A DNA stretch of 56,818 bases, taken from NCBI RefSeq assembly GCF_004116495.1, contig NZ_PDKC01000019.1, positions 1-56,818 on the forward strand, in the 5' to 3' direction. Within the stretch, counting starts at the first letter, position 1; each line of letters starts with the position of its first letter. Shown here in pieces: positions 1 to 56,818 of the stretch. The notes beneath the pieces were generated by a model. The model was not told the DNA's origin and ran no database searches. It was given only the letters and a program-made list of their open reading frames with translations. Made by a program: the position numbers and the translations under genes. Origin of the DNA: Arcobacter sp. CECT 8985. GTDB lineage: Bacteria; Campylobacterota; Campylobacteria; Campylobacterales; Arcobacteraceae.

Positions 1-19
1 TAAAAAAACTGGATACAAG

Positions 20-928
20 ATGATTAAAACTATAACTATGTTATTTCCTTTATGGGCAGTACTATTTTCTACTATTTGTTATATATATCCAAATTTGGTG
101 GTAGGATTTAAAGCACTAATTGTTCCATTACTAATATTTATAATGTTTTGTATGGGAATAACTTTGAAAATTGATGATTTTAAAAGAGTATTAAAAAAGC
201 CTAAAATAATTGCTTTGACTACTATATTACAATTTTTATTGATGCCTTTAGCTGCATATTTAGTATCAAAACTATTTAATTTATCAACTGATTTATTAAT
301 AGGAATGGTTTTAGTAGGAGCAGTTTCTGGTGGAACTGCATCAAATGTAATTGCATATTTAGCAAAAGCAGATGTAGCATTATCTATTACTATGACAATT
401 GTATCAACACTACTTTCAATTTTAATTACACCTTATTTAACTCTTATTTATTTAGGACAAACAGTTCCTGTTCCAGCTAGTAGTATGCTTATTAGTATTT
501 TAAAAATTGTATTTATTCCTGTTGTTATTGGAATTATATTAAACCACTTTTTCCATAGATATATAGATAAAAAAGTTGATATTTTTGCACTTTTTTCTAT
601 TATTTCAATTGTATTTATTATTGGTATAATAATAGGAATAAATGAGAGTAAAATATCTTCCATTGCTATTTCTTTGATGTTAGCAATTATTTGTCATAAT
701 TTAATTGGACTTTTAGGTGGGTATTTTATATCTAAAATATTTGGTTATAATAAAAAAGAGTGTAAAACAGTTGCCATTGAAGTAGGAATGCAAAACTCAG
801 GATTAGCTGTAGTTTTAGCTATGAAATATTTTTCTGCATTAAGTGCCTTACCTGGAGCAATATTTAGTATTTGGCATAATATTTCAGGCTCTATTCTTGC
901 AGGTTATTGGACAAAACAAAAGGATTGA
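20..928 (+). CDS. Bile acid:sodium symporter (BASS) family transporter
   Basis: The 302-residue protein is almost entirely hydrophobic, with about nine or ten predicted membrane helices, and lies in the inner membrane. The family couples uptake of organic anions (bile acids, pantoate, keto acids) to sodium. Family-like segments are GAVSGGTASNVIAYLAKAD near residues 95-115 and EVGMQNSGLAVVLA near residues 255-270, the latter resembling the E-x-G-x-Q-N sodium/substrate-site motif of BASS proteins. The length fits the bacterial family (about 300). A methyltransferase gene follows after 3 bases, so the two are probably co-transcribed. The substrate cannot be told from the sequence. The family call is firm. 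Confidence 0.88.
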   Translation: MIKTITMLFPLWAVLFSTICYIYPNLVVGFKALIVPLLIFIMFCMGITLKIDDFKRVLKKPKIIALTTILQFLLMPLAAYLVSKLFNLSTDLLIGMVLVGAVSGGTASNVIAYLAKADVALSITMTIVSTLLSILITPYLTLIYLGQTVPVPASSMLISILKIVFIPVVIGIILNHFFHRYIDKKVDIFALFSIISIVFIIGIIIGINESKISSIAISLMLAIICHNLIGLLGGYFISKIFGYNKKECKTVAIEVGMQNSGLAVVLAMKYFSALSALPGAIFSIWHNISGSILAGYWTKQKD

Positions 929-931
929 TTT

Positions 932-1726
932 ATGAATTTAGAAGATATAGATTTTAATAAATTATATAAAAAACAGAAACAAAAAACAACATTTAAACCA
1001 AAAAGTAGTGATGATTGGAATAATAAAGCACCTTCAATGAATGAACGAGTTCATACTTCTATTTATAATGATGAGTTTTTAAAAAATTTAGATTTACATG
1101 GAATTGACTCTTTACTAGATGTTGGCTGTGGTGTTGGAAATTTATCTTTGAAATTAGCTAAAAAATTAAAAAATGTTTATAGTTTAGACTACTCTACTAA
1201 AATGTTAGAACTTTTAAAGCAGAATGCAAAAGAACAAAATATAAAAAATATTACTACAATAAATAGTTCTTGGTATGATAATTGGGATAATATTCCAAAT
1301 GCAGATTTAGTAATTGCTTCAAGATCTATGGAAGTAAAAGATATGAAAGAAGCTTTGAGTAAATTAAATGAAAAAGCAAATAAGAAAGTTGTAATATCTT
1401 ATAAAAAAGGTGGTTCTTTTGTAAGCGATGAAATACTTGATGCTTTAAAAAAAGATATTGTGAAAAAACCTGATTATATTTATGTTGTAAATATTCTTTA
1501 TTCTATGGGAATAAATGCAAGTGTTAATTTTATAAATAGTGAGGGTAGAAATACTATTTATTCATCAAAAGAAAACTTTATACAATCAATAAAATGGAGT
1601 ATTGGAGAATTAGATGAACAAGAGATTAAAAATTTAGAAGAGTATTATGATAGTTTAAGCGAAGAAAGAAAAAACAAAAAAGAGTTTGTTCAATGGGCAA
1701 TGCTATCTTGGGATAAGAAGGAATAA
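932..1726 (+). CDS. Class I SAM-dependent methyltransferase
   Basis: The 264-residue cytosolic protein has a Rossmann-type SAM-binding core starting near residue 58. Motif I reads DVGCGVGN (63-70), and the acidic residue of motif II is Asp86 in LDYSTKML. The N-terminal 55 residues are basic and the C-terminal third carries a helical extension likely to form the substrate lid. It starts 3 bases after the BASS transporter stop, suggesting translational coupling. The substrate is unknown. It faces a convergent glycosyltransferase gene and shares a hairpin terminator with it. Confidence 0.85.
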   Translation: MNLEDIDFNKLYKKQKQKTTFKPKSSDDWNNKAPSMNERVHTSIYNDEFLKNLDLHGIDSLLDVGCGVGNLSLKLAKKLKNVYSLDYSTKMLELLKQNAKEQNIKNITTINSSWYDNWDNIPNADLVIASRSMEVKDMKEALSKLNEKANKKVVISYKKGGSFVSDEILDALKKDIVKKPDYIYVVNILYSMGINASVNFINSEGRNTIYSSKENFIQSIKWSIGELDEQEIKNLEEYYDSLSEERKNKKEFVQWAMLSWDKKE

Positions 1727-1735
1727 CCTTCTTAT
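1713..1735. terminator. Hairpin terminator between convergent genes
   Basis: A perfect 9-bp stem (ATAAGAAGG / CCTTCTTAT) with a 5-base loop overlaps the stop of the methyltransferase and abuts the stop of the oppositely oriented glycosyltransferase. It is followed by TTATA on the plus strand. The T run is short, so it is likely but not ideal as an intrinsic terminator. Confidence 0.6.
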
Positions 1736-2848
1736 TTATATTAAGTTTAACTCTGTTGCAAAATCTTGTGCAATTTTTTCATAATTTCTAATGTCTAAAA
1801 GTTTTTTCTGACCATTTTCACCTACTTTTGCAACTTCTTCTTTTGAAAGAGTTAGTAACTCTTCTATTTTTGCTTTAATTGATTTTTTATTAAAATCACA
1901 AAACCATGCTTCAACATTATCTTTAAAAAGAGTATTGTTTTTTGCATTATTTGTCATAATACAAGGTACAGCACTTGAGTAATAATCAATAATTTTTATT
2001 GAAGTTGATGTATTAAAAAGTGCAATATTAGGTAAAATAGATAAACCAATATCTGCTTTTGCTATCAAATCTAGAAGTTCTTGTTTATTTTTTGCATTAT
2101 GTATTTCAATACAATTTTTCAAATTTGGATATTTTAAAATCATATTTTTTGCATATTCTGGATCTTTTGTAGATATTACAATTCTAAATAAATTATTGTT
2201 TATTTGGCTAAATGCTTCTAAAATAGTTTCAAATTTTCTAAGATTATCAAGAGTCCCTGCGTATATAAATCTTTTGAAATCTTCTACATGTTGAATATTT
2301 TCATGTAGCATTTCTGGATCAATACCTGTTGGTACAGGAAATGTTTTGATATTAATAGAAGAAAAAAATTCTTCTTTCATTTGATTTGTAGATGGAATAA
2401 AAATATCGCATTCATTTATTATATTTGTTTCTTTATATGATTGAATCTTATCTCCAATTATATCAAAGAAAGTTTTTTTATTGTTTGCTTCATCTTCTTT
2501 AAGTTTTGCTATTCTTTTAGGAAAAGATAGTCTAAAACCAACTTTGTAATTATATCTGATTTTGGCTTTTTGGATATCTTTTAAAAGTTCAATGTCATTT
2601 CTTACAACAATAAAATCATAAGATTTGATATCAATTTGATTTTTTTCAAGTTCTTTAAGTAAATTATTTTTAAATTTTAATGGAAGAACAAAACGTTTAC
2701 TATCCTTTTTTTCAAAGTCTGCTTTATAATGTGAAAAATATAAAATATGTACATTCATATGTTTACCAAGGTATTTTTCAAAAAAAGCTCCAATAAAACT
2801 GTGATCTGTATATTCATCTTGGTCTGTGATATATAAAAAGTTTTTCAT
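1736..2848 (-). CDS. Glycosyltransferase, GT-B (group 1 / GT4-like)
   Basis: The 370-residue protein has the length and two-domain outline of GT-B glycosyltransferases. The C-terminal half has a donor-site-like segment, SIKIIDYYSSAVPC, near residues 275-295. This is equivalent to the E-x7-E region of GT4 enzymes, but with Lys-Ile-Ile-Asp in place of a clear E-x7-E. There is no signal peptide or membrane segment, so it is probably cytosolic or membrane-peripheral and acts in cell-surface glycan synthesis. A near-perfect ribosome site (AAGGAG, 6 bases before ATG) fixes the start. The gene stands alone, with its own promoter in the 424-base region upstream. Acceptor and donor are unknown. Confidence 0.75.
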   Translation of the reverse strand: MKNFLYITDQDEYTDHSFIGAFFEKYLGKHMNVHILYFSHYKADFEKKDSKRFVLPLKFKNNLLKELEKNQIDIKSYDFIVVRNDIELLKDIQKAKIRYNYKVGFRLSFPKRIAKLKEDEANNKKTFFDIIGDKIQSYKETNIINECDIFIPSTNQMKEEFFSSINIKTFPVPTGIDPEMLHENIQHVEDFKRFIYAGTLDNLRKFETILEAFSQINNNLFRIVISTKDPEYAKNMILKYPNLKNCIEIHNAKNKQELLDLIAKADIGLSILPNIALFNTSTSIKIIDYYSSAVPCIMTNNAKNNTLFKDNVEAWFCDFNKKSIKAKIEELLTLSKEEVAKVGENGQKKLLDIRNYEKIAQDFATELNLI

Positions 2849-3272
2849 AAACGCTCCTTGAAGAAAATAATATGTATTATATACTTTTATAGTTGCAAAA
2901 GAAAAGCATTTTATAAAAAATTTATTTTATTAAGGAAGTTTTCTGATTTTTAGTATTAAAAGTGAGATAGTCAATAAAATTGTTACTGTTAGAAACTAAA
3001 AAAGTACAAGTAATAATACATTTATTTTTTTGAATACTTATTTGTAAATAAAATTTGAAGTGCAAATAAAATAGAAAAATTAAAGCTAATAGTTCACTAT
3101 TAAAAATCAATAAAATTAGTAATTCTCTTGTTTAAAATATGCGTTTAATTAAATACAGAAATTAATTTTTTTTAATTATTGAAACATAAAAAATGTATAA
3201 TTGTTACACATTATATTCAAGTTTAAATCTATTTATTATATTATAATAGTTTAGACTAAAAAAAGAGAGATA
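2849..3272. promoter_or_regulatory. Divergent promoter region, 424 bases, no gene seen
   Basis: This gap lies between the leftward glycosyltransferase and the rightward amino acid ABC operon. A TATAAT on the minus strand (2881-2876) suits the glycosyltransferase. Two TATAAT boxes on the plus strand (3196-3201 and 3242-3247) suit the ABC operon. No good -35 elements were found, which is usual in Campylobacterota. The rest is AT-rich sequence without a supported ORF, hairpin or repeat. A 62-codon minus-strand ORF at 2922-3110 has no ribosome site and a low-complexity composition, so it was not called. Confidence 0.5.
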
Positions 3273-4013
3273 ATGAATAAGAATATTATTAGTATGAGTA
3301 AAATTGATAAATATTATGATGATTTTCATGTATTGAAAAATATCAATTTTGAAGTTAAAAGAGGTGAAATCGTAGTTGTATGTGGACCTTCAGGATCAGG
3401 AAAATCGACACTTATTAGATGTATTAATGGACTAGAGGAGATTGACTCTGGAACTGTTATTGTTGATGGGATTGATATAAATGAGAGTAAAAAAAGTTTA
3501 CAAACAATTCGAGGTGAAGTTGGAATGGTATTTCAACACTTTAATCTTTTCCCTCATCTTACTATTTTAGAAAATATTACATTAGCTCCAGGTTTAGTTA
3601 AAAAGGTTAATAAAGAAGAAGCTCAAAAAGTTGCAATGGAGCTTTTAAAAAAAGTAAAACTTGAATTTAAAGCAAATGCATATCCTTCAGATTTAAGTGG
3701 TGGACAAAAACAAAGAATTGCAATTGCTAGAAGTTTAGCAATGAAACCCAAAGTTATCCTTTTTGATGAACCTACATCAGCTCTAGATCCCGAAACTATT
3801 GGGGATGTACTTTCAGTAATGAAAGATTTGGCACAAGAAAACTTTACTATTGTTTGTGTAACTCACGAGATGGGTTTTGCAAAAGAAGTAGGAGATAAAA
3901 TTGTATTTATGGATAAAGGAGTAATTGTTGAAGAGAGTACTCCAAATGAATTCTTTCTTAATCCAAAAAGCCAAAGAGCAAAAGACTTTCTAAAAGAAAT
4001 ATTAACACACTAG
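3273..4013 (+). CDS. glnQ: Polar amino acid ABC transporter ATP-binding protein (GlnQ type)
   Basis: This is the 246-residue ATPase of a polar amino acid importer, acting on the cytosolic face of the membrane. Walker A is GPSGSGKST (38-46), the Q-loop sits in VFQHFNLFP, the ABC signature is LSGGQKQR and Walker B is [13 protein letters not shown]. The H-loop is VTHEMGFA, typical of the GlnQ/HisP/ArtP group, whose VTHEMxFA sequence separates it from other importers. The length is standard. It is first in an operon continuing with two binding proteins (10-base gap) and one permease. The likely substrates are polar amino acids such as glutamine or arginine. The exact specificity is not visible. 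Confidence 0.92.
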
Positions 4014-4023
4014 GTAGATAATT

Positions 4024-4845
4024 ATGATTAAAAAACTATTAATTTTAGTTGCACTTTTATTTTGTGCAAGTTCAACGTTCGCAGATGATATCAATGTTTG
4101 GAAAAAATCAACACTTAATCAAATATTACAAAGTGGTGAATTAAGAGTGGGATTAGACCCAGGTTACATGCCCTTTGAAATGAAAGATAAAAGGGGAAGA
4201 TTAATTGGTTATGATATTGATTTGGCAAAAATTATGGCAAAAGAAATGGGAGTTAAACTAAAAATAGTTCCAACAACTTTTGATGGAATTATAGCTGGAT
4301 TATTAACAGGTAAATTTGACATAATAATTGCAGGTATGACAATTACACAAAAAAGAAATTCAAAAATTAATTTTACTGACCCATATTTGGTTATAGGTCA
4401 AACTATTCTTTTGAATAAAAAATATAAAGATGAAATAAAAAGTGCAAAAGATCTTGATAATGAAAAATATATAATTACTGCAAAACTTGGACAAACAGGT
4501 GAAATTGTAGCAAGAAAATTTTTTAAAAATGCAAAAATAAATACTTTTGATACTGAATCAGAAGCAGTATCAGAAGTGTTAAATAACAAAGCAGTAGCTT
4601 TTGTAAATGACCAACCTTATAATGCTGTATTTATGACAGGAAAAGGTAAAAATAAATTAATTCATTTAGATAAACCTTTAACTTATGAACCTCTTGCATT
4701 TGCAATAAAAAAAGGTGATCCAGATTTTCTTAATTGGCTAAACAACTTTTTAAGACAAATAAAAAATGATAAAGTTCAAAATATTTATGAAAAACTTTAT
4801 AAAAAATGGTTTGTAGATACTAGTTGGCTAAGAAAAGTACAATAA
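4024..4845 (+). CDS. Amino acid ABC transporter substrate-binding protein, copy 1
   Basis: The 273-residue periplasmic binding protein of the SBP_bac_3 type has an N-terminal Sec signal peptide ending near FADD (residues 18-21). The bilobal fold is recognisable from ELRVGLDPGYMPFEM, GYDIDLAKIMAKEMG, GLLTGKFDIIIAGMTIT and the second-lobe segment NDQPYNAVFM. Arg in TQKRN matches the family Arg that binds the ligand carboxylate. It is closely related along its full length to the next gene, so the pair is a tandem duplication. It delivers an amino acid to the single permease encoded downstream. The ligand cannot be assigned. Confidence 0.9.
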   Translation: MIKKLLILVALLFCASSTFADDINVWKKSTLNQILQSGELRVGLDPGYMPFEMKDKRGRLIGYDIDLAKIMAKEMGVKLKIVPTTFDGIIAGLLTGKFDIIIAGMTITQKRNSKINFTDPYLVIGQTILLNKKYKDEIKSAKDLDNEKYIITAKLGQTGEIVARKFFKNAKINTFDTESEAVSEVLNNKAVAFVNDQPYNAVFMTGKGKNKLIHLDKPLTYEPLAFAIKKGDPDFLNWLNNFLRQIKNDKVQNIYEKLYKKWFVDTSWLRKVQ

Positions 4846-4868
4846 TAATCTTAAGATTAGGAGAAAAA

Positions 4869-5684
4869 ATGAAAAATTTGGTTTTAGCGTTTATAGTGTT
4901 ATTTACATCAACTCTTTTTGCAGATGATATAAATTTATGGAAAAAATCTACACTTAATAAGGTTTTACAAAGAGGTGAATTACAAGTATGTATGGAACCT
5001 GGGTATATGCCTTTTGAGATGAAAGATAAAAAAGGTAGAATTATTGGTTATGATGTGGATTTTGCAAAGAAAATGTCTAGAGCAATGGGAGTAAAATTAA
5101 AACTTCTTCCAACTGCTTGGGATGGTATTATTGCTGCATTAGTAACTGGTAAATGTGATATTATTATGTCTGGTATGACAATTACACAAAAAAGAAATTT
5201 AAAAGTTAATTTTGCAAATCCATATTTAGTTGTGGGACAAACAGTAATGATGAATAAATCTTTAAAAGGAAAAATAAAAACTGCAAAAGATTTAGACAAA
5301 CCACAATATACAATTGTTACAAAACTTGGGGTAACTGGTGAAATTGCTTCAAGAAAATTTTTTAAAAATGCAAAAATTGTTACTTTTGAAACAGAAGCTG
5401 ATGCTGCTGCAGAAGTATTAAACGGTAAAGCTGATGCAATGGTTTATGATCAACCATATAATGTTTTATTTATGTCTGATAAAGGTAAAGGTAAACTTAT
5501 TCATTTAGACAAACCTCTTACTTATGAACCACTTGGTTGGGCAGTTAGAAAAGGTGATCCAGATTTCTTAAACTGGCTAAATAATTTTTTAAGACAAATG
5601 CAAGAGGATAAGGTTGTTGGATTCTCTGATCATTTATATAAAAAATGGCTAGTTGATACTAGATGGCTGAAAAGAGTTCAGTAG
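4869..5684 (+). CDS. Amino acid ABC transporter substrate-binding protein, copy 2
   Basis: This is a paralogue of the preceding gene. The start is placed at ATG 4869, preceded by TTAGGAGA, giving 271 residues that begin MKNLVLAF with a clean signal peptide ending at FADD. The longer reading from 4824 adds 15 non-signal residues inside the upstream gene and is less likely. The fold and the ligand Arg (TQKRN) match copy 1. Copy 2 has two cysteines absent from copy 1, in LQVCMEPGY and TGKCDIIMSG, possibly a disulfide in lobe 1. The two copies may have different ligand preferences while sharing one permease. Confidence 0.9.
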   Translation: MKNLVLAFIVLFTSTLFADDINLWKKSTLNKVLQRGELQVCMEPGYMPFEMKDKKGRIIGYDVDFAKKMSRAMGVKLKLLPTAWDGIIAALVTGKCDIIMSGMTITQKRNLKVNFANPYLVVGQTVMMNKSLKGKIKTAKDLDKPQYTIVTKLGVTGEIASRKFFKNAKIVTFETEADAAAEVLNGKADAMVYDQPYNVLFMSDKGKGKLIHLDKPLTYEPLGWAVRKGDPDFLNWLNNFLRQMQEDKVVGFSDHLYKKWLVDTRWLKRVQ

Positions 5685-5687
5685 CAC

Positions 5688-6653
5688 ATGGCGAGAAAAG
5701 AATCTTTAGCACAAAATAAAAAGTTAGGGCATGTAATTGCTCTAGCTTTCTTTTTACTACTTGGGTATTCCCTTTATTCTGCAGCTTCAAATATGAATTA
5801 TGTTTGGAAATGGAATTCTGTTCCTAAATATTTTGCATATAATCAAACAACAACGATAGAAGCTCCTATAGATGGTAAACTAGTATTTGAGAATAATAAA
5901 TATTTCATTGATGGTGATGAAAAAGTAGAACTAAAAAATCTGAATAGTAGTTTTTCATTTGATTATAAAGTAGGTGAATTTGTTTATCAAGGTGATTATA
6001 TTGCTTCTACTGAAAATTTAAGAGCAGGGCCAGTAATTAGTGGTTTATGGATTACTTTAAAAATATCCTTTTTTGCTGCAATATTAACTTATATTTTAGG
6101 AATTATCGTAGCATTTATGAAACTATCTTCTTATCAATTTTTAAAAGATATAGCAACAGTTTATATTACTATAGTTAGAGGTACACCACTTCTTGTTCAG
6201 ATATTTCTTTTTTATTTTATAATTGCAAATATTTTTGAATTAGATAGATTTGTTGCAGGTGTTTTATCTCTTGGAATTTTCTTTGGTGCATATATGGCTG
6301 AGATTTTAAGAGGTGCTATTCAATCAATTGATAAAGGACAGCAAGAAGCAGCTACATCTTTAGGTATTACTAAAGTTCAATCAATGAGATATATTATTCT
6401 ACCTCAAGCTTTTAAACGTGCATTACCAACTTTAGTTGGTGAAATGATTGCATTAGTAAAAGATTCATCTTTAGTTTCAGTAATATCAATTACAGATTTA
6501 ACAAAAGTTGGTAAAGAAATTGTTGCAAATACATTCTCTCCTTTTGAAACTTGGATAATAATAGCTTTACTTTATTTGACAATTACTTCAACACTTAGCT
6601 ACATAGGTCACAAAATTGAAAAAAGAATGACAGCAAAAGGTGGGATGAATTAA
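5688..6653 (+). CDS. Amino acid ABC transporter permease
   Basis: The 321-residue inner-membrane permease of the HisM/GlnP type begins 3 bases after the second binding protein. One N-terminal helix (about 14-34) is followed by a roughly 75-residue segment (about 35-110) with a Trp/Tyr-rich stretch, YVWKWNSVPKYF, likely periplasmic. The membrane domain proper starts near 115. The coupling EAA loop is visible as QEAATSLGITKVQSMRYIILPQ around residues 220-240, with R-GTPLLVQ upstream. It is the only permease gene in the operon, so the transporter is probably a homodimer with GlnQ. Confidence 0.9.
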   Translation: MARKESLAQNKKLGHVIALAFFLLLGYSLYSAASNMNYVWKWNSVPKYFAYNQTTTIEAPIDGKLVFENNKYFIDGDEKVELKNLNSSFSFDYKVGEFVYQGDYIASTENLRAGPVISGLWITLKISFFAAILTYILGIIVAFMKLSSYQFLKDIATVYITIVRGTPLLVQIFLFYFIIANIFELDRFVAGVLSLGIFFGAYMAEILRGAIQSIDKGQQEAATSLGITKVQSMRYIILPQAFKRALPTLVGEMIALVKDSSLVSVISITDLTKVGKEIVANTFSPFETWIIIALLYLTITSTLSYIGHKIEKRMTAKGGMN

Positions 6654-7277
6654 TTGGAACTTTTACAGAATTTTTTGCAACAAACTACAAGTTTGTTTGC
6701 AATTATGGATCCAATTGGAGTTAGTGCTATGGCTCTATCTTTACTTAGTCCAAATATCACAAAGAGTCAAATCTCTGTAATTGCCAAAAGAAGTACAACT
6801 ACAATATTAGTAGCTTTTTTTGTAGTTTTAATAACAGGTGATTTTATTTTAAAACTATTTGGTATTCATGAAAATTCTCTTAAAGTAATGGGTGGACTTA
6901 TTCTTTTACTTATGGCTATATCAATGGTTAGGGGTATTGGTAATGAAAAAAGAGATGAAAATAGTGATAAAAATGATTTAGAACTTGCAGTTATCCCTAT
7001 TGGTATTCCAATTGCTTTTGGTACGGGATTATTTACAACAATTATTATTTTTAAAAATCAAGTTGCATCAGTAGAAGAGCTTATATCTTTAATCGCTTCA
7101 TTTTGTATTAATGCTCTTTTATTTTATTTAGTATTAAAAAACTCAATATATATTAAAAAGTATTTAGGAGTGACAGGACAAAATATTATTACTAAATTGA
7201 TGGGATTAATTGTTGGTGCTTTATCAATACAATTTATTGTTTCTGGAATTGTTAGTTTATCTAAGGTTTATATGTGA
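6654..7277 (+). CDS. MarC family integral membrane protein
   Basis: The 207-residue inner-membrane protein with six predicted helices belongs to the MarC/UPF0056 family, whose function is unsettled; a role in multiple antibiotic resistance was withdrawn for E. coli MarC. The opening FAIMDPIGVSAMALSL and the central AVIPIGIPIAFGTGLFTT are characteristic. The start is TTG, directly abutting the permease stop (TAA then TTG). A purine-rich AGGTGG about 10 bases upstream could serve as ribosome site. The gene overlaps the next one through GTGA. It may share transcription with the amino acid importer without being part of it. Confidence 0.82.
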   Translation: MELLQNFLQQTTSLFAIMDPIGVSAMALSLLSPNITKSQISVIAKRSTTTILVAFFVVLITGDFILKLFGIHENSLKVMGGLILLLMAISMVRGIGNEKRDENSDKNDLELAVIPIGIPIAFGTGLFTTIIIFKNQVASVEELISLIASFCINALLFYLVLKNSIYIKKYLGVTGQNIITKLMGLIVGALSIQFIVSGIVSLSKVYM

Positions 7278-7888
7278 TAGAAGTATTTACTCATGGATTT
7301 ATTGTTGGAATTAGCTTAATTGTTGCAATAGGTTCTCAAAATGCATATATTTTGAAACTTGGACTTTTAAAGCAACATATATTTAAAGCTGTATTATTTT
7401 GTATAATTACAGATGTATTATTAATATCAAGTGGTGTTTTAGGTCTTGGATATTTTATAAAAGGGAATCAATTATTAATTAATTGCATTGCTATATTTGG
7501 AATTATTTTTCTTTGTTTTTACTCATTTTTGTCTTTTAAAAGTGCATTAAAAAATGAAAGTTTAAAAATAGATAATGAAGTGAAAACTAATCCTGTAAAA
7601 AAAGTATTTGCTATGCTTTTTATGTTTACATTTTTAAACCCTCATGTTTATTTAGATACTGTATTATTAATTGGCGGTATTGGTGCAAATGTAGAAGATA
7701 GTTTAAAAATATTTTTTATATTAGGAACTTCTACTGCTTCTGCTGTTTGGTTTTTATCATTAGGATATTTTTCAAGACTTTTAATTCCATTATTTAAAAA
7801 ACCTATAACATGGAAAATATTAGATATCTTAATTGCACTGTTGATGCTTTATATTGCTTATTCATTAACTGAATTGGTTAAATTATAG
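7274..7888 (+). CDS. LysE/ArgO family amino acid exporter
   Basis: The 204-residue, six-helix inner-membrane protein starts with GTG at 7274, overlapping the MarC stop (GTGA). The N-terminus contains GISLIVAIGSQNAYILKLGL, close to the family signature G-P-x-x-x-x-G-x-Q-N-A of LysE/ArgO exporters. The central NPHVYLDTVLLIGG is also typical of ArgO. The family exports basic amino acids such as arginine or lysine. Its place behind an amino acid importer suggests a matched import/export pair for balancing pools, which is an inference from context. Confidence 0.85.
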   Translation: MIEVFTHGFIVGISLIVAIGSQNAYILKLGLLKQHIFKAVLFCIITDVLLISSGVLGLGYFIKGNQLLINCIAIFGIIFLCFYSFLSFKSALKNESLKIDNEVKTNPVKKVFAMLFMFTFLNPHVYLDTVLLIGGIGANVEDSLKIFFILGTSTASAVWFLSLGYFSRLLIPLFKKPITWKILDILIALLMLYIAYSLTELVKL

Positions 7889-7901
7889 GAGTTAAATTAT
7901 T

Positions 7902-8693
7902 GTGGATTATATAGAAAAAATAGGTTGTTTTGAAGTTGTTTTAGATCCTTATAATGGAATAACAGTTTCAAAAGATACAGTTCCTTTTGATATTACAGAG
8001 TTTGAAAAAAATTTAATAAATCTTATTTCAGTATTAAAAAATAAGAAAAGAAGACTTATTTGGATAACTATTGATATAAATAAGTCTCATTTAATTCCTA
8101 TTGCAGTAAAGCATAATTTCGAGTTTCATACTTGTGAAAAAGATTATGTTTTTATGGTTAAAAGATTAGTTGATGATGCAATTATTCCAACTGCAGTGAA
8201 TCATACTTTAGGTGTTGGTGTAGTAGTTATCAATGATGATAATGAGATATTAGTTATTAAAGAAAGAGTTTCAAGACTTGGATATAAACTTCCTGGTGGG
8301 CATATTGATAATGGTGAATTAATTTCAAATGCTGCAGCAAGAGAAACTTTTGAAGAAACAGGGGTGAAAGTTGAGTTTGACTCAATAATAAGTATTGGAC
8401 ATTTTTATCCACATCAATTTGACCAGTCAAATTTATATGTTTTATGTAGTGCAAAGCCATTAAGTTATGAAATTAATATAAAAGACATTGCTGAAATTGA
8501 AGATGCGAAATGGGTAAATGTATTTGAATTTTTAGAAGATGAAACTGTTTTTGAATATAATAAAGTAATAATAAATGCAGCATTAAGTAAAAAAGGTTTT
8601 TACTCTCAAAAATTAGAAGCTTTTAAAAATATAAAAAAAGATTATGAATTATTCTTTCCTAAATTAAATGTTACAAATGAAAATTTAGCTTAA
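7902..8693 (+). CDS. Nudix hydrolase with NUDT6-like N-terminal domain
   Basis: This 263-residue cytosolic protein starts with GTG (7902), supported by TAGGAG upstream. The full Nudix box is G133-x5-E139-x7-R147E148-x2-E151E152-x-G154-V155, so it should be an active Mg-dependent pyrophosphohydrolase. Residues 1-95 form a second domain that reads like the GNAT-like pre-Nudix domain of eukaryotic NUDT6 and plant NUDX proteins (NGITV, then WITIDINKSHLIPIAVKHNFEFHTC). The substrate is unknown. It is last in the amino acid transport operon. A C-terminal helical tail of about 35 residues follows the Nudix fold. Confidence 0.87.
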   Translation: MDYIEKIGCFEVVLDPYNGITVSKDTVPFDITEFEKNLINLISVLKNKKRRLIWITIDINKSHLIPIAVKHNFEFHTCEKDYVFMVKRLVDDAIIPTAVNHTLGVGVVVINDDNEILVIKERVSRLGYKLPGGHIDNGELISNAAARETFEETGVKVEFDSIISIGHFYPHQFDQSNLYVLCSAKPLSYEINIKDIAEIEDAKWVNVFEFLEDETVFEYNKVIINAALSKKGFYSQKLEAFKNIKKDYELFFPKLNVTNENLA

Positions 8694-8767
8694 ATATATA
8701 CTGCTTTTATCATTTATTTACTATATAAGTGATATAAATACACAACTAAAAACAAGGTTAACAAATC
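8694..8767 (+). promoter_or_regulatory. Probable promoter of the thioesterase gene
   Basis: The 74-base gap contains TATATAAGTGATATAAAT-like AT-rich sequence with TATA boxes, and an AAGG ribosome site 10 bases before the ATG at 8768. No terminator hairpin for the upstream operon is visible, so read-through is possible. Confidence 0.35.
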
Positions 8768-9133
8768 ATGGAATATGGAACACAAAGATTAGTTATGTAT
8801 CCACATTTAAATGCAGCAGGAATCTTATTTGGTGGGCAAGCATTAGCTTGGATTGATGAAGAAGTAATCATCTTTGGTGCAAATAAACTAGGAACAACTA
8901 GACTTGCATTGGTTAAAATAAGCGAAATAAGATTTGAAAATCCAGCTAATATTGGAGATATATTAGTAATTGGAACAGAATTAGTAAAGATTGGAAGAAC
9001 TTCAATTACTGTAAAATGTGAACTTAGAAATAAAACGACTGACAAAGTTATTGTAAAAGTAGATGAAGTTGTTATGGTTAATTTAGATTATAATAAACAA
9101 CCAACACCTCATGGACTTCCTGAGCCAGATTAA
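8768..9133 (+). CDS. Acyl-CoA thioesterase, hotdog fold (YciA type)
   Basis: The 121-residue protein matches the length and sequence pattern of YciA/BACH-type acyl-CoA thioesterases. It has LNAAGILFGGQALAWIDEE (residues 15-33), carrying the catalytic Asp/Glu region and the Gly-Gly of the hotdog helix, followed by the typical strand segment FENPANIGDIL. Members hydrolyse acyl-CoAs to the free acid and CoA in the cytosol. The gene is monocistronic, ending in a strong bidirectional terminator that overlaps its stop codon. Confidence 0.85.
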   Translation: MEYGTQRLVMYPHLNAAGILFGGQALAWIDEEVIIFGANKLGTTRLALVKISEIRFENPANIGDILVIGTELVKIGRTSITVKCELRNKTTDKVIVKVDEVVMVNLDYNKQPTPHGLPEPD

Positions 9134-9154
9134 AAAGAATTCTCTTTTTAATCT
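9127..9154. terminator. Bidirectional terminator overlapping both stop codons
   Basis: A perfect 12-bp stem (AGATTAAAAAGA / TCTTTTTAATCT) with a 4-base loop contains the stop codons of both converging genes (thioesterase TAA at 9131-9133 and the oxygenase stop at 9148-9150). A-runs on the left arm and T-runs on the right allow it to act on both strands. Confidence 0.75.
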
Positions 9155-9891
9155 AAATCTTCTAACACAATTTCTTTAAAATCACTTCTTGTATTTTTTA
9201 TTGGGTTATTGCTTTTTGCTTTTACCGTATAAACAAATGAAATTTTAGGTTCATTTGTATCATTTTTATGGGCATGATGAAGCGTTTGGCAATGAAATAA
9301 AACAATATCACCTTTATGTAAATTATAATGTATTGCTTTATCAATTATTTGTTTGTTTTGTTTTAAATCATCTCTAAAACTTGTAGTTTCGTCAAATTGA
9401 TCTTTTTTTAATGTAAGCTTGTGTGAACCTGGAATGAATTCTAAAAGTCCATTTTCAAGAAATTCATCATCTAAACTTAACCATACACTAATTAAATCAT
9501 CATTTTCAAAATTCCAATATCTTCTATCTTGATGCCAAGTTGTTCTTGTACTATCTTTTGGCATTTTTGTCATAATTGAATTGTGGTGAGCAAGAGTTAA
9601 GACAGGAGTATCATTTAAAAGTTGTTTTAAAATTGGTCTAATCTGTTTATTTGTCATCCATTCTTTAAAAATATCTTCTCTATCATATACTTGTCTTAAT
9701 CTTCTAACTGTAATATTATCATCATTTACTCTTTGATACTCTTGTTCACTCTCTATTGGGGCTATTTTTTTATCTAAATGAATTTTTGCTTTTTCTAAAA
9801 TATCATCACATAATTTTTTATCTGCAAAATTTCTTAATAATAAAAATCCATCTTCATGAAACTGTTTAATCTGTTCTTGAGTTAGTTTCAT
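9148..9891 (-). CDS. Phytanoyl-CoA dioxygenase (PhyH) family protein
   Basis: The 247-residue protein is of the Fe(II)/2-oxoglutarate dioxygenase type. The iron triad is visible: His120-x-Asp122 in [10 protein letters not shown], and a distal His (205 or 206) in [20 protein letters not shown] near 148-158 is the family's conserved core strand. These enzymes hydroxylate small molecules with 2-oxoglutarate and O2, giving succinate and CO2. Its start overlaps the sucD stop by 4 bases, so it is translated with succinyl-CoA ligase. The usual 2-oxoglutarate-binding Arg after the distal His is not clear here (Lys216 lies nearby). The substrate is unknown. Confidence 0.83.
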
Positions 9892-10760
9892 TTTTTTGTA
9901 ACTTCCAAAAGTGCATCTTTTATACTAGTAATTGTTTTAACAGTATTTACACCAGCTGCTTGTAAAGCTTTATATTTGTCTTCTGCTTTTCCACTTCCAC
10001 CATCAATAATTGCACCAGCATGTCCCATTCTTTTTCCTTTTGGCGCTGTAACTCCAGCAATATAAGATACAACGGGTTTTGTTATATGATTTTTTATATA
10101 TTCTGCAGCTTGCTCTTCTTTTGTTCCACCAATTTCACCAATCATAACAATTGATTCAGTTTGTTCATCTTCTTCAAAAAGTTTAAGAATATCAATAAAA
10201 TCACTTCCAGGGATAGGATCTCCACCAATACCTACACAAGTACTTTGTCCAAGTCCTGCTAAAGTTGATTGATTTACAGCTTCATATGTAAGTGTACCAG
10301 ATCTTGAAACAATACCAACACTTCCAATTTTATGAATTTCAGCTGGCATAATACCCATCTTACCAATACCAGGAGTAATAACACCAGGGCAGTTTGGACC
10401 AATTAATCTTGCACCATTTGCATCCACTGCTGCTTTTGCATCTAACATGTCTTGAACAGGAATACCTTCTGTGATACAAACAATTAATTCAATTCCATTT
10501 TCAGCTGCTTCGATAATTGAATCTTTACAAAAAGGTGCAGGAACATAAATAACACTTGCATTTGCACCAGTTAAGTCAATACCGCATCTAACACTATTAT
10601 ACATTGGAAGATCAAGATGTGTTAAACCTCTTTTTTTAGGAACAACACCACAAACCATATTTGTGCCATACTCTAATGCCTTTTGTGTATGAAAACTACC
10701 TTGAGTACCTGTCATACCTTGACACATAATTTTTGTATTTTCATCTAATAAAATAGCCAT
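9888..10760 (-). CDS. sucD: Succinyl-CoA ligase, alpha subunit
   Basis: This is the 290-residue alpha subunit of succinyl-CoA synthetase, which with SucC interconverts succinyl-CoA and succinate with NTP formation in the TCA cycle. The CoA-binding N-terminal segment ([20 protein letters not shown]), the SRSGTLTYE loop (152-160) and the phosphorylated His247 in GHAGAII are all present. The length equals the family norm of 288-290. It lies 2 bases after sucC and overlaps the dioxygenase gene by 4 bases. Confidence 0.96.
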
Positions 10761-10762
10761 AA

Positions 10763-11929
10763 TTAGTTCCCTTTTGTTAATTCAATAATTTTTTTAGTTG
10801 CTTTATCTAAATCTTGCTCTTCTACAATGTTTAATCCTGACTCTCTTATTAGTTTAAGTCCTTCTTTTGCATTTGTTCCTTCAAGCCTTACTACAAGTGG
10901 GATATCCATTTTCATTTTATCAACTGCAGCAATAATTCCATTTGCAATTACATCACATCTTACAATTCCACCAAAAATATTAATAAGAATTCCATTTACT
11001 TTTTCATCTGAAAGTATAATTCTAAATGCTTCAATTACTCTTTGTTCATTTGTACTACCACCAACATCTAAAAAGTTTGCTGGTTCACCACCATATGTTT
11101 GTATAAGATCCATTGTTGCCATTGCAAGACCTGCACCATTTACCATACAACCAATATTTCCATCAAGTGAAACATAATTTAATTGCATTTTTTCAGCTTG
11201 TAACTCTCTTGCATCTTCTTGTGTTTCATCTCTAATTTCATTTAATTTTTTCTGTCTATAAAGTGCTGAGTTATCAACTTGTACTTTTCCATCTAAACAT
11301 ACTAAATCACCATGTTTTGTGATAACTAAAGGATTTACTTCAATAAGCGATAAATCATTATCTAAAAACATTTTATACATATTTTGTAAAAGGGGAATCA
11401 TCTGTTTTACTTGATGATCATCTAATCCTAGATCAAAGGCTATTTGTCTACATTGATAAGGCATAATTCCAACAACTGGGTTGATTTTGCTTTTTAATAT
11501 TTTTTTAGGATCATTTTTTGCAACCTCTTCAATCTCAATTCCACCTTCTATTGAAGTCATAATTGTAACTCTTTGACTACTTCTATCAATAACAAATGCA
11601 AGATATAATTGCTTATCGATTTCACAAGGTTTTTCAATATATAAAGAGTTAATAGGTTGTCCCTCTTTTGAAGTTTGGTAAGTAACTAATCTACTTCCTA
11701 AAAGTCTATTTGTTACTTCTTTTGCTTCTTTTTTATTTTTAGTTAATACAACACCACCAGATTTTCCTCTTCCACCTGCATGAACTTGTGCTTTTATTAC
11801 AAGATCTTCTTCACCTAGTGTTTCTAATATATCATCAAGTTGAGAACTATGTGTTAATAATTTGCCAACTGTTGTAGGAATTTTATATTTTCTAAATAGG
11901 TTTTTTGCTTGGTATTCATGTAAATTCAT
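10763..11929 (-). CDS. sucC: Succinyl-CoA ligase, beta subunit
   Basis: This is the 388-residue beta subunit with the opening MNLHEYQAK and an ATP-grasp domain containing [16 protein letters not shown] (about 45-60). The C-terminal ligase domain contains FLDVGG and [11 protein letters not shown], both hallmarks of SucC. It binds nucleotide and succinate and pairs with SucD encoded 2 bases downstream. The length is standard (386-388). It follows a small DUF1653-like gene by 30 bases and is probably in the same transcript. Confidence 0.96.
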
Positions 11930-11959
11930 TTTGATTTCTCCAATATTTAAAGCTTTTTA

Positions 11960-12148
11960 CTATATTTTTAAAGAGAATTTCTTTAAGAATTCTTCTTTAT
12001 CTCTTACGTATAAGCTTTCATCATCTGCTTTATATATAATTGCCTCAATCCAAATATCATTTTTCTGTATTTTGCAAATATTTATAGGAATATATGTTTT
12101 GAGATTTTTATAATGTATATACTTTTTGTGTAATTTGATTTCTTTCAT
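11960..12148 (-). CDS. Small DUF1653-like protein
   Basis: This 62-residue basic protein has a sequence pattern resembling DUF1653 proteins: an opening with KKYIHYKNLKTY, a middle with AIIYKADDESLYVR, and a final EEFLKKF, compared with the family's YRHYKG, VxYxALYGxxxLWVR and PLEMFxE. No function is established. It lies just upstream of sucCD in the same orientation and may lead that operon. The family match was made by eye and the ORF is short, so confidence is moderate. Confidence 0.6.
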   Translation of the reverse strand: MKEIKLHKKYIHYKNLKTYIPINICKIQKNDIWIEAIIYKADDESLYVRDKEEFLKKFSLKI

Positions 12149-12222
12149 TGGGTTAATAATAACAAAAAAATATTAATAGTTTGCTATTACATGAGAAATT
12201 TGGAAGTTATTATGTAGAAGAT

Positions 12223-12254
12223 AAAAGAATAAAAGTATAAACTTTTATTCTTTT
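12223..12254. terminator. Terminator after the aldehyde dehydrogenase gene
   Basis: A perfect 14-bp stem (AAAAGAATAAAAGT / ACTTTTATTCTTTT) with an ATAA loop lies 7 bases beyond the aldehyde dehydrogenase stop on the minus strand. It separates this operon from the DUF1653-sucCD-phyH operon. Confidence 0.7.
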
Positions 12255-12261
12255 TTATAAA

Positions 12262-13656
12262 TTAAAGTACTGGTGATTTAATTACCATCATTTTTTCATT
12301 TGACATCTCATCCATAACATGAGATATACCACCAACACCAATACCACTCTCTTTTGCACCACCAAATGGCATCCAGTCAACTCTAAATGCAGTATGGTCA
12401 TTTACCATTACAGCTGTTCCATTTAGTTCTTTAACACATTTGAAACAAGTATCAATATTTTTACTATATACTGCTGCTTGAAATGATACATCCAAAGAGT
12501 TAGCTCTTTCAATTGCTTCATCAATATCTTTATATGAGTAAACACAAACAACTGGTCCAAATACCTCTTTTTGAGATACAATTGAATCTTCAGTTGGGTT
12601 TAATAATACTGTTGGTTCAAAACAAGATTTAGAGATTCTTTTACCACCAACTAATACTTTTGCACCTTTTGCAACTGCATCATTTACCCACTCTTCAACT
12701 CTATCAACTTCAGCATTGTTAACTAATGGACCAACTTCAGTTTTAGGGTCTAATTGATTACCAACTACAAGTTTAGAAGCAGAATCTGCTAGTTTAGTTG
12801 CAACTTCATCACAAATTGATTCATCAACATATACTCTTTGAACAGATACACAAACTTGACCAGCGTGATAAAAACCACCTTTAGTTAAATCTGGAATCAT
12901 TGCATCAATATCTGCATCTTTTGCAACAATAACTGGTGCAACTCCACCATGCTCTAACGCAACTCTAGTACCTGGAGCTACTTTTGAACTTAAGTACCAA
13001 CCAACAGAAGCTGAACCAATGAAAGTTAAGAAAGAAGTTTTAGAAGATGTAGCTAAATATTCACTACCATGTCTATCACAAACAATTCCTTGTGCCCAAC
13101 CTTTTGGTAGTCCTGCTTCTTCTAGCATTTCTACTACTTTTAGTGCAGACATTGGAGTTTGTGTTGCTGGTCTAATAATAACTGGACAACCAACTGCAAC
13201 TGCAGGGATAACTTGACCAATTGCTAAGTTAAATGGGTGATTAAATGCAGAAATTGCAACTGCAACACCAATAGGTTCTTTTAATGTATATGCAATTCTA
13301 TTTGCTGAAGTTGGAGTTTGACCCATTGCAACTTCTTTACCTTCATATGCACCTAAATGTTCAATAGCAAGTTTTACACTATTAATCGCTCTTAATACTT
13401 CAACTTTTGAATCCATGTAAGGTTTTCCACCTTCACTTGCACAAAGTTTAGTTAAGTCTTCAACTTGTGATGACATAATTTGAGCTAATTTTTCTAAAAT
13501 TTCAATTCTTTTATATTTTGGTAGCCAGTTTTTTCTATCAAGAAATGTAGAGTGAGCTAAATCTAAAGCTGCCTCTACTTCTTCTTGTGTACTAAAAGGA
13601 ACTTGTCCAACTACGCTATCATCAAATGGTGATGTTACATCTATCATATTACTCAT
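12262..13656 (-). CDS. Aldehyde dehydrogenase (NAD(P)+)
   Basis: This is a 464-residue ALDH-superfamily enzyme, oxidising an aldehyde to the acid in the cytosol. The catalytic Cys269 lies in GQVCVSVQR, the general base Glu235 in ALEHGG, and the oxyanion Asn139 in FNHPFN. The C-terminal VDWMPFGGAKESGIGVGG places it near lactaldehyde- and phosphonoacetaldehyde-type ALDHs. The usual cofactor-binding Lys of the K-P-A/S motif appears as Arg162 (IIRPATQTP). It overlaps the ThDP enzyme gene by 8 bases, so the pair probably forms one pathway; the aldehyde may be made by the partner. The substrate is unknown. Confidence 0.85.
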   Translation of the reverse strand: MSNMIDVTSPFDDSVVGQVPFSTQEEVEAALDLAHSTFLDRKNWLPKYKRIEILEKLAQIMSSQVEDLTKLCASEGGKPYMDSKVEVLRAINSVKLAIEHLGAYEGKEVAMGQTPTSANRIAYTLKEPIGVAVAISAFNHPFNLAIGQVIPAVAVGCPVIIRPATQTPMSALKVVEMLEEAGLPKGWAQGIVCDRHGSEYLATSSKTSFLTFIGSASVGWYLSSKVAPGTRVALEHGGVAPVIVAKDADIDAMIPDLTKGGFYHAGQVCVSVQRVYVDESICDEVATKLADSASKLVVGNQLDPKTEVGPLVNNAEVDRVEEWVNDAVAKGAKVLVGGKRISKSCFEPTVLLNPTEDSIVSQKEVFGPVVCVYSYKDIDEAIERANSLDVSFQAAVYSKNIDTCFKCVKELNGTAVMVNDHTAFRVDWMPFGGAKESGIGVGGISHVMDEMSNEKMMVIKSPVL

Positions 13657-15319
13657 TATTTACTCCTTCTTCTTCTAATAATGTTTCAGCATTTTTCACA
13701 AGGTCATTTAAGATTGCATGATTTAAAGAGTAATCAACTGCTACGTCAATTATATGAACCCCTTTTGAATTTACACAATTTGTTAACGTTTCAGTGAATT
13801 CTTCACAAGATTGTGGTCTATGACCTGTTGCTCCATAAGCTTCAGCATATTTTACAAAATCTGGGTTGCTATAGTCAAGTCCAAAAGTATCAAATCCCAT
13901 ACCAGTTTGTTTCCATTTAATCATTCCATATGCATTGTCATTTAATATTACTACAGTTAAATCAATACCTAGTCTAACAGCAGTTTCAATTTCTTGTGAG
14001 TTCATCATAAATCCACCGTCACCACAAACAGTAACAACTTTTTTATCTGGATTTACCATTTTTGCAGCAATTGCTGAAGGAAGACCAGCTCCCATTGTTG
14101 CAAGTGCATTATCTAATAATAATGTATTTGGTTTAGCACATTTATAGTTTCTTGCAAACCAAATTTTATAAACACCATTATCTAAAGTTAAGATATCATC
14201 TTCACCTAAAATATCTCTAATAGTTTTTACTGTTCTTTGAGGTAAGATTGGGAATCTCATATCTCCAAAGTATTTAGTTAATCTTTTATTAATTGTTTTA
14301 ATAATTTTTTTATAAAAATCAAAATCCCAATGATCTTGTGGAGTTAATGCTTCATTTAAATCATTAATATCTGATGCAATATCTCCAACTACATCTAAAT
14401 GAGGGAAGTATGTAGGGTCTACTTCTGATGGGAAAAAGTTAACATGAATAACTTTTGTAGCATCTGGTCCTTCTTTCATAAAAAATGGTGGTTTTTCAAT
14501 TACATCATGTCCAACATTGATAATTAAATCTGCTTTAGAAATCGCGCCGTGAATAAAATCATCTGCAGAAAGTGCAGCTGTACCTAAACAAAGGTTGTGG
14601 TTGTCATCAATTACACCTTTACCCATTTGAGTAGTAAAAAATGGAATACCAGTTTTATTAACAAAGTTTGTTAATGCATCACCAATTCTATTTCTATTTG
14701 CACCTGCACCAATTAAAATTAATGGATTTTTAGCAGCTTCAATCATTTTAACTGCTTCATTTATAGTAGTGCTATCAGCTTTTGGAATTCTTACATTTCT
14801 TACTGGATAAACACCATCATCTGCTTCTTCTGCTGCAATATCTTCAGGTAATTCGATATGAACGGCACCTGGTCTTTCAGTTGTAGCAATTTTAAAAGCA
14901 TCTCTAACCATTGAAGAAATATTATTGCCATTAACAACTTGTCTTGCATATTTCGTCATTGGTCTCATCATTCTTACAATATCTACAATTTGAAATCTAC
15001 CTTGTTTTGATTTTTTAATTGGTTTTTGACCAGTAATCATCATCATTGGCATTGCACCAAGTTGTGCATAAGCTGCACTAGTAGCGAAGTTTGTAGCACC
15101 AGGGCCAAGTGTTGATAAACAAACACCAACTTTTCCAGTTAGCCTACCATATGTTGCAGCCATAAAACCTGCGCCTTGTTCATGTCTTGTTAGAATTAGT
15201 TTGATTTTTGAACTTCTTAGTGATTCTAGTAAATCTAGATTCTCTTCACCTGGAATACCAAAAATATACTCCACACCCTCGTTTTCTAAAGCTTTGATAA
15301 ATAAATCAGATGCTTTCAT
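13649..15319 (-). CDS. ThDP-dependent acetolactate-synthase-like enzyme
   Basis: The 556-residue protein has the three-domain layout of the acetohydroxyacid synthase family. Glu47 in RHEQGAGFMA activates ThDP, and its presence argues against glyoxylate carboligase, which has Val there. The ThDP/Mg motif runs from GDG (433-435) to NDN (460-462). No regulatory small-subunit gene is adjacent, which resembles catabolic AlsS or related carboligases and decarboxylases. It overlaps an aldehyde dehydrogenase gene, an arrangement not expected for branched-chain amino acid synthesis. A GGAG ribosome site 6 bases upstream supports the start. The reaction is uncertain: acetolactate synthesis or 2-oxoacid decarboxylation. 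Confidence 0.82.
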   Translation of the reverse strand: MKASDLFIKALENEGVEYIFGIPGEENLDLLESLRSSKIKLILTRHEQGAGFMAATYGRLTGKVGVCLSTLGPGATNFATSAAYAQLGAMPMMMITGQKPIKKSKQGRFQIVDIVRMMRPMTKYARQVVNGNNISSMVRDAFKIATTERPGAVHIELPEDIAAEEADDGVYPVRNVRIPKADSTTINEAVKMIEAAKNPLILIGAGANRNRIGDALTNFVNKTGIPFFTTQMGKGVIDDNHNLCLGTAALSADDFIHGAISKADLIINVGHDVIEKPPFFMKEGPDATKVIHVNFFPSEVDPTYFPHLDVVGDIASDINDLNEALTPQDHWDFDFYKKIIKTINKRLTKYFGDMRFPILPQRTVKTIRDILGEDDILTLDNGVYKIWFARNYKCAKPNTLLLDNALATMGAGLPSAIAAKMVNPDKKVVTVCGDGGFMMNSQEIETAVRLGIDLTVVILNDNAYGMIKWKQTGMGFDTFGLDYSNPDFVKYAEAYGATGHRPQSCEEFTETLTNCVNSKGVHIIDVAVDYSLNHAILNDLVKNAETLLEEEGVNNE

Positions 15320-15493
15320 CTTATCTCCAAATTATTGATTTAAAATTAACATTTGTGTTAGTTTCCCACAAAATGTTTTAAATTGAAATTAAACCTACAA
15401 TATACTTTCTATTCGTAATTCTTTTTGAATACAAATGCACAGTAAATATACATAAAAACATTGTTTTTTGCATAGAAAATATATATGATAAAT

Positions 15494-15519
15494 ATTAAAT
15501 ATTCAAAAAAATATTTAAT
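15494..15519. repeat. Perfect inverted repeat, 10-bp arms
   Basis: ATTAAATATT (15494-15503) pairs exactly with AATATTTAAT (15510-15519) across a 6-base loop CAAAAA. It sits 8 bases before a second perfect hairpin in the middle of a divergent intergenic region. AT-only arms make chance more plausible than for its neighbour. Confidence 0.5.
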
Positions 15520-15527
15520 GAAACTAT

Positions 15528-15550
15528 AAAGTACCATAAAATGGTACTTT
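15528..15550. repeat. Perfect hairpin, 10-bp arms, 3-base loop
   Basis: AAAGTACCAT (15528-15537) pairs exactly with ATGGTACTTT (15541-15550) around AAA. It could be a terminator for a transcript arriving from either side or a protein-binding palindrome. No gene ends here; both flanking genes read away from it. Confidence 0.6.
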
Positions 15551-15781
15551 TGTATATAAAATTATTTATTTTTGTAATTTTAATATGTATTGTTACGAAT
15601 TTATACAAAAAAAGAAGAATAAAAAAAATAAAGTATTTATTAAATGAACAAAGAAAATCTTTGCTATGATAAATAAATACTATTTTTGCTTATGTTTTTT
15701 GTAAGTTTAATGAAATTATAATACGTTTTACTTATTATAAAAATAAGATTGAATAATAATTAATAGGTTAATAGGAAAATT

Positions 15782-17341
15782 ATGGAAAAAGAGTTATCAA
15801 AATTAGAGCAGTTAAAAGCATCAAGAAATCCATTAAGAGTTATAGATGATATATATAAAGAAGCACTTGAAGGAATACCTTTAAGCGATGATTATATAGG
15901 GCTTCTTAAATGGTATGGAATGTATCCGCATATTAATAGTGAAAATAAAGAAGATAAAAAATATTTTATGAAAAGAATAAAACTAGTAGATGCTTCTTTA
16001 AATCTTGAACAACTTAAAGTTATGGCAAAAATTGGTAAAGAGTATGCGCAAGGTTTAGTTGATTTTACTGTAAGAGAAAATGTACAGTTTCATTTTATTC
16101 AAATAAAAGATTTACCAACAATATTTGAATTACTTAAATCTGTTGGATTAACTTCAAGAATGGCTTCAGGTGATGGACCTAGACCAATTGTTACTTGTCC
16201 TGTAAGTGGAGTAGATGCAAATGAAATTTTCGATGTAACAAAGATTGTTAAAGAGATAGATACCTATTTTGATACGCATGAAGATGAATTCTGTAATTTT
16301 CCAAGAAAATATAAAATATCCGTAAGTGGATGTGCCTGTCACTGTTGTGGGCATGAAGTTCAAGATATTGCATTTACTGCTTTTAAAAGAGATGATGAAG
16401 TGATTTTTGATTTAACTTTAGCAGGTGGTTTAGCAAAATCAAAACAGATTGCATATAGAGCAAATAGATATGTAAAACAAGAACAAATAAAAGACGTAGC
16501 AATTGCAGTTGCTGAGATATTTAGAGATAATGGTAATAGATATAATAGAAATAAAGCAAGGGTTAGACATCTTGTTAATGAATGGGGATTAGAAAAGTTT
16601 GTTGATGCAATTGAAGATAAACTTGGTTATAAATTGGAAGTAGGGGAAGTTGAACCAAAAATTACTCCAATTGAAAAAAGAAACCATTTTGGAATAAATA
16701 AATCAAAAGTAGAAGGTGAAAGTTTTATTGGCTTTGCTACAACTGCAGGAAGAATTCCTGGGGAAGATTTTGAAAAATTTGCACAGATTATTGAAAAATA
16801 TGATGCAAAAGGAATTAGATTAACAACTACTCAAAATTTTATTGTTTATGGTGTAAAAGATGAAGTTGCAGAAGATTTAGCAAATGATTTTGATGAATTA
16901 GGATACCCATATAAACCAAATACTTTTAGAGCTAGAACTCAAAGTTGTACTGGAATAGAATTTTGTAAATTTGGTATTACAGAAACAAAAGCATATGCAA
17001 ATAGATTGATAAAACATTTAGAAACAAAGTTTCCTAACTTTAATGAGTATGTAATGATATCGATTTCTGGGTGTGGAAATTCATGTTCTCATCCACAAGT
17101 TTCAGATATTGGACTTGTTGGTTGTAAAACAAGAGTAGATGGCCAAAGAGTTGATGCTTATGATATTCAATTAGGTGGTCATTTAGAAGGAACAATAAAA
17201 AGTCAAATTGCAAGATCAACAAAAGTTAAAGTACCTGCAGATGAAATTCCTTCCTTTTTAGAAAAATTAATTACGGGTTACCAAGAAAATAATTTAGGAA
17301 CAAATAGTTTTAAACAGTATTTAACAAAAGTAGAGATTTAA
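15782..17341 (+). CDS. Nitrite/sulfite reductase, siroheme-[4Fe-4S] type
   Basis: This 519-residue cytosolic enzyme belongs to the ferredoxin-nitrite/sulfite reductase family and reduces nitrite to ammonia or sulfite to sulfide with six electrons. The cluster/siroheme ligands are visible as Cys-x5-Cys in SCTGIEFC and Cys-x3-Cys in GCGNSC in the C-terminal half. The N-terminal half repeats the ferredoxin-like plus core layout (TVRENVQFHFIQ, then GDGPRPIVTCPVSG) and carries an extra Cys cluster, GCACHCCGH, near 180. Whether nitrite or sulfite is the substrate cannot be fixed by eye. The gene stands alone, divergent from the ThDP operon. Confidence 0.88.
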   Translation: MEKELSKLEQLKASRNPLRVIDDIYKEALEGIPLSDDYIGLLKWYGMYPHINSENKEDKKYFMKRIKLVDASLNLEQLKVMAKIGKEYAQGLVDFTVRENVQFHFIQIKDLPTIFELLKSVGLTSRMASGDGPRPIVTCPVSGVDANEIFDVTKIVKEIDTYFDTHEDEFCNFPRKYKISVSGCACHCCGHEVQDIAFTAFKRDDEVIFDLTLAGGLAKSKQIAYRANRYVKQEQIKDVAIAVAEIFRDNGNRYNRNKARVRHLVNEWGLEKFVDAIEDKLGYKLEVGEVEPKITPIEKRNHFGINKSKVEGESFIGFATTAGRIPGEDFEKFAQIIEKYDAKGIRLTTTQNFIVYGVKDEVAEDLANDFDELGYPYKPNTFRARTQSCTGIEFCKFGITETKAYANRLIKHLETKFPNFNEYVMISISGCGNSCSHPQVSDIGLVGCKTRVDGQRVDAYDIQLGGHLEGTIKSQIARSTKVKVPADEIPSFLEKLITGYQENNLGTNSFKQYLTKVEI

Positions 17342-17344
17342 AAA

Positions 17345-17368
17345 AGAGAAGAATTAATCTTCTTCTCT
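17345..17368. terminator. Terminator between nitrite/sulfite reductase and ClC genes
   Basis: AGAGAAGAA (17345-17353) pairs with TTCTTCTCT (17360-17368) around a 6-base loop that includes the ClC stop codon. On the minus strand the stem is followed by a T-rich run, so it suits the ClC gene best. Confidence 0.6.
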
Positions 17369-18736
17369 AGTTCTTCTTCTTATATTTTTTAATTTTCTTC
17401 TCATAATAACAATCTTTTCTTTACTTTTTTCGGATAAATTTATCTCATTATGTTCTAAATTTTTACCAAATTCTATACTTAATAAATCAGATTTTTTCAT
17501 CTTAAGTATTTGAGAGAAATAGACACTTCTATGTCCTGTTATAAGAAAACTAATAACTGCACTTATTGCTGCGTAGTGAGCAATTTCAACACCAAATAAT
17601 TCAACCGCCATAATTGTTGCAGCAATAGGAGCATTTGCAGCACCTGCTAAAACACTTGTAAATCCTAAAGCAGCAAATAGTGCTAAATGGTCTCCAAAAA
17701 GTGTTCCTAGGAAGTGCCCACTTGTTGCACCAATATAGAAAATAGGAGTAATAACTCCACCACTTCCACCTGCTGATAGGGTAATAGAAGTAAAAATGGT
17801 TTTCATAATAAATGCATACCAAGGAATTTGTGAATCTCCAACTGCAGGGTCTGAATATAAAATATCAGAAATTGTATCAAGTCCTAAACCAAAATATCTA
17901 TCTCCTACAAAAAATGAAAGGAAAACTAATATTGATCCACCAAGAAAAGCTTTTGCATAAATATTAATATCTATTCTTTTTATATAATATTCAGATTTTT
18001 TAAAAGCAGTAATTAAAAAATCTGAAACAATACCAAAAAATAACCCTGCAATAATAACTTGGAAAATTAATGTAATTTCAATTGGAATAGATTGAGCAAA
18101 ATGTAAATTATAATATGTATAATTAATACCTAAAATTTTTGAAGTAGTGTATGCAGCAAAACCCGATATAAAAGATGGTAAAAGTACATCATACATAATA
18201 ATTCCGACAATTAAAACTTCAATACCAAATATTGCACCTGATATTGGAGTACCAAATACAGAAGCAAAACCTGCACTAATACCACAAATAACAAGTTTTT
18301 TTCTATCTGCTTTAGAAAATTTAAAAATATCAGAGATAAAAGAAGCTGCTCCTGCACCAATTTGTGCACCAGGACCTTCCTTACCAGCTGAACCACCTGC
18401 AAATAGTGTTAATAATGTAGCAACTAATTTAACAGGAATAACTGAAACTTCAATTTTCCCATCTTTTTTATGTACTGCTTCAATTACTTTTTCTGTTCCA
18501 TGTCCTTTTGCATTTGGTGCAAATTTTTTAACTAAGAAAACACTTAACATTAAAGCGAATGGTAGTAAATAATAATAATGAAAAGGCAAAAATGATCGAC
18601 TGCTTTCTGCAGCATGTATGGAGTTTAAGAAAAAAGTGATAATAAAACCGATTGTTACACCAATAAATGAAGATAATAATACCCATTTTGTAACACTAAA
18701 AAATATAATTGATTGTTCTATAATATGTTTCTTCAT
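17354..18736 (-). CDS. ClC-family chloride channel/antiporter
   Basis: The 460-residue inner-membrane protein has the ClC fold and no C-terminal CBS domains. The selectivity-filter and gate motif GKEGP is at 118-122, with gating Glu120. GSGGVITPIF in the second half matches the G-x-F-x-P region. Two departures stand out. The first filter motif is GHGTE (78-82) instead of GSGIP. The internal proton glutamate of E. coli ClC (Glu203) aligns with Val174 in FGIEV, as in ClC channels. The short C-terminus is very basic. The gene is monocistronic. Channel versus exchanger activity is uncertain. Confidence 0.9.
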   Translation of the reverse strand: MKKHIIEQSIIFFSVTKWVLLSSFIGVTIGFIITFFLNSIHAAESSRSFLPFHYYYLLPFALMLSVFLVKKFAPNAKGHGTEKVIEAVHKKDGKIEVSVIPVKLVATLLTLFAGGSAGKEGPGAQIGAGAASFISDIFKFSKADRKKLVICGISAGFASVFGTPISGAIFGIEVLIVGIIMYDVLLPSFISGFAAYTTSKILGINYTYYNLHFAQSIPIEITLIFQVIIAGLFFGIVSDFLITAFKKSEYYIKRIDINIYAKAFLGGSILVFLSFFVGDRYFGLGLDTISDILYSDPAVGDSQIPWYAFIMKTIFTSITLSAGGSGGVITPIFYIGATSGHFLGTLFGDHLALFAALGFTSVLAGAANAPIAATIMAVELFGVEIAHYAAISAVISFLITGHRSVYFSQILKMKKSDLLSIEFGKNLEHNEINLSEKSKEKIVIMRRKLKNIRRRTREED

Positions 18737-18822
18737 GTAAGCACTTAATAATAGTTTTTTATTAATTTTAACGAAATTAATATGAATTTAAGATAATAAA
18801 AACGATAAATTTCATAATTTTG

Positions 18823-18846
18823 ATGCCTATTTTTAGGCGTGTTTTT
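18823..18846 (+). terminator. Orphan plus-strand terminator-like hairpin
   Basis: ATGCCTA (18823-18829) pairs with TAGGCGT (18834-18840), including one G-T pair, around TTTT, and is followed by GTTTTTAAT. It is a well-formed intrinsic terminator on the plus strand, yet no plus-strand gene ends upstream of it. Confidence 0.5.
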
Positions 18847-18896
18847 AATAAATGTCAAAAAAAATACAAAAATCAACCATAAATAACCTTAAATTT

Positions 18897-18905
18897 TGCT
18901 ATAAT
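18897..18905 (+). promoter_or_regulatory. Extended -10 promoter of the 144-residue hypothetical gene
   Basis: TGCTATAAT is an exact extended -10 (TGnTATAAT) placed 31 bases before the GTG start at 18936. No clear -35 is seen. Confidence 0.6.
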
Positions 18906-18935
18906 ATATATAGATATTAGAAAAAAAGGTTGATA

Positions 18936-19370
18936 GTGGAAGATTTAGCGAAAGAAATTTCTGAAGTTATAGTTTCAAGTAGAATTACAAATATGACAGA
19001 TAATATGGATGATGTTATAGATATTTTACAAAAAGATGAGAATCTTTTAGGAGAAGTTGAAAATCTATTAACGAAAGATGATATTGTTTGGGTAAACAAA
19101 AATAATAATAAAATATTTTTTGAAGTTACTTTTGATAGTGATTATCCAAGGTCTGTAAATAGTAAAATTTTAGATTTAGATACAGAAGTAAAATGGATTG
19201 AAAATCAAATCTCAAAAGAAGAGAGTGAAATCAATTGGGAAAATATTAAATATAGATATAAAAGAGCTTTAAAAGAACTTGGGTTTAAAAATGTAACTTA
19301 TTACCAAAAAGTAAGAGAAATAATATTAACTCATAAATCTAAAAAATGGAGATTTTTAAATAATAATTAA
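18936..19370 (+). CDS. Hypothetical protein, 144 residues
   Basis: The GTG at 18936 is preferred over TTG at 18930 because AAAAAAAGG ends 6 bases before the GTG but touches the TTG. The protein is soluble and acidic in its N-terminal part (MEDLAKEISEVIV), with a central beta-like segment (NNKIFFEVTFDSDYP) and a basic helical C-terminus (KYRYKRALKELGFKN to KSKKWRF). No signal peptide or membrane helix is present. I do not recognise the family. An extended -10 promoter lies directly upstream and a hairpin downstream, so it is probably expressed on its own. Confidence 0.7.
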   Translation: MEDLAKEISEVIVSSRITNMTDNMDDVIDILQKDENLLGEVENLLTKDDIVWVNKNNNKIFFEVTFDSDYPRSVNSKILDLDTEVKWIENQISKEESEINWENIKYRYKRALKELGFKNVTYYQKVREIILTHKSKKWRFLNNN

Positions 19371-19415
19371 AAATCTTCAAATAAAATCATCTAAAATCAG
19401 CTAACTTATAATTTT

Positions 19416-19444
19416 GTGTAGTCTTTTTATTAAAATGACTACAC
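19416..19444. repeat. Long hairpin upstream of the phoX-like gene
   Basis: GTGTAGTC (19416-19423) pairs with GACTACAC (19437-19444). Inside, four further A-T pairs follow one mismatch. It lies 46 bases past the hypothetical gene and 79 bases before the phoX-like start. There is no T run outside the stem, so it may be a weak terminator or an operator. Confidence 0.5.
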
Positions 19445-19522
19445 TATTCCAAATAAAATGTAATTATATTGTAACTATAAACATATACAATCCTGAATTA
19501 TTATTCAATTTAGGAGAGTAAA

Positions 19523-21337
19523 ATGAGAAATAAAGTAATTACAGCTTCAGTTGTTGCTGCATCAGTGCTATTTACAGCATGTGCGTCAAAATCAGATATG
19601 ACTAATTCTACAGTTGAACACAATATTAAATTTAATGAAGTCCCTGTTCCAACAACAGATAATCAAAAAAGAAAAATAATTGCAACAAATCAAATTACAG
19701 TAGATGGTAGAAATACAAATATTTCTTATAACACTATTATTAGAAGTGGAGATAAAGTAGGGGATGGTATTTTTGGTCTGTTATATGATAAAAATGGTAA
19801 TCATATAAGACAAAAAGATGGTTCACTAAGAATCTCTAATTCTAATGATTTTGCTTCATTATTGCCAGTTGGAAATAAACTTTTTATGGTATCACACTTT
19901 GAAAGTAGACCAGCAGCTATGTATTTAACAGAATTAAAACAAGAATCAAATGGAAAATTAAAAGCTGTTAATACTAAAAATATTGATTTTTCTAAAGTAA
20001 ATGGATTATGGGTTCCATGTGCAGGAAGCGTAACACCATGGCATACTCACTTAGGAAGTGAAGAGTATGAACCAGATGCAAGAAAAATTGCAAGTGATGG
20101 ATCTTTAGATGATTATTATGCTCCTATGGCTGATTATTATAATAAAGATTTAAAAGCATTAAATGTTTATGATTATGGATGGGTTCCTGAAATATCAGTT
20201 TTAAATGAAAAAGGTGATGTTAAAGTTGAAAAACATTATTCAATGGGGAGATTTGCCCATGAGTTAGCTTATGTTATGCCTGACGAAAAAACTGTATATT
20301 TATCAGATGATGGAACAAATGTGGCTTTATATATGTATGTAGCAGATAAACCAAAAGATTTAAGTAGTGGTACATTATATGCTGCAAAATGGAAACAAAA
20401 AAGTAATATTAAAGCTGGTTCTGCAAATATTAAATGGATTAATTTAGGTCATTTAAGTGATGAATATGTAAAAGCTGGATTAGATCAAAAGTTAACTTTT
20501 GATGATTTATTTGAAGTTTCAGATTCACCAAAAGAAGGATTTTCTTCTATAAATACGACAATGGGTCATGAATATTTAAAAATTAAACCAGGAATGGAAA
20601 AATTAGTTTCAAGAATGGAAACAAGAAGATATGCAGCTATTAAAGGTGCAACTACTGAATTTAGAAAAATGGAAGGTATTACATATAATCCAAATGAAAA
20701 TAAAGTTTATTTATCAATCTCTGAAATTGCAAAAGGGATGGAAGATAATATGAAAAAAGGCAAAGTAAATAGCAAATATGACGATGGTGGAAATAATGAT
20801 ATTAGAGTCAAATATAATAGATGTGGTGCAGTTTATGAATTAAGTCTAGCTGGTACAGATGCAATTAAATATTCTAATGATGGCTCAGATATAAAATCAT
20901 CATATGTTGTAGAGTCTATGAAAGGATTGATTGCTGGTATGGAAAATAAAAAAACAGATGAAATGGCAAAGGCAAATAAATGTTCTTTAGATGGTTTGGC
21001 AAATCCAGATAATCTTACTTATATTCCAAATACAAATACTTTAATAATTGGTGAAGATACAGGATCAGGGCATCAAAATGATTTTATTTGGTCATACAAT
21101 ATTAAACAAAATAAATTAACAAGAATATTAACTTCACCTTATGGTTCTGAAACAACATCTCCTTATTATTATAATAATATTGGAGGTCATGGATATTTAA
21201 TGGCGGTTATTCAACATCCTTATGGTGAAGGTGATGCACTTACAAGTGAAACTAATATGCCAAAGAATGCAAACTCTGTAGGAGATATGAAGGCATATAC
21301 AGGTTTTATTGGACCACTTCCCGTAATTAGTAAATAA
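19523..21337 (+). CDS. PhoX/DUF839-family phosphatase-like lipoprotein
   Basis: This 604-residue exported protein has a signal peptide ending in a lipobox-like LFTAC (Cys20), so it is probably a periplasmic lipoprotein rather than a Tat substrate as typical PhoX is. WVPCAGSVTPWHTHLGSEEYEPDA around residues 154-177 corresponds to the CAG-x-TPW-x-T-x-x-x-EE active-site region of PhoX, which binds Ca and Fe. The later GMEGITYNP and ADNL-like segments (FRKMEGITYNP, GLANPDNLTYIP) are beta-propeller repeats common to the family. PhoX enzymes release phosphate from organic esters. An AGGAGAG ribosome site supports the start. No clear Pho box was found. Confidence 0.83.
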   Translation: MRNKVITASVVAASVLFTACASKSDMTNSTVEHNIKFNEVPVPTTDNQKRKIIATNQITVDGRNTNISYNTIIRSGDKVGDGIFGLLYDKNGNHIRQKDGSLRISNSNDFASLLPVGNKLFMVSHFESRPAAMYLTELKQESNGKLKAVNTKNIDFSKVNGLWVPCAGSVTPWHTHLGSEEYEPDARKIASDGSLDDYYAPMADYYNKDLKALNVYDYGWVPEISVLNEKGDVKVEKHYSMGRFAHELAYVMPDEKTVYLSDDGTNVALYMYVADKPKDLSSGTLYAAKWKQKSNIKAGSANIKWINLGHLSDEYVKAGLDQKLTFDDLFEVSDSPKEGFSSINTTMGHEYLKIKPGMEKLVSRMETRRYAAIKGATTEFRKMEGITYNPNENKVYLSISEIAKGMEDNMKKGKVNSKYDDGGNNDIRVKYNRCGAVYELSLAGTDAIKYSNDGSDIKSSYVVESMKGLIAGMENKKTDEMAKANKCSLDGLANPDNLTYIPNTNTLIIGEDTGSGHQNDFIWSYNIKQNKLTRILTSPYGSETTSPYYYNNIGGHGYLMAVIQHPYGEGDALTSETNMPKNANSVGDMKAYTGFIGPLPVISK

Positions 21338-21346
21338 GGATTTAAA

Positions 21347-21427
21347 ATGAGTTTTAAATCTTTAATTGAAGTACTACTTTTTTGTAGTACTTTTATTATT
21401 TATTATATTAAAGTAGAAAAAAGATGA
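21347..21427 (+). CDS. Putative 26-residue membrane peptide ORF, coupled to the di-haem gene
   Basis: The short ORF begins with ATG 21347 behind AAGGA (6-base spacing) and ends TGA at 21425-21427, overlapping the next gene's ATG as ATGA. It encodes a hydrophobic stretch (LIEVLLFCSTFIIYYI) ending in KVEKR, like a single small membrane helix. A perfect 9-bp hairpin sits within it. It could be a real small protein, a translated leader that couples the downstream gene, or chance. The ribosome site and exact overlap argue for translation. Confidence 0.4.
   Translation: MSFKSLIEVLLFCSTFIIYYIKVEKR
21369..21392 (+). terminator. Terminator-like hairpin after the phoX-like gene, inside the 26-codon ORF
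   Basis: AAGTACTAC (21369-21377) pairs with GTAGTACTT (21384-21392) around six Ts and is followed by TTATTATTTATT. It could end the phoX-like transcript or attenuate expression of the di-haem gene, depending on translation of the overlapping short ORF. Confidence 0.55.
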
Positions 21428-23094
21428 AGTATTTATTTTTCTTACTACTAATAACAATTGAGTCTCTTCATGCAAGTAAAGTTGATTTAAAAGATACAAT
21501 TTTTTATAATCCAACAGCTTATATAACAAGTCAATGTTATACAAAAACTATTCATGAAAAAGATAATAAACTATTGAGTAATCCATGTTATTCTTGTCAT
21601 AGAAAAAATAAAATTCCAAATTTCACATCTTCTGATAGTGATTTACAAGAAGAGTATTCTTTTCCATCTTCTGCATTAAAAAATCCATGGATAAATTTGT
21701 TTAAGGATAGAACAAAACAAGTTAGTAAAATATCAGATCAAGAGATTTTAAAATATATAAAACAAAATAACTATATAGATAAAAATAGGAATATTATTCT
21801 TGCTAAAAAATTAAAAAATCTTCCAACAAATTGGGATGCAAATAATAATGGCAAATGGGATGGCTATATCCCTGATTGTTATTATAATTTTGATAAAGAA
21901 GGTTTTGATAGGAATAATAAAGGTGATATTACTGGATGGAGAGCATTTGCATACTATCCATTTCTAGGTACATTTTGGCCAACAAATGGTAGCATAGATG
22001 ATGTACTTATTCGTCTTCCAAAAATATTTTGGAAAGATAAAAAGGGAAAAATAGATTTAGAAGTTTATAAAACAAATTTATCAATAGTAGAGAGTTTACT
22101 AAAGCAAAAAGATATATCAATAGAAAATATAGATGAATCAAAATTTGGTATAGATTTAAATAAAAATGGCAAAATTGATATTGCAAGTAAAATTGTATTT
22201 AAATGGAAAATACCAGATTATGATATTTCGACAAATAAATTAAAAAATTTTACTATGAGTTATGTTGGTTTAGCTCAAATAGCATTGTTAAATAATCAAA
22301 TACATATTGCACCAGGTTTGTATCCTAAAGGTACAGAATTTTTGCATTCTGTTAGATATTTGGATATTACGAAAAATTCACAAATAAAAATTTCTTCTAG
22401 AATGAAAGAGTTGAGATATGCCAAAAAAAGATATTGGTCAACATATTCTCAATTAGAGCAAATCAGTGCAGAAGAGATGAAAGATGAGAGTGATTATCCT
22501 GATAGAGCAGAAAAATATACAGGTAATATAGAAATAGGATTAAATAATAAAAGAGGTTGGTATTATCAAGGTTTTATTGAAGATGAAAAAGGTAATTTAA
22601 GACCTCAAAGCAAAGAGGAAACTCTTTATTGTATAGGTTGTCATAGTAATATTGGAGCAATTGCAGATTCTACATTTGTATTTCAAAGAAAGTTTGATAC
22701 AAAATCTTTAAAATATGGTTGGTATCATTGGACACAAAAAGGATTGAAAGGTATTAATGATAAAAAATTAATTTCAAATAAAACAGAGTATGCACGATAT
22801 TTGCAATTAAATAAATCAGGTGATGAATTTAGAGCAAATGATGAGATAATGAAAAAGTTTTTTAATAAAGATTTGAGTTTAAAAAAAGATGCTTTAAATA
22901 AATTAAAAAAAGATATTACTTTTTTAATTATGCCAAGTAAACAAAGAGCACTTAAACTTAATAAAGCATACAAAGTAATAGTTGAAGAACAAAGTTTTAT
23001 TTATGGTAGAGATGCACATATTAAGCCTATTAATACAGTACATAAAGTAGTTAAAGAGAATCAATTAACAAAGATTAAAAAAGTTAATAATTAA
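21424..23094 (+). CDS. Exported di-haem c-type protein with Ca-binding-like loops
   Basis: The 556-residue protein has a signal peptide (MKYLFFLLLITIESLHAS) and two haem c attachment motifs, CYSCH (55-59) and CIGCH (403-407). Three Asp/Asn-Gly-rich loops resemble EF-hand or thrombospondin-3 calcium loops: DANNNGKWDG near 138, DRNNKGDITG near 162 and DLNKNGKIDI near 244. It should be periplasmic or surface-exposed and could transfer electrons. I do not recognise a named family. It follows a PhoX-like gene through a 26-codon ORF whose stop overlaps its ATG; its own ribosome site is weak, so coupling seems likely. The function is unknown. Confidence 0.75.
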   Translation: MKYLFFLLLITIESLHASKVDLKDTIFYNPTAYITSQCYTKTIHEKDNKLLSNPCYSCHRKNKIPNFTSSDSDLQEEYSFPSSALKNPWINLFKDRTKQVSKISDQEILKYIKQNNYIDKNRNIILAKKLKNLPTNWDANNNGKWDGYIPDCYYNFDKEGFDRNNKGDITGWRAFAYYPFLGTFWPTNGSIDDVLIRLPKIFWKDKKGKIDLEVYKTNLSIVESLLKQKDISIENIDESKFGIDLNKNGKIDIASKIVFKWKIPDYDISTNKLKNFTMSYVGLAQIALLNNQIHIAPGLYPKGTEFLHSVRYLDITKNSQIKISSRMKELRYAKKRYWSTYSQLEQISAEEMKDESDYPDRAEKYTGNIEIGLNNKRGWYYQGFIEDEKGNLRPQSKEETLYCIGCHSNIGAIADSTFVFQRKFDTKSLKYGWYHWTQKGLKGINDKKLISNKTEYARYLQLNKSGDEFRANDEIMKKFFNKDLSLKKDALNKLKKDITFLIMPSKQRALKLNKAYKVIVEEQSFIYGRDAHIKPINTVHKVVKENQLTKIKKVNN

Positions 23095-23166
23095 AAAAGG
23101 TGAAAAACTTGTAAAATAGTATATTATAAAGTTTCTTATTGTATTATTTTAATTCAAGGAGATTTT

Positions 23167-24315
23167 ATGAAAATATTAATAGCAAGTGATTCATTCAAAA
23201 ATTCATTGTCTTCACATAATGTGGCAAATGCAATTGAAATAGGATTCAAAAGAGTTCTTGATTATTTTGAATATGAAAAAGTTCCCCTTGCAGATGGTGG
23301 AGAAGGAACTATTGATAGTCTAAAAGATAGTATAAAAAATTATGAAGAAATTGAAGTTGACGTTCTAAACCCACTTGAAGAAAAAATTAAAGCAAAATAT
23401 ATTTTGACAGATGATAATACAGCAGTAATTGAAATGGCAAAATCAACAGGTATTGAATTGGTTAAAGAAGAGAATAGGGATATTTTAAATTCTACATCTT
23501 TTGGTTTTGGGCAACAAATAGCTGATGCAGTTAAAAAAGGTGCAAAAGATATTATTCTTACAATTGGTAGTAGTGCTACAAATGATGTTGGAATAGGAAT
23601 GCTTCAAGCTCTTGGAGTAAAGTTTTACGATGAGCATAATGAAGAGATAAGTCATAAAAAAATTTTAACTGCAAAAGATATTTATAAAATTGAAAATTTT
23701 GATATCTCTTCATTGAAAAAGTTTATTGATATTAATTTTGTAGTTGCTTGTGATGTTGATAATCCTCTTACGGGAAAAAATGGTGCAACTTATACTTTTG
23801 CAAAACAAAAAGGTGCATCTGCTGATGATATTTTATTTTTAGAAGAGAGTATTTTAAAATATAGTAATATTTGTGAAAAAAGACTTCAACAAAAAGTTCA
23901 TAATGAGAAAGGAACAGGAGCAGCAGGTGGAGTTGGTTTTGCTTTACAAGCATTTTTAAAAGCAAAAAGTAGAAGTGGAATTCAAACTATAATTGAATTT
24001 ATTAATTTAGAAGAAAAAATTGCTAATTCTGATCTAATAATTACTGGTGAAGGTAGAGTTGATGAACAAACTATCTATGGAAAGACTATTATGGGTGTTT
24101 TAAATATCGCAAAAAAATATGATAAACCAGTAATTATAATAGCTGGTGGATTAGATGAAGGATACGAAAAATTATATTCGTATGGGGCAAGTGCTATTTA
24201 TGATATTACGCCAATTAGTAAACCTTTAGAAGAACTATTACCTCACACAGAAAAAAATCTTATATCAACTGCATATGCAATTGCAAATACTTTAGCAATT
24301 GATATAAATAAATAA
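23167..24315 (+). CDS. Glycerate kinase (type I, GlxK/GarK)
   Basis: This 382-residue cytosolic kinase of the GarK family phosphorylates D-glycerate, usually to 2-phosphoglycerate. Family blocks are visible in order: ASDSFKNSLSS (8-18), PLADGGEGT (about 40), GSSATNDVGIGMLQALG (about 139-155), GTGAAGGVGFALQA (about 258) and ITGEGRVDEQT (about 295). The length is standard (about 380). A CAAGGAG ribosome site precedes the ATG. No glyoxylate carboligase or tartronate semialdehyde reductase is adjacent, so the source of glycerate is not shown here. Confidence 0.92.
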   Translation: MKILIASDSFKNSLSSHNVANAIEIGFKRVLDYFEYEKVPLADGGEGTIDSLKDSIKNYEEIEVDVLNPLEEKIKAKYILTDDNTAVIEMAKSTGIELVKEENRDILNSTSFGFGQQIADAVKKGAKDIILTIGSSATNDVGIGMLQALGVKFYDEHNEEISHKKILTAKDIYKIENFDISSLKKFIDINFVVACDVDNPLTGKNGATYTFAKQKGASADDILFLEESILKYSNICEKRLQQKVHNEKGTGAAGGVGFALQAFLKAKSRSGIQTIIEFINLEEKIANSDLIITGEGRVDEQTIYGKTIMGVLNIAKKYDKPVIIIAGGLDEGYEKLYSYGASAIYDITPISKPLEELLPHTEKNLISTAYAIANTLAIDINK

Positions 24316-24339
24316 AAAGAGTATTTATATACTCTTTTT
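24314..24339. terminator. Bidirectional terminator, glycerate kinase / dynamin
   Basis: A perfect 11-bp stem (AAAAAGAGTAT / ATACTCTTTTT) with a TTAT loop overlaps the stop codon of glycerate kinase and the stop codon of the converging dynamin-like gene. A- and T-runs on the two arms suit both strands. Confidence 0.75.
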
Positions 24340-26346
24340 TATTTCTATTAATTTATCTATTTTATTTTTAAAGTTTTGTTTTTTAGATTCTACAAATTTT
24401 ATTCTATCTTCATTTATTTCTAAATATTGTTCTTTAGAATATTTAATGATTTTAAATAAATAGTTTCTTTTTGATGTTAGAAAATCTTCAATTTTTTCAA
24501 ATGCAAAATTTGCTCTTAATTTAGTCAAAATTTCATCTTCTCTTGGATGATTAACACTAAATTTTGTAGGCTCTTTTTTATACAAATCTTCAGATTCTTT
24601 TATTTGTTGTTCAAAATGTGCAATAGTTGCTTGAGTTGTTTGAATATAAGAATATGATAATGCACCATTAAAATAAGCAAATTTCTTTCTTAAAGCTGAG
24701 ATATTTTCTAATATAGCTTTTTGATAATCTTTTAATACATTTTCATGTACTTTTGCAGCAAAGTGCCTTGTATTTGAAAACTCTAAATCAGATGCAATTT
24801 CTCTGTGCTTTCTTATCTTTTCATAGGCTTCTTGCCATTTGTGTACTTCTGATTCTAGTTTTCTGTATACTTCTCTGAAAGCTTCATCTGTTTGTAATTC
24901 ATTATTTTTTAACATTTTAATAGATCTTTTAAACATTTTATCTATTGTTTGATCATCATAAAATAGATTTTTATAAACATTGTCACTATCAATCCAATAT
25001 GTTTCATATTCAAATTTTTCTATTTTATTACCAGTTAGAAAGTTTCCTTTCTTTTCTTGATATCTAGTTGATTTAACTCTTTTTATATTTTTAAAAGTTT
25101 CATTTGCTATTTTTTCCATAATATTCTCTAAAGAATTATATATATTATATAAATCTTTAGAGTATTTTATATGAATTTCATCAAATGCATTGATAACTTT
25201 ACTTTCAGTATTTTTTAAAATATCTTCTAAAGAATCATAAGAACCAATAATCGTTTCATACTCTTTTATTAAAATATCACAAACACCTCTTAAATCATTT
25301 TTAATTGAAAACTCTTTTGCTTCTTTTGCTTGTGGTCTAATTGTATTTTCAATAAATTCTAAAACTTTATTAATATTTGAATCTTCGACTAGTTTTAGAT
25401 CTTGAGTATCATCTTTTATTTTAATTTTTGATACTTCTTGTTTAAAATCATTAAATTCTTTATCAAAAAACTCTATTGATTCAACTTGTAAATTTTCACT
25501 TAGTTTTGATTTGAATTTATTAGTAATTTTTTCATAAGCACTTTCAAGTAATATACTTTTTTGGTGTTGTCTTGAATCAAGTGCTTGTTTTGCAGAAATA
25601 GGTATAACTTCTGCAAAATATTTACCAAACTTGTTTTTTATATAGTTTGTAGTTGTACTAATTTGTTCATCTGTAAATTTATCTTTTTGATTTAATACAC
25701 ATAAAGATTTATTTTTAAAGTGTTGCATATACTCTTCTAATACTTCTGCCTCACTCATTTTACCTGCATTATCAATAAGAGTTAACCAAATAATACCACC
25801 TACATCTCTTAAAACTCTTCTTGTTGTTTCTGTATCATTTTGTGATTGTGAGTTAAGACCTGGAGTATCAACAAAAGAGATATCTTTTAAAATATCCATT
25901 GGAGCATATAATGTAAGATATTTTACATCATCTAATTCATCTTTTCTTTGGTCTGTAAAATCAGCAATTGCATCAATACTATGGTACTCTTCAGCACCTG
26001 ATTTATAAGTAATCTTAAGTTTATACTCTTCACCATAATTAATAAAATTTACTTTTGAAGTAACAGGAGTTATTCCTGTTGGTAAAATATTTCTAGATAA
26101 TAATGCATTTAAAAATGTAGATTTTCCAGCACTAAATTGTCCTGTTATTGCAACTTCCATTGGATATCTTGCTTTTCTATTAAATTTATCTAAAATTGAT
26201 TTTAATTGAACTGATGGCATAAATTCATCATCTAATAGTAAATCTTTTACTCTATTTATATTTCCTGTAATACTATCATCATATACGACCTCTTTTTTTT
26301 CGTATGCAAATTTATATTCATTTATAAACTGTTGTAATAGTTTCAT
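24325..26346 (-). CDS. Bacterial dynamin-like GTPase, second of a tandem pair
   Basis: This 673-residue dynamin-superfamily protein has G1 GQFSAGKST (69-77), G3 DTPG (160-163) and G4 NQKD (219-222). The long helical region after the GTPase domain (about 270-673) would form the neck and trunk, including a segment with many aromatics (KFAYFNGALSYSYIQ) that could be the membrane paddle. It overlaps the preceding dynamin gene by 4 bases. Such adjacent pairs are known in Campylobacter jejuni, where the two proteins (Cj0411 and Cj0412) form a hetero-oligomer that tethers membranes. Membrane remodelling is the likely role. The exact cellular job is unknown. Confidence 0.88.
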   Translation of the reverse strand: MKLLQQFINEYKFAYEKKEVVYDDSITGNINRVKDLLLDDEFMPSVQLKSILDKFNRKARYPMEVAITGQFSAGKSTFLNALLSRNILPTGITPVTSKVNFINYGEEYKLKITYKSGAEEYHSIDAIADFTDQRKDELDDVKYLTLYAPMDILKDISFVDTPGLNSQSQNDTETTRRVLRDVGGIIWLTLIDNAGKMSEAEVLEEYMQHFKNKSLCVLNQKDKFTDEQISTTTNYIKNKFGKYFAEVIPISAKQALDSRQHQKSILLESAYEKITNKFKSKLSENLQVESIEFFDKEFNDFKQEVSKIKIKDDTQDLKLVEDSNINKVLEFIENTIRPQAKEAKEFSIKNDLRGVCDILIKEYETIIGSYDSLEDILKNTESKVINAFDEIHIKYSKDLYNIYNSLENIMEKIANETFKNIKRVKSTRYQEKKGNFLTGNKIEKFEYETYWIDSDNVYKNLFYDDQTIDKMFKRSIKMLKNNELQTDEAFREVYRKLESEVHKWQEAYEKIRKHREIASDLEFSNTRHFAAKVHENVLKDYQKAILENISALRKKFAYFNGALSYSYIQTTQATIAHFEQQIKESEDLYKKEPTKFSVNHPREDEILTKLRANFAFEKIEDFLTSKRNYLFKIIKYSKEQYLEINEDRIKFVESKKQNFKNKIDKLIEIKKSI

Positions 26347-28673
26347 TTTTTACAACCCTCTTTTATACTTTCTAATTTTTTTAATTTTTTATGAATTTCT
26401 AGAGATAAAGTATCTCTATTTTTGTCATTTTCTTGAGCAAGTTTTAACTGATTATTTAGAATCTCTTCATCACTTTTTAATTTATCTTCAAAGTGTTTTA
26501 ATGGAGCATTTAATGCATCAAAAAAGTTATTAATCAACATTTGTGATATTTCATTTGCTTTTGTTGTAATACTTTTTTCAATAGTACTAAACTCTTGTTT
26601 TAAAAATAGTTCTATTTTTGATTGCAATTCTTCTAATTTAGTCGCTTTTGTTTTATTTACTGCATTAATTATTTTTGATATTAATATGTCATTTGATTTT
26701 GTTAAAAAACCACTTTTAAAGTCTTCTTGAAAAAAACCTCTTGCATCAAAATTATCATTTTTATGACCAATGGCAAATCCAAAATCATGATATTTTTGTT
26801 CACAAATTTCTCCAATACTTTGAGATTTTTTAATAAACTTATATCTATAATCTCTTATAATATCAATGATTCCATCTTTTATTGCTGTTTGTACAATACT
26901 TTTTGTTCTAGAGTCTTCAGGTTTTTTCTTATGTTTTTCATAAGTATATTTTACATCACTTATTACTCTTTGTTTTATAACATTTTGAAGTTCAATTAAC
27001 TCTGATACTAAAAATGTTTCTAATGAATTTATATAGTTTTTTGTATCATCCTTATAATATAAAATATCCTCTTTCATAGCTTGGAATATCTTCTCATTAG
27101 CAGTTTTTTTTCTATTAAAATTTTTTAATTCAGCTTCTAATTCATCTTTTGATTTAGATAATAATCTTAGCTCATAATTAAGTGCAGAATTTTGTTTTTC
27201 TATAGTTTTAATTAATTGAGATTTTGCACTTTTTACAATCAATTCACTTTTTGAACTATTTTTACCAAATAAAGAATCATTTAAATAATCTTCTATTTCA
27301 AGAATTCCTGTATCTTCTATTTTAAATCCTGCATCTAATGCTTCTTGCTGTCTATTTGTTCTATGAAGTAATGCCATTCTCCCTGAAATTGGTATAAATT
27401 TTATTGTTTTTAAAATATAGTCTAATTTACTATCTTTATTTAAAGCTTTTAGTTGTTGTTTTATTGAAGCTTTTGTATATTCAATTACTTCTTGTAGTTG
27501 TTCTTTTGTAACTGTATCTGCTCTTGTTATAACAATTAATAGTTTTGATATATTTTGATAAAGTAAAGCATCAATAATAAATTCTACATCTTTAAGTGTG
27601 GCACTTTGACTTACATTCATTAAGTGAAGCATCATATCACAATTTGATAAATACTCTTTTGTTATCTCTTCTCTTTGAATAACTGGGTCATCAAGTCCTG
27701 GAGTATCAACTATTTCAATTCCATCTTTTAAAAAATCTAAATTGGATTTTAATTCTACAAATTTTACAAGGTTACATTTTTTACCACTAGCTTCTGCTGA
27801 GGTAAAGGCTGCAAGATTGTTTATATCAACACTATCATTTCTTGATTCATCTTTTATATAATTATTTAATTCATCTTTAAATATTGATTTTGTTTCTATA
27901 ACAAAATCTTTGATTGATTCAATTTCATTTGCACTATTTTCAATTCTTTCCCACTCTTTTTTATTCCAATAAAAAACATTTGCACTTGGTGTTTTATCAT
28001 ATTTTACAATTGTTAAGTTTGCAGTCTCAGGAACAACAGCACTTCCTAATATTTCTTTGCCCATTAGTGCATTTAACATTGTTGATTTTCCAGCATTCAT
28101 AACACCAGTAATACCAATTGAAAATTTTTGATTATTTATATAATTAATTGTTTCATCTAAATTATTTTTTAATTCTTCTTTATTGAAAAGCTCTTTTAAT
28201 TCATTAACAATATCTTCTATTTGATTTTTATGCTCTTTAAATGTTAAGTTATTATCAATATAAATTTCTGAGTTTTTATTCTCTTCTACAACTAGTTCAC
28301 TAGGATCAAATAATGATATTAATTTTTCATTGTCTGCATTATTTAAAATATGTTCATTTTTTAGATATTCAAACGTACTGTGAAGTTTTTCTATCTCATC
28401 TTTATTGTTATGTTGGGAAATTATTTCTATTAAGTTATATTGTAATTGATATAATTCATTAATTGTGTTAGGTGTATTATTTGTTATTTTTTTACAAAGT
28501 TTATTGAAAGATTTTAAAGGTAAATATTTTTCATAATTTTTTCTTGTTGCACTTAAAATTAGCGCAGCAACTTCAAAAAATTCAGCTTCATTTGTATTTT
28601 TGATTTCATAAGAAATCTCTTTTTTTACTTGACTACCATGGTAAAGTAAAAAGTAATCGTTTGCTAAATTCAT
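26343..28673 (-). CDS. Bacterial dynamin-like GTPase, first of a tandem pair
   Basis: The 776-residue partner has an N-terminal helical extension of about 180 residues before the GTPase domain: G1 GVMNAGKST (190-198), G3 DTPG (323-326) and G4 TRAD (383-386). After about residue 480 come long coiled-coil-rich helices (RLLSKSKDELEAELKNFNRK) and a trunk reaching the C-terminus. The extension and order match the larger member of the Campylobacter dynamin pair. A GGAG ribosome site supports the start. The operon promoter is not obvious, because a strong frd terminator ends only about 25 bases upstream. Confidence 0.88.
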   Translation of the reverse strand: MNLANDYFLLYHGSQVKKEISYEIKNTNEAEFFEVAALILSATRKNYEKYLPLKSFNKLCKKITNNTPNTINELYQLQYNLIEIISQHNNKDEIEKLHSTFEYLKNEHILNNADNEKLISLFDPSELVVEENKNSEIYIDNNLTFKEHKNQIEDIVNELKELFNKEELKNNLDETINYINNQKFSIGITGVMNAGKSTMLNALMGKEILGSAVVPETANLTIVKYDKTPSANVFYWNKKEWERIENSANEIESIKDFVIETKSIFKDELNNYIKDESRNDSVDINNLAAFTSAEASGKKCNLVKFVELKSNLDFLKDGIEIVDTPGLDDPVIQREEITKEYLSNCDMMLHLMNVSQSATLKDVEFIIDALLYQNISKLLIVITRADTVTKEQLQEVIEYTKASIKQQLKALNKDSKLDYILKTIKFIPISGRMALLHRTNRQQEALDAGFKIEDTGILEIEDYLNDSLFGKNSSKSELIVKSAKSQLIKTIEKQNSALNYELRLLSKSKDELEAELKNFNRKKTANEKIFQAMKEDILYYKDDTKNYINSLETFLVSELIELQNVIKQRVISDVKYTYEKHKKKPEDSRTKSIVQTAIKDGIIDIIRDYRYKFIKKSQSIGEICEQKYHDFGFAIGHKNDNFDARGFFQEDFKSGFLTKSNDILISKIINAVNKTKATKLEELQSKIELFLKQEFSTIEKSITTKANEISQMLINNFFDALNAPLKHFEDKLKSDEEILNNQLKLAQENDKNRDTLSLEIHKKLKKLESIKEGCKK

Positions 28674-28697
28674 TTTGTCTCCATACTTATTAAATAG

Positions 28698-28736
28698 AAA
28701 AAGTTAATTACCATATAATATGGTAATTAACTTTTT
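28698..28736 (-). terminator. Long terminator hairpin after frdB
   Basis: An 18-bp perfect stem with a 3-base loop (arms 28698-28715 and 28719-28736; left arm AAAAAGTTAATTACCATA) lies between frdB and the dynamin operon. On the minus strand the descending arm ends in TTTTT, as expected for the end of frdCAB. Confidence 0.75.
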
Positions 28737-28753
28737 TATTTATAGGGTTATTT

Positions 28754-28778
28754 TTGTGAAGAGTAAAACTCTTCACAA
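28754..28778. repeat. Second hairpin downstream of frdB
   Basis: TTGTGAAGAGT (28754-28764) pairs perfectly with ACTCTTCACAA (28768-28778) around AAA. It lies directly after the frdB stop, before the long terminator, and lacks a T tail on either strand. It may protect the 3' end of the mRNA or aid pausing. Confidence 0.6.
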
Positions 28779-28788
28779 TTTAAGTTAA

Positions 28789-29523
28789 CTATTTTACTGA
28801 TACTAGTTTTCTTCTAAGATAAGCAATTTTGTTTTGTAATGGTAAGTGTTTTGGACAATGGTCTTCACAAGCCATTAATGACATACAACCAAAAATACCA
28901 TCATCGTCACCTACTAATTCATAGAAATCTTCTGATGTTCTATTATCATGAGGATCTACTTCAAATCTTGCAACTCTATTTAAACCAACAGGACCAACAA
29001 AATCTGGTCTCATAAGCATAGTACCACAAGAAGCAACACAAATACCACACTCAATACATCTATCTAATTCAAATGTATCATTTGCAACATCTGGATCAAT
29101 TCTTTCTTCCATTTTAGAAATATCAACTTCTTTATTTGAGTGAATCCATGATTCAACTCTTTTAGACATTTTATCCATCCATTTACCAGTATTAACTGAT
29201 AAATCTTTGATAAGTTCAAATGCTGGCATTGGCATTAATTTCAGTTTTCCTTCTGGATAACTTGAAGTTAAAGTTCTACAAGCAAGAGCTGGTTTTCCAT
29301 TGATAACCATACCACAAGATCCACAAATACCTGCTCTACAAACAAAGTCAAAAGATAAATCAGGATCAAGGTTTTCTCTAATATAGTTTAATGCAATGAA
29401 AAGAGTCATACCTGGAGTCTCTTCAATTTTATAATCTACGAAGTGAGGTTTTGAAATCTTACTTCTTGGATTGAATTTAAGTACTGAAATAGTTATTTCT
29501 CTACCTTTTTGTTCATTACTCAT
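28789..29523 (-). CDS. frdB: Fumarate reductase iron-sulfur subunit
   Basis: This 244-residue subunit carries electrons between FrdC haems and FrdA flavin at the inner face of the membrane. The N-terminal [2Fe-2S] motif reads [21 protein letters not shown], followed by the dicluster motif [11 protein letters not shown] and then [12 protein letters not shown] for the [4Fe-4S] and [3Fe-4S] centres. The sequence style matches Wolinella/Campylobacter menaquinone-linked fumarate reductase rather than the E. coli type. The frdA gene overlaps it by one base, and it is the last gene of frdCAB. Confidence 0.95.
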
Positions 29524-31508
29524 TATTTGTCTCCTGCTCTTTCGTTTCTATCTTTATAATTCATTGGTAATTCAAATGGCATTAATGCATCTTGAATCTC
29601 ATGTCTATCTTTTCCCTCAGCTTCTAGTTTTTCTTTAATTTCATCAACTTCAGCTTGTCTTTTTGCAGAATCTGGATGTTCTATAATCATACCTTTAGCA
29701 CCATAACCTCTAAATGCTGGTGGCATTTCCATTTTCATAATATCTAATGGAGCATATTCAATTGTTGGTTCTAAATCATCATTTTTTGGCCAAGTACAAA
29801 GAGTTCTATTTAACCAGTTAGCATCATCTCTTTTTGTATAATCTTCTCTTGAGTGTGCACCTCTTGATTCTGTTCTGTCTCTTGCTCCTTTAGCAACACA
29901 AAGTGCTACTTTTAGCATTTTGGGAACTCTATATGCTTCTTCAAGTTCTGGATTTCCAGCTCTTTCTTTAGATTTTACAGAGATTTGTTTTGTTTTTACT
30001 AATAACTCTTTTAATTCATTAACAGCTTCTTCTAAGTGTGGACCATCTCTAAAGATACCAACTTTATCATGCATAATGTCTTTCATTCTATTTTTAATTT
30101 TAAAGATGCTTTCAGGTCCATCATATGATAAAATTTCATCTAAATATGCATCTTCTTCATCTATGAATTTTTGAATTGTTGCAGTAGGAAGAGTAATATC
30201 ATTTTCTTTACAAAAATCTGCAAAATAGTTACCAATAATCATACCTGCAACAACAGTTTCAGAAACTGAGTTTCCTCCAAGTCTATTAAATCCATGCATA
30301 TCCCAACAAGCTGCTTCACCACAAGCAAATAAACCTTTTAATCTTGTTGCTTCACCAGTTGGTTTTGTTCTAATACCACCCATTGAGTAGTGTTGCATTG
30401 GTAAAACTGGAGCCCAACCTTTTGGACCTTCATCTGCTGGATCAATACCATTAAAGATTTGACAAATTTCTTGAACATCTCTTAAGTTTCTTTCAATATG
30501 CTCTCTACCTAAAATAGATATATCTAGCCATACATGGTATCCATAAGGAGAAGGTACACCTTTACCATTTCTAATATGTTCAATCATTCTTCTTGAAACA
30601 ACATCTCTTGATGCTAGTTCTTTTTTCTCTGGTTCATAATCTGGCATAAATCTATGACCATCAACATCTCTTAAAATACCACCATCACCTCTACAACCTT
30701 CTGTTAATAAAATACCAGATGGAACAATTGGAGTAGGGTGAAATTGTACAGCTTCCATATTAGAAAGTGTTGCAACACCAGTTTCAAGAGCAATTGCAGC
30801 ACCAATACCTTCACAAATTACTGCATTAGTTGTTTGTTTAAATACTCTACCATATCCACCAGTAGCAATACATGTCCCTTTAGCTACATAAGCTTCAAGT
30901 TCACCAGTAATTAAATCTCTAACAACAGCACCATAACATCTTCCATCTGCATGAATTAATCTTATAGCTTCTTTTCTATCTCTAATATCTACATCATGTC
31001 TTAAAGCTTCATTTGCTACACCAAATAACATAGTATGTCCAGTTGCATCTGCTGTGTAACATGTTCTCCATTTTTTTGTACCACCAAAGTCTCTTGATGT
31101 AATTAAACCATGTCTATCTTCATCTTCAGTAATAGTTGTTTTTTTAGCATTAATAACAGCTTCTCTTGTTCCTGCTTTTACTCTAGACCAAGGCACACCC
31201 CAACCTGCAAGTTCTCTAATCGCTTTTGGTGCAGTTGTAACAAACATTCTTGCTACTTCTTGATCACATCCCCAGTCAGAACCTTTTACTGTATCTGCAA
31301 AGTGTAAATCTTCATTATCACCTTCAGACATTTTTGAGTTACCTAATGAAGCTTGCATACCACCTTGTGCAGCAGCACTGTGTGATCTTTTAACAGGTAC
31401 TAAACTTAAAACGATTGTACTAAGCTCTTTCTTTTGTGCAGCAACAGCAGCTCTAAGTCCAGCCAATCCACCGCCAATTACTAATGCATCACAATAATTA
31501 ATTTTCAT
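29523..31508 (-). CDS. frdA: Fumarate reductase flavoprotein subunit
   Basis: The 661-residue catalytic subunit reduces fumarate to succinate. The FAD-binding [10 protein letters not shown] lies at 12-21, and the covalent FAD ligand is His43 in [11 protein letters not shown], the same position as in Wolinella FrdA. The capping and active-site stretch [20 protein letters not shown] and the conserved [10 protein letters not shown] are intact. The length fits the epsilonproteobacterial family (about 656-663). Gene order frdC-frdA-frdB is as in Wolinella and Campylobacter, 1 base after frdC. It may also run as succinate dehydrogenase under aerobic conditions, as reported for C. jejuni Frd. Confidence 0.97.
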
Positions 31509-31509
31509 A

Positions 31510-32292
31510 TTATGCTAGCCTCCCTGTATTATCAATTTTTAAAATTTTTGCAGTTGGAACATATCTTTGACCATAATCAGCTTTATGTTCTAAACCAATT
31601 TTAATGTATGCAGCAAGTGAAGCAAAACCTAATATTAAGAAAAATCCAGTTAATACCCATTTTACTTTTTTAAGTTTTTTTCTACTCTCTTTAGGGTCTT
31701 TCCCATCAAACCAACCCCATTTAACACACAATCTGTATAAACCAATTGTTCCATGGAATTCTACAGCTAATAATAAAAGAATATATAATGGCCACATCCA
31801 GTCACTAACAACTCTATCAGAACTTGCATATGGTCCTATTTCCCCTGGATTACTTAACATAATATATAAGTGTACAGAACCTAAGAAGAACATTGCAAAT
31901 CCTGTGAAAGCTTGAATGAACCAAAGTTTTGTATCATCATGACCCATACTTTTTGCATGTGCTTTCATTACTTGATATTGCTTAAAGTTCCCCGGTAATT
32001 TTCTCATTCCCAAAGCAGCATGAGTAATAAAAATAACAAAAATAAATGCAACAAATATTGCAACAAATATTGGATTTCCCCCCTCAACAATAAAACTTCC
32101 TTCCAAAGCTTTTGTCACATAATACATGAAATCGTTACTTATTAATATCGAAGATACTAACAACATATGAGCCCACATAAAAAGACCAAGGAATAGTCCA
32201 GTTGCACTTTGTAAATAGTCAAGTTTCGCTGGAAGCCTACTCTTTTTTCTTTCTGTAGTAGTACCAATATAACCTTCTATTAGGTCACTCAT
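31510..32292 (-). CDS. frdC: Fumarate reductase cytochrome b subunit
   Basis: The 260-residue inner-membrane subunit with five predicted helices anchors FrdAB, carries two haems b and binds menaquinol. Membrane histidines likely to ligate haem include those in MWAHMLL (about 41-43), FITHAALG (about 90), GSVHLYIM (about 140) and VEFHGTIG (about 180), and the segment [14 protein letters not shown] is typical of Wolinella-type FrdC. First gene of the frdCAB operon. AAAGGA precedes the ATG at 7 bases. A TATAAT lies 75 bases upstream and an exact palindrome lies about 97 bases upstream. Confidence 0.94.
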
Positions 32293-32366
32293 TTTACATC
32301 CTTTCTAGTGATATTACTAATCTTTAAATCGTAGCGCAATAATAGCAAATAAGCACTTCAATAATA

Positions 32367-32372
32367 ATTATA
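32367..32372 (-). promoter_or_regulatory. Candidate -10 of the frdCAB promoter
   Basis: TATAAT reads on the minus strand at 32372-32367, about 75 bases upstream of frdC. A 19-bp palindrome is centred about 28 bases upstream of it, a typical place for an activator or an operator. No convincing -35 is seen. Confidence 0.5.
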
Positions 32373-32388
32373 AAATAATTTTAGTGTT

Positions 32389-32407
32389 ATGTACAATTAT
32401 TGTACAT
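32389..32407. promoter_or_regulatory. Perfect palindrome, candidate operator upstream of frdCAB
   Basis: ATGTACAA-TTA-TTGTACAT is an exact 19-bp inverted repeat with 8-base arms. It lies between the nuo terminator and the frd -10. The binding protein is unknown; the sequence does not match FNR (TTGAT-N4-ATCAA). Confidence 0.55.
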
Positions 32408-32427
32408 AAAAAGTTGATAAGTAAAAA

Positions 32428-32451
32428 AAAAGCCCTTAAAAAAGGGCTTTT
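32428..32451 (-). terminator. Terminator of the nuo operon
   Basis: AAAAGCCCTT (32428-32437) pairs perfectly with AAGGGCTTTT (32442-32451). On the minus strand the hairpin is followed by a run of Ts (complement of 32423-32430), about 65 bases past the nuoN stop. GC-rich base pairs make it the most classical intrinsic terminator in the window. Confidence 0.88.
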
Positions 32452-32516
32452 GAAAAGTAGTTAAAAATAAAATAATTTTAAATTGTTATACTTGTATTGT
32501 TACATAATAACACATT

Positions 32517-34019
32517 TTATTTCATCATCAATGATTGAACTGACATTTGAGCAATATCTATCATATTATCTATGCCTGGCATTGGGATAAAAAATACGAT
32601 CGCACTACCAATACCACCTAAAACTGTCAACAATGCAATAAATGCAATTGCATAAGTTGAAACTCTTTTATCATTAAACCCTTCACTTTCGCAAGAGGCA
32701 TTTGCAGGGTAAAAATACATAACTGCAATAAGTTTAAAATAGTAGTAAACAGATACAATTGTTGCTAAGATTGCAAGTACAGCTAAACTAGTAAATCCTG
32801 CATTAATTGCTTCAGTAAATACATAAAACTTACCAATAAATCCAATTGTTGAAGGAATACCTGCTAAACTTAATAAAAATATAGTCATCATTGCTGCTAA
32901 AAATGGTCTTTCTTTTGATAATCCTTTAAAATCATCATATGTAACTCTTACTCTTGTTTCTGAATTAATATGCGAAACAAGTCCAAATGAACCAATTGCT
33001 GATAGTAAATATGCAATAAGATAGAACATAGTAGCATATGCAGCTTCAAAATTTTGACCAACTGCTAAAAATGCTAATAATAAATATCCTGTATGCACAA
33101 TTGAAGATGCTGCAAGCATTCTTTTTACAATTTTTTGTGTTATTGCTAACCAAGTACCAAATACTAAAGTTAATATAACAATTACATACATTATTGAATC
33201 CCAAAAGTCAATTACAGATGTTATATCTTGTAAGAATACTCTTAAGAAAAATGAGAATATTGCAATTTTAAATACAGATGCCATATATGCAGTAATAATC
33301 ATTGGTGCACCTCGGTATACATCTAGTAACCAAGATTGGAATGGGAATGCTGCAATTTTAAATAAAAATGTAAATAAAATTAGTGTAAGACCTATATACA
33401 CTAATGCTAAATCATTTCCTGAATGTGTTGAGATATAAGTTGAAATTTCAGATAAATTTGTTGTTTGAGTTGCTCCATAGATTAAAACTGTACCTAATAG
33501 GTAAAAAGCTCCAATAAATGAACCTAAAACTAAATATTTAAAAATAGCTTCAACTCTTTTATTATCATCACTGTTATATCCAACCATCACATAAATTGAA
33601 AAAGATGCAATTTCAAGAGCAATAAAAGCAGTTATTAATTCGTTTGCATTCCCTAGTAATATCATACCAAATAAAGCAAACATTAAAATTGTAAAAAATT
33701 CACCTTTAAAATATTTTCTATGTAAGAAATAATGTTCACCAATTAATATTGTAAGTAATGTACCTGCAATTAATAAAATCGTAAAGAAATTAGAAAATGA
33801 GTCAAATATTAAAACATTATTGAAAATATCACTAAAAACTTTTATTGAATATTCATGTGTTAAAGTTGCAATAGAAAAACCTAATGCAACAATTAAAAAT
33901 ACTGAAGATAAAGCAATGAAATATTTTGTACTAAATCTATCATACATACTTAACAGCATTAAAACAATACTTGCTACTAAAACCGTTAAAATTGGCATTA
34001 ATAATATTAGTTGATTCAT
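32517..34019 (-). CDS. nuoN: NADH-quinone oxidoreductase subunit N
   Basis: The 500-residue antiporter-like membrane subunit of Complex I has about 14 helices and pumps protons. The conserved helix-5 Glu lies in [19 protein letters not shown] (near 128-146) and Lys residues in the later helices (for example [15 protein letters not shown], about 228-242). It is last in the nuo operon; its start overlaps the nuoM stop by 4 bases. The length is in the family range (about 480-500). Confidence 0.94.
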
Positions 34020-35497
34020 TTCATTACTCCAATTTTTAAAATGTCGTTGATATAATGAGTTACTGTTGGTTCAAATTTATCGATAAAAATATCTGGACAA
34101 ATACCCATTACAAAAATTAATATCACCCAAGGAGCTAATCCTATAAGTTCTTTGATTTTTAAATCTCTCATTTTTAAAGATTCACCATCTCTATTTTGTA
34201 AAATAGCTCTTTGAAACATCCATAACATATATGAGGCACCAATTATTACTGTAAGTGCAGAAATATAACCTAATGTGTGGTTAAATTCATAAATACCAAA
34301 AATAATTAATAATTCAGATACAAATCCATTTGTTCCTGGTAAACCAATATTTGCAAATAGCATTACTGCAAATACAACTGTAAATAGTGGAGCAGTTTTT
34401 GCTAAACCACCAAGTTTTTTAATAGATTTTGTACCTGTTTCATCATGAATGATTCCAACAAGTAAGAATAATGCACCAGTGGCTATTGCATGTGCAATGA
34501 TTAAATATAAAGCACCATTTATACCAAATTCATTTAGTGAAAAAATACCTGCTGATATTAAACTTAAGTGAGATGCTGATGCATATGCAAACATTCTTTT
34601 TATATCATCTTGCATAAGTGCAGCAATACCAAAGTATACAAGCCCAAATATTCCAAATATTACAAACCAAGTTGAGAATTCAACATAAATATCAGGGAAA
34701 ATTGGAATCATAAATCTTACAATTGCATAAACACCAAGTTTTGCCATAATAGAAGATAATAAGAAAACTGCACCAGTTGGAGCATTTTTATATGTTTCCA
34801 TAATCCAAGTATGAAGTGGGAAAATTGGAATTTTAATTGCAAATGCAGCAAGAAATGCTAAAAATAACCATATCTTTTCATTATAAGAAAGTGTTGATAT
34901 TTTCATTAAGTCTGTATATTGAAATGACCAGTGACCAAATTCTGCATTAAAAGCAGATCCTAGGTATAAAATAGCAACGAACATAAATAATGATCCTGCC
35001 ATAGTATAAACTGTTACTTTAATAGTAGTAAATACTTTATCACCAAATCCATAAATACCAATTAATAAGAAAACTGGTAGAAGCATAACTTCCCAAAAGA
35101 AATAAAATAGTACTACATCTAAAGCTAAAAGAGAACCTGTAACCCCTGTTTGAACTAATAATAAATTAATCCAATAACCTTTTGTTCTTCCTTCCCATAA
35201 TAATAAATATGAAGTTGGAATTAAAATAGCAATCATCATTAGAATTGTTAATGAAAAACCATCAACTCCAATGTAGTAATTGATTCCAAAACTTGTAATC
35301 CAAGGAGTATTTGTTACAAATTGCATACCTGCACTTGGTTCAAACTCCAAATATAATTTTAATACTAGAGCTAAAACAACTGTAGTCGTTAAAAAAGCTA
35401 TATTTCTAACAGCTTCTACATTTTTTGTTGTAATCATTAATCCAAATGCTACAACAGCTGGTAAAAATATTATAAAAGATAATACATCTGCACTCAT
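34016..35497 (-). CDS. nuoM: NADH-quinone oxidoreductase subunit M
   Basis: The 493-residue antiporter-like subunit of Complex I is homologous to NuoL and NuoN. Key features are the helix-5 Glu in [20 protein letters not shown] (about 131-150), the Lys/His segment [15 protein letters not shown] (about 220-235) and [14 protein letters not shown] (about 298-311), typical of NuoM. It starts 1 base after the nuoL stop and overlaps nuoN by 4 bases, consistent with coordinated translation of the proton-pumping arm. Confidence 0.95.
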
Positions 35498-35498
35498 A

Positions 35499-37382
35499 CT
35501 ACAATCCTAACAAATTATATAAATATACAAAGATACAACACATACCAACTAGCATAAATGCAGCATAAAATCTTACATTTGCATTTTGTATCATTGCAAC
35601 TTTTTTACCAAATGATATAAATCCATCACATATACCCATAATGAATCCATCAATGATTTTTTCATCAACTACTTTATCAATAAAAGTACTTAATTTTTTA
35701 CTTGTTTTAACAAGAACTTTGTCATAAAACTCATCTACATAGAATTTATTTGCAATAATTCCTTCATCAGATTCAGGTTTGTAAACATCAAATTTTGCAT
35801 ATTTTTTATATGCTACAACAATTCCTGCAATTGCTACTAAAACTGAAACTACCATTAATATATATTCTGTTGAATGTGCAAGGTGTAATTTATGTGAGTT
35901 TAATTGTGATAACCAAGTATCAACTCTTGTTTCCCCTCCAAGTACTTCTGGAAGATTTAAAAAACCTGCTGCAATTGCTCCTACAGATAGAATTAAAAGT
36001 GGTATTGTAATTGTTTTTGATGTATATGTATATTGTGCTACATGCTTTGTTGGAGCAACAAAAATTACAAAATACAATCTAAACATATAAAATGCAGTTA
36101 AAAATGCTGTAAATACTCCAATCCCCCAGATTAAATATTCACCATTTTGAAATGCAGCTGCAAGTATTGCATCTTTTGAAAAGAATCCAGAAAATGGAGG
36201 AATTCCTGAAATTGCAATAACTCCAACTAAAAATGTAAAATGAATAATTGGTAATTGTGCTCTATGTTGAGCTATTTTAAATATATTTTGTTCATGGTGA
36301 AGTGCCATAATAATTCCACCTGCACCCATGAATAACATTGCTTTAAAAAATGCATGAGTAAATACATGAAATAATCCAGTACTATAAAAGCCAAGTCCTA
36401 CACCTATAAACATATATCCCAATTGTGACATTGTTGAATAAGCAAGAATTTTCTTTATATCTTGTTGTTTTGTTGCAATTATTGCAGCAAATAAAGCAGA
36501 AAAAGCACCAATGTAAGCAATAAATATCCCAATATTTTCTATACCACTATATAAAAAGTGGAATCTTGATACCATATAAACACCTGCAGTTACCATAGTT
36601 GCTGCATGAATTAATGCTGAAATAGGTGTTGGTCCTGCCATTGCATCTGGAAGCCATACATATAATGGAATTTGTGCTGATTTACCCATAGCACCAACAA
36701 AAAGTAAAAATCCAGATAATACTAATAACTGTGTTGATGCATTAGATATATTTGCTTCAATTGAAGAAAAACTTAATGAATCAGCACCTATTGCAAAAAA
36801 TAGTGTAACAATACCTAATATGAATCCAAAGTCACCAACTCTATTTGCAATAAATGCTTTATTACCTGCTAGAACATTATCTTTATCTTGATAATAAAAT
36901 GCAATTAAAAGGTAAGAACATAATCCTACTCCTTCCCAACCAATGAATAAAATTATTGGATTATCAGCAAGTACAAGAATTAACATCGATGCTAAGAATA
37001 AATTAAAATAAGCAAAAAACTTACCAAATCCATCGTCACCTTTCATATATCCAACTGCATAAATATGAATTAACCATCCAATAAAAGTTACAAACATTGA
37101 CATAAATATTGCTAAGTGGTCTCCTAATAGTGCCATTTCAATATTTAAATTACCTATTGAAACCCAAGTAAATAAATCTTGAGAAAATGCTGTATTATCA
37201 TCCATTTTTAAAAATAAACAAAGTGTAATTATAAAAGATATTAAAGGAGTAATTGTTCCAATAAGTGCAAATACAACTTCTGATATCTTTTGTTTTTTAA
37301 TATGGTAGAAGTAAAAAACAGTATTTAATAATGAACCTATTAAAGGAGCTAAAATTATCCAAACTAATAAAGGAGTATTCAT
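35499..37382 (-). CDS. nuoL: NADH-quinone oxidoreductase subunit L
   Basis: The 627-residue distal proton-pumping subunit has the antiporter core: FIGWEGVGLCSYLLIAFYY (about 145-164) with the helix-5 Glu, KSAQIPLYVWLPDAMAGPTP (about 230) and DIKKILAYSTMSQLGYM (about 308-324). The C-terminal amphipathic helix that runs along the membrane arm is expected in the last 100 residues (VVDEKIIDGF region). The start overlaps the nuoK stop by 4 bases. The length is standard. Confidence 0.96.
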   Translation of the reverse strand: MNTPLLVWIILAPLIGSLLNTVFYFYHIKKQKISEVVFALIGTITPLISFIITLCLFLKMDDNTAFSQDLFTWVSIGNLNIEMALLGDHLAIFMSMFVTFIGWLIHIYAVGYMKGDDGFGKFFAYFNLFLASMLILVLADNPIILFIGWEGVGLCSYLLIAFYYQDKDNVLAGNKAFIANRVGDFGFILGIVTLFFAIGADSLSFSSIEANISNASTQLLVLSGFLLFVGAMGKSAQIPLYVWLPDAMAGPTPISALIHAATMVTAGVYMVSRFHFLYSGIENIGIFIAYIGAFSALFAAIIATKQQDIKKILAYSTMSQLGYMFIGVGLGFYSTGLFHVFTHAFFKAMLFMGAGGIIMALHHEQNIFKIAQHRAQLPIIHFTFLVGVIAISGIPPFSGFFSKDAILAAAFQNGEYLIWGIGVFTAFLTAFYMFRLYFVIFVAPTKHVAQYTYTSKTITIPLLILSVGAIAAGFLNLPEVLGGETRVDTWLSQLNSHKLHLAHSTEYILMVVSVLVAIAGIVVAYKKYAKFDVYKPESDEGIIANKFYVDEFYDKVLVKTSKKLSTFIDKVVDEKIIDGFIMGICDGFISFGKKVAMIQNANVRFYAAFMLVGMCCIFVYLYNLLGL

Positions 37383-37693
37383 GAATTTTCTCCTTGTGTT
37401 AGTGTATTAAATACATCTGTATCAAGTGATTTTTTAGATCTAAATAATAAAATAATTACTGATAAGAATATTGCAGCTTCAGCTGCAGCTATTGCAATTA
37501 CTAATATTGATATAATCTGTGCATCTAAACTAAAATGATATCTTGCAAATGTTACAAAAAATAGTGTAATACCATTTAGCATTAGCTCAATTGACATATA
37601 TATTACAAATATATTTCTTCTTGCTATAACTCCAATAACACCTATTGAAAATAGTATCATTGAAACAAAAGCATATGATGTTAAGCTTATCAT
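37379..37693 (-). CDS. nuoK: NADH-quinone oxidoreductase subunit K
   Basis: The 104-residue three-helix membrane subunit carries the conserved membrane Glu in YMSIELMLNGITLFFV (about 33-48) and a second one in AIAAAEAAIFLSVI (about 67-80), both part of the proton channel. It overlaps nuoJ and nuoL by 4 bases on each side. The length matches the family (about 100). Confidence 0.95.
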   Translation of the reverse strand: MISLTSYAFVSMILFSIGVIGVIARRNIFVIYMSIELMLNGITLFFVTFARYHFSLDAQIISILVIAIAAAEAAIFLSVIILLFRSKKSLDTDVFNTLTQGENS

Positions 37694-38220
37694 TGTTGTT
37701 CTCCTTTATTTCCTCTAGGCTTTCTTTTTTTAGCAAGAACAATTGCTCCAACTAGTGCAACTAAAAGTAAAATTGATATAAGTTCAAAAGAAACAAGCCA
37801 ATTATTATATAAGGCCATTCCAACTGGTTTTATATCTCCAAAATTAGAATTAGCAATTATATTAAGGTCTTTATTTGGTAGATTAGAAATTGCTTTTAAT
37901 ACTAATACATTTAAAGGAATCATTAATACAACACCAAGTCCAATTAAAGGGAATTTCTTAGGTTCACTAGGTAAATCTTCTTCTTTAATATTAAGAAACA
38001 TAAGAATAAATAGTATTAAGGTCATAATTGCACCTGCATAAACTATTACTTGAACCATAAATAAGAAACTTGCACTTAATAGTGCAAATAATCCACCAAT
38101 TGATAACATAGTGATTAGTAATCCCAATGCACTATATATAGGACTTTTATTTACTAACATTGCAATAGCACCAATAATAGCAAAGGCACTAAGTGCAAGA
38201 AAAATAATATCAGTCATCAT
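37690..38220 (-). CDS. nuoJ: NADH-quinone oxidoreductase subunit J
   Basis: The 176-residue membrane subunit of Complex I has five helices. The conserved helix-3 segment reads MVQVIVYAGAIMTLILFILMFLN near residues 54-76, the pi-bulge helix linked to coupling. The start overlaps the nuoI stop by 11 bases and the end overlaps nuoK by 4. The basic C-terminal tail (AKKRKPRGNKG) is on the cytosolic side. Confidence 0.94.
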   Translation of the reverse strand: MMTDIIFLALSAFAIIGAIAMLVNKSPIYSALGLLITMLSIGGLFALLSASFLFMVQVIVYAGAIMTLILFILMFLNIKEEDLPSEPKKFPLIGLGVVLMIPLNVLVLKAISNLPNKDLNIIANSNFGDIKPVGMALYNNWLVSFELISILLLVALVGAIVLAKKRKPRGNKGEQQ

Positions 38221-38716
38221 TTAAATCCTTTGAACGCTCATTTGACATAAGGTATTTTTTATCAACAACAAAATCTTCTCTTTTTGAACCAGTGAAAGAA
38301 AAAATACCAGTATCCATTCTAATTGCATCACATGGACATGCTTCTACACAATATCCACAATATACACACTCTAAAAGATCAATTTTAAACTGTTTAGGTC
38401 TCTTTTCTGCAAAACCGTCAAATCTCTCTTCTGCATCAATAAAAATACATTCAGCAGGGCATGCTGTTGCACACATATAGCATGCAACACATTTTTCACT
38501 ACCATCATCCCATTTTGTTAATCTATGTACACCTCTGTACCTTTCATTTAAGTCATCAGGTTGTACTTCTGGGTATGCCATCGTTCTTAGGTTTGATGTA
38601 TCTTTTAAATTTTTAACAAAATGCGTAAAAGTTGTTTTCATACCACCTGCAATTGCAGGTAAATATAATTTATCTTTTAGCGATTGTCCGTGTCTAGGTA
38701 CTACTTTTATTCCCAT
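38210..38716 (-). CDS. nuoI: NADH-quinone oxidoreductase subunit I
   Basis: The 168-residue ferredoxin-like subunit carries clusters N6a and N6b. Two C-x2-C-x2-C-x3-CP motifs are visible: CVACYMCATACP (about 76-87) and CVYCGYCVEACP (about 115-126). It passes electrons from NuoG to NuoB in the peripheral arm. It follows nuoH by 1 base and overlaps nuoJ by 11 bases. The length is close to the family norm. Confidence 0.96.
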   Translation of the reverse strand: MGIKVVPRHGQSLKDKLYLPAIAGGMKTTFTHFVKNLKDTSNLRTMAYPEVQPDDLNERYRGVHRLTKWDDGSEKCVACYMCATACPAECIFIDAEERFDGFAEKRPKQFKIDLLECVYCGYCVEACPCDAIRMDTGIFSFTGSKREDFVVDKKYLMSNERSKDLNDD

Positions 38717-38717
38717 A

Positions 38718-40001
38718 TTAACTTCCTGTAACTACGATATATGTTGCTGTTATTACTATATTTAATAAAGATAAAGGTAATAACACTTTCCAACCTAACA
38801 TTTGAAGTTGGTCATATCTGAATCTAAGTAAAGTCCATCTAATCCAAATAAATACTAGTGCAACTAGTAAAAATTTAACGATAAATGTTAATACTTGAAG
38901 AACTGCTACTGTTATAGCAACACCGTTTGCACTTAATCCTGTTGCTAAGAACCATGCAAAAAGAGCAACAATAGCTATTGCAATTGTCCAAAAAACTTTT
39001 GTTAAAATTGCAGTCTCTTTTGCTCTAATATTACTTGAATCTGCCCAATTATTATTCTTTTTCATCCATTTTGTAAAGATAAAGATTTTAATAGGTACTA
39101 ATATCATAATAGCAATCATTACATAATCAATATTATCTTTTAATGTTTGAGTATCTAACCAAGGAATTTGATATCCACCAAAAAAAAGTGTAACAATAAT
39201 TGCACTTGCTGCACACATTGCTGCTAATTCGCCAACTTGGAAAAGACCAAATTTCATAGCTGAATATTCTGTATGATAACCTGCAACAATTTCTGATTCA
39301 CCTTCTGCAATATCAAATGGTGTTCTATTAGTTTCTGCAAAAGCTGTAACAATAAATATAAGTGCTGCTAAAGGTTGCATAAATACACCCCATGAAGGAA
39401 TAAAACCAAAAAATGTATCTCCTTGTGCTGTTACAATATCACCTAAATGAATTGAACCATACGTTAAAAGCATTGAAACTACAGAAAGTGCCATTGCTGC
39501 TTCATATGAGATAACTTGCGCAGTTGCTCTAATTGAACTTAAAATACCAAACTTACTTCCAGAAGAGTAACCTCCAAGAATAATTCCATATGTTGATAAC
39601 CCTGCATATGCTAAAAACCACATAATTCCAAGTTGTATTGGAAGTGCTTGCATCATAATAGATTGTCCATCAATTACTAAATTATCAGCAAATGGAATTA
39701 CTCCAAAAGTTAAAAATACACAGAAGAAAAGTATAATTGGTGCTAAAGTAAAGAAAAACTTATATTTAATATGGCTTGGTGTAAAGTCTTCTTTAAATAC
39801 AAGTTTTAACATATCAGCAATACTTTGGATTAATCCACCTAATCTTAAGGGTCCAATATTACATCTATTTGGGCCAGCTCTATCTTGGATAAAACCTGCT
39901 ATTCTTCTCTCCCACCAAACTAAAACAGGAGTCATACCAGTTGCTAATATTAGAGCAAGGTTAATATTAATTATAGTAGCTATAATAGAAACTGTTGTCA
40001 T
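38718..40001 (-). CDS. nuoH: NADH-quinone oxidoreductase subunit H, long form
   Basis: The quinone-site membrane subunit is 427 residues, about 90 more than the usual 325-335. The conserved parts are ERRIAGFIQDRAGPNRCNIGPL (about 31-52), the AETNRTPFDIAEGESEIVAGY loop (about 221-241) near the quinone tunnel, and the final IWIRWTLLRFRYDQLQMLGWK. The extra length lies between FFGGYQIPW (about 274) and FLLVALVFIWIRW (about 375), and contains two or three added hydrophobic segments. It overlaps nuoG by 4 bases. The extension does not break any family motif. Confidence 0.94.
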   Translation of the reverse strand: MTTVSIIATIININLALILATGMTPVLVWWERRIAGFIQDRAGPNRCNIGPLRLGGLIQSIADMLKLVFKEDFTPSHIKYKFFFTLAPIILFFCVFLTFGVIPFADNLVIDGQSIMMQALPIQLGIMWFLAYAGLSTYGIILGGYSSGSKFGILSSIRATAQVISYEAAMALSVVSMLLTYGSIHLGDIVTAQGDTFFGFIPSWGVFMQPLAALIFIVTAFAETNRTPFDIAEGESEIVAGYHTEYSAMKFGLFQVGELAAMCAASAIIVTLFFGGYQIPWLDTQTLKDNIDYVMIAIMILVPIKIFIFTKWMKKNNNWADSSNIRAKETAILTKVFWTIAIAIVALFAWFLATGLSANGVAITVAVLQVLTFIVKFLLVALVFIWIRWTLLRFRYDQLQMLGWKVLLPLSLLNIVITATYIVVTGS

Positions 40002-41434
40002 ATATTTCCTTTTTCAACCATACTTTTGAGTTCTTCTAATAATGAAGTAATACTTAAAGCAGGATTCTCTTTGTTCATTTTAGATACAACTTTTTGTTTT
40101 ATACCATCACAATTTATGTAAGTACCACTTTTTTCATAAAAAGATGAAACTGGAATTGCAACATCTGATTTTCCAATTGTTAAACAATTATGTGAAAAAC
40201 AGCTGATTACTTTTTTATTTTCTAGTAAAGATAAATTGTCATCGAAATAGTTATTATCAAATATAAGAACTAAATTTGCTTGTGCTAGTTTTGAATTGAA
40301 TTCATCTTCTTGCTCACTAATTTGATACTCTTTAAATGCTGCTCTATTAGCACTTCTATCATTATTTTTTAAATAATCATCTCCAAATGAATTATCAATA
40401 TAATTTGGTGAATATCCTGTTATATTTGCATTTGTCATTTTTGCAAGTGCATTTACATTTTGTAACTCTTCACATGATAAGTTAGGACTAACTACAAATA
40501 AAACATTATCATTAGTTGCTAATAGTTTGAACATTGAAGCTAAAGAGTTTTCTAAAGAAGATTCTTTAGAATCTACAATTGGAGTGTTGAATCGATTTTT
40601 GTTCTCATCGTGATAAGATAATCTACCTTCATCACAAATAAAATGGCCATTTACTTTATTATTTACTTTTGGCCTAAATCTAAAGATATTATCATCTTTA
40701 TATTTTTCTTTTCTATGATCTACATGGATATTACAACCTTTTGAGCAACCTTTACAAATTGCATCAAAAGTCTCTAAAAACCATACTCTTTGTTTAAATC
40801 TAAAGTCCTTGCTTGTTAAAGCTCCAACTGGACATAAGTCTACAACATTCATTGCATAAGGATTAGACAAAGGACGACCCGGAAACGTTCCAATTACAGA
40901 GTGATCTGCTCTGTTTATTACACCAAGTTCATTTGTGCCTGTTATATCTGAACAGAATCTAACGCATCTTGTACAAAGAACACATCTTTCTTGATCTAAC
41001 ATTACATTTGCACCTAAATCAACTCTTTTTCTAGCATTATTTTTGCTATCAACATTCACTCTTGATTCATAGAAACCAGATTGCATATAGTAATCTTGAA
41101 GTTTACACTCTCCAGCTTGATCACAAGTTGGACAGTCAATAGGGTGATTTATTAATTCAAGTTCTAAAATATCTCTTCGAACTTTTTCAATATTTTCACC
41201 TTTTGTTCTTACAATCATTCCATCTTTTATTGGTGTATCACATGCAATTTGAGGTCTTTTTTGACCTTCTATTTCAACCATGCACATTCTACAGTTCCCA
41301 TCTTTCCCTAGTGCTTGGTGATAGCAAAAATGAGGAATGTGTATTTTCTCATCTAATAAAGTATCAATTAAAAGCCCACCTTTTGGGGCTTCTAATTCTT
41401 CGCCATTTACTGATATTTTAACAATTTCACTCAT
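39998..41434 (-). CDS. nuoG: NADH-quinone oxidoreductase subunit G, short form
   Basis: At 478 residues this is shorter than typical NuoG (about 680-900). The N-terminal half is complete: a [2Fe-2S] motif with CYHQALGKDGNCRMC and a later Cys, the His-Cys3 region DCPTCDQAGECKLQDYY for N5, CVLCTRCVRFC plus VDLCPVG for N4, and CKGCSKGC with a later Cys (FICDEGR) for the N7-type cluster. The molybdopterin-fold C-terminal part is much reduced. It lies directly downstream of gltA (31-base gap) instead of nuoF. Confidence 0.92.
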   Translation of the reverse strand: MSEIVKISVNGEELEAPKGGLLIDTLLDEKIHIPHFCYHQALGKDGNCRMCMVEIEGQKRPQIACDTPIKDGMIVRTKGENIEKVRRDILELELINHPIDCPTCDQAGECKLQDYYMQSGFYESRVNVDSKNNARKRVDLGANVMLDQERCVLCTRCVRFCSDITGTNELGVINRADHSVIGTFPGRPLSNPYAMNVVDLCPVGALTSKDFRFKQRVWFLETFDAICKGCSKGCNIHVDHRKEKYKDDNIFRFRPKVNNKVNGHFICDEGRLSYHDENKNRFNTPIVDSKESSLENSLASMFKLLATNDNVLFVVSPNLSCEELQNVNALAKMTNANITGYSPNYIDNSFGDDYLKNNDRSANRAAFKEYQISEQEDEFNSKLAQANLVLIFDNNYFDDNLSLLENKKVISCFSHNCLTIGKSDVAIPVSSFYEKSGTYINCDGIKQKVVSKMNKENPALSITSLLEELKSMVEKGNI

Positions 41435-41465
41435 ATTTTGATATCTCCTTTAAGTATCAGCAATT

Positions 41466-42752
41466 TTATTTACCTGTATATAATTGTCTTGGTCTTGCAA
41501 TTTTATGAGATGGATCTTGTTTTAATTCTGACCATTGAGAAATCCATCCTGGAATTCTACCTATTACAAAAATTGGAGTAAACATTGCTATTGGAATTCT
41601 AAGTGCAGTTAATATTACTCCTGAATAGAAGTCAATATTTGGATATAATCCTCTATCTTTAAAATAATCATCACTTAGTGCTGCTTCTTCAACTGCATGT
41701 GCAATATCAAGAAGTTTAGAATCAAGATTTAATTCTTCTTTTAATTGATCTTGTAATTTTTTAAGAGTTTCTGCTCTTGGGTCTCTATTTTTATATACTC
41801 TATGTCCAAATCCCATAAGTCTAAATGGATCATTTTTATCTTTTGCTTTTTCAATATATGCAGGTACATTTTTTACATCACCAATTAATCTTAATTGGTC
41901 CATAACTTTTTCATTTGCACCACCATGAGCACTTCCCCATAATGCTGCAATACCAGAAGATATAGCTACATAAGGATGAGCTTCAGTTGAACCTACATTT
42001 CTTACAGTTGTTGTAGATGCATTTTGTTCGTGATCTGCATGTAAAGTTAAAATTGCATCAAGTGCATCAACTTCAACTTGTTTGATTTCATCATTTAGAC
42101 CATTTCCAAGATATTTCATTTTTCCACCTGGATAAGATCTTAACATATATAAGAAGTTCTCTGTAAAATATCTATTTACATCTGGATAAATTAGTGGAGT
42201 TCCAATTGAATTTCTATATGCCATTGCTGCAATTGTAGGCATTTTAGCAAAAATTCTTCTTCTCATTGTTTTAAATTCTTCTTCATCTTCTAAATGTAAG
42301 TGGTCTTTATAAAATGCAGATAATGCAGTTGTTGCTGCACCCATAGTTGCCATTGGATGTGCACCATCTGGTAATGCATCAAATAGTCTAATAATACCTT
42401 CATTTAAAAATGATCTATGTCTGATTTCTAAATCAAAATCTATAGATTGTTCTTTTGTTGGAAGTTCACCCATCATTAATAAATAAGAAACATCAAGGAA
42501 TGATTTTTTTCCTGCAAGATCTCTAATGTCATATCCTCTATATCTTAACTCAGAATTTTCTCCATCAATAAATGTAATTTTTGATTCGCATGAAGCAGTT
42601 GAAGTATAACCTGGGTCATACGTAAACATTCCTGAATCTTTATAAAAAGATCTAATATCTACAACACTTGGTCCTCTTGAACCATCAATAATATTATATT
42701 CATATGATGTTCCTGTTCTATTATCAGTTAATGTCATTGTATTTTTTGCCAT
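41466..42752 (-). CDS. gltA: Citrate synthase, type II
   Basis: The 428-residue enzyme condenses acetyl-CoA and oxaloacetate to citrate, the entry step of the TCA cycle. Active-site motifs are HADHEQNASTTTVRNVGST (first His near 240), GSAHGGANEKVM (catalytic His near 272) and GFGHRVYKNRDPRA (His near 312, catalytic Asp in the C-terminal FYSG region). The length and N-terminal extension fit hexameric, NADH-sensitive type II synthases. Unusually, it sits between nuoF (19-base gap) and nuoG (31-base gap), in the same direction, so it is probably co-transcribed with Complex I. Confidence 0.96.
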   Translation of the reverse strand: MAKNTMTLTDNRTGTSYEYNIIDGSRGPSVVDIRSFYKDSGMFTYDPGYTSTASCESKITFIDGENSELRYRGYDIRDLAGKKSFLDVSYLLMMGELPTKEQSIDFDLEIRHRSFLNEGIIRLFDALPDGAHPMATMGAATTALSAFYKDHLHLEDEEEFKTMRRRIFAKMPTIAAMAYRNSIGTPLIYPDVNRYFTENFLYMLRSYPGGKMKYLGNGLNDEIKQVEVDALDAILTLHADHEQNASTTTVRNVGSTEAHPYVAISSGIAALWGSAHGGANEKVMDQLRLIGDVKNVPAYIEKAKDKNDPFRLMGFGHRVYKNRDPRAETLKKLQDQLKEELNLDSKLLDIAHAVEEAALSDDYFKDRGLYPNIDFYSGVILTALRIPIAMFTPIFVIGRIPGWISQWSELKQDPSHKIARPRQLYTGK

Positions 42753-42771
42753 TTTTTTCTCCTTGAGTTAG

Positions 42772-44016
42772 TTATTTAATTTCTTTGATAAATTCATCTT
42801 CGAATTTAATAAGAATACTTTTTATGATGTCTTTTACAGCGGGTGCAAAAACACAGATTGTCTTACCATTCATTGTGTCACATACTTCCAAAATTGTATC
42901 TAAATCTTTTTTTGTACCTTCGCCAGCTAATACTTTTGCAAGTATTTTATCTATCCAACCACAACCCTCTCTACATGGTGTACATTGACCACATGATTCA
43001 TGATGATAAAATTCAATTAGGTTTTTTGCAACATCTACCATATTCATACTATCATCAATAATCATCATACCACCAGTTCCAAGTGTTGAACCTATATCCC
43101 ACATTGATTCATAATCCAGTACTGCTTTTTCAACTTCTTGAGCAGTTAAAATAGGGCATGAAGATCCTCCAGGGATTACAGCTTTCAATTTCTTTCCATC
43201 TTGCATCCCACCACCAATTTGATTAATTACATCAATCATTTTGTTACCAAATGCTAATTCATAAACTCCAGGGTTTTTAACTGGACCACTCATAGCAAAA
43301 AGCATTGTTCCTGGTGATTTTTCAGTTCCATAAGCAGTGTATGCTTCATATCCATTTTCAACAATAAAAGGTACAGTTGCTATAGTTTCAACATTATTAA
43401 CAGTTGCAGGATTACCAAAGAACCATTCACTCTCTTTTTGGTGTGGTTTTAATCTTGGATGTCCTCTTTTACCTTCTAAAGACTCAATTAATGCAGATTT
43501 TTCACCACAAATATATGCTCCACCACCTCGGTGAACAGTTATATCCATTCTATAATCATGACCCATGACTTTTGGACCAATTATTCCTGCTTCATATGCT
43601 TCATCGATTGCTTCATTTAGTCTATCAATAAACCATTTATATTCACCTCTTACATAGATATAAGCATCATGGGCATTAATCGCATAAGAAGAGCAAATAA
43701 TTCCTTCTATTAATAGGTGTGGGTCATATTGAAATATTTGTCTATCTTTAAATGTTCCTGGTTCAGATTCATCACCATTTACAATTAAATATGCAGGTCG
43801 TGGATCATCTTTTGGCATTAATTTCCATTTTGGTCCACAAGCAGCACCACCACCACCTTTTCCTCTTAATCCTGATTTTGTAACTTCTTCTGTAACATCA
43901 TCTGGTTTCATAGAAAAAAGTTTTTCTATTGAAGTGTATCTTCCATTAGCTTTTGCTACTTCTAATTTATGTGAATTAGGAATATCGAAATTTTTACTTA
44001 CTACTTTTACTAGCAT
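42772..44016 (-). CDS. nuoF: NADH-quinone oxidoreductase subunit F
   Basis: The 414-residue NADH- and FMN-binding subunit has the glycine-rich nucleotide loop GLRGKGGGGAACGPKW (about 48-64) and HRGGGAYICGEKSALIESLEG (about 170-190). The cluster N3 motif is SCGQCTPCREGC (about 345-356). Its presence shows that this Complex I can accept electrons from NADH, unlike the C. jejuni and H. pylori complexes, which lack NuoE and NuoF. It overlaps nuoE by 23 bases. Confidence 0.96.
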   Translation of the reverse strand: MLVKVVSKNFDIPNSHKLEVAKANGRYTSIEKLFSMKPDDVTEEVTKSGLRGKGGGGAACGPKWKLMPKDDPRPAYLIVNGDESEPGTFKDRQIFQYDPHLLIEGIICSSYAINAHDAYIYVRGEYKWFIDRLNEAIDEAYEAGIIGPKVMGHDYRMDITVHRGGGAYICGEKSALIESLEGKRGHPRLKPHQKESEWFFGNPATVNNVETIATVPFIVENGYEAYTAYGTEKSPGTMLFAMSGPVKNPGVYELAFGNKMIDVINQIGGGMQDGKKLKAVIPGGSSCPILTAQEVEKAVLDYESMWDIGSTLGTGGMMIIDDSMNMVDVAKNLIEFYHHESCGQCTPCREGCGWIDKILAKVLAGEGTKKDLDTILEVCDTMNGKTICVFAPAVKDIIKSILIKFEDEFIKEIK

Positions 44017-44491
44017 CTCTACACTCCTTAATTACTTTTTCTAATGACTCAACACTTTGGTTTTCATGATATTCTCCATTAAGTGCAAACATAGGAGCAC
44101 CTCCACAAGCACCCATACATTCAACTTCACTAAAATGAAATAATCCATCTTCGCTTGTTTGTCCTGGTTCTATACCAATTGTATCTTTTATGAATTTTTT
44201 TAAATCTCTACTTCCCATTACCATACATGAAAGTGTTTTACACAATTCGATATGATAAGTACCAATTGGTTTTAAATTAAACATTGTATAAAATGTTGCA
44301 AATTCATAAACTTCAATTGGAGCTTTATTTAATTTGTCTGCTACAAAAACCATTGCATCTGGGCTTACCCATCCTTCTTGTTCTTGTACTAACCATAAAG
44401 CTGGAAGCATCATAGAATCACTATTTGGATATTTTTTTATTTGTTCTTGAAACTTTGCTTCGTTTTCAGGTGTATATTTAAATTTACTCAT
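43994..44491 (-). CDS. nuoE: NADH-quinone oxidoreductase subunit E
   Basis: The 165-residue thioredoxin-like [2Fe-2S] subunit has cluster N1a ligands in CKTLSC (about 83-88) and CMGACGG (about 124-130). It works with NuoF in the NADH-dehydrogenase tip. Start codon overlaps the nuoCD stop by one base. The length is standard (about 160-170). Confidence 0.95.
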   Translation of the reverse strand: MSKFKYTPENEAKFQEQIKKYPNSDSMMLPALWLVQEQEGWVSPDAMVFVADKLNKAPIEVYEFATFYTMFNLKPIGTYHIELCKTLSCMVMGSRDLKKFIKDTIGIEPGQTSEDGLFHFSEVECMGACGGAPMFALNGEYHENQSVESLEKVIKECRDASKSSK

Positions 44492-46122
44492 TATCTATCA
44501 AACTCCCCTGCAATAAAGTTCATACTTGCCATTGTAACAATTGCATCTGCTAGCATTCCACCTTCTACAATTTTTGAATATGCTCCAAGTGAATAGAAAC
44601 ATGGTGGTCTACATTTTACTTTGTATGGAGTTCCTGAACCATCACTTGTTATATGAAATCCTAATTCACCATTTGCAGCTTCAGTGTATCCATAATATTC
44701 ACCTTTTGGAACTTTAATTCCCTCAAAAGTTAATTTAAATTGATTCATTAATCCTTCAATATTTCCGTATACATCTTTTTTTGCAGGTAAAAATACACCT
44801 TGATCATCTACATTTAAAGGACCATCTGGTAATTCTTTCATAGCTTGTTTTATTATTCTTATTGATTGTCTTATCTCTTCAAATTTAACCATTATTCTGT
44901 CATAAACATCTCCATGAGAACCTACAACTACATCAAATTCAAAATTTTCATATCCATAATATGGTGCATTTTTTCTTAAATCAAATGCAACTCCAGCAGC
45001 TCTTAGGTTTGGTCCAGTAATTCCTGCACTAATTGCAAAATCTTCTTTAATTACTCCAACATCTTGAGTTCTATCTAAGAAAATTTTATTATGCTCAACT
45101 AAAGATAAGGCATCTTTGATACCTTTTTCTACATCTTTTATAACTTCATCTAGATCTTGTTCAAAACCGTCATATAAGTCAAATTCTAATCCACCAATTC
45201 TAGTATATGAGTTTGTTAGTCTTGCTCCTGTTAGTTTTGATAATAAATCATATGTTTTATCTCTTGGTGTAAATAGATACCAAAAGTTTGTTAATCCACC
45301 TAAATCAACCATATTTGCAGCATTACAAACTAAATGGTCTATTATTCTACTTAGTTCTCCAATAATAATTCTTAACATTTTAGCTCTTGGAGTTATATCT
45401 ATTCCTAACATATCTTCAACTGTTTTTGAGTAACCAATATTGTTTAAAATTGCACTACAGTAGTTTAATCTATCAGTATATGGGATTACTTGTGAATACG
45501 TATGTGTTTCACATGATTTTTCAAATCCCCTATGCAAATATCCAACTTCAGTTACACATGCTTTAATTGATTCACCTTCCATAGCCATAAAGTTTCTAAT
45601 AGTACCATGACTTGCAGGGTGAGATGGACCAACATTTAAAAACATTAAATCATCATGATCTTCTTTTGAATAACCATATGATTCTAATAATGGAGTCATC
45701 TCATCCATTAAATCTTCAGTTTCTGTACATAATTGTCTTTTTGTAACTGGATAATCTTTTCTTAATGGATGACCGTTAAATTGATGATGATTTAAAACTC
45801 TTTTCAAATTAGGATGACCATTGAAAATAATTCCATATTGGTCATATGTTTCTCTTTCTGCCCAGTTTGCACTGTAATACATATCACTAATAGAATCAAC
45901 AGTTAAACTAACATCATCAACAAAAGCTTTTACTGTGATGAATTTTTTGAAAGTATAATCTCTTAAAATATATACAACTGCAAATCTTGATGCAGTTGCA
46001 TCTGGATAGTTTAAATAATCAATAGCAGTAATATCTAATAAAAGTGTATATCCATCATTTTTTAATTTTGCAATTGTATTTCTTATCTCATTTGCATTTA
46101 TTAAAAGTTCGTTTTTATGCAT
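44491..46122 (-). CDS. nuoCD: NADH-quinone oxidoreductase fused subunits C and D
   Basis: The 543-residue protein joins NuoC (about residues 1-140, with [24 protein letters not shown]) to NuoD (about 155-543). The NuoD part opens with [19 protein letters not shown], holds the quinone-site His/Tyr region, and ends [30 protein letters not shown]. It forms the quinone-reducing junction of Complex I with NuoB. Fused NuoCD is common in several proteobacterial groups. It overlaps nuoB by 8 bases. Confidence 0.95.
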
Positions 46123-46633
46123 CTAAAATTCCTTTGTAGTGCCTTTTTGCTCTATCTTCTAAAACAGATTCTCCTTGAGCTTTTTGTTGAACTCTCATTA
46201 CTGCATCTAGTACTGCTTCAGGTCTTGGTGGACATCCTGATACATATTCATCAACTGGAATTATTTCGTCAATTCCTTGAACAGTAGTATAGTTGTCATA
46301 AAAACCACCAGAACATGCACATGCACCCATTGAAATAACCCATTTAGGTTCACACATTTGATCATATATTTTTTTCAAAATTGGCGCTTGCTTATATGTA
46401 ATTGTTCCTGCTACAATCATTAAATCAGCTTGTCTTGGTGAAAATCTTACAACTTCTGCACCAAATCTAGACAAATCATATTTAGCACCAACTACAGACA
46501 TGAACTCAATACCACAACATGCAGTACCAAAAACCATTGGCCATAAAGAGTATGATCTTCCCCAGTTAACTGCATGATCTAATTTCGTAGTGATTATTGA
46601 ATCACCAAATGAAGATTCTGCTCCTAATCCCAT
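46115..46633 (-). CDS. nuoB: NADH-quinone oxidoreductase subunit B
   Basis: The 172-residue subunit holds cluster N2, the last iron-sulfur centre before quinone. Ligands are the tandem Cys of [10 protein letters not shown] (about 38-47), Cys in GACACSGG (about 103-110) and Cys in VSGCPPRPE (about 132-140). It overlaps nuoA by 10 bases and nuoCD by 8. The length is in the family range. Confidence 0.97.
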
Positions 46634-46986
46634 GATAACGCCTTTTTCTTATAAATATAAATTAATCCTGCAAATAATAATGCCATAAACATAAACATCT
46701 CTGCTAGTCCTAAATATCCTAGTTCTCTAATATTAACTGCCCAAGGGAACATGAAAATAATTTCAACATCGAAAATTACAAAAAGGATTGCTACAAGATA
46801 GAATTTGATAGAAAATCTTAGATTTGTTGTACCAATAGGTTTTGTTACCCCACTTTCGTACACTGTATTTTTTTGTTTGTCATCTTTATTACTTGGGCCT
46901 AAGTATCTAGTTAATACAAAAACTGATACTAAGACTAAACCCATAATAACAAAGACACTTGCTGATAAAAGTAGTTCTGTTGACAT
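46624..46986 (-). CDS. nuoA: NADH-quinone oxidoreductase subunit A
   Basis: The 120-residue three-helix membrane subunit is the first gene of the nuo operon. The family signature is visible as YESGVTKPIGTTNLRFSIKFYLVAILFVIFDVEIIFMFPWA, with the conserved Asp-x-Glu in FDVEIIF. The ribosome site is weak (GGGA, 9 bases from ATG). The promoter must lie in the 149 bases upstream. Confidence 0.95.
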   Translation of the reverse strand: MSTELLLSASVFVIMGLVLVSVFVLTRYLGPSNKDDKQKNTVYESGVTKPIGTTNLRFSIKFYLVAILFVIFDVEIIFMFPWAVNIRELGYLGLAEMFMFMALLFAGLIYIYKKKALSWD

Positions 46987-47135
46987 ATTAATTTATCCCG
47001 TATTATTTTTTATGTAACGATTGTACAATATTTTAATGCCACAACAAAGTCATTACATAATTATTTTGCATATTATTTATAATAGTGAGAAAAATTGTAA
47101 TACTTTAAAATAACATTTTTTTTAACTTAAATTAA
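46987..47135 (-). promoter_or_regulatory. nuo operon promoter region
   Basis: The 149 bases between nuoA and the same-strand aminotransferase gene hold an exact palindrome ATTGTACAAT (47020-47029), which shares TGTACA with the larger palindrome upstream of frd. No strong -10/-35 pair and no clear terminator hairpin for the aminotransferase gene were found. Confidence 0.4.
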
Positions 47136-48302
47136 TCAATTAAACTCATAATTTAATAGTTCTAATGATTCCAATAATTCATCATTTGGAAGAGCAATAT
47201 TTAACCTAAAATACTTTTTACCTTCCTTACCAAAAGTTATCCCATCATTTAGGACTAATTTACAATTATTCAGTAGCCTTTTTTGTATATTTTCATGTGT
47301 ATCTATAACTTCTGAAAAGTTAAGCCAAATCAGGTATGTTGCTTCAGGTGAATTAAACTTTATCTTTAAGTTACTTTTTTCTACGTACTGTTCTAAAGTT
47401 AATATATTATTTTTTAAGTAATTTAGTAACATCTCTAACCACTCTTCACCTTTATTATATGCTGAAGCAATTGATTCAATCCCAAAAATGTTTATTGAAC
47501 CAATATGTCTTTTTTCTAATATTTTATCAATATGTTTTTTTATTGTGTCATTTTTTGTAATAATATAAGAACTTTTTAATCCTGCAATATTAAAAGTTTT
47601 ACTTGGAGAGTTTAAAAGTACAATATTATCATGATATTTTTTATCAAGATGTAAAATTGAAGTAAATTTTTTAAATACCAAATCAGAATGTATCTCATCA
47701 CTAATTATTATAATATTATTTTCATAACATATTTTTGCTAATTCTTCTAACTCTTCTTTATTCCAAACTCTTCCTACAGGATTATGAGGAGAACATAAAA
47801 TAAGAAGTTTTGTCTTATTTGTTATTTTCTTTTTTAAATCATCAAAATCTATAGTATAGTAATCATTTTTATTTTTTAATTCATTTAATATAAGTTTTCT
47901 GTTGTTGTTCTTTACTACAGAAAAAAATGGAAAATATACAGGAGTTTGTATAATTACTTCATCATCTTCTTGACTTAATGCTTCAATACAAGCGCTAAGT
48001 GCTGTTACGACACCAGTTGTGTATGATATATCAGATTCTTCAATGCATGAGATATTGTGTCTTCTTTTATACCAAGATATAATACTATTAGAAGTTTTAC
48101 TTGTTATTATTGGATACCCAAGTATTTGTTTATCAAAACTTTTTTTTAAATCATCCAATATAAAATCAGGAGTTTTGAAATCCATATCAGCAACCCAAAG
48201 TGGTTTTGCATCTTCAACATTAAATAATTTTTTTAATCCATCATATTTAACGCAGTCTGTATTTTTTCTATTAACGTGTTCGTCAAAATTATAAATATTC
48301 AT
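47136..48302 (-). CDS. PLP-dependent aminotransferase, MalY/PatB type (cystathionine beta-lyase-like)
   Basis: The 388-residue fold-type I PLP enzyme resembles MalY/PatB, which cleaves cystathionine or related C-S substrates to homocysteine or thiol, pyruvate and ammonia. The opening NFDEHVNRKNTDCVKYD and PLWVADMDF (about 35-43) are diagnostic. CSPHNPVGRVW and ISDEIHSDL are the PLP-site loops, and the Schiff-base Lys lies in SPSKTFNIAGLK. The length fits the family (about 390). It is divergent from the UbiD-like gene with a 74-base shared promoter region. Confidence 0.88.
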   Translation of the reverse strand: MNIYNFDEHVNRKNTDCVKYDGLKKLFNVEDAKPLWVADMDFKTPDFILDDLKKSFDKQILGYPIITSKTSNSIISWYKRRHNISCIEESDISYTTGVVTALSACIEALSQEDDEVIIQTPVYFPFFSVVKNNNRKLILNELKNKNDYYTIDFDDLKKKITNKTKLLILCSPHNPVGRVWNKEELEELAKICYENNIIIISDEIHSDLVFKKFTSILHLDKKYHDNIVLLNSPSKTFNIAGLKSSYIITKNDTIKKHIDKILEKRHIGSINIFGIESIASAYNKGEEWLEMLLNYLKNNILTLEQYVEKSNLKIKFNSPEATYLIWLNFSEVIDTHENIQKRLLNNCKLVLNDGITFGKEGKKYFRLNIALPNDELLESLELLNYEFN

Positions 48303-48376
48303 ATTTCCTCTATTATAAACTAAATTTTATTGATATAATGATATAAAAATAAAATTAATTAAAAATAAGGTTCTTT
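48303..48376. promoter_or_regulatory. Divergent promoter, aminotransferase / UbiD-like
   Basis: The gap carries GATATAATG around 48333-48341, a TATAAT -10 for the rightward gene, and TTATAAT on the minus strand within the first 20 bases for the leftward gene. AAGG lies 6 bases before the UbiD-like ATG. Confidence 0.45.
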
Positions 48377-50191
48377 ATGGAAAAAGCAATTGCATTGTTA
48401 AAAAAGCATAATTTATTAAAGATTATTGATGAAGAATTAGATATATATTTAGAAATTCCTCATATTGCATATATAGAGGTAAAAAAAGAAGATTCTAAAG
48501 CAATACTCTTTACTAATCCAATTGATAAAAAAAGTGGTAAAAAGTTTGATATACCAGTTTTAATGAATGTATTTGGTTCTAAAAAAGCTGTAGAATTATT
48601 TATAGGAGAATCAGACAAAATAGGAAAAGAGATTGAATCTTTATTAAAAATGAAGCCACCAGTTACATTTAGTGAAAAACTTTCAACTTTTGGAAAATTA
48701 TTTGCTTTAAAAAACACAATTCCAAAAAAATTAAAAGGAAAAGGTGAGTGCCAAGAAGTTATAAAGTTAGGTGATGATGCCAAATTATCTGATTTACCTA
48801 TATTAACTACATGGGAAGAAGATGGTGGTCCTTTCATTACAATGGGACAAGTTTATACAACTTCACTTAATGGAGAGATGAAGAACTTAGGAATGTATAG
48901 ATTACAAGTTTATGATGATAACACTTTGGGAATGCATTGGCAAATACATAAAGATTCGAATCACTTTTTTCATGAATATAAAAAAGCAGGTAAAAAAATG
49001 CCAGTATCAATAGGTATTGGTGGAGATCCAATGTATATTTGGTGTGGGCAAGCACCTTTACCAATTGGAGTTTTTGAATTAATGTTATATGGATTTGTAA
49101 AAAATAAAAATGCTCAACTTGTTAAATCAATTACAAATGATATTTATGTACCTAAAGATAATGATTTTATAATTGAAGGATTTGTAGATACAAGTAAGAT
49201 GAAAATCGAAGGACCATTTGGTGATCATACTGGATATTATACATTAGAAGAAGAGTATCCATTTTTAGAAGTGAGTGCAATTACACATAAGAAAAAACCT
49301 ACTTATTTGGCAACTGTTGTTGGTAAACCACCTTTAGAAGATAAATATATGGGATTTGCAACAGAAAGAATATTTCTTCCACTTTTAAAAACAACTGCTC
49401 CTGATTTAATTGATTACTATATGCCAGAAAATGGAGTATTTCATAACTTAATTATTGCAAAAATAAAAACACTTTATCCAGGACATGCAAGTCAAATGAT
49501 GCATGCTTTTTGGGGAGTAGGGCAAATGAGTTTTGTAAAACATGCAATATTTGTAAATGAAGATGCACCTGAATTAACAAATCATGATGAGATTGTTCAA
49601 TACATTTTAAATAGAATTGATATTGAGGAGATGTTAGTTTCAAGAGGTGTAGTTGATGCACTTGATCACTCTAGCCCTAAATTTGCAGTGGGTGGTAAGT
49701 TAGGTCTTGATTGTACAGGTGAAGAGATTAATGATTTAGGAATTACTTTATTAAGTGATGATGAATTACTAGAAAAGATGCAAAAAATTACTAATGAGGT
49801 AAAAAATTTAAAGCAGTATTATACAAATACAAAAAATCCAATAACTGTTATTGCAGTTGATAAAACAAGAAATCAAAAACATCTATTTGAAGATTTGAAA
49901 CCCTTATATGAATATATTAAAATATTAATTATTATTGATGATGCAAATCAAAATGATGTTGAAAACCCTTATATGTTAGTTTGGAGAGTTGTAAATAATA
50001 TTGATTCTAATAGAGATTTATATATTGACTCAAACACAGTGTGTCTTGATGGAACAAATAAAAATAATCTTGATAACTTTAAAAGAAGATGGCCTGGAGA
50101 TGTAGATTGTACAAAAGAGGTTATTGAATCTTTAAAGCAAAGAGGAATTATTGATATTGATGAAGAGTTTCAAAAAAAATATCAATTATAA
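48377..50191 (+). CDS. UbiD-family decarboxylase, menaquinone (futalosine) pathway type
   Basis: The 604-residue protein has the UbiD layout with the prenylated-FMN active-site segment EGPFGDHTGYYTLEEEYPF (about 277-295). The length matches the roughly 600-residue UbiD-like proteins that Campylobacterota use in menaquinone synthesis by the futalosine route, where the family removes the ring carboxylate of the naphthoate intermediate. A UbiX-type prenyltransferase is needed for its cofactor and is not in this window. Frd and Nuo nearby depend on menaquinone. The pathway role is inferred from family length and organism. Confidence 0.83.
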   Translation: MEKAIALLKKHNLLKIIDEELDIYLEIPHIAYIEVKKEDSKAILFTNPIDKKSGKKFDIPVLMNVFGSKKAVELFIGESDKIGKEIESLLKMKPPVTFSEKLSTFGKLFALKNTIPKKLKGKGECQEVIKLGDDAKLSDLPILTTWEEDGGPFITMGQVYTTSLNGEMKNLGMYRLQVYDDNTLGMHWQIHKDSNHFFHEYKKAGKKMPVSIGIGGDPMYIWCGQAPLPIGVFELMLYGFVKNKNAQLVKSITNDIYVPKDNDFIIEGFVDTSKMKIEGPFGDHTGYYTLEEEYPFLEVSAITHKKKPTYLATVVGKPPLEDKYMGFATERIFLPLLKTTAPDLIDYYMPENGVFHNLIIAKIKTLYPGHASQMMHAFWGVGQMSFVKHAIFVNEDAPELTNHDEIVQYILNRIDIEEMLVSRGVVDALDHSSPKFAVGGKLGLDCTGEEINDLGITLLSDDELLEKMQKITNEVKNLKQYYTNTKNPITVIAVDKTRNQKHLFEDLKPLYEYIKILIIIDDANQNDVENPYMLVWRVVNNIDSNRDLYIDSNTVCLDGTNKNNLDNFKRRWPGDVDCTKEVIESLKQRGIIDIDEEFQKKYQL

Positions 50192-50217
50192 ATAAGAGTA
50201 GATTTACTCTTATTTAT
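50188..50217. terminator. Bidirectional terminator, UbiD-like / fbpC
   Basis: A 13-bp perfect stem (50188-50200 and 50205-50217, core AATAAGAGTA / TACTCTTATT) with a GATT loop overlaps the stop codons of both converging genes. T runs follow on the plus strand. Confidence 0.72.
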
Positions 50218-51202
50218 TTATTATTTTTATATCATTTTTATTTATATGTATATATGCAATATCTAAGATATTAATATCTTGAACATCATTCATTTTTACA
50301 ATTAATGTTTTATTATTAAAATCTATTAACTCAATAACAAGTTCATAATAATCACCACAAAAAGAAATGTCAATTATTTTTACTCTTATTTGACTTTTTT
50401 CTAAACTAACAATTGATTTGTCAATTTTTATAATTGCAACTTGAGAATCATCAATATCAATTTCTAATTTTTTAACAAGTTTATTTGGAAGCTGATTTAT
50501 TTCACATAAGAAATTAGCAACATATAAATTATTAGGATTATTAAAAATAGTTTTTGCCGTGTCAAATTGTAGTAATTTTTTGTCATTTATTACACCAATT
50601 TTATCTGAAATTGTTAGTGCTTCTTTTTTATCATGAGTTACGAGAATAGCACTTAAATTAAGTTCTTTTATAAGTGTTTTTAGCCAAATTTTAGTTTTAT
50701 ATCTTAGCATTGCATCTAAGTTTGAGAAAGGCTCATCAAGAAGCAATATTTTAGGATTATTTGCTAAAGCTCTTGCTATTGCAACTCTTTGTTGCTGTCC
50801 ACCAGATAATTGATGTATCTGTTTTGTTTTGTGCTCAACTAAATTGAATTGTTCTAATAACTCATCAACTCTTTTAATTTTTTCTTTTTTTGGTAGCTTA
50901 TAAAGTGCAAAGGCGATATTTTCAGAAACATTTAGATGAGGGAATAATGCATAATCTTGGAAAATATATCCAACTTCTCTATCTTTTACATAAATATCTT
51001 TAGATGAAACGCACTCATCTCCAATACAAATATTTCCTTCATGTTCTTTTTGTAAACCTGCAATTGATCTTAATATGGTTGTTTTTCCACATCCACTTGA
51101 ACCAAGAATTGTAACTATTTCACCTGGTTTTACATCAAAAGAGATATCTTCTAATATTTTTGTATTTCCAAATGAAACTCCAAATTTTTCTATACTTACC
51201 AT
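50210..51202 (-). CDS. fbpC: Ferric iron ABC transporter ATP-binding protein
   Basis: The 330-residue ATPase has Walker A GSSGCGKTT (34-42), the signature LSGGQQQRVAIARAL and Walker B LLLDEPFSNLD. A C-terminal regulatory extension of about 95 residues follows the ATPase domain, as in FbpC/PotA-type proteins. It drives Fe(III) uptake with FbpA and FbpB. It starts 3 bases after fbpB. The family could also serve other substrates, but the binding protein encoded in the same operon points to iron. Confidence 0.88.
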   Translation of the reverse strand: MVSIEKFGVSFGNTKILEDISFDVKPGEIVTILGSSGCGKTTILRSIAGLQKEHEGNICIGDECVSSKDIYVKDREVGYIFQDYALFPHLNVSENIAFALYKLPKKEKIKRVDELLEQFNLVEHKTKQIHQLSGGQQQRVAIARALANNPKILLLDEPFSNLDAMLRYKTKIWLKTLIKELNLSAILVTHDKKEALTISDKIGVINDKKLLQFDTAKTIFNNPNNLYVANFLCEINQLPNKLVKKLEIDIDDSQVAIIKIDKSIVSLEKSQIRVKIIDISFCGDYYELVIELIDFNNKTLIVKMNDVQDINILDIAYIHINKNDIKIINK

Positions 51203-51205
51203 AAA

Positions 51206-52810
51206 TTATGCCTTATTTATATTTTTTGCTAATAATAAAACAGAAATCATTCCAATAATTAAAATAAACATTGATGGAACAGCTGATTCTGCAAGTTGAG
51301 ATTGTTTTGTTAACTCCAAGGCCATAATTGATAAAGTATCATAATTAAATGGTCTTAAAATCATTGTTAAAGGTAATTCTTTAATAACTTCTATAAAAAT
51401 AATAATAAAAGCAGAAAATGCAGAAGTTTTAATTAAAGGTGCAAATATTGTAAAGAAAGTTCTTTTTTCATCAACATCTAAAACTTTTGCTGCATCATCA
51501 TATGTTTGAGGTATTCTTGTGAAACCTGCTTCAAAGTTATTAATTCCTACTGCTAAAAATCTAACACAATATCCAAATACAACTGCTATTATTGTTCCAC
51601 TAATAATATATGAAGAAGTGAAAATATCAATTACATATTTATCAATTATTGCAAAAAATGAAAGAATTCCAACAGCAATAACTGCACCTGGAATAGAATA
51701 TCCTAATTTTACAACTTGTGTTAAAAATGATGATGTTTTATCTTTATTTTTTCTTACATTATAAACAAATAAAAGTGCCATTGAAGTTATGATTGTTGCA
51801 CTAACAATTGCAAGTATTAGTGTTTGATAAAGTACTTGTATAAAATCATCATCAATTATTTCTTTATAAGTTATTGCAAACCAATATATTAATTGTGTTA
51901 CTGGAAGTAAAAAGCCAAAGAAAAATGGAATAAAGCATATTAAAATTGCAATGAAGGCTTTAAATCCAGTTAATTTTGTTTTTTCTATTGGCTTAAAATC
52001 TTTCCCTGAACTTTTAAATACTTTATTTCTTCTTTGAATTCTTTCTAATACAATTAGTAAAAAAACAAATGACATTAAAATACTTGCAAGTTTTGCAGCA
52101 TCATCCACACTTCCCATACCATACCAAGTTTTAAAAATCCCAGTTACAAAAGTATTTACTCCAAAAAAGTCCATTACTCCAAAATCAGAAACAGCTTCCA
52201 TAACAGCAAGTGTAACACCTGCTATTATTGCAGGTCTACAAATAGGAAGGATTACTTTTATTAATATTTGCCATGAAGATAGATTGAATGTTTTTGCTGC
52301 ATCAATAATTGAAGCAGATTCGAAACTTAGATAGCTTTTGCAGATTAAATATACATATGGATAAAGAACAAATGACATTACTAAAATTGCACCTTGTATA
52401 GACATGATGTCATAAAAAGGAACTTCAGTGATATTTTTCCCAATTAAATGTAATATAAATTGAGTTACAGTTCCTGCTACGTTAAACATTCCTCCATATA
52501 TAAAAGCAATAATATATGTAGGAATAGCAAAAGGCAAAATTAAAGCGTAGTGAAAAAATCTAGAAAATCTAAATGTAAAAAGTGAAGTTAAATATGCAGT
52601 TGAGAAACCAAGAAGTGTTGTTAACACTGCAACTCCAACCATAATATATAAAGAGTTAGTAGCATAAGTAAAAAGTAGATTATCTTTTATATGCTGCCAA
52701 TTATCGCTATGTCCTATAAATAAATACAAAAATATTATAATTGCAGGAGCAGAAATAAGTAGTGTAAGAATAACACTACTTAATTTTACTTTTGAAAAAT
52801 TGTTTTTCAA
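51206..52810 (-). CDS. fbpB: Ferric iron ABC transporter permease
   Basis: The 534-residue inner-membrane permease comprises two fused BPD_transp_1 halves with about 12 helices, the usual FbpB/SfuB architecture. EAA-like coupling loops appear in each half: DAAKTFNLSSWQILIKVILP (about 185-205) and DDAAKVLDVDEKRTFFTIFAP (about 440-460). One gene therefore supplies the whole pore. It starts 3 bases after fbpA. Confidence 0.9.
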   Translation of the reverse strand: MKNNFSKVKLSSVILTLLISAPAIIIFLYLFIGHSDNWQHIKDNLLFTYATNSLYIMVGVAVLTTLLGFSTAYLTSLFTFRFSRFFHYALILPFAIPTYIIAFIYGGMFNVAGTVTQFILHLIGKNITEVPFYDIMSIQGAILVMSFVLYPYVYLICKSYLSFESASIIDAAKTFNLSSWQILIKVILPICRPAIIAGVTLAVMEAVSDFGVMDFFGVNTFVTGIFKTWYGMGSVDDAAKLASILMSFVFLLIVLERIQRRNKVFKSSGKDFKPIEKTKLTGFKAFIAILICFIPFFFGFLLPVTQLIYWFAITYKEIIDDDFIQVLYQTLILAIVSATIITSMALLFVYNVRKNKDKTSSFLTQVVKLGYSIPGAVIAVGILSFFAIIDKYVIDIFTSSYIISGTIIAVVFGYCVRFLAVGINNFEAGFTRIPQTYDDAAKVLDVDEKRTFFTIFAPLIKTSAFSAFIIIFIEVIKELPLTMILRPFNYDTLSIMALELTKQSQLAESAVPSMFILIIGMISVLLLAKNINKA

Positions 52811-52813
52811 TTA

Positions 52814-53821
52814 TTATTTCCATCCAGCAATATCAAAAGCCATAACTGCTTGTTTATTATATTTTCCTAATTCATCAAGTGAAATATTATCAGGTGTAAA
52901 TGTTCCCCACGCTTTTGCTATATCTGTATTTTGCACGCCTTTTAAAACTGGATATTCAAAGTTTTCTTGAGTAAATATTTTTTGTGCTTCTTTTGAAGTT
53001 AAAAATTCAATAAATTTAATTGCATTTTCTTTGTGAGGTGCATATTTTGCAACTGCTGCACCACTAATATTTATGTGTGTTCCTCCATTTTCAAATTTAG
53101 GGAAAAAAACTTTGATTTTTCTTACTGATTCAGCTTGAGACAAATCATTGTTTCCGGCCATTTTACCAATATAATAAGTATTAACTAAAGCAACTGAACC
53201 AATTCCATTAGCAATTGCTTTAACTTGGTATGTATCATCTCCTTTTGGTGAACTAGCTAAATTTTCAACTACACCTTTTGCCCATTTTATTGCATAATCT
53301 TTTCCATGATGTGCAATCATTGCTGCCATTAAAGATTGGTTATAGATACTATTTGAAGATCTAACCATTAGTTTACCTTTAAATTTAGGATCTGCTAAAT
53401 CTTCGTAAGTTGATAGTTTATCTTTCATTCCTGAACCAATTCTATATGCAGTAACTCTTGATCTAATTGTTACACCAAACCATTCATTGTCTTTATCTCT
53501 TAAATTTGCTGGAATATTTTTTATTAAATAATCAGAATGAATAGGTTGTAATATTCCTTCTTTTTTAGCTTGATATAATCTTCCTGCATCAACTGTAATT
53601 AATACATCTGCTGGTGATTTTTTACCTTCAGTTTCTATTCTTTTAATTAATGCACTAGCTTTTGCTTTTACTACATTTACTTTTATACCAGTTTTTTTTT
53701 CAAACATTTTAAATAATTTTTTATCTGTATCATAATGTCTGTGTGAGTATACATTTACTTCGCCACTTGCAAATAGTGAAGAAGCTAATATTACTGCACC
53801 TAATGCAAAATTTTTTATCAT
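52814..53821 (-). CDS. fbpA: Ferric iron-binding periplasmic protein
   Basis: The 335-residue class II binding protein has a signal peptide ending at LFASG (about 15-20). Tyrosines likely to bind iron are Tyr30 in SHRHYDT, Tyr160 in NSIYNQ and the tandem Tyr216-Tyr217 in NTYYIGK, matching the tyrosine-rich site of Campylobacter cFbpA. It is the first gene of fbpABC, and two Fur-box-like sites lie in its promoter region, so iron repression is likely. Confidence 0.92.
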   Translation of the reverse strand: MIKNFALGAVILASSLFASGEVNVYSHRHYDTDKKLFKMFEKKTGIKVNVVKAKASALIKRIETEGKKSPADVLITVDAGRLYQAKKEGILQPIHSDYLIKNIPANLRDKDNEWFGVTIRSRVTAYRIGSGMKDKLSTYEDLADPKFKGKLMVRSSNSIYNQSLMAAMIAHHGKDYAIKWAKGVVENLASSPKGDDTYQVKAIANGIGSVALVNTYYIGKMAGNNDLSQAESVRKIKVFFPKFENGGTHINISGAAVAKYAPHKENAIKFIEFLTSKEAQKIFTQENFEYPVLKGVQNTDIAKAWGTFTPDNISLDELGKYNKQAVMAFDIAGWK

Positions 53822-53834
53822 TTATCTTCCTTTA

Positions 53835-53849
53835 TTGATAATAGTTATT
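53835..53849. promoter_or_regulatory. Fur-box-like site, proximal to fbpA
   Basis: TTGATAATAGTTATT resembles the Fur heptamer pair TGATAAT-N-ATTATCA in its first half and is partly matched in the second. It is 14 bases upstream of the fbpA start codon and forms an exact inverted repeat with a second site at 53890-53904. Confidence 0.5.
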
Positions 53850-53889
53850 GGAATTATAATTTTTTCAAGCTTTTATTCTTCTGAATAGT

Positions 53890-53904
53890 AATAACTATTA
53901 TCAA
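53890..53904. promoter_or_regulatory. Fur-box-like site, distal to fbpA
   Basis: AATAACTATTATCAA is the exact reverse complement of the proximal site, 40 bases away. Against TGATAAT-N-ATTATCA the right half (ATTATCA) is perfect and the left half matches partly. It could repress fbpABC and possibly the divergent gene at 53971. Confidence 0.55.
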
Positions 53905-53970
53905 ATAATTAACTCTTTATCCAAATTTATTTTTTATTTGATATAATATTGTTTTATTTTAAGGTTATAT

Positions 53971-54240
53971 ATGAAAATTATATTTGAAGCGACAATTAAA
54001 GAGAATGGATTAGGTGGATGGTTTATCCAGCTTAAAGATACCGTAGATGGGCGAATTGAAAACTGCAATAATTTAGAAGAATTTTCTACAACAATTGAAA
54101 AAATGGGTCAAGATTACGGTGGTAATATTGATGAAGTAAAGTGGATTGTCGATGAAAATGTTTCTGCAGAACATTTAACAGAGGTAAAAATACAAATGGC
54201 AAAATACCATAAGGAACTATTCAATGATTCTAATGATTGA
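53971..54240 (+). CDS. Hypothetical protein, 89 residues, coupled to pabA/trpG
   Basis: This small acidic cytosolic protein has an N-terminal beta segment (KIIFEATIKENGLGGWFIQLKD) and a helical C-terminus (SAEHLTEVKIQMAKYHKELF). The first half faintly recalls the HicB-like partial RNase H fold (strand, Gly-Gly-W, strand), but no toxin partner is next to it and I do not assign the family. It overlaps the glutamine amidotransferase gene by 17 bases, which suggests coupled translation. AAGG lies 7 bases before the ATG. Confidence 0.7.
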   Translation: MKIIFEATIKENGLGGWFIQLKDTVDGRIENCNNLEEFSTTIEKMGQDYGGNIDEVKWIVDENVSAEHLTEVKIQMAKYHKELFNDSND

Positions 54241-54793
54241 TAATTATGATTCTTTTACATATAATATTGTTCAGTATTGTAAAGAATTAGGAGCAAATTT
54301 AAAAGTAATAAGAAATGATGAATTAACTTTAAAAGAGATTGAAGATTTAAATCCTGAAAAAATTATATTATCTCCTGGACCTGCAACACCTGATGATGCA
54401 GGGGTATGTTTAGATGTTATAAAAAACTTTGCAGGAAAAACTCCAATTTTTGGTATATGTTTAGGACATCAAAGTATAGCGCAGGCATTTGGAGCAAAAG
54501 TTATAAAAGCACCAAATATGATGCATGGAAAGACTTCAAAAATTAAAGTTTCAAATGATTCTTTACTTTTTAATAATATACCAAATGAATTTACGCAAAC
54601 TAGATATCATTCTTTAACAGTAGATAAAAATACATTAAATGATAATATTATACCAACTTCTTTTAGTTTAGATGATAATGAAATAATGTCTTTAGAGATA
54701 AAAGATAAACAATTATATGGAGTTCAATTTCATCCAGAATCAATAATGAGTGAATATGGTTATGAGATGATTGATAATTTCTTAAAGTCATGA
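54224..54793 (+). CDS. Glutamine amidotransferase of aminodeoxychorismate/anthranilate synthase (PabA/TrpG)
   Basis: The 189-residue class I glutamine amidotransferase supplies ammonia to the chorismate-aminating subunit. The opening MIDNYDSFTYNIVQY, the nucleophile Cys79 in GICLGHQSIAQAFG and the His/Glu pair in FHPESIMSEYG are complete. ATG 54224 is preferred over 54233 because AAGGA lies 8 bases before it. No trpE or pabB is adjacent, so folate versus tryptophan use (or both) is not decided. It overlaps genes on both sides. Confidence 0.92.
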   Translation: MILMIDNYDSFTYNIVQYCKELGANLKVIRNDELTLKEIEDLNPEKIILSPGPATPDDAGVCLDVIKNFAGKTPIFGICLGHQSIAQAFGAKVIKAPNMMHGKTSKIKVSNDSLLFNNIPNEFTQTRYHSLTVDKNTLNDNIIPTSFSLDDNEIMSLEIKDKQLYGVQFHPESIMSEYGYEMIDNFLKS

Positions 54794-55989
54794 TGATACA
54801 AAGCAAAAATCAATACAATAAAATTATTTATTTTACTTTAGCTATTACTACAATAGTATTGATTTTTGTTTCAAATACTCTTAGTATTTCATATAAAGAA
54901 GCACTTAACTTTTTTTATAATAATTCATTACTCTCAATATTAACAAATATTTCTACTACAATTTTTGGTGAAAATGATATTGCACTAAGATTACCCTTTT
55001 TATTTTTTTATTTTTTTAGTGTTGTATTAATTTATATTAATACAAAGGATTACTTTAAATACCAAATAGATAGAGCAATTTCAACAATTATATTTATGTT
55101 TTTACCAGGAGTATTAAGTGCATCATTATTAGTAAATAGTGCGATAGTAGTTACATTTTGTACTTTGTTATATATATATTATTATCAAAAAACAGGTAAA
55201 CATAATTACTTTTTTTTAATTGTATATCTGTTTGTTGATAACTCTTTTGCAATATTCTTTCTTGCAATATTTTTCCATTCAATTAGAAAAAAAGATAACC
55301 TTATGATATATGTAAGTTTAATATTATTTGGATTATCTATGGGAATTTATGGTTTTGAAAGTAGTGGAAAACCAAAAGGTTTTTTTCTTGATACTTTTGC
55401 TATTTATGCTTCAATTTTTTCTCCTTTTTTATTCTTATATTTTTTCTATTCAATTTATAGATTAGGTGTAAAAAATGAAAGAAGTTTTATTTGGTATATA
55501 AGTGTAACTGCATTGATTTTTTCAATGATTTTTTCATTTAGACAACAAGTATATATAGAAAATTATGCTCCTTTTGTAGTAATTTCTATTCCTTTAATGG
55601 TAAAACTATTTTTTCATTCATATAGAGTTAGATTAAAAGAGTTTAGAAAAGTACATAATTTCTTTGCAATTTTGGTTTTAATTACTCTTTTATTAAATAT
55701 TACAATTACCATATTTAATAAACCACTATATTTAGTATTAAATAATCCTAAAAAACATTTTGTTTATAAGTATCACGTCGTAAAAGAGTTAAGTAAGGAA
55801 CTAAAAAAACAACATATCAATTATGTTACTTCAAGTGATGAAAAATTACTTTTGAGATTAAAATTTTATAAAATATATAAAGGAAAAAAATATTATATAA
55901 GTTTAAATAAATTAAATGATTATAATTTTGTTTTTCCAATTAAATATTTTGGTGTGAATGTAGCAACAGCCTATGTGAAAAAAATATGA
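54790..55989 (+). CDS. GT39/ArnT-like polytopic membrane protein
   Basis: The 399-residue inner-membrane protein has about nine or ten helices. DIALRLPFLFFYFFSVVLIY near residues 58-77 matches the xALRLPxxLF segment of GT39/ArnT/PMT-like glycosyltransferases that use polyprenyl-linked sugars. A soluble C-terminal tail of about 90 residues (KHFVYKYHVVKEL and after) would lie in the periplasm. The first-loop Asp/Glu seen in active GT39 enzymes is not clear. It overlaps pabA/trpG by 4 bases and the pseudopilin gene by 4 bases. A glycosyltransferase role is likely but not proved. Confidence 0.65.
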   Translation: MMIQSKNQYNKIIYFTLAITTIVLIFVSNTLSISYKEALNFFYNNSLLSILTNISTTIFGENDIALRLPFLFFYFFSVVLIYINTKDYFKYQIDRAISTIIFMFLPGVLSASLLVNSAIVVTFCTLLYIYYYQKTGKHNYFFLIVYLFVDNSFAIFFLAIFFHSIRKKDNLMIYVSLILFGLSMGIYGFESSGKPKGFFLDTFAIYASIFSPFLFLYFFYSIYRLGVKNERSFIWYISVTALIFSMIFSFRQQVYIENYAPFVVISIPLMVKLFFHSYRVRLKEFRKVHNFFAILVLITLLLNITITIFNKPLYLVLNNPKKHFVYKYHVVKELSKELKKQHINYVTSSDEKLLLRLKFYKIYKGKKYYISLNKLNDYNFVFPIKYFGVNVATAYVKKI

Positions 55990-56624
55990 GAAAATCTTTT
56001 TCTTTACTAGAACTAATTTTTGCAATTATAATAATATCAATAACCATCTTCTCTTTTAATTTAAATAAAACATCTGAACTTAAAATAAAAAAAATTGATT
56101 TAGCCACAAATAGATTACTTCTTTATTTAAAACAAAGTAGGTATCAAGCTTTGATTGATGATAAATACTATTTAGAAAATAAAAAATGGTATAAGCAAAG
56201 ATGGACACTAAAATTCTTTAACTGCAGAAATCATAAAGGTATATATTATGTATTATATTCTGACAAAAATCAGAGTGGACATCCTAAAAAATCTGAATCA
56301 ATGAAAGATCCTTTAACAAATAAGTATATTTATAGTAGTAATAAGTGTGAAAAAAATAGTGATAGTTCAAAGTATGTTTTATTAACTAAAGAATTTGATA
56401 TTAATAAAGTAGATATAAGTTGTAAAATGGATGCTTCATTAGGAAAAATATCCTTTGGCTCTGATGGTAAGGTATATAAAAAACTTAGTAATAACACAAA
56501 TGAAAGTAATAAATATGAAATTAATAGAGTTTGTATAATTAAATTAATAGATAAAAATAAAAATATAAGAGAATTATTGCTTCAACCAAATGGAGGATAT
56601 ATAGGTAAAAGAAAAATCGAATAA
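55986..56624 (+). CDS. Type II secretion/type IV pilus-like pseudopilin
   Basis: The 212-residue protein has a prepilin leader: MRKS, then F(+1)SLLE(+5)LIFAIIIISITIF, including the invariant Glu at +5 and a hydrophobic N-terminal helix. The residue before the cleavage site is Ser rather than Gly. Four later cysteines (in FFNCRNH, SNKCEKN, DISCKMD and NRVCIIK) may form two disulfides. It would be processed by a prepilin peptidase and assembled in the inner membrane/periplasm. No secretion ATPase or secretin gene lies in the window. It overlaps the GT39-like gene by 4 bases. Confidence 0.78.
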   Translation: MRKSFSLLELIFAIIIISITIFSFNLNKTSELKIKKIDLATNRLLLYLKQSRYQALIDDKYYLENKKWYKQRWTLKFFNCRNHKGIYYVLYSDKNQSGHPKKSESMKDPLTNKYIYSSNKCEKNSDSSKYVLLTKEFDINKVDISCKMDASLGKISFGSDGKVYKKLSNNTNESNKYEINRVCIIKLIDKNKNIRELLLQPNGGYIGKRKIE

Positions 56625-56710
56625 ATAAAAAGCAAAAAAAGGCAATAAAAAGCGGAGAAAATCAATAAAAAAAGAATAAGAAAGAGAAGGGAAAGAGGGA
56701 GAGTATAAAG
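56625..56710 (+). other. Purine-rich tract downstream of the pseudopilin gene
   Basis: Nearly all of the roughly 85 bases are A or G on the plus strand, with a G-rich end (GAGAAGGGAAAGAGGGAGAG at 56683-56702). No gene is supported; the 67-codon minus-strand ORF across it is a low-complexity pyrimidine translation. No terminator hairpin for the upstream operon was seen. Confidence 0.6.
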
Positions 56711-56746
56711 AATTAAAAAATTTAAGTTAATATTAAGGTGTAAGTG

Positions 56747-56775
56747 TTGACAAAAGTAAAAAAAGATACTATAAT
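56747..56775 (+). promoter_or_regulatory. Exact consensus sigma-70 promoter, probably for a stable-RNA operon
   Basis: TTGACA (56747-56752) and TATAAT (56770-56775) are both exact and spaced by 17 bases. The discriminator that follows is GC-rich (TCCCG), a feature of rRNA and tRNA promoters under stringent control. The transcribed leader (from about 56782) is far more GC-rich than its surroundings. The gene it drives is beyond the window. Confidence 0.8.
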
Positions 56776-56818
56776 TCCCGTCCAAATTCGCTGAGGCCGA
56801 AAGGAATAAGTGAGAGTT

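Follow-up and report, generated by a model that had tools for sequence, protein, structure and literature searches.

An exported protein with two c-type haem motifs is encoded directly beside a PhoX-like protein in the analysed window, which comprises 56,818 nucleotides of Arcobacter sp. CECT 8985 (contig NZ_PDKC01000019.1). As judged from its sequence, the protein very probably belongs to an unnamed exported family in which the second haem motif probably lies in a remote P460/c'-beta-type fold and which is genetically linked to a separate clade of PhoX-like proteins. That the two proteins form some sort of redox partnership is rather probable. The best explanation overall, with a probability of about 0.35, is that the dihaem protein acts in the periplasm as a redox partner of the PhoX-like enzyme and either loads it with iron or keeps its iron ferric. 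No published description of the dihaem/PhoX-like pair was found in the open-access literature.

The dihaem protein and its gene

The dihaem protein (P0001, 556 aa) is encoded by an open reading frame with an ATG start at 21424–23094 on the forward strand and has homologues. Its hydrophobic N-terminus, MKYLFFLLLITIESLHAS, was read as a probable Sec signal peptide of residues 1–17 (21424–21474, forward strand); the pLDDT of the model is low at residues 1–20. The two haem motifs, C55YSCH59 (21586–21600) and C403IGCH407 (22630–22644, both forward strand), are 348 residues apart and invariant in all 63 homologues compared. Two CxxCH motifs occurred in none of 20,000 shuffles of the protein, and the frame read on the opposite strand of the gene is full of stop codons. 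The sequence-only reading, which had described an exported protein with two c-haem motifs, was borne out in this respect. A further cysteine, C38 (21535–21537), lies outside these motifs and is likewise invariant (63/63).

The gap to the upstream PhoX-like gene measures 86 nt (21338–21423, forward strand) and contains two predicted hairpins, with a minimum free energy of -19.5 kcal/mol (z -3.76) for the fold of the gap. One of them, at 21368–21393, is terminator-like according to a pattern scan. The gap also holds an ORF of 26 codons (MSFKSLIEVLLFCSTFIIYYIKVEKR) whose stop overlaps the start codon of the dihaem gene. In the closest relatives the gaps are only 9–10 bp long and thus, neither the hairpins nor the small ORF are general. 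Elsewhere in the window, two adjacent genes for dynamin-family GTPases with 673 and 776 aa lie on the reverse strand (24325–28673) and overlap by four bases.

Three D-x-N-type loops are located between the two haem motifs, namely, loop 1 with residues 138–146 (DANNNGKWDG, 21835–21861), loop 2 with residues 162–170 (DRNNKGDITG, 21907–21933) and loop 3 with residues 244–252 (DLNKNGKIDI, 22153–22179), all on the forward strand. Three such motifs in relaxed form were found in 0.15% of 20,000 shuffles of the protein. Loop 1 (D138, N/D140, N/D142) and loop 3 (D244, N/D246, N/D248) are conserved in approx. 59–61 of the 63 homologues, loop 3 being missing from the two most distant members. Loop 2 keeps D162 and no other position. 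Thus, of the three calcium-loop-like motifs noted from the sequence, all are present, but only two are conserved and the remaining one is probably accidental. Read by eye, none of the three fits the strict EF-hand pattern of 12 residues, with Trp at position 8 of loop 1 and Ser at position 12 of loop 3; they may still be calcium loops of the looser DxNxNG type.

A probable remote P460/c'-beta-type domain around haem 2

The dihaem protein received no name from Pfam, NCBIfam or PDB sequence entries, and the PDB sequence search returned nothing of note among solved structures. Its best Pfam match was PF16694 (Cytochrome P460) at residues 375–410 with an E-value of 9.4e-5 and 23.2 bits, which is below the curated cut-off of 27. 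The same family was matched at E ≤ 0.01 by 59 of the 63 homologues, the best of them with 2.4e-7. An AlphaFold2 model built from 63 sequences reached a pLDDT of 93.5 and a pTM of 0.92. With this model, the top ten Foldseek matches were all P460 or c'-beta proteins with E-values between 0.07 and 0.7; no single match is significant and the fold evidence is therefore moderate. In VIA-align, the best 17 rows were likewise P460/c'-beta structures (Z 4.0–5.6 over 122–139 residues), headed by 6hiu with Z 5.6 over 136 residues at 3.3 Å, and the first unrelated row had Z 2.2. A profile-profile comparison of residues 285–430 with six P460-type sequences gave an E-value of 7.5e-7 and a probability of 92%. 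Only the E-value of this comparison was used: the automatic alignment of strands beta3 and beta4 was set aside because it crosses the helix insertion at 341–357, and the register of these strands was taken from the P-x-G-T motif instead.

Since Pfam, Foldseek, VIA-align and the profile comparison agree, each at a moderate level, residues 126–427 (21799–22704, forward strand) probably form a P460-type domain that is remote and expanded, with an insertion at approx. 228–300 in which loop 3 lies. The sequence-only reading could not name the family. The protein is indeed unnamed and no HMM match exceeds its cut-off, but the matches to PF16694 and the confident model, whose credible PDB neighbours are all P460/c'-beta proteins at modest scores, make its second haem domain recognisable as a probable, remote relative of that family.

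The register of the haem pocket was obtained from an alignment of solved structures with the P460 of L123, a relative within the Arcobacteraceae, and from a published comparison (PMC11928373, Table 2). In the latter, Lys78 of M. capsulatus, Lys106 of Nitrosomonas sp. AL212 and Phe61 of cytochrome c'-beta (T. thermophilus and M. capsulatus) are equivalent, and the carboxylate position is occupied by Asp102, Ala131 and Gly82. Counted on the aligned sequences, the Lys or Phe follows the Pro of the P-x-G-T strand motif, or the residue equivalent to this Pro, at a distance of seven residues. In the window protein, the same distance from P301 leads to His308 (22345–22347, forward strand), which would thus correspond to the Lys that P460s cross-link to the haem and is invariant (63/63). 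Glu329 (22408–22410, forward strand), also found in 63/63, is the probable counterpart of the distal carboxylate in a register that could be off by one; Phe61 and Gly82 are 21 residues apart, and so are His308 and Glu329. His308 may possibly act as distal base, as ligand or in a His-haem cross-link.

The PhoX-like partner

The upstream gene (19523–21337, forward strand) encodes a protein of 604 aa that is a probable Sec-exported lipoprotein with a lipobox ending in LFTAC20. It matched PF05787 with an E-value of 7.5e-26 and 91.8 bits against a cut-off of 24. Its model matched the PDB with a Foldseek E-value of 3.7e-19 and aligned with 4a9v at Z 27.0 over 440 residues, followed by other propellers at Z 22 over approx. 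270 residues. The identity to PhoX is remote (∼20%); still, the neighbour that had been called PhoX-like from the sequence is a true PhoX homologue by both sequence and fold.

The metal site was compared at five PhoX positions. C166, E247, D263, K382 and E384 of the PhoX-like protein match C179, E273, D292, R385 (with Lys as in Psip1) and E387 of PhoX, of which C179, E273 and E387 are metal-site residues. D292 and R385 belong to the site as well (PMC11098088). All five residues of the PhoX-like protein are invariant in 46/46 sequences and therefore, it probably binds an Fe/Ca cofactor.

According to pattern matches on mechanically assigned ORF starts, a twin-arginine motif was found in none of 88 PhoX-like homologues and a lipobox-like pattern in 65 of them. 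Some PhoX-like proteins carry a choice-of-anchor I domain.

Linkage and co-occurrence of the pair

The dihaem gene has strong matches in 15 of 100 relatives of the window genome. A PhoX-like gene (E below 1e-100) was present in all 15 of these and in three of the 85 others (Fisher p ∼3e-15, with kinship ignored). The three genomes with a PhoX-like gene and no detected dihaem gene are all fragmented MAGs. Both genes are missing from the five other genomes of the genus, so that the pair comes and goes together. Two genomes keep both genes apart from each other; in one of them (G046), they are separated by approx. 2.5 Mb on one chromosome.

An independent collection contained 354 candidate stretches encoding a relative of the dihaem protein. 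Among the best 80 of these 354, which are the closest relatives with a few repeats of genomes from the set of 100 and thus not a random sample, a PhoX-like gene was found within two ORFs of the dihaem gene in 77 of 78 informative loci. The 78th (L119) has its PhoX-like gene elsewhere in the genome, in two further loci (L064 and L104), which were not counted, the sequence stops with the dihaem gene, and in L101, L102 and L109 the PhoX-like gene was found to be present on recheck. The PhoX-like gene is located directly upstream in the same direction in 60 loci and is divergent in nine, with a median gap of 65 bp for adjacent pairs on the same strand. These loci come from four phyla and belong to Campylobacterota, Gamma- and Alphaproteobacteria, Desulfobacterota with Geobacter, and Deferribacterota. 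Linkage is also seen in distant pairs with 25–29% (L039, L040) and 36% identity (Pseudoalteromonas), and the pair is present in Sulfurospirillum cavolei and Thiomicrorhabdus arctica. In P. xiamenensis, RefSeq lists the upstream gene as 'alkaline phosphatase PhoX' and the dihaem homologue as 'hypothetical protein'. The association with PhoX-like genes that the sequence-only reading had raised is hence conserved, and it is well supported that the dihaem gene forms a genetic module with a distinct clade of PhoX-like proteins.

Variant architectures and neighbouring genes

Homologues from Sulfurovum and Sulfurimonas (L065 at 7815–10769, L068 and L071) are fused to a C-terminal Cytochrom_D1-type propeller (PF02239 with an E-value of 1.3e-68 in L065); in L071, the dihaem gene is split into two ORFs. 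Nine others, mostly from Desulfobacterota and Geobacter and approx. 1010–1160 aa in length, bear a PD40 propeller and a third CxxCH at the C-terminus (L067, L069, L076, L078, L085, L088, L090, L091 and L104). A second, distant dihaem paralogue of 683 aa with 28–29% identity separates the usual dihaem gene from the PhoX-like gene in L062 (5708–7759) and L063 (5746–7797).

Directly 3' of the dihaem gene, four loci (L051, L060, L064 and L075) have a gene for an MbnH/MauG-like dihaem enzyme. This enzyme family modifies partner proteins. The propeller, anchor and MbnH/MauG-like extras may point to redox chemistry that acts on a target in the periplasm or at the cell surface. A NicO-type metal transporter gene takes the same 3' position in 11 loci (L027, L029–L032, L042–L046 and L049) and is often followed by a DUF1007 gene downstream of the pair, which may point to a role of metals. 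Neighbouring genes depend on the lineage and none of them is a fixed third gene of the module. A general phosphate-starvation island was rejected, as the full pst/phoU set is present in only one of 80 loci, and the ABC transporter of L038 is of the polyamine type and not Pst.

Proposed function

We infer that haem 2 with its pocket of invariant His308 and Glu329 would be the reactive centre and that haem 1 would pass electrons to or from it. One step further, the two proteins may work jointly, at the cell surface or in the periplasm, where the dihaem protein would oxidise iron and load it into the Cys-ligated Fe/Ca site of the PhoX-like phosphatase, or keep this iron ferric. PhoX is exported by Tat, and insertion of its iron in the cytoplasm has been speculated (PMC4223295). 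Known PhoX is folded when exported, whereas the PhoX-like proteins look like Sec-exported lipoproteins, so that their metal site would have to form extracytoplasmically, in habitats that are often low in oxygen, rich in iron(II) or sulfidic. It is mainly this contrast that suggests maturation, and a role of the dihaem protein in iron maturation is proposed tentatively. In its most specific form, a dedicated dihaem maturase of P460 fold, possibly with a His-haem cross-link, would oxidise and insert iron into the Sec-exported lipoprotein in place of cytoplasmic loading and Tat export, which is rather unlikely in all its parts.

The P460-like pocket could serve a small-molecule reaction equally well. 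The two proteins might catalyse consecutive steps on one organophosphorus substrate, with the P460-like haem oxidising it and the PhoX-like enzyme freeing phosphate. The near-obligatory pairing, the reactive-looking pocket with its invariant His and Glu, and the phytase-like (in a few loci) or 5'-nucleotidase genes or fusions found in some loci are consistent with this; however, no substrate is indicated, the neighbours are lineage-dependent and pst/phoU genes are rare, and we regard it as rather unlikely.

P460 relatives oxidise NH2OH or bind NO, and a distal carboxylate is a feature of the active P460-type proteins (PMC11928373). A P460-like protein that converts or binds NH2OH, NO or peroxide and has no more than co-regulation in common with the phosphatase would agree with both, yet the cross-linking Lys is replaced by His in 63/63 homologues, and the neighbourhoods examined contain no pointers to nitrogen oxides and always a PhoX-like partner, which makes such a function unlikely.

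The remote resemblance to PhoX and the fusion of some dihaem homologues to other propellers (PD40, Cytochrom_D1) would fit a PhoX-like protein that is no phosphatase but a Ca/Fe propeller serving the dihaem enzyme as docking scaffold or substrate-binding subunit. This appears distinctly improbable, given that the metal-site residues checked either never vary or show the replacement seen in the active enzyme Psip1 and that the propeller fusions occur besides the PhoX-like gene and not instead of it. An ordinary dihaem electron carrier, with which the two CxxCH motifs alone would be compatible, is hardly conceivable beside a phosphatase, as linkage (77/78) and co-occurrence (15/15 versus 3/85) across phyla rule out chance adjacency of the pair.

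If the reading of the dihaem protein as a redox partner in iron loading is right, a branch of a main bacterial phosphatase family has an undescribed redox partner in hundreds of sulfur-oxidising, sulfate-reducing and microaerophilic species. The P460 superfamily would extend from small nitrogen-oxide cytochromes to large proteins that carry two haems and have His where the cross-link is formed in P460s, and extracytoplasmic assembly of an iron phosphatase would become testable.

Comparison with known systems

With the cytochrome P460/c'-beta superfamily (PF16694), the dihaem model shares the strand order, a haem motif placed C-terminally in the domain, the P-x-G-T strand motif and probably, in a register that may shift by one, a carboxylate at the distal position. 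It differs in being approx. four times larger, with a second haem domain in front at residues ∼19–125 and the insertion at ∼228–300, in having His and not the cross-linking Lys, and in a Pfam score under the curated cut-off. Like MauG and MbnH, which are dihaem enzymes serving a partner protein, it is predicted to carry two c-haems in one periplasmic protein; unlike them, it matches no MauG/peroxidase family of Pfam or NCBIfam. The PhoX-like partner resembles PhoX (PF05787; P. fluorescens PhoX, 4a9v) in its fold and in the metal-site residues compared, and is set apart from it by an identity of only ∼20%, an N-terminus that is lipobox-like without a Tat signal, and the pairing with a dihaem gene.
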